Assembly (NCBI GenBank): GCA_023512725.1
Contig: JAILZB010000008.1
Span: forward strand, 1 to 37,247
DNA length: 37,247 nucleotides
Origin: Chloroflexota bacterium
GTDB lineage: Bacteria; Chloroflexota; Dehalococcoidia; SpSt-223
Direction: 5' to 3'
Both the position numbers and the translations under genes were made by a program. Shown piece after piece: positions 1-37,247 of this stretch (positions within the stretch are counted from its first letter, which is position 1; each line of letters opens with the position of its first letter). The notes under the pieces are model-generated. The model made no database searches. It was not told the origin of the DNA and worked only from the letters and a program-made list of their open reading frames with translations.

Positions 1-350
1 ATCACGACCAGGCCGACGGTGGGATAGAGGTGCGCGATCTGGATCCAGGCGAAGGTGAGGTAGAAGGTGATGGCGACAATGGCCAGAAACGCCAACCCCA
101 GCACCGAGCGCCACACGAACTTGCCGACCGGTACCGCTGCGGCAGCAGCCGCTCCTGCCGGGGCTGGTCGTGTCAGCCGATCGGCGATCACCGCGGCGAG
201 GGTGATAGCAACCATGATAGTGAGCGCAACGAAGATGGCATTCAGATGCCCGACGGAGAGCAGCAACGTCCCGATGCCAACGATCAGGGGCACCATGATG
301 GCAGCCGCAATGATGGGCACCAGAGTCGCGCCGAGAATGCGGGAGACCAC
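1..350 (-). CDS. Membrane protein of unknown function, N-terminal part (runs off left edge)
   Basis: Reading leftward from a GTG at 350, an open frame of 116 codons reaches the window edge without a stop. A good ribosome binding site (CGGAGG, about 6 nt upstream) supports this start. The product has three likely membrane spans: roughly residues 5-27, 32-50 and, after an alanine/proline-rich loop, 72-92. The last is followed by a short stretch with a histidine and then another hydrophobic run at the edge. I recognise no family. The gene is divergent from the ammonium transporter, with a 380-bp region between them. The C-terminus is missing, so function cannot be assigned. Confidence 0.6.
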   Translation of the reverse strand, partial: MVSRILGATLVPIIAAAIMVPLIVGIGTLLLSVGHLNAIFVALTIMVAITLAAVIADRLTRPAPAGAAAAAAVPVGKFVWRSVLGLAFLAIVAITFYLTFAWIQIAHLYPTVGLVV

Positions 351-730
351 GGGTGTCCTCCGGCAGCTGGGTATGCACGGGGATTGCAAGCGGATGGTAC
401 CAGGAAGAACACGGCGTTGGCTACTCGGGCTGCCAGCTCCTGTCGGAGCCTGAACAGCCAGGGAAGGGGCAGCGGGCGGCACGCGAGGAACGCGGCGGTA
501 GCTGAGCGGGCGGGAGCGGGTTCCGCCAGGCAGCGATTTGGAAGATCTTCCAAGATACTCCTCGGAGATTCGGATCTTCTGGGGATGGGTTGGTGGAACA
601 CGGTGGGGTAACATCCGCGCAGCAGCACGGGCATTGGCATTTTGCCCAAAGCTGGCACTGGAGCCATGGCGGTCGCCCCGGAAGTCGGCCCAATTCCACC
701 GCGGCAGAGGCCGCAGAAAGGGGAGACGGC
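351..730. other. Divergent intergenic region between membrane protein and amt
   Basis: About 380 bp with no convincing gene; the overlapping open frames here lack a ribosome binding site and resemble no family. It holds a perfect 16-bp palindrome at 538-553 (listed separately) and must contain the promoters of both divergent genes. I see no strong -35/-10 pair on either strand. I also see no sigma-54 element with correct GG/GC spacing, although TGGC-like runs occur near 635-655. Confidence 0.5.
538..553. promoter_or_regulatory. Perfect 16-bp palindrome, candidate operator
   Basis: TTGGAAGATCTTCCAA reads identically on both strands, with its centre between 545 and 546. It lies between the divergent membrane-protein gene and amt, about 190 bp from each start. 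The length and lack of a loop fit a homodimeric regulator site better than an RNA hairpin. The regulator is unknown. Confidence 0.4.
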
Positions 731-2032
731 ATGGAGATCAATACGGGCGATACGGCGTGGGTGCTGGCAGGCGCAGTCCTGGTAATGATCATGACCCCCG
801 GTGTGGGGTTCTTCTACGCTGGCATGGCCCGCGGGAAGAACGTCCTCGCTACCATCATGCAGAGCTTCACCATCCTGGCGCTGGTCAGCGTGATCTGGGT
901 GCTGTGGGGCTACTCGCTGGCCTTTGGGCCGACTCTGGGCGGGATCATCGGGGGGCTCGGGTATCTCGGCTTTAACGGCGTCGGGCAGGAGCCTAATCCG
1001 GCCTACGCCGCGACGATCCCCCACCTGGCCTACGCCGTCTTCCAGTGCATGTTTGCGGTGATCACGCCGGCCCTGATCACCGGTGCCTTCGCCGAACGGA
1101 AGAAGTTCTCAACGTTCCTCGTCTTCACCATCCTCTGGTCGACCCTGGTCTACGCGCCGATTGCCCACTGGGTGTGGAGCTGCACCCCGGTTGAGGGAGC
1201 GGCCACGGTCGCTGGCTGTGCGGGCATCCCGGGGTGGCTGCGGGCGCTGGGAGCGCTCGACTTCGCCGGCGGGACGGTAGTGCACGTGTCGTCTGGGCTG
1301 GCGGCGCTGGCGGCGGCGATCGTCTTCGGCAAGCGGCACGGCTTCGGTGAGGTCCCGATGGAGCCGCACGACATCTCGATGACGGTGCTCGGGGCAGCCT
1401 TGCTCTGGTTCGGCTGGTTCGGCTTCAACGCGGCAAGCGCTCTCACGGCGGGCGGTCTGGCGGCGAGCGCCTTTGTCGTCACCAACACTGCTGCTGCCGC
1501 AGCAGCCCTCTCCTGGATGGCGATCTCCTGGCGGATCAGCGGCAAGCCGAGCGTGCTGGGTGCCGCCTCAGGTGCCGTGGCGGGCCTGGTGGCGATTACC
1601 CCTGCAGCGGGCTTCGTCACGCCCGGGGCAGCGGTGATCATCGGCCTGGTGGCAGGGATTGTCTGCTTCTTCGCCGTCCAGATCCGCAACCGGATGCAGA
1701 TCGACGACTCCCTCGATGTCTTTGGGGTCCACGGCGTTGGCGGAGCCTGGGGCGCGCTCGCGACCGGTCTCTTCGCGACCCTGGCCGTTAATAGTGCGGG
1801 CGCCAATGGCGTGCTCGCGGGGAACCCCGCCCAGCTCGGCATTCAGGCACTGGCAGTGGCCGCCACAGGAGCCTTCTCCTTCGGAATGACCTTCATCCTG
1901 CTCAAGCTGCTCGACAAGGTGATGGGCCTGCGCGTCAGCCCGGAGGAGGAAGCTGCCGGGCTGGACATCTCGCTCCACGGCGAAGTGACCCCGTACCGTC
2001 ACCGCAGCGAGCGAGAGCTGCTTCCTCGCTGA
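731..2032 (+). CDS. amt: Ammonium transporter (Amt family)
   Basis: A 433-residue channel for uptake of ammonium/ammonia across the cytoplasmic membrane, with about eleven membrane spans as usual for Amt. The family signature D177-F-A-G-G-T-V-V-H185 carries the first of the twin pore histidines. The second, H334, lies in the D-V-F-G-V-H-G-V-G-G segment. The start is ATG 731, preceded by AAAGGGGAG. The frame is open further upstream, but the family N-terminus (short periplasmic segment, then the first span) begins here. No glnK/glnB gene follows, unlike many bacteria; a strong hairpin closes the unit instead. The short hydrophilic C-terminal tail (about residues 400-433) is the usual site of PII contact. 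Confidence 0.96.
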   Translation: MEINTGDTAWVLAGAVLVMIMTPGVGFFYAGMARGKNVLATIMQSFTILALVSVIWVLWGYSLAFGPTLGGIIGGLGYLGFNGVGQEPNPAYAATIPHLAYAVFQCMFAVITPALITGAFAERKKFSTFLVFTILWSTLVYAPIAHWVWSCTPVEGAATVAGCAGIPGWLRALGALDFAGGTVVHVSSGLAALAAAIVFGKRHGFGEVPMEPHDISMTVLGAALLWFGWFGFNAASALTAGGLAASAFVVTNTAAAAAALSWMAISWRISGKPSVLGAASGAVAGLVAITPAAGFVTPGAAVIIGLVAGIVCFFAVQIRNRMQIDDSLDVFGVHGVGGAWGALATGLFATLAVNSAGANGVLAGNPAQLGIQALAVAATGAFSFGMTFILLKLLDKVMGLRVSPEEEAAGLDISLHGEVTPYRHRSERELLPR

Positions 2033-2052
2033 GCCGTTCCTCCCCACGGCCG

Positions 2053-2082
2053 TCGGGCGGAGCCAGTGCTGGCTCCGCCCGA
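2053..2082 (+). terminator. Strong hairpin after amt, probable terminator
   Basis: CGGGCGGAGCCAG (2054-2066) and its exact reverse complement (2069-2081) are separated by two bases; one further T-A pair extends the stem at 2053/2082. It begins 21 bp after the amt stop. A T-tract is nearly absent (TGCATCTT follows), so termination may be hairpin-driven or bidirectional. Confidence 0.7.
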
Positions 2083-2111
2083 TGCATCTTGGCGGGCAGC
2101 AGAGCGGCCGC

Positions 2112-2120
2112 TGATATACT
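2112..2120 (+). promoter_or_regulatory. Extended -10 promoter element (TGATATACT)
   Basis: TATACT with the upstream TGn extension lies just after the amt terminator and points to the hibernation-factor gene. A TTGG-containing -35 is only found at a poor spacing of 20 bp, so the extended -10 would be the main determinant. Transcription from here gives a leader of about 310 nt. Confidence 0.45.
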
Positions 2121-2436
2121 TTCTGAGAACGGCCCACGCCCGCACGAAACCGCTGGCGAAGTCCCCTGCCCTCAGGATGAGTGCAGCAGCTGAGGGAACC
2201 GCAACCGGCGGGGTACGCGCTGCAGAGCCAGTCAGAGTGTTGAATCGGCGGAGCATTGGTGCTGAGCCGAGTGGCGATGGGAGCGAGGTTGGGGAAGGAA
2301 GGCTTCCCTTTAATCGTTTGGCGGTGTCGTGAGGTGGTAGCGCCGCGAGGAAGTCGGGAGCACCCTGGTGGGCAGCGGGCGAGGGACAGCGGTGGGGATG
2401 AGCGTGGGGACGGGGGTGACTGGCAGAGGAGAAGGC
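2121..2436 (+). other. Long untranslated leader upstream of the hibernation-factor gene
   Basis: About 315 bp without a supported gene. A 7-bp perfect stem CCCTCAG (2169-2175)/CTGAGGG (2190-2196) with a 14-nt loop is followed by GGAACC and a GGCGGGG run. The second half is purine-rich with many G runs. It may be a structured leader, but I could not match it to a known riboswitch class. Confidence 0.3.
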
Positions 2437-3123
2437 ATGCTTAACTATCACCTGACGACTGAGCGCTGCGAGCTGGGTGCTGCTGACCGCCAGGAGCTCG
2501 AGAAGCACCTCCGGCGGCTGGAAGCCCAGCTGCGCCACGTCGATCCCGACCTCGTCGAACTGGACCTCAAGATCGAGCGCCACGCGCGACGCGATGAGTA
2601 CCGCGGCAGTGTCCGTCTGTTCGTGATCTCCCAGGTACTCACGGCGAAGCGCAATGCTGCGCCAACGATCCGAGCATTCTTCAAGCAGGCGTTCGACGAC
2701 ATCGAAGAGCAGCTCCGGCGCTTCAAAGCAAAGCTTCGGCGGGAGTATGCCCATGAGCGCAAGCGGGCTTCGCTCTCGTCGGCGGCTGTGCGCTTCCGAG
2801 AGCGAGAGTTGCTCGAAGAGCGCGAGCTTCTTGACCGGGCACTGGCGGGCGACCGCCAGGCGTTCGAGCAGCTGGTCGAGGCGGAACTGCCAGGCCTCGA
2901 CCGTGTCATCACGCGGGCGCTGGCAGAGGCTGGTCGCCAGCCCACTTCCGAGGAAGTCCAGCACATTCTGGCCGATGTCCTCACCTTCGCCTTCCGCGAG
3001 CTGGCCCGCAAGCCGGCGCGCTGGTCGCTGGGCGGTTGGCTGGCCTGGCTGGCCCGGCGCGAGATCGCGCGGGAGGCGCGCGGGCTGGCGGTTGCGCAGT
3101 CGGCCGAGCGGCCGGAGAGCTAA
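2437..3123 (+). CDS. HPF/RaiA ribosome-hibernation domain fused to a sigma region 2-like domain
   Basis: 228 residues. Residues 1-104 look like the HPF/RaiA (S30AE) fold that binds the ribosomal decoding region during stress. Residues 105-131 form a very charged helical linker. Residues 132-215 read like sigma-70 region 2 of ECF-type factors: an A-L-A-G-D-R-Q-A-F-E-Q-L-V-E opening, a helix at the position of the core-binding segment, and a W-L-A-W-L-A-R-R-E-I segment resembling region 2.3/2.4. There is no region 4 and no usual long-HPF C-terminal dimerisation domain. The start at ATG 2437 has GAGGAG at good distance. A DUF2267 gene follows after 26 bp, probably in the same operon. The domain calls are by eye; the sigma-like half is the less certain one. 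Confidence 0.75.
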   Translation: MLNYHLTTERCELGAADRQELEKHLRRLEAQLRHVDPDLVELDLKIERHARRDEYRGSVRLFVISQVLTAKRNAAPTIRAFFKQAFDDIEEQLRRFKAKLRREYAHERKRASLSSAAVRFRERELLEERELLDRALAGDRQAFEQLVEAELPGLDRVITRALAEAGRQPTSEEVQHILADVLTFAFRELARKPARWSLGGWLAWLARREIAREARGLAVAQSAERPES

Positions 3124-3149
3124 GGAAATCTGATCGATGAGGAAGAGCG

Positions 3150-3569
3150 ATGACTACGCTGCATCTTGAGGCATTTGAGACGACGTTACAGAAGACGGCA
3201 AGTTGGCTCAAGGAGGTGATGCACGAGCTGGGAACCGACGACCGCCACCGGGCTTACTCGGCCCTCCGCGCGGTGCTCCATGCCCTCCGCGACCGCCTGA
3301 CGGTAGAGGAGGCCGCCCAGCTCGGTGCCCAACTCCCGATGCTGATCCGCGGCTTTTACTACGAGGGGTGGGACCCCAGCGGAAAGCCGCGTAAGGAACG
3401 GCACCGCGAGGAGTTCCTGGCTCATATCCGCTCTGCCCTGCGGGATGAGCCCGACCCTGAGCGGGTAGCGCGGGCCGTCTTCGCGGTGCTCGCCCGCCGG
3501 GTGAGCGAGGGCGAGATCGAAGATGTCAAGCAGATGCTCCCGCGCGAACTGCGAGAGTTCTGGCCTTAG
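3150..3569 (+). CDS. DUF2267 family protein
   Basis: 139 residues, a soluble all-helical protein matching DUF2267. The sequence has an N-terminal helix (about residues 8-25), an R-A-Y-S-A-L-R-A-V-L-H-A-L-R-D-R-L segment (about 34-50), an F-Y-Y-E-G-W motif near 69-74 and a C-terminal Q-M-L-P-R-E-L-R-E-F-W ending. Members of this family are often found near stress genes and no enzymatic function is established. The start ATG 3150 has GAGGAAG 6-7 nt upstream. It follows the hibernation-factor gene by 26 bp, which suggests co-expression in stationary phase or stress. Confidence 0.85.
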   Translation: MTTLHLEAFETTLQKTASWLKEVMHELGTDDRHRAYSALRAVLHALRDRLTVEEAAQLGAQLPMLIRGFYYEGWDPSGKPRKERHREEFLAHIRSALRDEPDPERVARAVFAVLARRVSEGEIEDVKQMLPRELREFWP

Positions 3570-3661
3570 CTGTGCTGCTGGGGAGCGAAGAGAGTAGCCA
3601 ACCCAGGCGCTGAGGCTCCTGGCGAGCGGCTGTGCTGCCCCGGCACGTTCGCGGTCAGTAA

Positions 3662-3689
3662 AGGCGGGCGGAAAGGCACTCGCCCGCCT
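3662..3689 (+). terminator. Hairpin after DUF2267 gene, possible terminator
   Basis: A 9-bp perfect stem AGGCGGGCG (3662-3670)/CGCCCGCCT (3681-3689) with a 10-nt loop lies 92 bp after the stop. No T-tract follows. The rest of the 230-bp gap (3570-3799) holds no supported gene. Confidence 0.45.
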
Positions 3690-3787
3690 GGGCTGGGCTT
3701 GCCGGGCGAGGAGCCGCCTGGGGTGCGCCCTGAGATCCTCTTCCCTGCGGTGTTTCTGGGCGTCACCGCGCTGCCAGGACGCTACGG

Positions 3788-3793
3788 TATCAT
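3788..3793 (+). promoter_or_regulatory. -10 box directly before the nuclease start (leaderless?)
   Basis: TATCAT ends 6 bp before GTG 3800, which places the expected transcription start on the first base of the start codon. No Shine-Dalgarno is visible, consistent with a leaderless mRNA. The -35 region (about 3765) does not match the consensus. Confidence 0.35.
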
Positions 3794-3799
3794 GGCGGC

Positions 3800-6700
3800 G
3801 TGCGCAGGCTGGGCACTTTGCTCGCGCTCCTACTCGGGTTTGCGGTGTGGCCGGCAGCCGCCAGTCCGCCCAGCACCGCCGTGTCTCTCGTCATCAGCGA
3901 ACTCGACCCCGACCAGTCCGGCCAGGATACCCTCGAATTCGTCGAACTGGCGGGGCCGCCTGGAATGCCGCTCGCCGGCTACCGGTTGGTGTTCTTCAGC
4001 GCGGGGAGCACGCCCCCGCGGGCCTACCGAGTGGTCCGTCTGGATGGGCAGCAGTTGGATGCTCGCGGCCGGCTAGTCGTCGGCTCGCCGCTCGTCGCGA
4101 ACGTGGCGGTGGTGGCCTGGGAGATCAACGGCCTCCAGAACGGGGGCGGCACTCCAGATGCGGTGGCACTCTACCGGGACGATGCTGCTCCGCTCATTCC
4201 AACGCCAGCCGGGCTCGTCGACGTGGTGGTCTACGGTGACCGCGACGACCCCAGCTTTCGCGCCCGCTTCGACCCTCGCAATCCACCGCCCCTGCAGCCG
4301 CTCGACCGGCCAACCACCGCGATCGGGCGCACGAGCAGTGGTAGCTTCGCCTCCGACCTGCCTCCCTCGCCTGGCTTTCCCAATGCCCCTGTGCGCTTGA
4401 ACGAACTTCTCGGCGATGGCAGCGTGGAACTGCTCGGGACGCCCGGCACGTCGTTGGGCACCGCTCGCCTCCAGGTGTGGGATGGTGCTGGTAGCTTGCT
4501 GGCCGAGCGGCCATTGAGCGGTGTGCTCTCCCGCGGGGGGAGTTTTCCCGGTGGCCTACTCCTCCCGCCCTTCGCTGCTGCCGTGCCAGCTGCCGGGGAG
4601 ACGCGCGTGCTCATCCTGCTCGCGGAGGGGGAGGTGGTCGATGCGCTCGCCCTGGGAGGGCAGCCTGGCCCGCTCCTCCAGCAGTTCGGCCTTCCGCTGG
4701 CCCCCCTCCCCCGGGAGGGTCTGGCCGTCGGCCGGGTTGGTGGCCTCGGGGCGGCGTTCGGCCCGGTCATCCCGAGCGGTGGCGGCCCGAACCAGCTGCC
4801 GCCGGTAGCGACGGTGGCGATCGGGGAGGCCCGCGGGCCAGCCGGGCTACCGCTCCGCTGTCCCGGCCCGCCAGCCTGGAGTGGAAGGACAGTCCGCCTG
4901 GAAGGGGTGGTGACGGCGCGGCTTCGGCGTGGGGGTGAGAACATCGCCGTCCTCCAAGATGAGGGTGACGGCGACCCGCTGAGCGCCGATGCCATCCTGC
5001 TCCCCGGCCTCGTGGAACTGGCCGTTGGCGAACGTGTGGTCGTGAGAGGCAGCCCAACCCTGAGGGAGGGTCAAGCCGTCCTGGCGAATGCTGTCCTAGA
5101 GCAGCGCCTCGGGTCGGCCGCCCTCCCGTCGCCACTGGTCATACCGGCTGGACCGCTCACTCCGTGTGACTGGGCTCGCTGGGACAGCATGCGAGTGCTT
5201 CTCCCGGCGGGGGCAGTTGCCGCGAGCCCGCGGGTGCTGCTCGCGGGTGGTGATTCGCTCGTCGATGTCCTACTCCCAGGAGGGTTCCCATCGGGGGCAT
5301 TGCCGCGTGTCCTTGGCCGCGAGGCTTCCCGGACGGGAGTAAGCGAAGCCGTTCTCATTCGCCTGACCGCCGAAGCCCTGCGCGCGGCTGACCTCACGGC
5401 GGTCCTTCCCCCGCTCCGCACCTTCGATACGCTTCCCGGCGAGGTGGTGGGGGTGGTCACGCACTGGCGGAGGCGCTGGGGGCTCGCGGTGACAGAACGT
5501 CCTCTGATCGCTGAGGGCACCTTGCTCCCTCCGCCACCGCTCGCTGCGGAGGGGAGTGCGCTCCGCCTCGCGACGTTCAATGTCCGTGACCTGTTCGATG
5601 CCCTCGACGACCCGACCGACCCGGATGACAACCTGGGGGCACCACATGTCCCCGCTACCCTCGCTGCCTACCGGGCGCGCTTGGAGGCACTTGCCCAGCT
5701 GGTGCTTGGGCGCCTCGGCGCACCCGACCTACTCGCCTTGCAGGAGGTGGAGGACCAGGACCTTTGCCGGGAGGGAGGCCAGCTGAGTGGCCACTGCAGC
5801 ACGACCGATGGCGCTGACGGCACGATCGACGTCCTGCAGGACCTGGAAGCAGTGCTCGCCCGCCAACCCGGGGCTCCGCCCTACCGGGCTCTCGCTGACC
5901 GGGCTGGCCGCGATGAGCGCGGGATCCTGAGCGCGTTCCTCTACCGCCTGGACCGTCTGACCCTGCTTGGTGAAGCGCAGGCCCAGAACGCTGTGGCTGA
6001 GCCGATCGTGGTGGCCGACGGCGTGAGCGAGCAGCTCTTCACCCGGGCGCCGCTGGTGGCGCGCTTCCGCACCAGCGCGGGCGACCTGCTCATCGCGGTG
6101 GCCGTCCATCTCAAGAGCGACCCCACCGACTTTCGCCCGCGGCGGAGTGCCCAGGCCGCCTGGGTGGCGCAGCTCCTTCAGGGGGAAGCGCGCCAGGACC
6201 CGCGGGTGTTACTGGCCGCGCTGGGAGACTTCAATACCCCGCTCGGCTCGCTAGCGCTCGCGCCGCTTGCTGCTGCGCTCCCAGGTGGGACGCTCTTCTC
6301 AACGATGGCGGGGGTACCACCAGCGCAGCGCTACAGCTACCTCTTCGATGGCGTGGCCGAGCCGATCGATGACCTGTGGCTTTCCCCAACCCTTGCCGCT
6401 CGCTTGCAGGAACGGGCGGTGCTTCATCTCGCTGCGGACTGGCCGGACCTCGCGCCCGGTGAGCGGGGGACGCCCCGCCTGAGCGACCACGACCCGGTGG
6501 TGGCAAGTTTCGGCCCGACCGCGCGCTACCAGGCGTTCATTCCGCTGGCGCTCCGCTCAGAGCGGCGCGGATCTCCGCGGCGTGCTCGCGTTGGTGGTCG
6601 GCGATCCGGCGGAAGACCCCTTCCACGGTGGTCCATTCCCCGGTGGTGCGGCGCCCCTCGCGGAGCAAGGTCGCCTCGTCGAGCGAGTCGAGGAAGGTGA
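3800..6700 (+). CDS. Secreted nuclease: lamin-tail, OB-fold and endonuclease/exonuclease/phosphatase domains
   Basis: 966 residues. A signal peptide covers about residues 1-22 (ending A-A-A-S). A lamin-tail-like domain follows (about 29-190), with a second weaker one near 198-345. An OB-like segment of the kind seen in extracellular nucleases spans about 365-440. The C-terminal domain (about 588-905) is an EEP nuclease with metal and catalytic residues N594, E649, D810, N812, D896 and H897. It probably degrades extracellular DNA or another phosphodiester. The start is GTG 3800 with no ribosome binding site. [11 protein letters not shown] segment near 911-920 resembles the terminal motif of many Chloroflexota secreted proteins. 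The last about 47 codons beyond it are antisense to the dinB-like gene, so the original stop may have been lost. Confidence 0.85.
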   Translation: MRRLGTLLALLLGFAVWPAAASPPSTAVSLVISELDPDQSGQDTLEFVELAGPPGMPLAGYRLVFFSAGSTPPRAYRVVRLDGQQLDARGRLVVGSPLVANVAVVAWEINGLQNGGGTPDAVALYRDDAAPLIPTPAGLVDVVVYGDRDDPSFRARFDPRNPPPLQPLDRPTTAIGRTSSGSFASDLPPSPGFPNAPVRLNELLGDGSVELLGTPGTSLGTARLQVWDGAGSLLAERPLSGVLSRGGSFPGGLLLPPFAAAVPAAGETRVLILLAEGEVVDALALGGQPGPLLQQFGLPLAPLPREGLAVGRVGGLGAAFGPVIPSGGGPNQLPPVATVAIGEARGPAGLPLRCPGPPAWSGRTVRLEGVVTARLRRGGENIAVLQDEGDGDPLSADAILLPGLVELAVGERVVVRGSPTLREGQAVLANAVLEQRLGSAALPSPLVIPAGPLTPCDWARWDSMRVLLPAGAVAASPRVLLAGGDSLVDVLLPGGFPSGALPRVLGREASRTGVSEAVLIRLTAEALRAADLTAVLPPLRTFDTLPGEVVGVVTHWRRRWGLAVTERPLIAEGTLLPPPPLAAEGSALRLATFNVRDLFDALDDPTDPDDNLGAPHVPATLAAYRARLEALAQLVLGRLGAPDLLALQEVEDQDLCREGGQLSGHCSTTDGADGTIDVLQDLEAVLARQPGAPPYRALADRAGRDERGILSAFLYRLDRLTLLGEAQAQNAVAEPIVVADGVSEQLFTRAPLVARFRTSAGDLLIAVAVHLKSDPTDFRPRRSAQAAWVAQLLQGEARQDPRVLLAALGDFNTPLGSLALAPLAAALPGGTLFSTMAGVPPAQRYSYLFDGVAEPIDDLWLSPTLAARLQERAVLHLAADWPDLAPGERGTPRLSDHDPVVASFGPTARYQAFIPLALRSERRGSPRRARVGGRRSGGRPLPRWSIPRWCGAPRGARSPRRASRGR

Positions 6701-7025
6701 GCGTCTCCTGACGGACGCGCTGGAGTTCTGCCAGCAGCTCCTGCGGGGTGCGCGCAGCATGCTTCTCGATATTGCGCCGGTTGTAGCGATCGAGATCGAA
6801 ATCCGGGCGGTAGAGGTCCTGGCCGGCGGCAATTCCCCGGGCGATGAACAGGTTGCCTGCCTCTCCCGTGACTAGGTGGCTAAGCGTATCACGCACCGTC
6901 CATCCATCGGCGGTAGGGGTCCGGCGCTCCCAGTGCTCAGGGGGGAGGTCAGCCACTAGGGCGAGCACTTCCTGGAGGGCGGCGGCAAGATCGGCGCGGA
7001 GGGCAGCTTTGCGGTCGCTGGTCAT
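6537..7025 (-). CDS. DinB-fold metal-binding protein
   Basis: 162 residues, a four-helix-bundle protein of the DinB/YfiT-like superfamily. Likely metal ligands are H50 (in L-S-H-L), H144 and H148 (H-Q-R-E-H), in the usual spacing for this fold. Members include thiol-dependent transferases and proteins of unknown activity, and the substrate cannot be told here. The start ATG 7025 overlaps the radC stop by four bases, so it is translated after radC. The 3' end overlaps the convergent nuclease frame by 164 bp. Codon use (strong G/C at third positions) favours this strand as the real coding strand in the overlap. Confidence 0.85.
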
Positions 7026-7741
7026 CGCAGTACTCCTTCAGGAGGAAAGCCGAGCCCCCGTTCCTTCAGCGAGAGGTAGCGCTGGCCCGCTACGATCAGG
7101 TGGTCGAGGACGTCGATATCGAGCAAGCGGCCGGCTGCGACCAGGTCAGCGGTCACGGCGATATCCTCGCGGGAGGGGGATGGGTCCCCTGAGGGATGAT
7201 TGTGCACGATCGCCACGGCGGCAGCATTCTGGCGGATCGCCTCGCGAAACACTTCCGCCACCCGCACGACGGAGCGGTTGAGGCTGCCCAAGTAGAGGTC
7301 CTGCACGGCGAGGACCTGGTGCTTGGTGTTCAGCAGGACAACGCGGAGCATCTCGCGGTCTAAGAGCGCCATGTCGGGCAGGCAGAACTCGGCGATATCG
7401 GCTGGCGAGCGAACCGTCCGGCGCTCTTCCGGGGCCAGGGACACCGTCCGGCGGCCGAGTTCGATGGCGGCGAGCAGCTCGACTGCTTTGGCCTCCCCAA
7501 TGCCGCGCTGGGCCATCAGCTCAGCCACGCTCGCCCGGCCGAGCGCGGCCAGCGAGCCGAAGCGGCTGAGGACCCGGCTGGCAAGGTCGAGCACGCTCTC
7601 GCGGGCGGTGCCAGTGCGCCAGAGGATCGCGAGCAGTTCGGCGTTCGAAAGTGCGGCCGGCCCGTGGCGGAGCAGCCGCTCGCGGGGGCGGTCGGCGCTG
7701 GGAAGGTCGCGGATCAGGAGGTATCCAGGACGTTCAGACAC
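7022..7741 (-). CDS. radC: RadC family JAB-domain protein
   Basis: 239 residues from GTG 7741. The N-terminal part has a helix-hairpin-helix-like segment ([12 protein letters not shown]). The C-terminal JAB/MPN metalloprotease-like domain carries the [11 protein letters not shown] motif and a downstream D-H-L-I-V segment that complete the zinc site. The historical link to DNA repair is not established and the function is uncertain. GTG 7741 is chosen because GGAG lies 8 nt upstream and the family N-terminus (R-D-L-P-x-x-x-R-P-R-E-R-L) follows. A longer frame to 8041 exists, but it crosses the promoter region and has no family resemblance. It forms an operon with the DinB-fold gene. Confidence 0.9.
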
Positions 7742-7772
7742 CGCTGCTCCGTGGGCTGCCAGCCAGGGGAGC

Positions 7773-7800
7773 TTGCGCCCTGGCGCCAGTGCGGTACAAT
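7773..7800 (+). promoter_or_regulatory. Rightward promoter toward the sigma-factor gene
   Basis: TTGCGC (7773-7778), a 16-bp spacer and TACAAT (7795-7800). It lies between radC and the sigma gene and would give a leader of about 230 nt. The -10 forms one arm of the inverted repeat listed next. Confidence 0.45.
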
Positions 7801-7818
7801 CGCACGTGGGCATTGTAC
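7794..7818. promoter_or_regulatory. Inverted repeat made of two facing -10 boxes
   Basis: GTACAAT (7794-7800) and ATTGTAC (7812-7818) are exact inverted copies around an 11-bp spacer. The left arm contains TACAAT for rightward transcription and the right arm contains TACAAT on the minus strand (7817-7812) for radC. The two promoters would fire toward each other and overlap, or the repeat is a regulator site. Confidence 0.5.
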
Positions 7819-8039
7819 TGCCTACCCCAATGGCGGGGACGAATCGCTTGAGCTGATCCCGTCTTCTAGGAGCGTGGCTGCAGCCGGGGCACCCAAGGAG
7901 CATCTCGGTCGCTGCTGACCGGAGCCCGGTGCCAGCCATGCCAGCAAGACCACCCTCGGTGGTGACCGGCCGCAAAAGTGCTACGGTGCGTGCCGACTGC
8001 TGCACGCGGGCGACCGGCACCCGATGGAGTGACGCGCTC

Positions 8040-8825
8040 ATGATAGGACTTGACGACCGGCCCGCAACGGAGGCCAGACCAGCGGCGCATGCGTCCGCAG
8101 AGGTGCCTTCCCCACCGGGCCACCCCTCTGCGGGCGAACTGGGAAGTAGGGCCGAACCTCCCCGCGAGCGTGCGGCCGAACGACGGCGGTTCCAGCAGTG
8201 GCTCCGCCAGCGCTTGCGCGACCGCCTGGTGCAGGAAAACCTCGGGTTGGTCTACCGCGAGGTCGCCCGCTACCGCGCCCACTGCCGCGACCTGGCCGAC
8301 CTCGTCCAAGAGGGCTGCTTAGGGTTGATCCACGCGGCCGAGCGTTTCGACCCTGCTCGCGGCGTGCGCTTCAGCACCTACGCGGTGCCCTGGATCCGCC
8401 AGGCGGTTGACCGGGCGGCGCGAACCCACCAGCGGATGGTGCGCCTACCGCGCCGCTGGCGCGAGACGCTGGAAGGTGATGGGCAACTGCGGCCAGAACT
8501 CCTCCCGGCTGCCTCGCTCGACTGCCCTCCCCACGAGGCGGCGGAGGAGCCACTGGCGGCCAGTCTTCCCGACCCGACGGCCGACCCGGAGCATGATGCC
8601 ATCACGGCTGTGCTAGTTGAGTCGCTCGCGGCGGCCCTCAGCCGCTGCCCGGAACGGGAACGGGAGGTCATTCGGCGGCGCTACGGGCTGGACGGTCATC
8701 CCCCACAGACGCTCGAGGCGATCGCCAGTGAGCTTGGGATCTGTCGGGAACGCGTCCGCCAGCTCGAGGCCGCCGCCCTGCGCCGCTTGCGTCTGTGCGA
8801 AGGCTTCCTCGACCCGACGCGATAG
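8040..8825 (+). CDS. Sigma-70 family RNA polymerase sigma factor
   Basis: 261 residues from ATG 8040. Region 2 (about residues 55-135) is well conserved: [18 protein letters not shown] and [14 protein letters not shown] for core binding and -10 recognition. Region 3 is shortened to a variable linker with proline/alanine (about 145-195). Region 4 (about 198-250) has [13 protein letters not shown] and a helix-turn-helix ending R-E-R-V-R-Q-L-E for -35 binding. This is a group 2/3-like factor rather than the housekeeping one. The start is uncertain: GGAG is 11-14 nt upstream of ATG 8040, and an open frame extends to 7929. The MBL hydrolase gene follows immediately. Confidence 0.88.
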
Positions 8826-8927
8826 GAGGCTGGCACGGCAGTCCGGTCGCTCTGGTTCTGGCGCGCTGGTGCCCTCCTGGCTGAGACCTCCTCGCTCTGG
8901 TTCGGCCAGCGTGGGCCCCAGCAGGAG

Positions 8928-9596
8928 GTGCCCATCAGCTGGGCGATCCTGGAGAGCGACGAGGGCATCTGGCTGATCGACTGTGGCCTGGCCACAGCGG
9001 CAGCGGGAGACCCAAGCCGGGTCTACGGCCCGGTCGGCCAGCGGGCGCGCCTGCTCTCCACGGAGACGCTGGAGGAACGGCTCGCGGCAGCCGGGCTTGA
9101 CCGAAGCCTCGTAGCGGGCGTGCTTCTCACCCACCTCCACTATGACCACGCCGGGGCGCTGGTCGACCTGCCGGCCGGGGTGCCCGCCTGGGTTCACGCT
9201 GCTGAGCTTGCCGCTGCTCAGGCTGCGGGGGCGCGCCTTGGCTACCACCCGAGCATCCTCACTGCCGCTGTGGCCTGGCGCTCCTTCGTAGGCGACCAGC
9301 AGCCGCTCGCGGGGGTCGCGCTGATCGAGACGCCCGGCCATTCCCGCGGCCATGTGTCGGTGCTGATCACGCTGGGGGAGCAGCGCTATCTCGTCACGGG
9401 CGATGCGGCGCCGACGGTGCGCAACCTGAGCGATCGGCTCCTGCCAGGGCTTCACGTTGACCGCACTGCCGCCGCTGCCTCGCTCGATCGCCTGATTGCC
9501 CTCTGGCGCTCCGGGGCCTCGCCGCTGCCCAGTCATGACCCTGCCTTCTGGGCGGCTCAGCCAGAAGCCGTTGTCCGCCTTCCTCCCGCCACCTGA
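8928..9596 (+). CDS. Metallo-beta-lactamase-fold hydrolase (lactonase-like); true start probably ACG at 8835
   Basis: The MBL fold is shown by T-H-L-H-Y-D-H-A-G (HxHxDH zinc motif), E-T-P-G-H-S-R-G-H, T-G-D-A and a late S-H-D-P. It resembles N-acyl-homoserine-lactonase-like hydrolases, though the substrate is unknown. The first canonical start is GTG 8928, giving 222 residues. The family N-terminal strands are encoded upstream in the same frame from about 8841 (R-S-L-W-F-W-R-A-G-A-L-L, later Q-E-V-P-I-S-W). The only plausible start for these is ACG 8835, five bases after AGGAGG (8824-8829), giving 253 residues. The sigma stop (8823-8825) is in the same frame, so no earlier start exists. The reported coordinates use the conservative GTG. 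Confidence 0.85.
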   Translation: MPISWAILESDEGIWLIDCGLATAAAGDPSRVYGPVGQRARLLSTETLEERLAAAGLDRSLVAGVLLTHLHYDHAGALVDLPAGVPAWVHAAELAAAQAAGARLGYHPSILTAAVAWRSFVGDQQPLAGVALIETPGHSRGHVSVLITLGEQRYLVTGDAAPTVRNLSDRLLPGLHVDRTAAAASLDRLIALWRSGASPLPSHDPAFWAAQPEAVVRLPPAT

Positions 9597-9658
9597 GCTG
9601 GGCTGTGGTACCCTAAGAGCGGTCCTACGCTTCGGATGCCACGGCCGAGGGAGATACG

Positions 9659-10981
9659 ATGCGGACAACGGTCTCGCTGCCACCGCTGGGAGAGAGCATC
9701 GTCGAAGGGGTCATCGACCACTGGCTGCGCCAGCCAGGCGAAGAGTTCCAGGCCTACGAACCGCTGGTCGAGGTGGTGACCGACAAGGTCAACGCCGAGG
9801 TGCCTGCTCCGTTCGCAGGAAAGCTCGTTGAGATCCTCGCCCAGCCCGGGCAGACGGTCGCGGTCGGTGCCCCCATTGCTATCGTGGAGACGAGTGAGGA
9901 AGTAGCCGCTCCGGTGGCCGGAGCGCCGCCCACTGCCGAAGCGCCGGCTCCCCCGGCGGCTGAAGCTGCCGCGCCGCCGCCTGAACCCGCTCCCGCGGCA
10001 GCGCCTGCCCCCGCTGCCGCGCCCTTAGCTCCCCCCCCGCCAGCCCAGCCACCGTACTCGCCCTCGGTGGCGATGCTCGCGCAGGCCCTCGGCGTGGACC
10101 TGAGCAAGGTCAAGGGGACGGGCATGGGAGGCCGGATTACCCGGCGGGATGTACTCAGCTACGTGGAACGCGAAGAGCCAGAGAGCGAAGCGCCCGCACC
10201 AGCCGCCATCCCACCGTCAACTGCGCCCGTGCCGCCACCCGCCCCTGCGCCCGCTCCCGCGCCCGCACCGGTCTCCGCTGGGCGCACCGAGCGCCACCCG
10301 CTGACCGCTATCCGACGCCTGATCGCCGAGAACGTCAGTCGCTCGAAATCGACCATCCCGCATGCCTGGCAGGCCCAGGAAGTCGACATGAGCAAGGTGG
10401 TGGCCTTCCGGAACCGGGTGAAGGACGAGTTCCGTCGGCGCGAGGGGGTCAGCCTCACCTACGTGCCGTTCGTGATCAAGGCTGCTTGCGAAGCGCTGCG
10501 CGAGAACCCACGCGTCAACAGCCAGTGGGATGGCGATGCCATCATCGAGCACGGCGAGATCAACATCGGGGTCGCCGTTGGGACGGAAGACTCCCTGGTG
10601 GTGCCGGTGATCCGCAACGCCGATAGCCTCAGCCTGGCTGGCATCGCGCGGGCGCTGGCCGACCTCACTGAGCGGGCCCGCACTGGCAAGCTGACCGTGC
10701 AGGACCTCCAGGGGGGCACCTTCACCGTCAACAACGTCGGCACTTTCGGTACGATCATTTCCTACTCGATCATCAATCCACCCCAGGCCGGGATCTTGAC
10801 TATGGAAGCGGTGGTTGACCGGGTCGTCGTGGTCGATGGCATGATCGCGGTCCGGCCGATGATGTTCCTTTGCTTCTCCTTCGACCACCGGGTGCTCGAT
10901 GGCCTCCAGGCAGCGCGATTCCTTTCGAGCGTCCGGCGGCGGTTGGAGGCGTTCGACCCCGAGACGGCGGAGCTGTACTGA
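9659..10981 (+). CDS. Dihydrolipoamide acyltransferase, E2 of a 2-oxoacid dehydrogenase complex
   Basis: 440 residues. The lipoyl domain (about 1-78) has the lipoylated K43 in V-V-T-D-K-V-N-A. A long proline/alanine linker (about 80-132), a peripheral-subunit-binding domain (about 135-172) and a second proline/alanine linker (about 178-210) follow. The C-terminal acyltransferase domain (about 212-440) has the active-site S-F-D-H410-R-V-L-D414-G. It moves acyl groups from lipoamide to CoA. The V-V-T-D-K form of the lipoyl motif points to a branched-chain or broad 2-oxoacid complex rather than strict pyruvate dehydrogenase. No E1 or E3 gene is present nearby. The ATG at 9659 has GAGGGAG upstream. 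The stop overlaps the next gene's start by one base. Confidence 0.93.
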   Translation: MRTTVSLPPLGESIVEGVIDHWLRQPGEEFQAYEPLVEVVTDKVNAEVPAPFAGKLVEILAQPGQTVAVGAPIAIVETSEEVAAPVAGAPPTAEAPAPPAAEAAAPPPEPAPAAAPAPAAAPLAPPPPAQPPYSPSVAMLAQALGVDLSKVKGTGMGGRITRRDVLSYVEREEPESEAPAPAAIPPSTAPVPPPAPAPAPAPAPVSAGRTERHPLTAIRRLIAENVSRSKSTIPHAWQAQEVDMSKVVAFRNRVKDEFRRREGVSLTYVPFVIKAACEALRENPRVNSQWDGDAIIEHGEINIGVAVGTEDSLVVPVIRNADSLSLAGIARALADLTERARTGKLTVQDLQGGTFTVNNVGTFGTIISYSIINPPQAGILTMEAVVDRVVVVDGMIAVRPMMFLCFSFDHRVLDGLQAARFLSSVRRRLEAFDPETAELY

Positions 10982-11163
10982 TGGAGACCACTACCGAATT
11001 GCTCGCGCGCCTGGAACGCGAAGCGGTCGCCCGCTACGGCGTGGAGGAGGCTGCCCTCCTTGCGCCCCTCCTGAACGAAGCGGCTGAGTTGATCGCCCGG
11101 TTGCTTGCCGAGCCGGTCGATCCTACTCAGGAGTGGCCGGACCTCGCGCCGCGGGAGGGCTGA
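10981..11163 (+). CDS. Small AtzG/GatC-like protein preceding an amidase
   Basis: 60 residues, helical, with a hydrophobic central helix (L-L-A-P-L-L-N-E-A-A-E-L-I-A-R-L-L) and a C-terminal E-P-V-D-P-T-Q-E-W-P-D segment. The ATG overlaps the E2 stop by one base and the TGA overlaps the amidase ATG by one base, so the gene is wedged in a tightly coupled operon. Small helical proteins in this position (GatC with GatA, AtzG-type DUF4089 with AtzE) wrap around and stabilise the amidase. I infer such a role from size, position and the helix-plus-extended-tail pattern; sequence similarity alone is weak. Confidence 0.65.
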   Translation: METTTELLARLEREAVARYGVEEAALLAPLLNEAAELIARLLAEPVDPTQEWPDLAPREG

Positions 11164-12524
11164 TGCTGCTGGATGCCACGAGGATTGCTGCTGCTGTGCG
11201 CCAGCGGCAGCGTTCGGCGCGCGAGGTGGTTGCCGAGGCGTTCCGTCAGATCGACCGCTGGGAACCGGTCATCCACGCCTGGGCCATCCTCGACCGCGTT
11301 GGCGCGGCGGAGCAGGCTGCCCGCATCGACGCCCAGATCGCTGCAGGGATCGACCCGGGCCCGCTCGCTGGCGTCCCCGTCGGCGTGAAAGACGTCATCG
11401 ACGTCGCTGGGCTTCCGACCACCAACGGCGTGCCGGGTGGTCACCTCCCGGCGCGGGATGCGTTTGTGGTCGGCCGCCTCCGTGCTGCGGGGGCCATCAT
11501 CATCGGCAAAACGGTCACGGCGCCCTTTGCGTTCGTCGACCCGCCGGTCACCCGCAACCCCTATCACCCTGGGAGAACGCCCGGCGGCTCGAGTAGTGGC
11601 GCGGGGGCGGCGGTAGGAGCACGCATGGTGCCAGCGTCGCTCGGCACCCAGACCGCTGGTTCTACCTTGCGGCCGGCCAGCTACTGCGGGGCGGTCGGCT
11701 TCAAGCCCTCCTTCGGTTGGACTGGCCGGAGTGGGATTACCCCCCTCGCCCCCTCCCTCGACCACGTGGGGGTGATCTGTCGCTCGGTCGCGGATGCGGC
11801 GCTCTTCTTTGACGTGCTGGCCGCCCCCGACCCGGCCGACCCGGATAGTGCCTCCCTCCCACTGGGAGCGCGCCAGCTGCTCAGCCGGCCAGTGCTGCCA
11901 CCACGACTGGGGGTAGTCGAGCCACTGCTGCGTCGCGCTGATGAGGATACCGCGAGCCGGACCCGGGGGTGGCTCGCCCAGCTGGAGCGCGCGGGGGCAC
12001 AACTGGTTCCGATCGACCTCCCCCTGGACCTGCTGGTGGCTATCCAGCGGGTCGTCATGTGGGCGGAAGGGGCGGCCGTCCACCGCGACCTCACCCGCTT
12101 GGGCGAGAGGCTACCGATCCCCCGGCTTCGGGCGACCCTGCGGGTGGGAGCGCTGCTCCCGGCCGACGTGCTGCTCCGGGCCGACCGCCTGCGCCGGCGC
12201 TACCGCGCTCAGGTTGCCGAGGTGCTCCTTGGCCTGGATAGCTTGATCATGCCGACGACCACCACTGCCGCTGGCTCGCCGGAGACGACTGGCGACCCGA
12301 CCCCGCTTGCTCCCTGGAGCTTGCTCGGCCTGCCCGCCATCACTCTCCCGGCTGGCCTTTCCCAGGAGGGGTTGCCACTGGGTCTGCAACTGGTGGGTGC
12401 CGTTCGGAACGATGTGGCGCTCTTGCGGGTGGCGGCCTGGGTCGAGGCCCAGCTTGAGCCACTGCCTGCCCCGACCCTCCCTCCCGAGGTGGCGGGCGGC
12501 CCTACCCTGCGCGAGACGAGTTGA
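11163..12524 (+). CDS. Amidase signature family hydrolase
   Basis: 453 residues with the Ser-cisSer-Lys triad of the amidase signature family: K76 in P-V-G-V-K-D-V-I, the serine run S143-S145 in G-G-S-S-S-G-A-G, and nucleophile S167 in T-A-G-S-T-L-R-P. The substrate is unknown; relatives include GatA, AtzE/AtzF-type and general amidases. The A-G-S-T-L-R-P wording and the preceding small protein make an AtzE-like carboxybiuret or other small-amide hydrolase possible. GatA of tRNA amidation is less likely because no gatB or true gatC adjoins. ATG 11163 is preceded by GGGAGG and overlaps the small protein's stop. Confidence 0.88.
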   Translation: MLLDATRIAAAVRQRQRSAREVVAEAFRQIDRWEPVIHAWAILDRVGAAEQAARIDAQIAAGIDPGPLAGVPVGVKDVIDVAGLPTTNGVPGGHLPARDAFVVGRLRAAGAIIIGKTVTAPFAFVDPPVTRNPYHPGRTPGGSSSGAGAAVGARMVPASLGTQTAGSTLRPASYCGAVGFKPSFGWTGRSGITPLAPSLDHVGVICRSVADAALFFDVLAAPDPADPDSASLPLGARQLLSRPVLPPRLGVVEPLLRRADEDTASRTRGWLAQLERAGAQLVPIDLPLDLLVAIQRVVMWAEGAAVHRDLTRLGERLPIPRLRATLRVGALLPADVLLRADRLRRRYRAQVAEVLLGLDSLIMPTTTTAAGSPETTGDPTPLAPWSLLGLPAITLPAGLSQEGLPLGLQLVGAVRNDVALLRVAAWVEAQLEPLPAPTLPPEVAGGPTLRETS

Positions 12525-12543
12525 GGGGGCGCCGCGGCCGCAA

Positions 12544-12580
12544 CTGCTAGAGTCCATGCGGCCCGTCTGCTAGAGTGCAT
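12544..12580 (+). promoter_or_regulatory. Direct repeat with -10-like boxes before the dcw cluster
   Basis: CTGCTAGAGTCCAT (12544-12557) and CTGCTAGAGTGCAT (12567-12580) differ at one base and are 23 bp apart. Each contains TAGAGT, and the two hexamers are separated by 17 bp. The downstream copy is well placed as a -10 for rsmH (leader about 20 nt). The pair may also be a tandem regulator site. No mraZ gene or MraZ-type GTGGG repeat is present. Confidence 0.4.
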
Positions 12581-12603
12581 CGCCGGGCCGGGAGGGCAGC
12601 AGC

Positions 12604-13533
12604 ACGGACGAGCATCGACCGGTCCTGCTTGCCGAGGTGATCAGCGCCCTGGCAGTGCGCCCGGGAGGACGTTACCTGGATGCCACTGCGGGCGGTGGTG
12701 GCCACAGTGTGGCGATCCTCGAAGCGAGTGCCCCCGATGGCCGGCTGCTTGCCCTCGACGTTGACCCAGCCGCCGTGGCGCGGGTGCGCGCGCGGCTGGC
12801 GCCCTTCGGCGAACGGGCAAGGGTGGTGCACGCGAACTTCACGCAGTTGGCCGAGGTGGCAGCCGAGCAAGGCTTCCTGCCGCTCGATGGCATCCTCTTT
12901 GACCTGGGGATCTCCTCGCTCCAGTTGGCGGACCCGGAGCGCGGGCTCTCCTTCCAGCGGGATGACCCGCTCGATATGCGGCTGGACCCTAGCCTGCCGA
13001 CCACCGCAGCCGAGCTGGTAAACACGCTCAGCGAGGAAGAACTCGCCAGGCTGATCTTCCGCTACGGTGAAGATCCGGCCGCGCGCCGAGTAGCCCGCGC
13101 GATCGTGCGCCACCGGCCGGTGCGGACGACGGGCCAACTTGCGGCGCTGGTTGTCGCGGCACTTGGGAGGCTACGCGGGAGGACCCATCCGGCAACGCGC
13201 GTCTTCCAGGCCCTGCGGATCGCGGTCAACGATGAGCTCGGCGCCCTCGAGCGTGGGCTGGTGGCCGCCATCGGCGCCCTCCGACCAGGGGGAAGGCTCG
13301 CCGTCATCACCTTTCACTCGCTGGAGGACCGCATCGTCAAGCAACGCTTTCGGGAAGAGGCTCGCGGCTGCTCCTGCCCGCCGGGGCTGCCCGCCTGTGG
13401 CTGCGGGCGCCAGCCACGCCTGCGGCTCCTGACCCCGCGGCCGATCGTCCCCTCCCCGGCCGAGGTGGCAGCGAACCCGCGCGCGCGCAGCGCGAAACTT
13501 CGCGTGGCTGAACGCCTGGGCAAGGCGGGATGA
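12604..13533 (+). CDS. rsmH: 16S rRNA m4C1402 methyltransferase, apparent ACG start
   Basis: RsmH (MraW) methylates N4 of C1402 in 16S rRNA using SAM. Motifs: Y-L-D-A-T-A-G-G-G-G-H-S (SAM binding), L-D-V-D-P, D-L-G-I-S-S-L-Q-L, R-G-L-S-F, D-P-L-D-M-R and the late F-H-S-L-E-D-R-I-V-K. The first canonical start is GTG 12637, but it lies inside the nearly universal N-terminal motif H-R-P-V-L-L-x-E-V, which begins at 12613 in frame. Back to the in-frame TAG at 12571 there is no ATG, GTG or TTG. ACG 12604 sits 8 nt after GGAGG (12591-12595) and gives the typical beginning (M)-T-D-E-H-R-P-V-L-L, 309 residues. It is the first gene of the dcw cluster and overlaps the next gene by four bases. Confidence 0.93.
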   Translation, partial: TDEHRPVLLAEVISALAVRPGGRYLDATAGGGGHSVAILEASAPDGRLLALDVDPAAVARVRARLAPFGERARVVHANFTQLAEVAAEQGFLPLDGILFDLGISSLQLADPERGLSFQRDDPLDMRLDPSLPTTAAELVNTLSEEELARLIFRYGEDPAARRVARAIVRHRPVRTTGQLAALVVAALGRLRGRTHPATRVFQALRIAVNDELGALERGLVAAIGALRPGGRLAVITFHSLEDRIVKQRFREEARGCSCPPGLPACGCGRQPRLRLLTPRPIVPSPAEVAANPRARSAKLRVAERLGKAG

Positions 13534-13985
13534 CCACCCTGCTCGGGGAGCTAGGGCCGTTGCCCAGCCGCCGTCTGCTGGGGCGTCGCCTGCCGATCTT
13601 GCTGATGCTGGCAGCCACGGTAGTCTCGGTGGTGAGTGCGCTGCTCCTCATTCAGACCAGTGGCGTGGCTGCGATCGGGTACGACATCCAGCGCTTAGAA
13701 GAGACGCGCGACCACTGGCGCCGGCTGAACGCACAGCTGGAGTACGAGAACGCCCGGCTGAAGGCGCTCGACCGGATCGAGCGGGAGGCCCGCACGCGCC
13801 TGAAGATGCAACCGCCTCCGGATCCCCCGCTTTTCGTGACGGTGGACGTTCGCCCTACTGCCCGGGATGCCACGGCCTGGCTCCCCCCGGCCTCTCCCCC
13901 GGCTGCGCCCAACCAGACGAGCAGCGGGAGGGGACTGAGCGGCTTTCTGAGCTGGTTGGCAACACTCGGTGGGTGGGCACCCTAG
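13530..13985 (+). CDS. FtsL-like divisome protein (septum formation initiator type)
   Basis: 151 residues with the FtsL layout: a short cytoplasmic N-terminus, one membrane span (about residues 21-43), then a coiled-coil stretch (about 53-85, with L-E-E-T, W-R-R-L-N-A-Q-L-E-Y-E-N-A-R-L-K). The C-terminal part is proline-rich. FtsL-like proteins bridge FtsQ/FtsB and the FtsWI synthase outside the membrane. Sequence conservation in this family is low, so the call rests on topology and on the position between rsmH and ftsI, where ftsL normally sits. The start ATG overlaps the rsmH stop (ATGA). Confidence 0.75.
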   Translation: MTTLLGELGPLPSRRLLGRRLPILLMLAATVVSVVSALLLIQTSGVAAIGYDIQRLEETRDHWRRLNAQLEYENARLKALDRIEREARTRLKMQPPPDPPLFVTVDVRPTARDATAWLPPASPPAAPNQTSSGRGLSGFLSWLATLGGWAP

Positions 13986-15743
13986 ATGGCGGCGATCTCC
14001 CCAGTTCGCCTCTTCCTGGTGGGCGGCGCGCTCGTGATGCTCACGCTGCTGGTCCAGGTGCGGCTGGTCTCGCTCCAGGTGATCGAGCACGAGCGGTACC
14101 GCCAGCTGGCTGAGGATGAGCACTGGGGGGTGCTGCAACTTGCACCGCACCGCGGGTCGATCCGGGACCGCCACGGCAACCTGCTTGCAACCAGCATCAT
14201 GACCTATCGGTTGCTGGCCGACCCGACCAGAATCCGGCCGGACCAGATCACCCGGATCGCGAATACCCTTGCCCCGCTGGTTAACCAACCGGCGGAGAAG
14301 CTGGTGCTGGCGCTTGCCACCCCAGCGGAAGCAGCGCTCCCGGGGGGAGGTGAGCGCGGTTCCTCGCCAGGGGCGAAACCGGTGGAGCTAGCCGAGGAGT
14401 TGCCTTACAGCACGGGGGCGAAGATCGAAGCGCTCGGCTTCCCGGGGCTGGTGCTGGAGCAGAGGGCAGTGCGGGCCTATCCCGAAGGGAACCTTGCTGC
14501 TCAGCTCATCGGCATCACCGGGCGCGACCAGCGGGGCCTGGCCGGGATCGAGGCGGACTATAACCGCTATCTCGCCGGGCAGACTGGTACGGTGCGCTAC
14601 GAGCGAGATACTACTGGGGCGGAGATCCCGCTCGGGATGCAGGGGGTCACCGACCCGCGTGATGGCTCGGATGTCATCCTCACCATTGACCGGTTCATTC
14701 AGCGCTTGGTCGAGCAAGAGGCGGATGCAGCGATGGCGCGCCACAAGGCCGATGGGGTGACCATCCTGGTGATGGACCCGCGGAACGGTGAAGTGCTGGC
14801 GATGACCACCCGCCCCTCGTTCGATCTGACCCAGCCTAATCTGAACGACCCGAAGTTCCAGGAGTTGGTCCGCAACCGGGCAGTGACCGATATGTACGAG
14901 CCGGGCTCGGTCTTCAAAATCCTCACGATGGCGATGGCGCTGGAGGAACGCCTCGTCTCGCCCGACACCACCTACGACGACCGGGGGTGGGTGCGCAAGT
15001 ACGACCGCACGATCGTCAACTGGGATGGGGTCGCCAACGGCCGCACCACCATGACGCGCCTTCTGGTAAAGAGTGCGAACGTTGGGGCGGTCTGGCTCTC
15101 TGATCTGCTCGGCAGTGAGCGCTTCTATCGCTACGTCTACGATTTTGGCTTTGGGCGGCCAACGAACATCGACCTGGGCGGCGAGGCAGCCGGTCAGGCT
15201 CGCACCCACCGGGATCCCGGCTGGTCGCCTTTTGACCTTGCGACCAACAGCTTCGGGCAAGGGATCAACGTCACCCCGATCCAGTTGATCACGGCGGTCA
15301 GTGCGATCGCGAACGGGGGCAAGCTGATGCAACCCCACGTGGTCAAGCAGATCGTTGGCCCCTCCGGCAACCGCACCTTCGAGCCGGTGATGGTCCGCCG
15401 GGTGATCTCTGAAGAGACGGCCCGGACCCTGCGCGAGATGATGGTGACGGTGGTGAATGAGGGGACGGCGAAAGCGGTGGTGCCGGGCTATCGCCTGGCA
15501 GGCAAATCGGGCACGACCCAGGTTGTCACTGGGCAGGCGTATTCCGACGACCAGACGATCGCAAGCTTTGTCGTCTTTCCCGCTACCGACCCGACGTTCG
15601 TCGTCCTGGTGCGGGTAGACCGGCCGAAGGACAACCAGTGGGGGGGGCAGGTGGCAGCGCCGATCGCGAGAACGATCGTCGAGCGGCTGCTGGCCTGCTA
15701 TCGCATTCCTCCCGATGCCCCGCGGGCGAAGGGGCTAGGATGA
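13986..15743 (+). CDS. ftsI: Septal peptidoglycan transpeptidase (class B PBP)
   Basis: 585 residues. An N-terminal membrane anchor (about 9-28) is followed by the PBP dimerisation (pedestal) domain (about 50-230) and the transpeptidase domain (about 235-575). Active-site motifs are S308-V-F-K311 (nucleophile), S363-A-N365 and K507-S-G-T. The third motif is KSG rather than KTG, as in many class B PBPs. No PASTA domains are visible. It crosslinks septal peptidoglycan together with FtsW. The ATG directly follows the stop of the FtsL-like gene. The 70 bp after it contain a perfect TATAAT box, so transcription may be boosted again before mraY. Confidence 0.95.
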   Translation: MAAISPVRLFLVGGALVMLTLLVQVRLVSLQVIEHERYRQLAEDEHWGVLQLAPHRGSIRDRHGNLLATSIMTYRLLADPTRIRPDQITRIANTLAPLVNQPAEKLVLALATPAEAALPGGGERGSSPGAKPVELAEELPYSTGAKIEALGFPGLVLEQRAVRAYPEGNLAAQLIGITGRDQRGLAGIEADYNRYLAGQTGTVRYERDTTGAEIPLGMQGVTDPRDGSDVILTIDRFIQRLVEQEADAAMARHKADGVTILVMDPRNGEVLAMTTRPSFDLTQPNLNDPKFQELVRNRAVTDMYEPGSVFKILTMAMALEERLVSPDTTYDDRGWVRKYDRTIVNWDGVANGRTTMTRLLVKSANVGAVWLSDLLGSERFYRYVYDFGFGRPTNIDLGGEAAGQARTHRDPGWSPFDLATNSFGQGINVTPIQLITAVSAIANGGKLMQPHVVKQIVGPSGNRTFEPVMVRRVISEETARTLREMMVTVVNEGTAKAVVPGYRLAGKSGTTQVVTGQAYSDDQTIASFVVFPATDPTFVVLVRVDRPKDNQWGGQVAAPIARTIVERLLACYRIPPDAPRAKGLG

Positions 15744-15768
15744 TGCCAGTCGGGCGCTTGGGTCGACC

Positions 15769-15774
15769 TATAAT
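15769..15774 (+). promoter_or_regulatory. TATAAT box between ftsI and mraY
   Basis: A perfect consensus -10 hexamer lies in the only sizeable gap of the first half of the cluster, 40 bp before mraY. No good -35 stands 16-18 bp upstream and no TGn extension is present, so its strength is uncertain. Confidence 0.4.
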
Positions 15775-15813
15775 CCCCCGGCGAAGCTCTGGTGCCAAGG
15801 TGGGGCAGGCGCG

Positions 15814-16866
15814 ATGAACGCCGCATTCGGGTGGCTGCGCGAATCGCTGGCGGCCCCCGCGACCCAGTTTGTGGCCATCGGCGATGTCACGGCCATGGTC
15901 ATGGCCTACTCCTTGCTGGTGGCAGCGCTCGCCTTCGTCATCGGCCTGGCCTGGGGAAGGCCGCTCATCCGCTTTCTGGTGCGCCACCGCATCGGCAAGC
16001 AGATCCGGGCCACTGGCCCGACCTCCCACGCGGTGAAAGAAGGCACCCCTACGATGGGTGGCCTGATCATCTTTATCACTGTCTTCGTGGTCACGGTGCC
16101 CCTCAACCTGATTGGTCGCCTCTCGATGCTGGTGCCGCTCGGGGTGCTGGTTGCCTCGGGGATCCTGGGGGCAGTGGATGACCTGCTGAACCTGGCCGGT
16201 GGCCAGAAGAGCGGGCTCACGGCCCGCTTCAAGTTCACCTGGTTGTTGCTGATCGCCAGCGGCGCAGCGCTTGCCCTCCACTTCGGGCTGCGGCTGGACA
16301 AGATCAACATCCCCTTTGTCGGCGGGTATTCGCTCGGCCTGCTCTACCTGCCGATCGCCGTCCTGGTCATCGCGGGCACCAGCCACGCCGTCAACCTAAC
16401 CGACGGCCTGGACGGGCTCGCTGGGGGGCTGGCTGCCCAGGCCTTCGCCGCCTACGGGGTGATCGCCTATCTCCAGGGCCAGGCCTATCTGGTGACGTTC
16501 TGCTTCACCGTCGCGGGGGCGATCCTCGCCTTTCTCTGGTACAACGCCCATCCGGCCCAGGTGTTCATGGGGGATACCGGCTCGCTCGCCCTTGGCGCGA
16601 CCCTCGGTGTCGTCTCCTTGATGACGGGCCAATGGCTCTTGCTCCCCGTCGTTGGGGCGCTCTTTGTCGTCACTACCCTCTCGGTCATCCTGCAGGTTGC
16701 CTACTTCCGCTGGACGGGGGGCAAGCGCCTCTTCCGGATGGCACCGCTCCATCACCACTTTGAGCTCCTGGGCTGGCCGGAGACATGGATCGTGGCGCGC
16801 TACTGGCTGATCGGGATGCTCTGCGCGATGGTTGGAATTGCGCTCGCGCTGGCGGTGCCCTCGTGA
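15814..16866 (+). CDS. mraY: Phospho-N-acetylmuramoyl-pentapeptide transferase
   Basis: 350 residues. It transfers phospho-MurNAc-pentapeptide to undecaprenyl phosphate, making lipid I at the inner face of the membrane. About ten membrane spans are present. Family motifs: T-P-T-M-G-G, the D-D pair in G-A-V-D-D-L-L, N-L-T-D-G-L-D-G-L-A, G-D-T-G-S-L-A and M-A-P-L-H-H-H-F-E. The ATG at 15814 has a GGTGGGG-type site upstream. The first 28 or so residues before M-A-Y-S-L-L are longer than in many homologues, so an internal ATG is possible. The stop overlaps the murD GTG start. Confidence 0.95.
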   Translation: MNAAFGWLRESLAAPATQFVAIGDVTAMVMAYSLLVAALAFVIGLAWGRPLIRFLVRHRIGKQIRATGPTSHAVKEGTPTMGGLIIFITVFVVTVPLNLIGRLSMLVPLGVLVASGILGAVDDLLNLAGGQKSGLTARFKFTWLLLIASGAALALHFGLRLDKINIPFVGGYSLGLLYLPIAVLVIAGTSHAVNLTDGLDGLAGGLAAQAFAAYGVIAYLQGQAYLVTFCFTVAGAILAFLWYNAHPAQVFMGDTGSLALGATLGVVSLMTGQWLLLPVVGALFVVTTLSVILQVAYFRWTGGKRLFRMAPLHHHFELLGWPETWIVARYWLIGMLCAMVGIALALAVPS

Positions 16867-18239
16867 GCGACCCTCTCACCGGTAAACGGGTGCTGGTGAT
16901 CGGCCTGGCGCGCGAGGGAACAGCGCTGGCGCGTTACCTTGCCACCCTGGGCGCTCAGGTGACGGTGAGCGACCTCCGCCCGCCTCACCAGCTTGTGAGC
17001 GCGCTGCGCCAGGTAGCGGACCTCCCGGTGCATTTGGTGCTGGGCGCAAACCGCTCCGAAGATGTGCTGGCGGCAGAGGTGCTCTTCCTCTCTCCCGGGG
17101 TGCCACTCACGGCCCCGCCTGTGGTCACTGCCCGCGCCGCGGGCGTGCCGATCCGCTCTGAACCGCTCCTGTTCCTGGAGCGCTGTCCGGCGCCAGTGGT
17201 CGGGGTCACCGGCTCAAGCGGCAAGACGACGACGACCAGTCTGATCGGTGAGATGCTGCGCGCCGCCGGGCACCGCGTCTGGGTGGGTGGCAACATCGGG
17301 GCCCCGCTCATTGGCCGGTTGGGGGAGATCGCGTCCACGGACCGAGTGGTGATGGAACTTTCGAGCTTTCAGCTGGCCCTCTTCGACCGGAGCCCCCCGA
17401 TCGCCGTGGTGACCACTCTCTCGCCGGACCACCTCGACCGTCACGCCTCGCTGGAGGAGTACTACGAAGCGAAGCGAAACCTCGTCCGGTATCAGCGGGC
17501 GGGCGACCTTGCCATCCTCAACGCTGACCACCCCGACGTCCGGCGCTTTGCCGAAGGGCTGGCGAGCGAAGTCTGGTGGTTCTCGCTTGAGCAGCCGGTC
17601 GAGCGAGGGGGCTTTCTCGCCGAGGGGCAGCTCTGGCTGGCAGCCGGCGAACGACGACCCCTCCTCCCTGCCAGCGAGGTACGCCTGCGCGGGCGCCACA
17701 ACCTGGCCAACGCGCTTGCGGCCGCGGTGGCGGCAGCAGCGGCTGGAGCCAGCGATGTAGCGATCCGGCAGGTGCTCCGCTGCTTCTCAGGAGTACCACA
17801 CCGCCTGGAGGTGGTGGCAGAGGTGAACGGCGTGCTCTACGTCAACGATAGCATCGCCACCTCGCCCGAACGGGCACGCGCTGCTCTGGAGAGCTTCGAC
17901 CGGCCGATCATCTGGCTCGCTGGTGGGCGCTCGAAGCAGCTGCCGGTGGATGCCTTAGTTGCCACCGCTGCCCGGCGCGTACGCCGGGCGTTCCTCTTCG
18001 GCGAGGAGGGCCCGGTGCTGGCAGCGCAGTTGCGGGCGGCGGGGCTCGCCGCCGTCGAGGAGTGCGAGGGCCTTGCTGAAGCTGTCACGCGTGCGATTGC
18101 CAGTGCGCGGCCCGGCGAGGTGGTGCTGCTCGCTCCGGCCTGCACTAGCTTCGACCAGTTCCCGGACTACGAGGCGCGCGGCGAGGCGTTCCGCCAGCTG
18201 GTCAGGCGCGCCACGGAGGGATGCGATGCTGAAACGTGA
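16863..18239 (+). CDS. murD: UDP-N-acetylmuramoyl-L-alanine--D-glutamate ligase
   Basis: 458 residues. It adds D-glutamate to UDP-MurNAc-L-Ala in the cytoplasm. The N-terminal Rossmann-like domain (G-K-R-V-L-V-I-G-L-A-R-E-G) binds UDP. The central domain has the ATP loop G-S-S-G-K121-T-T-T-T and L-S-P-D-H-L-D-R-H. The C-terminal domain has N-D-S-I-A-T-S-P and A-P-A-C-T-S-F-D-Q-F, the usual MurD ending. The start is GTG 16863, overlapping the mraY stop (GTGA). The 3' end overlaps ftsW by 14 bp. Confidence 0.95.
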   Translation: MSDPLTGKRVLVIGLAREGTALARYLATLGAQVTVSDLRPPHQLVSALRQVADLPVHLVLGANRSEDVLAAEVLFLSPGVPLTAPPVVTARAAGVPIRSEPLLFLERCPAPVVGVTGSSGKTTTTSLIGEMLRAAGHRVWVGGNIGAPLIGRLGEIASTDRVVMELSSFQLALFDRSPPIAVVTTLSPDHLDRHASLEEYYEAKRNLVRYQRAGDLAILNADHPDVRRFAEGLASEVWWFSLEQPVERGGFLAEGQLWLAAGERRPLLPASEVRLRGRHNLANALAAAVAAAAAGASDVAIRQVLRCFSGVPHRLEVVAEVNGVLYVNDSIATSPERARAALESFDRPIIWLAGGRSKQLPVDALVATAARRVRRAFLFGEEGPVLAAQLRAAGLAAVEECEGLAEAVTRAIASARPGEVVLLAPACTSFDQFPDYEARGEAFRQLVRRATEGCDAET

Positions 18240-19407
18240 AGGCCGTGCCGATTACCTGCTGCTGGGGATAGTCGTGGTGCTCGTGATGGTCGGGCTGCAG
18301 GCGCTCTACTCAGCCTCGTTCGCGCTGGCAATGGCTGCTTACAACGACCCGACCTATTTTATTGCGCGCCAGTTGGTCTTCGCGGCCCTTGGCAGCGTGG
18401 TCTTGCTTGTCTGTTGGCGGCTCCCCTATCGCCTCTGGCGCCTGCTTGCCTTTCCGCTGCTGCTGGTGGCGGTGGCCGCGCTTGGCCTGGTGCTGGTCCC
18501 GGGGGTGGGGGTGAATGTCTACGGTGCCCAGCGCTGGATCAGCCTGGGGCCCCTCCCGGCGTTCCAGCCGAGCGAGTTTGTCAAGCTTGCGACGGTGGTC
18601 TACCTTGCCGCCTGGCTCGCCGACCGGCCGATCCGCCTGGGGAAGCTCTCGAGCGGGCTGGTGCCCTTCGGCCTGATCGTCGGTGCGCTCATCGTTCTCG
18701 TTCTGCTCCAGCCCGATCTCGGCACGGCAGTGGTGATCGGCCTGACGGCGGTGGTGCTCTACTTTCTGGCAGGGGCTCCCGCTTCCCATCTCCTCGCTAT
18801 CCTGGGTGGGGCGGCGGCAGCGACACCGCTGCTACTGGCGGCGAGTTACCGCAGCAATCGCCTGGAAGCGTTTCTGGACCCCTGGAAGGACCCGCAGGGC
18901 ACCGGCTTTCATATCATCCAGTCACTGATTGCAATTGGCAGCGGCGGGCTGACCGGCCTCGGCTTCGGTTCGGCACGCCAGAAGTTCGGCTATGTCTTCG
19001 GTTCCCACAGCGATGCCATCTTTGCCATCATAGGAGAAGAGCTCGGGCTGGTTGGCACCACCCTCGTGGTCGCCCTCTTCGTTCTGCTGGGGTGGCGGGG
19101 GTTGCGCGTGGCGGCGCGCTGCCCGGACCGGTTCGGTGCCCTGCTGGCAGCGGGGATCACCTGCTGGCTCTGCCTGCAAGCCTTCATCAACATCGGGGGC
19201 ATCACCCGCACGATCCCATTCACCGGGATCCCGCTCCCCTTCATCTCCTATGGAGGCTCGGCGCTCCTGGCGCTGTTTGCCGCGGTTGGGCTCCTGCTCA
19301 ATATCTCGCGGACGCTTCCGGCGCCGCCAGAGGAGGAGCCAGCCCGCGCAGCGCCGGCCGGCCCACCGATCGCTGGCCGACCCCGGCGCCCGGTGACCGA
19401 GCCCTGA
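18226..19407 (+). CDS. ftsW: SEDS-family septal glycan polymerase FtsW
   Basis: 393 residues with about ten membrane spans. SEDS motifs: Y-G-A-Q-R-W-I-S-L-G, F-Q-P-S-E-F-V-K-L, Q-P-D-L-G-T-A, F-G-S-H-S-D-A-I-F-A-I-I-G-E-E-L-G and the late P-L-P-F-I-S-Y-G-G-S. It polymerises glycan from lipid II with FtsI at the septum. FtsW is chosen over RodA from its place between murD and murG. The start ATG 18226 lies inside the end of murD and has GGAGGG 4-5 nt upstream. The hydrophilic C-terminal tail (about 365-393) is proline/alanine-rich. Confidence 0.94.
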   Translation: MLKREGRADYLLLGIVVVLVMVGLQALYSASFALAMAAYNDPTYFIARQLVFAALGSVVLLVCWRLPYRLWRLLAFPLLLVAVAALGLVLVPGVGVNVYGAQRWISLGPLPAFQPSEFVKLATVVYLAAWLADRPIRLGKLSSGLVPFGLIVGALIVLVLLQPDLGTAVVIGLTAVVLYFLAGAPASHLLAILGGAAAATPLLLAASYRSNRLEAFLDPWKDPQGTGFHIIQSLIAIGSGGLTGLGFGSARQKFGYVFGSHSDAIFAIIGEELGLVGTTLVVALFVLLGWRGLRVAARCPDRFGALLAAGITCWLCLQAFINIGGITRTIPFTGIPLPFISYGGSALLALFAAVGLLLNISRTLPAPPEEEPARAAPAGPPIAGRPRRPVTEP

Positions 19408-19417
19408 GCGTGGCGTG

Positions 19418-20509
19418 ATGCGCCTGCTGCTGACCGGCGGTGGAACGGGCGGGCACGTCTACCCAGCGCTGACCACCCTTGAGTGGCTCCGCCGTTGCCA
19501 CCGGAAAGCGATAGTGACCCTCTGGGCCGGTAGCCACCGCCCGGTCGAGCGAGAGCTGGTCACCCGTGCCGGAGTGCCCCACGTCCCCCTCCCTGTGGCG
19601 GCGGTACGCGGTCGCTCGCCCGCTGGCATGGTGCAGGGGCTGCTGGTCACTGCCAGCGGGCTAGCAGCCGCGCTCCGCCTGGTTGACCAGTTCCGTCCCA
19701 CCGTGGTGCTCGCCACCGGTGGCTATGTCTCGGCACCGACGGTGCTCGCAGCGCGCTGGCGCCGGGTGCCCGTGCTGCTCTACCTGCCGGATGTCATCCC
19801 AGGCTGGGCCGTGCGGGCACTCGGTCGCTGGGCGAGTGTGGTAGCAACGACGACGGGCAGGGCGCGTCGCTGGCTGAGCGGAGCGCGAGTTGTCGTGACG
19901 GGCTATCCGGTGCGACCTGGATTCTTGCCGTGGCCAGCAGCATCTGCCCGTGCCCAGCTTGGCCTCCAGCGGGACTGCTTCACGCTGACAGTCGTCGGTG
20001 GCTCGCTGGGAGCGCAGCGCCTGAACGAGGCCCTGGCTGACCGGCTGGATGATCTTCTCAGGCTGGGGCAGGTGGTGCACGTGGCCGGCCAGGCGGGAGC
20101 GGCAGCGCTGGCCGAGCGGCGCGAGCGGCTGTCAGCCTCCCAGCGTGCGCGGTACTATCTGACGGCCTACCTGGAGGAGGAGATGCCCCTGGCGCTGGCG
20201 GCAGCCGACCTGATCGTCTCGCGGGCGGGGGCCTCGGTGCTCGGGGAATACCCAGCCCTCGGTCGCGGCAGCCTGCTGGTTCCAGGGCCGTTCTCCTCCC
20301 AGCTGGCGAACGCCCGCTACCTGGCGGCCCGCGGGGCGAGCCTCGTCCTGCCGAATGACCGAGCGGGCGAGTTCCCGACGCTGGTGCACGAGCTGGCCGG
20401 CCAGCCCGCACGGTTGCAGGCGATGGCAGCGGCAGCGCTGCGGCTGGCGCGCCCCCAGGCGGTGGCCCAGCTGGGGAGGCTCGTCCTCGAACTGGAGGGG
20501 CAGCGATGA
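19418..20509 (+). CDS. murG: UDP-GlcNAc--lipid I N-acetylglucosaminyltransferase
   Basis: 363 residues from ATG 19418; a GTG lies one codon earlier at 19415. It converts lipid I to lipid II at the cytoplasmic membrane face. GT-B fold motifs: N-terminal G-G-G-T-G-G-H-V-Y-P-A-L, inter-domain G-G-S-L-G-A-Q-R-L-N, and the donor site S-R-A-G-A-S-V-L-G-E-Y-P-A-L-G-R-G-S-L-L-V-P. The ribosome binding site is weak (GAGCGTGG). It comes 10 bp after ftsW and its stop overlaps the murC ATG (ATGA). Confidence 0.94.
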   Translation: MRLLLTGGGTGGHVYPALTTLEWLRRCHRKAIVTLWAGSHRPVERELVTRAGVPHVPLPVAAVRGRSPAGMVQGLLVTASGLAAALRLVDQFRPTVVLATGGYVSAPTVLAARWRRVPVLLYLPDVIPGWAVRALGRWASVVATTTGRARRWLSGARVVVTGYPVRPGFLPWPAASARAQLGLQRDCFTLTVVGGSLGAQRLNEALADRLDDLLRLGQVVHVAGQAGAAALAERRERLSASQRARYYLTAYLEEEMPLALAAADLIVSRAGASVLGEYPALGRGSLLVPGPFSSQLANARYLAARGASLVLPNDRAGEFPTLVHELAGQPARLQAMAAAALRLARPQAVAQLGRLVLELEGQR

Positions 20510-21879
20510 GCGAACTCCCCCGGCGAGTCCACTTCGTTGGGATCGGGGGCATTGGTATGAGCGCCCTGGCAAAGGTGCTGCAGGAGGGAGGGCACCAGGT
20601 CAGCGGCTCTGACCTTAAGCTCACCCCCCTGGTCCGCCGGCTTGCCGCCGGGGGCGCGGTGCTCTACGAAGGCCACGCCCCGGAGCACGTGCAAGGCGCT
20701 GAGCTCGTCGTGACGACCGCGGCGCTGCCGCCCGGGCACCCTGAGGTGGAGGCTGCTCGCGCCGCGGGCATTCCGGTGATCAGCCGGGCGGCCCTACTCG
20801 GGCGGCTGATGGCGCGCCAGCGCGGGATTGCGGTCGCGGGCACCCACGGCAAGACAACGACCAGCGCGATGATCGTCCACCTCCTGGTTGCTAGCGGCCA
20901 CGACCCGACCTTCCTTGTGGGGGGAGAGATCCGCACCCTGGAGACGAATGCCCGCCGGGGAAGTGACGAATGGCTGGTCGCTGAGGCGGATGAATATGAC
21001 CGGAGTCTTCTTCATCTCTGGCCCGAGATCGCCGTTCTGACCAATGTCGAGGCGGACCACCTGGACATCTACGCCGACCTCACCGCTGTCCAGCAGGCAT
21101 TCTGCCAGTTCGCCCGCCAGGTGACGGGAACGCTCGTCCTCTGTGCCGATGACCCCTTCCTGGCCGGTGGCGGCCTGGGCGACCTCACGCGACCGGTGGT
21201 GAGCTATGGCCTGACGGCTGGCGAGTGGCAGGCCCGCGACATCCGGCTGGACGGGGCAGGAAGCCGAAGTCTCGTCTACCGCGCCGGGCACCTGCTTGGT
21301 GAACTCCGGTTAGCGCTTCCCGGCCGGCATAACATCCAGAATGCCCTGGGCGCTCTCGCTGCGGTCAGCATCATTGGAGTAGCGGGAGAAGCGGCCCTGG
21401 CAGCCCTGGCGCGCTTTCGGGGGACGCGCCGGCGTCAGGAGGTGGTAGGTGAAGCAGGGGGGGTGCTGGTCATCGATGACTACGGCCACCATCCGACCGA
21501 GATCCGCGCCACCCTCGCGGCGCTCCGCGCGGCCTACTCCGACCGCCGCCTGGTCTGTCTCTTTCAGCCCCATACCTACAGCCGTACCAAGCTGCTGCTG
21601 GCGGAGTTTGCGACCTGTTTCGCCGCGGCGGAGGCAGTGCGCGTGGCGGAGATCTACCCGGCCCGGGAGCGGGATGAGTGGGGGATCACAGCAGCGGACC
21701 TGGTGCGCGCGCTCGACCACCCGGATGCACGGGGCGTGGGTGGGGTGGAGGAGGCTGCGGCGGCAGTGGCTGCGGAACTGCAGCCCGGCGACCTGCTCGT
21801 CATCATGGGGGCGGGGGATATCACTCGGGCGGGGCCACTCGTGCTCGCGCGTCTCGGTGAGCGCGGAGCGGCCGGGTGA
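20506..21879 (+). CDS. murC: UDP-N-acetylmuramate--L-alanine ligase
   Basis: 457 residues. It adds L-alanine to UDP-MurNAc, the first peptide step. Motifs: N-terminal V-H-F-V-G-I-G-G-I-G-M-S-A (UDP binding), ATP loop G-T-H-G-K116-T-T-T-S, E-A-D-E-Y-D-R-S, N-V-E-A-D-H-L-D, G-R-H-N-I-Q-N and D-D-Y-G-H-H-P-T-E-I. All are standard for MurC. The ATG overlaps the murG stop and the TGA overlaps the murB GTG start, so the three genes are translationally coupled. It differs from MurD in having the G-I-G-G-I-G-M and Y-G-H-H-P motifs. Confidence 0.95.
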   Translation: MSELPRRVHFVGIGGIGMSALAKVLQEGGHQVSGSDLKLTPLVRRLAAGGAVLYEGHAPEHVQGAELVVTTAALPPGHPEVEAARAAGIPVISRAALLGRLMARQRGIAVAGTHGKTTTSAMIVHLLVASGHDPTFLVGGEIRTLETNARRGSDEWLVAEADEYDRSLLHLWPEIAVLTNVEADHLDIYADLTAVQQAFCQFARQVTGTLVLCADDPFLAGGGLGDLTRPVVSYGLTAGEWQARDIRLDGAGSRSLVYRAGHLLGELRLALPGRHNIQNALGALAAVSIIGVAGEAALAALARFRGTRRRQEVVGEAGGVLVIDDYGHHPTEIRATLAALRAAYSDRRLVCLFQPHTYSRTKLLLAEFATCFAAAEAVRVAEIYPARERDEWGITAADLVRALDHPDARGVGGVEEAAAAVAAELQPGDLLVIMGAGDITRAGPLVLARLGERGAAG

Positions 21880-22820
21880 GCGACAATGCGGCGCTCGTGG
21901 CGCGCCTTCAGGGCATCCTGATGCTCCGCCGCAACGAGCCCCTCGCGAAGCACACCAGCTTCCGGATAGGTGGTCCGGCTGACCTCTACGCCCAGGCACG
22001 CTCCCGCGAGCAGTTGCTGGCTGCCGTCCAGGCCGCCTGGGAGACCGGTACCCCGACCCTGCTGCTCGGTGGTGGCAGCAACCTGCTGGTGCTGGATGGA
22101 GGCGTTCGTGGGGTGGTCATTGAGACGCGAGCGCGGAGCGTGACGGGCCTCCCAGCCGCTCCCCTCCCGCCAGGCGAGGTGGTCGAGATTGTGGCGGAGG
22201 CGGGGGCACCTCTGGCCGCGCTGGCCCGGCGCACGGCGGCGCTTGGTCTTGCCGGGCTGGAGTGGGCAGTCGACCTGCCGGGCACGGTGGGAGGTGCCGT
22301 CGTCAACAACGCGGGCGCTCACGGGGGCGAGATGGCTGGGGTACTGGTGGCCGCCGAGCTGCTCGAGCCGGAGGGGACCGTCAGCTGGTGGCCAACCGCG
22401 GCGCTCGGGTTGGCCTACCGGACGAGCCGGTTGAAGGTGGCACCTCTTGGCCAGCCGCGGCCGGTGGTGCTCGCTGCCAAGATCCGCTTGCAAGCAGCCG
22501 ATCCTCTTTCCCTTCGAGCAGCTCTCACCCGATACTCGCAGTACCGCCGCGCCACTCAGCCGGTCGGTGCCTGCGCGGGGTCGATGTTCAAAAACCCCCC
22601 CGACCAGGCGGCTGGCTGGTACATCGAGCAGGCAGGGATGAAGGGAGCGCAGGTCGGTGCGGTGCAGGTCTCGGAGATCCATGGCAATTTCATGCTGAAC
22701 CTTGGCGGGGCGCGGGCGACGGACGTGCTGCGGCTGGTTGAGCGTGTGCAGGAAGCCGTCTGGCGTCGCTTTGGTGTGTCCCTCGAACTGGAGATCCAGG
22801 TGGTGGGGGAGGCAGCGTGA
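21876..22820 (+). CDS. murB: UDP-N-acetylenolpyruvoylglucosamine reductase
   Basis: 314 residues. This FAD- and NADPH-dependent enzyme reduces the enolpyruvyl group to give UDP-MurNAc. FAD-binding segment: L-G-G-G-S-N-L-L, and [21 protein letters not shown]. The proton-donor serine is S236 in G-S-M-F-K-N-P. Catalytic glutamate E267 lies in [10 protein letters not shown]. The compact size and the Y-R-T-S-R-L segment in place of the type I loop make this a type II MurB. The start is GTG 21876, overlapping the murC stop. Confidence 0.94.
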
Positions 22821-23629
22821 GGGGAGGCGCGCGCAGTGCGGCGCTCCGCTGGGGGCCGGGCCACCGCCGGGTTGCCGGGCGCACCGCTCGTTCCCCCTCC
22901 TGGCGGGGGCTGCTGCAGCGGCTCATTCCTCGCGGCCGGCTGCGCGGCGGGCTGTTGCTCCTCGCCGGGATGCTGGTGCTTGCTGGCCTGGTTACTCTTT
23001 ATAATCAGCCAATGTTCAAGGTGGCCCAGGTGCGTGTCCGGGGCGTCCAGGCGCTCGCTGCTGCTCAGGTGACGGCTGCTGCTCGGCTCGAAGGGCAGCA
23101 CATCCTGGAACTTTCCGACCAGCGGGTGATGAGCACGCTCGCGACCCTCCCCCGGGTCAAGCGAGTGAGTGTGGAGCGCATCTTCCCCAACGAAGTGGAA
23201 CTTGTAGTCGAAGAGCGCCAGCCTTGGGCCCTCTGGCAGCTCGGCGGGACCTTCTACGTCCTCGATGAAGAGGGGGTAGTGCTGGAAGCGCGAGCGCAGC
23301 CGCTCCCGGGCCTGCCGGTGGTGGTTGCCAGCGGGAGCGGCACACTCAAGCCGGGTTCGCGGGTGTCACCCGAGCCAGTGAAGCTGGCACTTGCCCTGAC
23401 GACGGCCCTGCCGGCCCAGCTCAGAGTGAACGTCCGACGCTTCGAGTACAGCGAACAGGGTGGGCTGCTGGCAGTGACCGATGACGGTTGGCAGGCCCGC
23501 TTCGGGAGCAGTGAGGACCTCGAGTACAAGCTGGCCACCTTGAAAGCGATTGTCGAGACCGCCCGCGCCCGTGGGATCTCCTTCAGCGCGGTCGACCTGC
23601 GCTTCGGCGCACGCCCCTTCATCCGGTAG
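22817..23629 (+). CDS. ftsQ: Divisome protein FtsQ (DivIB-like)
   Basis: 270 residues. A basic N-terminal cytoplasmic tail (about 1-42) is followed by a single membrane span (about 43-61) and a POTRA domain beginning at F-K-V-A-Q-V-R-V-R-G-V (about 67-137). The beta domain includes P-N-E-V-E-L-V-V-E-E-R-Q-P-W-A-L-W and the late D-L-R-F-G-A-R-P-F-I-R. It connects early and late divisome proteins outside the membrane. GTG 22817 overlaps the murB stop. The next gene, ftsA, begins 6 bp after the stop. Confidence 0.92.
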   Translation: MRGGARSAALRWGPGHRRVAGRTARSPSWRGLLQRLIPRGRLRGGLLLLAGMLVLAGLVTLYNQPMFKVAQVRVRGVQALAAAQVTAAARLEGQHILELSDQRVMSTLATLPRVKRVSVERIFPNEVELVVEERQPWALWQLGGTFYVLDEEGVVLEARAQPLPGLPVVVASGSGTLKPGSRVSPEPVKLALALTTALPAQLRVNVRRFEYSEQGGLLAVTDDGWQARFGSSEDLEYKLATLKAIVETARARGISFSAVDLRFGARPFIR

Positions 23630-23635
23630 CGGACC

Positions 23636-24877
23636 ATGGCGCGAGAACGGGTCATCGCGGCGATCGACATCGGGACGACCAAGGTGTGCACCCTGGTCGG
23701 TGGTCGGGGGCGCGATGGCGAGACGGAGATCCTCGGCGTGGGGGTGGCGCCCGCGCGCGGGTTGCGCAAAGGCGCGGTCGTTGACCTCGATGCGGCGGTG
23801 GAATCGGTTCGGGCCTCGCTGGAGAAGGCGGAACGGACGAGCGGCTTCAAGATCGTGTCGGCCTACGTGGGGATCGCTGGCGAGCACATTGGCTCGCAGA
23901 ACAACCGCGGTGCCGTCGCAATCAGTCATCCGGACCATGTCATCACTCCAGATGACTCGGTCCGGGTCATCGAATCGGCCCGCGCGGTGCCAGTCCCCGC
24001 CAACCGTGAGGTCATTCACATTATCCCGCGCGCCTACGCGATCGACGGCCAGGATGGGGTGAAGAACCCGATCGGCATGCATGGGTTCCGCCTCGAAGTC
24101 GAGACCCACATCGTGACTGGCTCCGCTACCTCGATCCAGAACGTGATGAAGTGCGTCAACCGAGCCGGGGTCGAGGTTGATGACCTGGTACTCCAGCCGC
24201 TCGCCTCCTGTGAAGCTGTTCTGACCGAGGAAGAGAAAGAGATGGGCGTCCTCCTGGCCGATATCGGTGGAGGGACGACCGACCTCGCGCTCTTCGTCGA
24301 TGGCGCTGTCTGGCACACCGCCAGCCTGCCCGTTGGCGGCTGGCACCTGAGCAACGACATTGCGGTGGCCCTGGGCACGCCCTTCCCGGTGGCGGAGGAG
24401 CTGAAAGCGCGGGCGACCCAGGTGATGGCCCACCTGGTCGACCCGGGAGAGATGGTCGATATCCCGGCGTTCGGCAACGAAGCGCGCCGCCGGGTCGCCC
24501 GCCGGGAACTGTGTGAGATCGTCGAAGAACGGGTGCGGGAGATCCTTCAGCTCATCATTGCCGATATCAAGCGGACTGGCTATGACGGGCTGCTGCCGGC
24601 GGGTATGGTGTTGACGGGTGGCACGGCCAACCTGGTGGGGATCGACCGCTACGCCCACGACCAGTACCGGATGCCAGTGCGGGTCGGGCGCCCACGGGGC
24701 TTGCGCGGGCTGACGGATACCGTTTCCGACCCGGCCTACGCGACCAGTGTTGGGCTCCTGCTCTGGGGCCTGAAGGTGAGTGAGCACGAGGCCCGGGCGA
24801 TCGCAGCGAAGCGTCGCCCGGGAGGTGAGCTGGCGCGGCGCCTCTTTGGCTGGGCCCGCGAGCTGCTCCCCTCCTGA
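23636..24877 (+). CDS. ftsA: Actin-like divisome protein FtsA
   Basis: 413 residues. This actin-fold ATPase tethers FtsZ to the membrane. Phosphate-binding segments: A-A-I-D-I-G-T-T-K-V-C (near 8-18) and L-L-A-D-I-G-G-G-T-T-D-L-A. The adenosine motif is L-T-G-G-T-A-N-L-V-G. The 1C/SHS2 domain lies around 80-160. The C-terminus ends in an amphipathic helix (L-A-R-R-L-F-G-W-A-R-E-L-L), the membrane-targeting sequence. The ribosome binding site is weak, so expression may depend on coupling to ftsQ six bases upstream. Confidence 0.95.
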   Translation: MARERVIAAIDIGTTKVCTLVGGRGRDGETEILGVGVAPARGLRKGAVVDLDAAVESVRASLEKAERTSGFKIVSAYVGIAGEHIGSQNNRGAVAISHPDHVITPDDSVRVIESARAVPVPANREVIHIIPRAYAIDGQDGVKNPIGMHGFRLEVETHIVTGSATSIQNVMKCVNRAGVEVDDLVLQPLASCEAVLTEEEKEMGVLLADIGGGTTDLALFVDGAVWHTASLPVGGWHLSNDIAVALGTPFPVAEELKARATQVMAHLVDPGEMVDIPAFGNEARRRVARRELCEIVEERVREILQLIIADIKRTGYDGLLPAGMVLTGGTANLVGIDRYAHDQYRMPVRVGRPRGLRGLTDTVSDPAYATSVGLLLWGLKVSEHEARAIAAKRRPGGELARRLFGWARELLPS

Positions 24878-24918
24878 GGCAGGTGAGATGGCGCGCAAGG
24901 GCTTGCTCGGCTTCTTGC

Positions 24919-24947
24919 TTGCACCGCCCGGTTGGCTGTGTCACAAT
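24919..24947 (+). promoter_or_regulatory. Candidate ftsZ promoter
   Basis: TTGCAC (24919-24924), a 17-bp spacer and CACAAT (24942-24947) preceded by TG-T, giving an extended -10. It lies in the 133-bp gap between ftsA and ftsZ, where a dedicated ftsZ promoter is common. The leader would be about 57 nt. Both boxes deviate from consensus. Confidence 0.45.
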
Positions 24948-25010
24948 CCGAGCCGCCAGACGGAGTGCGCTCCGCCCACGGCCGAAACGGGTTGAGGAAG
25001 GAACGGGTCC

Positions 25011-26129
25011 ATGTACGACTCGGCCGAGAACGAAAACGTCGCGATCATCAAAGTCATCGGGGTTGGTGGTGCGGGGAGTAACGCCGTCGACCACATGATT
25101 CAGGAAGGGATCCGTGGGGTCGAATTTATCGCCATCAACACCGATGCCCAGGCGCTGATCCGCTCGGAAGCGCCGGTCCGCGTGCGCATCGGTGACCGCT
25201 TGACGAAGGGGCTGGGGTGCGGGGGTAACCCGGAGTTGGGGGCGAAAGCGGCCGAGGAGAGCCGGGAAGAGGTCCTGTCGGTGGTCAGCGGTGCAGACAT
25301 GGTCTTCATCACGGCCGGGATGGGCGGCGGCACCGGCACGGGCGCTGCTCCCGTCGTGGCGGAGCTCGCGCGCGAGGCGGGGGCACTCACGGTTGCGGTG
25401 GTCACTCGTCCCTTCAGCTGGGAAGGGAACAAGCGCCGGATGTTTGCCGAGGAGGGCATCCTGCGCCTGAAAGAGAAGGTTGATACCATCATCGTAATCC
25501 CCAACGACCGCTTGAAGGCCGTGCTGGACAAAAAGGCGCGGGCCCGCGATGCCTTCAAGTATGCCGACGACATCCTCCGCCAGGGGATCCAGGGGATCTC
25601 CGAACTGATCACGGTGCCGGGCGAGATCAACGTCGATTTTGCCGACGTGCGCGCGATCATGAAGGATGCGGGTTCGGCCCTGATGGGGATCGGCGAAGGT
25701 CACGGCGATACGCGCGCGGCCGATGCGGCACGTCAGGCGATCAGCAGCCCCTTGCTCGACCAGTCGATCGACGGGGCCAAGGGAGTGCTGTTTGTGGTCG
25801 CGGGCGGCGAAGACCTGACCCTCTACGAAGTGGACGAGGCGGCCGAGATCATCAGCCGAGCGGCTGACCCCGATGCCAACATCATCTTCGGGATGGTCTT
25901 CGACCCCACGCTCGATCAGACGGTACGGATCACGGTGGTGGCGACCGGCTTCGATAGTCGCGCGAGCCGTCCGGCCGAGACGCCCGCGGCAGCCCAGCCG
26001 GGGTTCGCCCGCCCTGCTACCCAGCCGACGGGCGAGCGTGGGCGGACCCTCCCCAGTCTCCCGACGATCGACGCGGGCGCGCAGGATATCGATATCCCGC
26101 CGTTCCTCCGTCGCCAGGGCTTGCGCTAA
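25011..26129 (+). CDS. ftsZ: Cell division GTPase FtsZ
   Basis: 372 residues. This tubulin homologue forms the Z ring. GTP-binding N-terminal domain: [19 protein letters not shown], tubulin signature G-G-G-T-G-T-G, and the T7-loop region N-V-D-F-A-D-V. A variable proline/alanine/threonine linker (about 318-355) leads to the conserved C-terminal peptide D-I-P-P-F-L-R-R-Q, which binds FtsA and other partners. ATG 25011 has AGGAAGGA about 8 nt upstream. It is the last gene of the cluster and converges on the ABC exporter genes across a 46-bp gap with no clear terminator. Confidence 0.97.
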
Positions 26130-26175
26130 CCACACCTCACGTCTTGCCACCGTTGCCTGAAGGGGCGCCTGCCGC

Positions 26176-26940
26176 TCACAGGATGAGCCGTCGCCGCAGG
26201 AGAGCCATCGCCAGGAGGCTGAGGAGCACCGCGGCGGCGAGCAGGTAGCTGCAGTGGACGAGCAGGGTCGGTGAGAGGTCGCCGCGATTGAGGGCGCGCG
26301 CTAGCGTGGCCAGGTGGGTCATGGGGAGGAGCTGAGCCAGCAGTTGCACCCAGGTGGGGAGCCGCTCGAGGGGAAAGTACACCGCGCCGAAGAAGAGGCT
26401 GGGCGTAAAGTACAGGCTGAAGAAATAGTTGAAGGCGTTCACCGAGGGCGCCACCGCCGTGAAGGCCAGTCCGATCGCGGCGAACACCATCCCGCCGAGA
26501 AAACCCGCCGGCAGCAGCGCCAGCGCCCAGGACGACGGCAAGAGCCCGAACGCCCACTCGGCCGCGAGCAGGGCGGCAGCGGAGATCACCCCGCGGGTCG
26601 CCCCCCACAGGATCTCGCCCAGCGCAATGTCATCGACCGAGAGCGGGGTTGCCCGGATAGCATCGAACGTCTTCTGGGAGTCCATGCGGAAGAAGGAGCC
26701 GAAGGTCGTTTCGAAGGTCGCGCCAAAGAACACCGCCTGGGCGATCAGCCCGGGGGCCAGAAAGAAGATGTACTCCTCGCTCCCGAGCGTGACATAACTT
26801 CCCAAGCCGAAGCCGAACGCGAGCAGGGTGACGAACGCTTCGACGAAGGGTGGCCAACTCTCGGAGCGCCAGAGGCGGAGGAACACATCGCGGTTGCGCT
26901 GCCAGACGCGCACCGCTCCCAGCGAGAGGTCGGGTCTCAT
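26176..26940 (-). CDS. ABC-2 type exporter permease
   Basis: 254 residues with six likely membrane spans, resembling the ABC-2 permeases of the NodJ/DrrB kind. A conserved central stretch, F-E-T-T-F-G-S-F-F-R-M followed by T-F-D-A-I-R-A-T-P-L, is typical of the family. The substrate is unknown: lipid-linked sugars, drugs and polysaccharides are all exported by relatives. The ATG at 26940 overlaps the ATPase stop by four bases; the frame is open further upstream only inside the ATPase gene. Confidence 0.9.
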   Translation of the reverse strand: MRPDLSLGAVRVWQRNRDVFLRLWRSESWPPFVEAFVTLLAFGFGLGSYVTLGSEEYIFFLAPGLIAQAVFFGATFETTFGSFFRMDSQKTFDAIRATPLSVDDIALGEILWGATRGVISAAALLAAEWAFGLLPSSWALALLPAGFLGGMVFAAIGLAFTAVAPSVNAFNYFFSLYFTPSLFFGAVYFPLERLPTWVQLLAQLLPMTHLATLARALNRGDLSPTLLVHCSYLLAAAVLLSLLAMALLRRRLIL

Positions 26941-27860
26941 TCCTGTAAGCTCCTCCCCGTCAACCGGAGGAAGACATCCTCCAGGGTCGCGGGCCGGCGC
27001 AGTGTCCCCCGGACGGGCGTAGCTGGAGGAGGGGAAGGGCCATCGCGTTCGAAGACGTAGACGGCATCGTCGGTGGCTTCGAACTCGGCGCTCCACCGGG
27101 CAAGTTCGGCCAGGAGCGGCGCCTGTTCCTGGCGGGTAAGCCGGAGTTCGAGCACGCTGTGCCCCACGTGGCGGGTAACCAGGGTAGCAGGAGGCCCTTC
27201 GGCCAGGATGCGCCCGCGGTCCATCATGATCACCCGGTCGGCCAGCTGGGCGGCCTCTTCCATGTAGTGAGTGGTCAGGACGAGGGTAACACCCGCCTCC
27301 TTGAGCTGGCGGAGCTTGCTCCAGACGAGGTGCCGCGCCTGCGGGTCGAGCCCGGTGGTCGGTTCATCGAGCAGCAGCAACCGGGGCTGGTTGATCAGGG
27401 CACGGGCGATGACCAATCGGCGCTGCATCCCGCCCGAGAGGCTGGCGACCGGTGCGGCTGCCCGTTCGCTGAGCTGAAAGAGGGCGAGCGCCTCGTCTGC
27501 CCGCGCGGCTGCGAGCGCCCGCGGGATATCGAAATAGCGCGCGTAGACAAGCAGGTTCACCCGCACGCTCAGGTCGGGGTCCAGGTTGTTCTCCTGCGGC
27601 ACGACGCCGAGGATCCGCTTTACCCGCCGCGCCGCGTGCCGAACGTCCATCCCGTCAACGATCAGGGTCCCCGCGGTGGGTGGCGAGGTAGCGGCGATCA
27701 TCCGCATCGTGCTGGACTTCCCCGCACCGTTCGGTCCGAGAATGGCGACACACTCTCCCGGGTGGACGTCCAGGTCGATGCCGTCTACGGCGGTGAAGGT
27801 GCCGAAGCGCTTGGTGAGCTGGCGAGCAACCACGAGAGGTGGGCTGGTGAGATGGGACAT
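26937..27860 (-). CDS. ABC transporter ATPase (NodI/DrrA-like)
   Basis: 307 residues. Walker A G-P-N-G-A-G-K-S-S (42-50), Q-loop Q89, signature L-S-G-G-M-Q (141-146), Walker B L-L-L-L-D-E-P with E166, and H-loop H198 are all present, so it should hydrolyse ATP. The C-terminal extension (about 225-307) is typical of ATPases that pair with ABC-2 permeases. It forms an exporter with the downstream permease gene. No Shine-Dalgarno precedes ATG 27860; a TATAGT box 8-9 bp upstream suggests a nearly leaderless transcript. A palindrome overlaps that box. Confidence 0.93.
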   Translation of the reverse strand: MSHLTSPPLVVARQLTKRFGTFTAVDGIDLDVHPGECVAILGPNGAGKSSTMRMIAATSPPTAGTLIVDGMDVRHAARRVKRILGVVPQENNLDPDLSVRVNLLVYARYFDIPRALAAARADEALALFQLSERAAAPVASLSGGMQRRLVIARALINQPRLLLLDEPTTGLDPQARHLVWSKLRQLKEAGVTLVLTTHYMEEAAQLADRVIMMDRGRILAEGPPATLVTRHVGHSVLELRLTRQEQAPLLAELARWSAEFEATDDAVYVFERDGPSPPPATPVRGTLRRPATLEDVFLRLTGRSLQE

Positions 27861-27864
27861 CGCA

Positions 27865-27880
27865 CCAGACTATAGCCTGG
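27865..27880 (-). promoter_or_regulatory. 16-bp near-palindrome overlapping the -10 of the ABC exporter
   Basis: CCAGACTATAGCCTGG is palindromic apart from one base pair on each side (positions 5 and 12). It contains TATAGT on the minus strand (27874-27869), placed so that transcription would begin within about 2 nt of ATG 27860. Such overlap suits a repressor operator. The divergent radical SAM gene starts 126 bp further right. Confidence 0.45.
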
Positions 27881-27946
27881 CGTGCGTCTCTCGCGCCGGA
27901 AACCTTGCTTGAGGCAACACAACCGGTTGGCCGCCTGGGAGCGTAG

Positions 27947-27952
27947 TACAAT
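27947..27952 (+). promoter_or_regulatory. -10 box for the radical SAM operon
   Basis: TACAAT, 53 bp before the radical SAM start. A TTGGCC at 27927-27932 is only 14 bp away, so the -35 is unclear. Confidence 0.35.
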
Positions 27953-28005
27953 GCAAGCAGGAGGGGCAGCCGGCCAGCGACACGCCGCCCGTCCAGGAGA
28001 CAGCC

Positions 28006-28956
28006 ATGGCGAACGCCTCCCCAGCAGGGGACGACACGACGGACCCGACTCGTCCGGTGGTCGTTCCCTGGCAGCCACGCTCGCTCTACGTCGAGGTGAG
28101 TAACCGCTGCAACTCCCTCTGCGTCCATTGCCCGCGTACCTTTCACGGCCGCCACTGGAAGCGAGACCTCACCCTCGCCGACTTCCAGGCCGTCATCGAG
28201 CAGCTGCCGGAGCTGGAGCGGATCGTCCTCCATGGCCTGGGCGAGCCGCTGCTCAACCCCCAGCTGTTCGAGATGATTGCGCTCCTCAAGGCGCGCGGGG
28301 TCTACGTCGTCTTCAACTCGAATGCCCTTGCCCTTTCGCCACGCCTGCAGCGCCGGGTAGTCGAGAGCGGGCTGGATGAGTTCCGCGTCTCCTTCGATGC
28401 GGCGACCGCGCAGACCTACCGCACGATCCGAGGAGTGAGGGGCTTCGAGCGGGCGGTTGCCAATGTGCGCGGGCTGCTCGCCTACCAGCGGGAGCAGGGG
28501 ACAACGCGCCCGCGCGTCTCGCTCTGGTTTGTCACCATGCGGGAGAACGTCCGCGAACTGGCGGATTTCGTCCGCCTGGCGGCTGCGATCGGGGCGCCGG
28601 AGGTGCACATCCAGCGGTTGGTCTACTTCGGTGAGGGGCTGGCGGTGGAGGAACAATCGCTCTTCCGGCAGCTTGCCGCCGAAGAGCAGGCCCAACTGGA
28701 AGAAGCCGAACGGGTAGCAGCAGCCCAGGGGGTCCTACTGAGTGCCTCCGGAGGGGAACCGCCGCGCCGAAGCCTGGATGGTACGCACGCGGACGAGCGT
28801 CATCCCTGGTGGGCATGCCGACGTCCCTGGCAGCTTGCCTACATCACAGCGGAAGGTGAGGTGCTCGCCTGCTGCTTCGTTCCCTTCGTGACCGGTGGCC
28901 GCTGGCAGGAGCACGTGCTCGGCGACCTGCGCACACAGTCGCTCGCTGAGATCTGA
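28006..28956 (+). CDS. Radical SAM/SPASM-type protein with TGA at a conserved tryptophan position
   Basis: 316 residues to the first stop. Iron-sulfur motif C35-x3-C39-x2-C42 is followed by the radical SAM core (G-L-G-E-P-L-L-N-P, F-N-S-N-A). A SPASM-like C-terminal part begins at W-W-A-C-R-R-P-W and includes G-E-V-L-A-C-C. The frame stops at TGA 28954-28956 right after S-L-A-E-I. The family normally continues S-L-x-E-I-W-N-G, and here the in-frame codons after TGA read N-G-E-R-Y-Q-A-F-R-R, then P-P-V-C-A-G-C-G, to TGA 29047-29049. So about 30 residues with two cluster-ligand cysteines are cut off, or TGA is read through. ATG 28006 has GGAGA upstream. The target of the enzyme is unknown; the neighbours are glycosyltransferases. 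Confidence 0.85.
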   Translation: MANASPAGDDTTDPTRPVVVPWQPRSLYVEVSNRCNSLCVHCPRTFHGRHWKRDLTLADFQAVIEQLPELERIVLHGLGEPLLNPQLFEMIALLKARGVYVVFNSNALALSPRLQRRVVESGLDEFRVSFDAATAQTYRTIRGVRGFERAVANVRGLLAYQREQGTTRPRVSLWFVTMRENVRELADFVRLAAAIGAPEVHIQRLVYFGEGLAVEEQSLFRQLAAEEQAQLEEAERVAAAQGVLLSASGGEPPRRSLDGTHADERHPWWACRRPWQLAYITAEGEVLACCFVPFVTGGRWQEHVLGDLRTQSLAEI

Positions 28957-29049
28957 AACGGAGAGCGCTACCAGGCATTCCGCCGCCAGTTTCTCAGCGA
29001 CACCCCTCCGCCGGTCTGCGCTGGCTGCGGGTCGAAGTGGAGCGTTTGA
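28957..29049 (+). other. In-frame coding remnant or readthrough extension of the radical SAM gene
   Basis: Thirty sense codons after TGA 28954 encode the expected end of a SPASM domain, including C-A-G-C. The final TGA overlaps a TTG codon (29046-29048) of the next gene, the same GTGA/TTGA-style coupling used elsewhere in this window. This suggests that full-length translation to 29049 was, or is, the normal situation. Confidence 0.7.
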
Positions 29050-30374
29050 GCGCTAACGTCGTCGCCGTCATCCCCGTGCTCGATGAAGCGGCGACCATCG
29101 CCAGCGTGATCGCCGAGCTCCGCCAGACGAGCGTCGAGCGCGTGATCGTGGTCGATGGGGGCTCCCGGGATGACACGGTAGCCCGCGCCCAGGCAGCGGG
29201 CGCCGAAGTGATCAGCGAGCCGCGCCCGGGCTACGGGCGCGCGTGTCTAGCAGGGGCCCGGGCGGCCGACGCTGCCGAGGTCGTGCTCTTTCTCGACGGC
29301 GATGGCAGCGACGATGCCCGCGCAGCCGACCGGCTGGTGGGGCCCATCCTTGCTGGCGAAGCCGACCTCGTGCTCGGGGCGCGCCGCTGGGCGGAGCCAG
29401 GCGCGATCGCACCCGCTGCTCGCTTGGGCAATGCCTTCGCCTCGCTCGTCATCCGTGTGCTGTACGGTGCGCGGGTGAGCGACCTCGCTCCCTTCAAAGC
29501 GGTGCGGGGGGAGGTCCTCCGCTCGCTGGAGTTCCGCCAGCTCACCTACGGCTGGACGACGGAACTGCTGGTCTCCACCGCGCGCCGGCGCCTGCGCATC
29601 CTCGAGCAGCCAGTCCGGGCGCGCCGACGCGGTGGGGGGCGTTCGAAAGTCTCGGGTACGGTGCGGGGTTCCGTCCGGGCCGGGGTGGCGATCCTGCGTG
29701 CGCTGCTCAGCCCGGTGGCAATGGACCGGCTCCTGGTGATGGCCAAGGCCCCCCGCGCTGGTCAGGCGAAGACGCGCCTAGCGGCCGCAGTTGGGGCGCC
29801 AGCAGCAGCCGCGCTTGCCGAGGCGTTTCTGGCCGACACGCTGGCGCTGGTGCGGGGGCTGCCAGGCGTGCAAATCGGGCTGTTCTGCCCCGCTGGCGAC
29901 CGAGCAGCCCTCCGCGCGTGCTACCCGGTGCTGGTCGAAGAGCAACGGAGCAGCGGTCTCTTTGCCGGGCTCGAGGAAGCGCTGGCGCGCTCGCGGGCGC
30001 TCGGCTTCCGGCGGACGGTGCTGCTCGATGGTGACAGCCCGACCCTCCCTCGCCAGCGGCTGACCGAGGCGTTTGCTGCCCTCCAGCGGGCGGATGTCGT
30101 GCTTGGCCCGACTGCTGACGGCGGCTACTACGTGATTGGCGCGCGCTGCCCGCTACCACCGGGCAGTCTGACCGTGGCGGTGCCGCCAGCGGCGGTGTTC
30201 TCGGCAACTGCGGCTGCCCTTCGGGCCGCCGGGCTTCGGGTCCACGTGCTTGCGCCATGGTTCGATGTCGACACCGGTGAAGACCTCGCTCGCCTCCAGC
30301 AGGAGTTGGCGCAGGCTCCCCAGCGTGCTCCCGCGACGGCGGCAGTGCTCGCTCAACTGGGAAGGGGCGGGTGA
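29037..30374 (+). CDS. Fusion: family 2 glycosyltransferase and DUF2064/TIGR04282 transferase domain
   Basis: 445 residues. Residues 1 to about 228 are a dolichyl-phosphate-mannose-synthase-like GT2 domain (V-I-P-V-L-D-E-A, V-V-D-G-G-S-R-D-D, F-L-D-G-D-G-S-D-D, and T-Y-G-W-T-T-E-L-L), without membrane spans. Residues 229-445 match the DUF2064/TIGR04282 family, a CofC-like nucleotidyl- or glycosyltransferase fold (V-M-A-K-A-P-R-A-G-Q-A-K-T-R-L, L-D-G-D-S-P-T-L-P, G-P-T-A-D-G-G-Y-Y). The two are commonly separate neighbouring genes. The start is GTG 29037 or TTG 29046; the latter has GGAG upstream. The product may make a polyprenyl-linked sugar for the two membrane proteins that follow. An internal ATG at 29721 could give the second domain alone. 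Confidence 0.85.
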   Translation: MERLSANVVAVIPVLDEAATIASVIAELRQTSVERVIVVDGGSRDDTVARAQAAGAEVISEPRPGYGRACLAGARAADAAEVVLFLDGDGSDDARAADRLVGPILAGEADLVLGARRWAEPGAIAPAARLGNAFASLVIRVLYGARVSDLAPFKAVRGEVLRSLEFRQLTYGWTTELLVSTARRRLRILEQPVRARRRGGGRSKVSGTVRGSVRAGVAILRALLSPVAMDRLLVMAKAPRAGQAKTRLAAAVGAPAAAALAEAFLADTLALVRGLPGVQIGLFCPAGDRAALRACYPVLVEEQRSSGLFAGLEEALARSRALGFRRTVLLDGDSPTLPRQRLTEAFAALQRADVVLGPTADGGYYVIGARCPLPPGSLTVAVPPAAVFSATAAALRAAGLRVHVLAPWFDVDTGEDLARLQQELAQAPQRAPATAAVLAQLGRGG

Positions 30375-31696
30375 AGCGGCTACTGCTTCTCATTGCGCTT
30401 GGCGTGGCAGAGGGAGTGCTGTTTTTCCTGATCGGCCGGCTGGACAATCTCGTCCGGGCGACGGTGCCGTTCCTCCTCGGTTGGGGTGTGGCGGTAGCGC
30501 TCTACACCTTGGCGGTCCTGCTCGTCCTCCGCTGGCCGCCCCCTCAGCGGGCGGGCCTTGCGGTTGTCTTCCTGGGGGCAGTGTTCTTCCGGGCACTCCT
30601 CCTCCCCGCCTTCCCGACGTCCTCCGACGACATGTTCCGCTACATCTGGGATGGGCGGGTCCAGGCCCACGGCATCAACCCCTACTACTATCCGCCGGCA
30701 GCGCCCGAACTTGTCGCCCTGCGGGATGAAGCGGTCTGGCCGTTCATCAACCGGAAGCAGGTGCCTACGATCTACCCCCCGGCGGCCCAGCTGGCCTTTC
30801 TCGCGCTCTGGCGCGTCGTACCGGACTCGGTGGTGGGGACGAAAGCAGCTTTTGCGCTGGTGGACGTGGCGGTAGGAGCTGTGCTGGCGCGTGCGCTGGT
30901 GTGGGCTGGGCGCTCACCGCTGCTGGCGCTGATCTACCTCTGGCATCCCTTGCCGGTAATCGAGTTCGCCCACGCCGGCCATCTCGACCCGCTCGCGATC
31001 CTCCCGCTCGTTGCGGCCCTGGCGGCGCGTCTGCGCGAGCGCCCCGCCCTCAGTGGGGTCTTGCTCGGCCTTGCGACCCTGGTCAAGTTCTACCCGGCGG
31101 TGCTGCTGGGGGCCTGGTGGCGCTGGCGAGAATGGCGGCTGCTGCTCGCTTTTGGGGCGACGGTGCTCCTGCTCTACCTACCGTACCTCGGGGTTGGGGC
31201 AGCGGTCATCGGCTTTCTGCCGGGCTACTTCGGCGAGGAGGAGTACACCACCGGCGGGCGCTACTTCTTTTATCGACCGCTGGCAGGGGTGCTGCCGCCC
31301 GCCGCCTTCGTGGTGCTGGTGGTAGGGGTGCTCGCCGTGCTCATTGCCTGGTGCCTCCGGCGGCCGCTGCCGGTAGGTTCCCCTGCCTTCGCCACGCGGG
31401 GCCTGACGCTCGTGCTGGTGGCGCTGCTCCTCGTGACGCCGAGTTTTCCCTGGTACTACGCCTGGCTGCTGCCGCTCGCAGCCTTCCAGCCGCGCCCGGC
31501 GCCGCTCTACCTTGCCGGGGCGGTCGTCCTGGCCTACCCATGGTGGTGGCTGCCCGAGCTTACGAGCGTGCCCGGCCCTCAACTCTGGATCGTCGGACCG
31601 ACGCTTGCCCTTGCCCTGGCATCCTGGTGGCGTGCAGGGGTGTTCGCCCGGCTCTGGCCGCTGGCAGCGCGTGCCCGCCTGCGTGACCCAGCGTGA
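30371..31696 (+). CDS. Polytopic membrane glycosyltransferase (GT87/DUF2029-like)
   Basis: 441 residues with about twelve membrane spans. The first large loop contains S-S-D-D-M-F-R-Y-I-W-D-G-R-V-Q-A-H-G and N-P-Y-Y-Y-P-P, and a later loop has P-T-I-Y-P-P-A-A-Q. These acidic and aromatic motifs mark polyprenyl-phosphate-sugar-dependent mannosyltransferases of the GT-C fold. The double aspartate is the likely catalytic site. L-V-K-F-Y-P-A-V-L-L is another family feature. GTG 30371 overlaps the previous stop (GTGA). The donor is perhaps made by the upstream fusion protein; this is inference from order. Confidence 0.8.
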   Translation: MKRLLLLIALGVAEGVLFFLIGRLDNLVRATVPFLLGWGVAVALYTLAVLLVLRWPPPQRAGLAVVFLGAVFFRALLLPAFPTSSDDMFRYIWDGRVQAHGINPYYYPPAAPELVALRDEAVWPFINRKQVPTIYPPAAQLAFLALWRVVPDSVVGTKAAFALVDVAVGAVLARALVWAGRSPLLALIYLWHPLPVIEFAHAGHLDPLAILPLVAALAARLRERPALSGVLLGLATLVKFYPAVLLGAWWRWREWRLLLAFGATVLLLYLPYLGVGAAVIGFLPGYFGEEEYTTGGRYFFYRPLAGVLPPAAFVVLVVGVLAVLIAWCLRRPLPVGSPAFATRGLTLVLVALLLVTPSFPWYYAWLLPLAAFQPRPAPLYLAGAVVLAYPWWWLPELTSVPGPQLWIVGPTLALALASWWRAGVFARLWPLAARARLRDPA

Positions 31697-32874
31697 GCCG
31701 CCGTCTTGCCCTGGCGCTGGTTCTGCTGCTCGGCGCCCTGACCAAGCTACCGGGGCTGGCAGCGCTCGATGACTATGCCCGCCGTGCTTACGCAGGCCTC
31801 TGGTACAGTGACCTCATCAATCTCTACAACCGCGACTTCTGGGCTGGCTTCGTGCTGCCCTACCGCGATGCCCTCTTCGAATATCCGGTGCTGACCGGTC
31901 TCCTCCACGCCCTTGGTGGCCTGAGCGGCAGTGCCGCCCGGGCCTTCTGGCTGGAGTATGCTGTGCTCGCCGGCTGCGCCGTCATCACCACCTGGGCGCT
32001 CGGTAAGCTTCCTGGCAGCCGGCCACTGCTGTTCGTCCTCTCGCCCGCGCTTGTGCTCTATGCCGGCCTCAACTGGGACTTGCTGGCGGTAGCACCGCTC
32101 GCGCTCGCCTGCCTGGCCTTTCAGCGCCAGCGCCCAGGACTGGCTGGCGCGCTGCTGGGGGTTGGGGGAGCGGCCAAGCTGTACCCCCTAGCGTTTCTCC
32201 CCGCCCTGCTGGCCGCAGCGTGGGCGAGCGGGAAGCGGCGCCAGGCCGGCGCGCTCGCTGGTGCTGCCGCGGGAACGGTGCTCGCTCTCAACCTGCCGGT
32301 GATGCTGCTCAGCTGGGAGGGCTGGTGGTACTTCTATGAGTTCAGTGCCATCCGGCCGGCCCACTCCTCGCTCTTCAACCTGACGGCTGAGCTTGCTGCC
32401 CGGGCGAACCAGGTTGGCGTGCTTGCAGTCGCGCTCGGCTGGGGCACGCTCATACTGCTGACCTTCCGCCGGCCGGGCAGCTGGCTGGCAAACGGGGCGG
32501 CGATGCTCGCCTGGTGGTTGCTCTGGAACAAGGTGACCAGCCCGCAGTTCTCGCTCTATCTCGTTTTCCTTCTGGCGGCTCTGGGCGCCCCGCTCCCCCT
32601 GGCTATTCTGCTCGCGCTGGTGGACGTGGCGTACTTTATGACCAGCTTTCAGAGCCTCGCCCTCTGGAGCCAGCAGCAGTGGGAGGCAGCGGCAGCCTAC
32701 AGCCGGGTATTCGTCTGGCCGGTCGTCTGGGCTCGGTTGGGGCTGCTCGCGCTGCTCGTCGGCTGGGTGACCTGGAGCGGATTGGTGCGCGAGCGGTCAT
32801 CGCGACCGGCGCCCCGGCGGGCAGGCCGACCGGTGATCCTGCCTGTGCCCTCACGGGCGAGCGAGCGGCCTTGA
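31693..32874 (+). CDS. Second polytopic membrane protein, GT87-like
   Basis: 393 residues, about ten membrane spans. The first extracytoplasmic loop has Y-S-D-L-I-N-L-Y-N-R-D-F-W, then P-Y-R-D-A-L-F-E-Y-P-V-L-T-G-L. L-G-V-G-G-A-A-K-L-Y-P-L-A-F-L-P matches the K-x-Y-P feature of the GT87/DUF2029 group. It is therefore probably a second GT-C transferase in the same glycan pathway, though more divergent than its neighbour. GTG 31693 overlaps the upstream stop. The C-terminal tail is short and basic, with arginine/proline. Confidence 0.7.
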   Translation: MSRRLALALVLLLGALTKLPGLAALDDYARRAYAGLWYSDLINLYNRDFWAGFVLPYRDALFEYPVLTGLLHALGGLSGSAARAFWLEYAVLAGCAVITTWALGKLPGSRPLLFVLSPALVLYAGLNWDLLAVAPLALACLAFQRQRPGLAGALLGVGGAAKLYPLAFLPALLAAAWASGKRRQAGALAGAAAGTVLALNLPVMLLSWEGWWYFYEFSAIRPAHSSLFNLTAELAARANQVGVLAVALGWGTLILLTFRRPGSWLANGAAMLAWWLLWNKVTSPQFSLYLVFLLAALGAPLPLAILLALVDVAYFMTSFQSLALWSQQQWEAAAAYSRVFVWPVVWARLGLLALLVGWVTWSGLVRERSSRPAPRRAGRPVILPVPSRASERP

Positions 32875-32879
32875 ATCGC

Positions 32880-32885
32880 TATACT
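32880..32885 (+). promoter_or_regulatory. -10 box before the disulfide oxidoreductase gene
   Basis: TATACT, 30 bp before ATG 32916 and 6 bp after the preceding stop. No clear -35 at 16-18 bp. AGGAG lies 6 nt before the ATG. Confidence 0.4.
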
Positions 32886-32915
32886 CCTTGCGCGATCTTC
32901 CACTCAGGAGCATCG

Positions 32916-33638
32916 ATGCTGCAAGCACGTGACCGGCAGGCGATCCAGGAGCGGTTTACGCGCCTGGTCCAGCCGGTAACGCTGACCCTGTTCATCCAGC
33001 CGGAAAGCGGGCTATACATTCCCGGGCGCCAGCCAACCACCTCGCGTGAGACGCGCCAGCTGCTGGAAGAGGTGGTCTCCCTGTCGGACCTCCTCTCGCT
33101 CCAGGTGGTCGATGTCACCACTGACCCGGCGGCGGCCGAGGCAGCGCAGGTGATCGGGGTGCCGACGCTGATCCTCCGTGGCCCGGAGGACGGGCGGGTC
33201 CGGATGCTTGGGCTGCCTGCTGGCTACGAGTTCGCCACCCTGATCGAGACGATCCTAGCTGTCTCCTCAGGTGAGACGGGGATCGCGGGCGAGGTGGTAG
33301 CGGCGCTCGACCAGCTGCCGGAGCCGATCGACATCCAGGTGTTCGTCACCCCGACCTGACCGCACTGCCCACGGACAGCGTCGTTGGCGCTGAAGCTGGC
33401 GGCCTGCTCACCGAAGGTGCGGGCCAGCGTGATCGAAGCGAACGAGTTCTGGGAACTTGCGGAGCGCTACGCCGTCTCGGCCGTGCCCCAGACGGTGTTC
33501 ACGCTCCCGGGCCGGGCTCAGCCCGGGATCCTCATTGGGGGCGGACCGCCGGAGCGGTTCCTCGGCGAGCTCTTCGCCTATGCTGGGATTGCCTTGCCAA
33601 CCAAGGCGGACGAGGGGCAGCGCGACCCTACGCAATAA
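32916..33638 (+). CDS. Protein disulfide oxidoreductase with in-frame TGA at the active-site cysteine; candidate selenoprotein
   Basis: Two tandem thioredoxin folds as in thermophile PDO proteins, 240 residues if TGA 33357-33359 is read as an amino acid (residue 148). Before the TGA the first fold ends in the family wording L-P-A-G-Y-E-F-A-T-L-I, S-S-G-E-T-G-I, then I-Q-V-F-V-T-P-T. After it come P-H-C151-P-R, A-L-K-L-A, V-I-E-A-N-E-F-W-E-L-A and V-S-A-V-P-Q-T-V-F with the cis-proline. In homologues the interrupted position is the first Cys of C-P-x-C. The first fold has lost its own CxxC (Q-P-T-T-S-R-E-T-R-Q-L-L). A SECIS-like hairpin follows. Without recoding the product is a 147-residue protein lacking any redox pair. 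No selA/B/C/D is visible in this window. Confidence 0.7.
33376..33392 (+). other. SECIS-like hairpin downstream of TGA
   Basis: CAGCGTC (33376-33382) pairs with GGCGCTG (33386-33392) through seven pairs, one being U-G, leaving a GUU apical loop. The loop begins 23 nt after the TGA. This matches general bacterial SECIS rules: apical loop about 16-37 nt from UGA, small loop, G at its start. Bacterial SECIS elements are loosely defined and GC-rich DNA forms hairpins easily. Confidence 0.45.
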
Positions 33639-33906
33639 TCCGGAAGTTCGAGAAGTCGTTCCGGGGCGGTTCCCAGAGCACCTGGACGTCCTCGACCCGG
33701 GCCATCGGCGGGCCGTGCTTACACCACTCGATCAGCCGAAGCACGGCGCTGCGCTCGCCTTCGAAGATCGCTTCCACTCGTCCATCGTGCAGGTTGCGCA
33801 CCATGCCGGTCACCCTGGCTTTGGTCGCTTCCTGGCGAAGGGATTCGCGGAACATCACGCCCTGGACACGGCCGGAAATCAGCACATACGCCCGCGCGGG
33901 GTCCAT
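33628..33906 (-). CDS. acyP: Acylphosphatase
   Basis: 92 residues, full length for the family. It hydrolyses carboxyl-phosphate bonds of acylphosphates. The phosphate-binding segment V-S/I-S-G-R-V-Q-G-V-M-F-R with the catalytic arginine is at about residues 9-20. G-M-V-R-N-L-H-D-G-R-V-E supplies the catalytic asparagine. ATG 33906 has GGAG/AGG upstream and follows the zincin gene by 5 bp. The 3' end overlaps the convergent oxidoreductase gene by 11 bp. Confidence 0.95.
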   Translation of the reverse strand: MDPARAYVLISGRVQGVMFRESLRQEATKARVTGMVRNLHDGRVEAIFEGERSAVLRLIEWCKHGPPMARVEDVQVLWEPPRNDFSNFRIIA

Positions 33907-33911
33907 CCTGC

Positions 33912-34298
33912 CTACTCCAGGCCGAAACGAGCGAGGTCGTCGTCCGAGAAACCGAGGTGATGGGCGAGTTCGTGGAGCACGGTGCGCTGCACCTCCTGTC
34001 GGATCGCCCAGTCGGAGCGGCAGGCCTCCTCGATCGGCCCCTGGAAGATGGTGATCTTGTCGGGGAGGGCGAAGCCGTAGCTCGTGGTCCGTCCGGTGAG
34101 CGGGATACCTTGGTAGAGACCGAATAACGTCTCGCCCTCATCCAGCCCCGCTGCCGCCAGGTCCTCCCGCGTTGGCCAGTCGGCGATCACGATCTCGACG
34201 TTATCCAGGCGCTCCCGGATGCGGGGGGGGAGATCGCGGACGGCGCGAGCGACCAACCGCTCGAATCGTCGGCGTGACATCACGAGCGCGCGCTTCAC
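33912..34298 (-). CDS. Zincin-like metallopeptidase family protein
   Basis: 128 residues from GTG 34298 (or 122 from ATG 34280). The H-E-L-A-H-H motif near residues 112-117 gives the zinc-binding HExxH, followed by L-G-F-S-D-D-D-L, matching the small 'metallopeptidase family' (PF06262/DUF1025) proteins. The family also shows I-T-I-F-Q-G-P-I-E. The biological substrate is unknown. No Shine-Dalgarno precedes either start. TATACT on the minus strand (34311-34306) lies 7 bp before GTG 34298, which fits a leaderless transcript beginning at that GTG. It forms an operon with acylphosphatase. Confidence 0.85.
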   Translation of the reverse strand: MKRALVMSRRRFERLVARAVRDLPPRIRERLDNVEIVIADWPTREDLAAAGLDEGETLFGLYQGIPLTGRTTSYGFALPDKITIFQGPIEEACRSDWAIRQEVQRTVLHELAHHLGFSDDDLARFGLE

Positions 34299-34305
34299 GC
34301 TTAGG

Positions 34306-34311
34306 AGTATA
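34306..34311 (-). promoter_or_regulatory. -10 box directly before the zincin gene (leaderless?)
   Basis: TATACT on the minus strand is separated from GTG 34298 by seven bases, so transcription would start at or next to the start codon. Confidence 0.45.
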
Positions 34312-34357
34312 GCGGGCTGAGGTAGGATGAGCGTGGACAGTGCAGGAGGGGACAACG

Positions 34358-34960
34358 GTGGTACTGCTCTCAGAAGAACTGCGGGATTATCGCGCGCGGC
34401 GCCAGGAGATGGACCGGCAGGGGGCGTACTTCCTCGGCGCGATCACTGAAGAAGAGGCGGAGAAGTTCAGCAAGACGCTCCTGGTGATGGCGACCGAGCG
34501 GGCTGGGCGGCCGCAGGAGCCGATCCGGGTGTTCGTCACCTCGGGCGGTGGGTCGATGGGCGCCGGGTTTGCCATCATCGAGATGATGAACCGGATGCGT
34601 ACGGAGTACGACGTGCGCATCCTGACGATTGTCAACGGCTACGCCTACTCGATGGGGGCGATCATCTTCCAGGCGGGCGACCGGCGAGTGATGGGCCCGT
34701 ACTCGACGATGATGCTGCACGGTGCGGCCTGGGCGGTGACCGGGCAGGATAACCAGGTCTTTCGTGACCTCGCCAAACTCTCGCGGATGTACCGGACGCT
34801 GGTGGGTGAACTGTTTGCCCAGCGCACTGGCCGCCAGGATGCCCGCTGGTGGGAACGGTACATCTACTCCGGGCGGGATAAGTACCTTTCGGCCCAGGAA
34901 TGCCTCAGGCTGGGGCTGGCCGACGAGGTGACCGAGCGTGTCGCCTGGCGGCCGACCTAG
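34358..34960 (+). CDS. ClpP-like serine protease
   Basis: 200 residues from GTG 34358. The ClpP fold has a complete triad: S98 in G-Y-A-Y-S-M-G-A, H121 in M-M-L-H-G-A, D174 in G-R-D-K-Y-L-S-A-Q-E. Spacings are close to those of ClpP. The glycine-rich T-S-G-G-G-S-M-G-A-G loop corresponds to the oxyanion strand. It differs from housekeeping ClpP (N-G-Y-A-Y-S for the usual Q-A-A-S, and H-G-A for H-Q-P), so it is probably a paralogue. No clpX or clpA adjoins. GTG 34358 is chosen because AGGAGGGG lies 6 nt upstream; GTG 34340 in the same frame lacks a site. Confidence 0.85.
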   Translation: MVLLSEELRDYRARRQEMDRQGAYFLGAITEEEAEKFSKTLLVMATERAGRPQEPIRVFVTSGGGSMGAGFAIIEMMNRMRTEYDVRILTIVNGYAYSMGAIIFQAGDRRVMGPYSTMMLHGAAWAVTGQDNQVFRDLAKLSRMYRTLVGELFAQRTGRQDARWWERYIYSGRDKYLSAQECLRLGLADEVTERVAWRPT

Positions 34961-34966
34961 CACAGG

Positions 34967-36289
34967 CTAGCCGCGTTTGCGGAAGACAACCTCGTAGCTG
35001 AAGTGGTTCGCCGAGTTGCGGAGCTGACCGTTGCAATAGAGTGACTGGCGCTCCTCTTCGGTCTGGGCGAACAGCACGGTGTCCATATTGACGGCGTAGT
35101 CGGAGGTCGTGTCCTGGCCTTTCTCGTCCTTCACCACCCAGGCTGTCCAATTGCCACGGTAGAAGTAGGCCTCGACCCGGCCGGGGCCCTTCTCGCCCGT
35201 TCGGTAGGTGAAGGTGGTCGGACCGGAGTCGGTGCGGATAGTCACCCCATCGATCGGGTTGCCATTGGCGTCCAGGGTCATGAGGTAGCCGATGCCGTTG
35301 CCCGAGTTCTCGCAGGCAGTCAGTTGATGGAGCTTGACAAGGATCCACTGGGCGCCTGGGGTCTCGCGCAGGTAGGCGGGCATCATACGCGTCTGCTTAT
35401 CGATCTGCCGCGGGTAGGGCGAGCCCGCGCTGGCGGGGGGTGGGCTGGCGACCGGCGAGGTGGCTGGCCGCGGCGTGGCGGTGGCAGCCGGAGCAGCCGC
35501 CGCTGCCGTTGCGGTCGGGCTGGTTGCTGGCGCTGGAGGGACGGGCGGCCCCCCCGTGGACCCGGGTGGCTCGGGGATGAGAGCCGCGGCGGGATAGATC
35601 CCGGCTTCCTTGCCGACATCGCCTCCGTTGGCCACCTGGACTTCACCCTGCTTCGCCCAGGGGACATCCTCCTTCCATTGCTGGAAGACGACCCGCTGGG
35701 CGCGGAGGACGAAGACGTTGCCAAAGTCCTCCACCCGCGAGGTCGGCAGCCCGTTCGTCACGATCGGGTCGCCGACGGTCGCGAAGTAGCGCTGCTTGAT
35801 CGCGGGATTGGCATCGAGCAGGGCCAGCCGTCCGCGGACGACCTCTTCCCAGCTCTTGCCTTCCTCATTCAGCTTGATCTGCTCCGGAACCGAGCGCACC
35901 GTCCGCAGCCAGGGGTCCTTCCCGCTCTCGGAGAGCTTGTCGAAGACGTTGACGAAGAGCACGGCATCCTGCTCGGGCCGCCACTGAAAGACGACCTTCT
36001 GCATCGCCTGGCAGACAAAGCCATCCCACAGGAAGCGCCGCGAGATGGGGTAGCCGAGCACGGCCGGGCCGCCCAGGCGCCGATACTCGCTCCAGAAGGG
36101 GACCCCATCGTTATCGGTGATCGAGAAGCCAGTGCCGCCCTCGCCGGCCTTGCCATTGGCCTGGGTATAGAAGTGCCCGTTCGGGAGGGGATAGTCCAGC
36201 GGGGTCTGGCCAGTGGCAGGGAGGGTGGCCAGCGGCAGGAAGATGAGTGGTAGGAGCAACGCGGCGAGCGCGGGCCATCGTCGATGCAT
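34967..36289 (-). CDS. Secreted protein of unknown function with proline/threonine linker
   Basis: 440 residues. A signal peptide spans about 1-27 (ends A-T-G-Q). An N-terminal domain (about 33-240) contains G-G-P-A-V-L-G-Y-P-I-S-R-R-F and V-F-Q-W-R-P-E, later F-V-L-R-A-Q-R-V-V-F-Q-Q-W. It resembles the repeated modules of secreted Chloroflexota proteins (G-x-P-I-x-x-x-F with a Q-x-F/W-x-R-x-x-x-E pattern). An alanine/proline/threonine linker follows (about 245-290). The C-terminal domain (about 300-440) has two cysteines that could pair (A-C-E-N-S-G, L-Y-C-N-G-Q). No catalytic motif is recognised. ATG 36289 has GAGG 4 nt upstream. Confidence 0.75.
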   Translation of the reverse strand: MHRRWPALAALLLPLIFLPLATLPATGQTPLDYPLPNGHFYTQANGKAGEGGTGFSITDNDGVPFWSEYRRLGGPAVLGYPISRRFLWDGFVCQAMQKVVFQWRPEQDAVLFVNVFDKLSESGKDPWLRTVRSVPEQIKLNEEGKSWEEVVRGRLALLDANPAIKQRYFATVGDPIVTNGLPTSRVEDFGNVFVLRAQRVVFQQWKEDVPWAKQGEVQVANGGDVGKEAGIYPAAALIPEPPGSTGGPPVPPAPATSPTATAAAAAPAATATPRPATSPVASPPPASAGSPYPRQIDKQTRMMPAYLRETPGAQWILVKLHQLTACENSGNGIGYLMTLDANGNPIDGVTIRTDSGPTTFTYRTGEKGPGRVEAYFYRGNWTAWVVKDEKGQDTTSDYAVNMDTVLFAQTEEERQSLYCNGQLRNSANHFSYEVVFRKRG

Positions 36290-36357
36290 AGCGCCTCATC
36301 CCCCCGGCCCCCGCCGCGGGTTGAGGAACGGGCGCGGACCGGCGCGTGGGCAGGATC

Positions 36358-37161
36358 CTAGGAAACCTGGCTGCTTGATGCAAGGGGCTCGCAGGCAGCG
36401 AGCCGAGCCAGCTGGGCACGCTGCCAGCGGTTGCCCAGCCGCCCGATGAACGGGTAGGCAAGATAGACCAGCCCGCTGATCGCCGCGTCACGCGTTATCC
36501 AGGCAACCAGGATCGAGAGAGCTGCCACCGCAATCCGGCCTACCCCCTGGGCGATCTCGGTGCGCACGGCAACCGTTTCGGCTGGGGAGAGGGCAAGGAT
36601 TGTGGCATGCCGGAGGGCATGGTGGTAGAGCAGCACAAAGCAGGCGGCTGCCGCGATCAGGCCAGCGCCGTAGAACGTCATCAGGAGCGGCTCCTGGCCA
36701 GGGGCAATCGGGGCGGGTACCCTGCTCTCGGTCAGCAGTCCTCCGCCGAGAAGGTCGAGCAGCGCGTCAACGTTCAAGGTGAAGAGGAACTTCAAGGGGT
36801 AAGCGTAGAACAGCACCACGAAGAGGAAGATACTGTTGATGAAGAAGACGAAGCCATCCTCCATCCCGAAGCGGCGGAAGAACTGGTAGTGGGCATGCCA
36901 GAGCGCGAGCAGGATCGAGAAGCTCAGCACGAAGGCGGGAAAGTGTACCAGCGTCCCGACGAGGGCGTTGAAGGTGGGAGGAACTTCGGCGGCAACGACC
37001 AGCAAGGTTAAGGCAAAGCCGAAGGCGACGTCGGTCAGCGCCTCGATCCGCAGGATGTCGTGCCCGCGCCAGCTAATCTCCGACGTGAGCCCGACTCGCT
37101 TCTCTGCCAGCGTCTTGCGCAGCATCCTCGCTTCCCATTCTAGAGCGTGGGCGAACGTCAC
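36358..37161 (-). CDS. TMEM175-like potassium channel family protein (DUF1211)
   Basis: 267 residues from GTG 37161; ATG 37125 (255 residues) is an alternative. Six membrane spans in two groups. The first opens with R-I-E-A-L-T-D-V-A-F-G-F-A-L-T-L-L-V, a variant of the R-x-x-x-F-S-D motif of bacterial TMEM175 channels (L-T-D replaces F-S-D). L-W-H-A-H-Y-Q-F-F-R-R in the second span is also typical. The role is presumably a cation leak channel. TAGAAT on the minus strand (37142-37137) lies just before ATG 37125. The frame stays open to the right edge and encodes a further hydrophobic segment, so the gene may be longer than the window shows. Confidence 0.75.
   Translation of the reverse strand: MTFAHALEWEARMLRKTLAEKRVGLTSEISWRGHDILRIEALTDVAFGFALTLLVVAAEVPPTFNALVGTLVHFPAFVLSFSILLALWHAHYQFFRRFGMEDGFVFFINSIFLFVVLFYAYPLKFLFTLNVDALLDLLGGGLLTESRVPAPIAPGQEPLLMTFYGAGLIAAAACFVLLYHHALRHATILALSPAETVAVRTEIAQGVGRIAVAALSILVAWITRDAAISGLVYLAYPFIGRLGNRWQRAQLARLAACEPLASSSQVS
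37137..37142 (-). promoter_or_regulatory. -10-like box before the TMEM175-like gene
   Basis: TAGAAT on the minus strand, 11 bp before ATG 37125, predicting a leader of about 5 nt. If the gene starts further right, this match is fortuitous. Confidence 0.25.
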
Positions 37162-37247
37162 GGCGAGCGCGAGCCCGAGGCCGAGCGCGATCCGGTGCCA
37201 GGTCCCCGTCGCCTCGGCCGCGATCGGGCCGTAGGGCTGGCTAATCT

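Follow-up and report, generated by a model that had tools for sequence, protein, structure and literature searches.

Ribosome hibernation factors of the HPF/YfiA/RaiA type, short or long, carry an S30AE domain (PF02482), to which the long forms add a dimerising tail (PF16321). In sigma70, residues D403, Q406 and E407 of region 2.2 contact the beta-prime clamp of RNA polymerase. A sigma-like domain can also serve as a mimic instead of a sigma factor, as in the anti-anti-sigma factor PhyR, which consists of a receiver domain followed by sigma regions 2 and 4 and which binds NepR. Hibernation factors with an added domain are already known, an example being HibA, an archaeal HPF-CBS fusion (PMC13324472). 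Burroughs and Aravind (PMC6514570) reported a persistent link between baeRF genes and HPF; in the passages covered, neither the sigma-like genes nor the fusion is mentioned. Finally, heat-resistance and stress islands of the tLST/LHR type carry a gene called orf11, which, in a laboratory strain of E. coli, is not among the tLST genes that lowered heat or chlorine resistance when deleted (PMC8407380). No description of an HPF-sigma fusion was found in the open-access literature, covered mostly as titles and abstracts and with subscription papers and supplements outside the scope; neither this combination nor the fact that tLST orf11 is an instance of it appears to have been described.

The protein analysed here is encoded in a 37,247-nucleotide stretch of contig JAILZB010000008.1 from a Chloroflexota bacterium, hereafter the window. 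Like HibA, it joins an HPF/RaiA domain to an unrelated module, which is a CBS module from archaea in one case and a sigma region 2 fold in the other. Its open reading frame starts with the ATG at 2437, preceded by a plausible ribosome-binding site of the GGAG type, and its stop codon ends at 3123, giving 228 amino acids (Table 1). Next to this gene are an ammonium transporter-like ORF and the DUF2267 gene, which is probably co-transcribed with it; stress-island genes are absent from this neighbourhood, and a scan for promoters and terminators around the fusion gene found none.

Table 1. Features of the fusion gene and its downstream neighbour (positions in the window)
Feature	Position	Strand	Basis
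HPF-sigma2 fusion gene	2437..3123	+	ORF, ribosome-binding site and translation; orthologues align from the same N-terminus
S30AE/HPF domain, residues about 1-105	2437..2751	+	Pfam PF02482 and S30AE tree
Arg-rich linker, residues about 106-119	2752..2793	+	AlphaFold2 confidence low over 103-121
Sigma region 2-like helical domain, residues about 120-216	2794..3084	+	AlphaFold2, Foldseek, hhalign
Equivalent of the core-binding 2.2 helix, residues 170-190, ..VQHILADVLTFAFREL, degenerate signature	2944..3006	+	Sigma alignment
DUF2267 gene, 26 bases downstream of the fusion	3150..3569	+	Pfam PF10025, E 2.7e-43

The preliminary description of this DNA had recognised an HPF/RaiA domain in the N-terminal half, and Pfam bears this out: S30AE matches residues 6-101 with an E-value of 1.6e-6 and 29.2 bits, above the curated cut-off of 23.7. 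Run on the single sequence, AlphaFold2 gave no usable model for this half (block pLDDT 28-61), and the assignment therefore rests on Pfam and on alignment. The protein nevertheless differs from the described hibernation factors. It scores 21.9 bits against TIGR00741, the NCBIfam equivalog model for HPF/YfiA, whose cut-off is 40.9; PF16321 is absent from its Pfam matches up to an E-value of 10; and in a tree of S30AE domains the fused and the short, stress-type sequences form a subfamily of their own, which supports of 100/100 separate from YfiA, from HPF and from the phylum's long HPFs. No long-HPF dimerising tail was detected in the genome of the window.

The C-terminal half has no Pfam match, and two independent tests identify its fold. 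NCBIfam models of ECF sigma factors match it weakly (best E 2.7e-4). AlphaFold2, again from the single sequence, models it with a pLDDT of 86.6 when folded alone and with block values of about 70-88 when the full protein is folded, and Foldseek against the PDB ranks region 2 of E. coli sigmaE first, the best 27 matches all being sigma factors aligned at region 2, with probabilities mostly of 0.9-1.0, TM-scores by target of up to 0.73 and E-values of 0.01 and up. Such modest E-values are explained by the small size and all-helical nature of the domain; most probabilities are near 1 and the matches agree, and a second Foldseek run had a similar outcome. Profile-profile comparison with ECF region 2 by hhalign points the same way (probability 98.1%, with a score of 76.4, where none of 200 column-shuffled controls exceeded 18.7); since the four ECF sequences used in it had been found via the query, it is not counted with the independent tests. 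Other searches with this domain gave little: a sequence profile search of the PDB put designed helical repeats on top and was uninformative, and phmmer with the single domain returned one match, an ECF sigma at E 0.91. A scan of genome contigs yielded three Enterobacterales loci that match the C-terminal half only. The protein ends 12 residues past region 2, and Pfam finds in it neither a region 4 nor a receiver domain, so that it differs from PhyR at both ends. A sigma region 2-like domain lacking region 4 is thus what the preliminary description had read from the sequence and what the NCBIfam, hhalign and structural comparisons agree upon. A structural model unlike sigma region 2 would have refuted that reading, and the model obtained resembles it; the anatomy, S30AE followed by a region 2 fold with no region 4, is near certain.

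The same two-domain protein is present in five further Chloroflexota genomes, at 34-60% identity. Three orthologues (in G415, G506 and G359) are 58-60% identical and belong to one other class, while those of G023 (45%) and G088 (36%) come from the same class as the window. Apart from the G359 copy, which stops at a contig end, region 4 is absent from these fusions. The fusion is rare: it was found in 3 of 294 genomes of the window's class, in 4 of 400 sampled across the phylum, and in 3 of 29 belonging to the other class. A chance joining of two ORFs was considered and is excluded because five other genomes carry the same fusion. Contamination was considered as well, given the 7.55% listed for this genome and the fact that the best orthologues lie in another class; however, MraY on the window contig is 85-86% identical to the MraY of two congeners and 59% or less identical to others, and the contig therefore belongs to the genome. 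In the two congeneric genomes (G001 and G002) S30AE occurs only as a short, unfused gene, and neither the fusion nor the DUF2267 gene has a match, for which reason the two look like an accessory pair. Besides the fusion, a canonical S30AE protein is present in three of the six fusion genomes (G023, G088, G506), whereas no second S30AE protein was detected in the remaining three (the window's own, G359 and G415); with a completeness of 90.7%, the window's genome could have one that was missed.

Related genes occur in other arrangements. In three further Chloroflexota genomes (G636, G570 and G616; loci L032, L033, L034) S30AE is encoded by a short gene without fusion, the next gene is a separate sigma-like one that includes both region 2 and region 4, and a nicotinate phosphoribosyltransferase-like gene comes after it. 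A sigma-like gene lies directly upstream of a baeRF family 10 gene in the window's own genome (contig C32), in G359, in G023 and on an Azospirillum plasmid. The published link between HPF and baeRF (PMC6514570) recurs here with baeRF family 10, and the gene clusters connect S30AE, sigma-like and baeRF release-factor genes. In G506, a cluster at L028:8444-10920 (-) comprises an ORF with region 4 only, a baeRF family 10 gene, a gene for a 92-aa protein and then the HPF-sigma2 fusion, so that regions 2 and 4 are on separate chains. The fusion locus of G023 resembles a stress island, with genes for ClpB, an SDH protease (sharing 60% identity with its counterpart in the Agrobacterium island), a rhomboid protein, baeRF10 and a sigma-like protein. 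At L030:10648-12719 (-) of the same genome, the sigma-like gene is followed by a baeRF10 gene whose product has an N-terminal HxxxCxxC stretch resembling the zinc anti-sigma domain zf-HC2, at 17.4 bits against a curated cut-off of 22.2. Elsewhere, in G034 (L010:481-1500), an array of near-identical in-frame repeats lies upstream of an ECF sigma gene.

The family extends beyond the phylum. A search of plasmids with the window protein as query gave no match; with the Azospirillum sigma-like protein as query, relatives of about 380 aa were reached on plasmids of Agrobacterium, Caulobacter, Sphingomonas, Roseomonas, Burkholderia and Enterobacter, in which an N-terminal S30AE domain is followed by sigma regions 2 and 4. 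Pfam detects S30AE in four of the five scanned, at E-values of 6e-5 to 4e-3, one of them over the curated cut-off, and the Caulobacter and Agrobacterium proteins exceed the ECF cut-off of TIGR02937 (53.9 and 45.7 against 42.9 bits). Most of these genes sit among genes for ClpK-type ATPases, FtsH, Hsp20, HdeD, YfdX, thioredoxin or KefB, and the islands include ClpK/ClpB, Hsp20, FtsH, SDH protease and rhomboid genes. On an Azospirillum plasmid (L079:5558-7832), genes for DUF5335, a sigma-like protein and baeRF10 are consecutive within a DnaJ/USP/DegQ stress region, and DUF5335 is also found upstream of a Phenylobacterium relative (L080). One member is tLST orf11. The copy on an Enterobacter roggenkampii plasmid (L082:4611-5756), annotated as hypothetical, is a diverged S30AE-sigma2-sigma4 fusion, too diverged to give a Pfam S30AE match; aligned with the Burkholderia protein, it shows 33% identity across 366 columns. 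Among 5426 complete E. coli genomes, 152 have orf11, labelled 'hypothetical protein'.

The window protein resembles these proteins (e.g. Enterobacter WP_182972122.1) in placing a divergent sigma region 2 after S30AE, in the loss of the core-binding Q, and in that both domains group with theirs in trees; by contrast, the Proteobacterial proteins add a region 4-like domain and sit in heat-resistance or stress islands. BLASTP aligns it with the Agrobacterium relative at 25% identity over residues 21-206 (E 2e-8), and in a tree of region 2 the fusions and the linked sigma-like genes stand apart from true sigmas (93/92). Judged by these comparisons, it is a member of a wider HPF-sigma family, homologous over both domains, the grouping being likely but not certain, with short domains and moderate supports.

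The preliminary description had further suggested that the protein could link ribosome silencing to RNA polymerase. Whether the residues for such a link are in place was assessed by locating the 2.2 segment in an alignment with 13 real sigmas, namely 11 sigma domains of the same genome together with rpoE and sigW. At the positions equivalent to D403, Q406 and E407, the real sigmas have D/E in 13, Q in 11 and E in 10 of 13. The six Chloroflexota fusions have H/R, A/T and D/R/Q, respectively, so that the D..Q.E signature is absent from all six (the window protein reads H..A,D), although the third position is D in four of them, a mild change. The asparagine of the IAxN motif is lost as well. The Q406 equivalent is gone from the whole clade, fused and unfused alike; because it is also missing from L100 and L104, two of the genuine sigma domains that this genome encodes, the signature is not absolute and the loss of Q406 alone is not decisive.

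Over the six fusions, mean pairwise identity is 52% in the sigma-like half against 38% in the HPF half, and the former has 24 invariant positions in six genomes of different families; being the better conserved, the sigma-like half is under selection. Within it, helix 1 (RELLDRALAGDRAAF) is 70% identical, the 2.3-2.4 segment (KPARWSLxGWL) 53% and the 2.2 helix 38%. In ECF sigmas (those of the same genome, rpoE and sigW) the profile differs, the 2.2 helix being the most conserved of the three segments at 42%, the others standing at 32% and 39%. The domain has therefore been retained for some function, probably one other than ordinary core binding. The window protein shares with sigmaE and SigW the region 2 fold, and departs from them in region 4, core-binding signature, IAxN asparagine and conservation profile.

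The explanation that I favour, tentatively since it falls just short of probable, is that the protein is a stress-type ribosome hibernation factor in which a sigma region 2 has been exapted as a docking module. Under stress, the S30AE domain would occupy the decoding cleft of the 30S subunit as HPF/YfiA do and silence the ribosome, ribosome binding and silencing being extrapolated from the S30AE family. The sigma-derived domain, lacking region 4 and the core-binding signature, would no longer act as a sigma factor and would dock another protein or a nucleic acid via its conserved helix 1 and 2.3-2.4 segment. It might pair with another molecule of the same protein, in the manner of long HPF; other candidate partners are a baeRF10, a sigma-like protein, an anti-sigma and nucleic acid. 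In favour of this explanation are the S30AE match and the region 2 fold, the conservation in six genomes with its bias towards the sigma-like half, the decayed 2.2 signature, the failure to detect another S30AE protein in three of these genomes, and the stress-island and baeRF surroundings of the relatives. The domain may replace the dimerising tail of long HPF, dimerisation being a guess. It is a case of a transcription-factor domain joined to a translation-silencing one. On the favoured explanation, orf11 and its relatives should bind ribosomes, a prediction for which no test was found in the papers covered. The deletion data on orf11 would fit a protein that preserves ribosomes or helps them recover and whose effect killing assays do not register, and they equally fit no role there.

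If the domain instead still bound the beta-prime clamp helices of core RNA polymerase, the protein would be a sigma competitor, as first proposed, or a bridge between ribosome and polymerase. The region 2 fold is clear, and among the Proteobacterial relatives the ECF cut-off of TIGR02937 is exceeded and an acidic residue mostly kept at the D403 position. Yet with the clamp-binding residues replaced in six of six Chloroflexota fusions, the Q gone clade-wide, and the 2.2 helix less conserved than any other segment of that domain in the fusions, the polymerase link finds no support in the window protein and binding becomes less likely, to the point where I consider this account rather unlikely. 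Should any member of the family still touch RNA polymerase or an anti-sigma, it would form a direct physical wire between the state of the ribosome and transcription. The second of these contacts is at the heart of another account, in which the domain would act as a sigma mimic or in a partner switch, binding an anti-sigma or a separate region 4 protein and thereby placing a stress sigma under the control of ribosome occupancy. The Pfam models of the PhyR sigma-like domain match the Burkholderia relative (E 1.1e-5 and 6e-4), the baeRF10 near the G023 fusion bears the HxxxCxxC stretch typical of anti-sigmas, and the G506 fusion shares its cluster with a region-4-only ORF. However, the zf-HC2 match is under its cut-off, genes of this kind are missing next to the fusion in the window, in G415 and in G088, and the G506 ORF may be no more than a sigma-like gene cut short, as G000 and G359 have it in full length; the mimic is accordingly a doubtful proposition to me.

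A plain hibernation factor whose tail is simply what remained once region 4 was lost, with no specific role, would account for the missing region 4 and the decayed 2.2 signature. It sits badly with a sigma-like half that is more conserved than the HPF half and has its invariant positions across six genomes, and I hold it to be quite improbable. Slightly more improbable still is a ribosome-coupled split sigma, in which the HPF-sigma2 protein would combine with a separate region 4-bearing protein and its release from ribosomes would switch on a stress regulon. Conceivable partners are the region-4-only ORF of G506 and, in the window's own genome, the sigma-like gene linked to baeRF10. If true, this would be a two-subunit sigma reporting on the state of the ribosome.

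Further along the window, a 966-aa protein with a signal-like N-terminus is encoded at 3800-6700 (+) and has weak matches to a Lamin Tail Domain and to endonuclease/exonuclease/phosphatase. A RadC-like ORF at 7022-8041 (-) and a full sigma-70-type ORF at 7929-8825 (+) are divergent and overlap at their predicted 5' ends, so that one of the two true starts probably lies further in.
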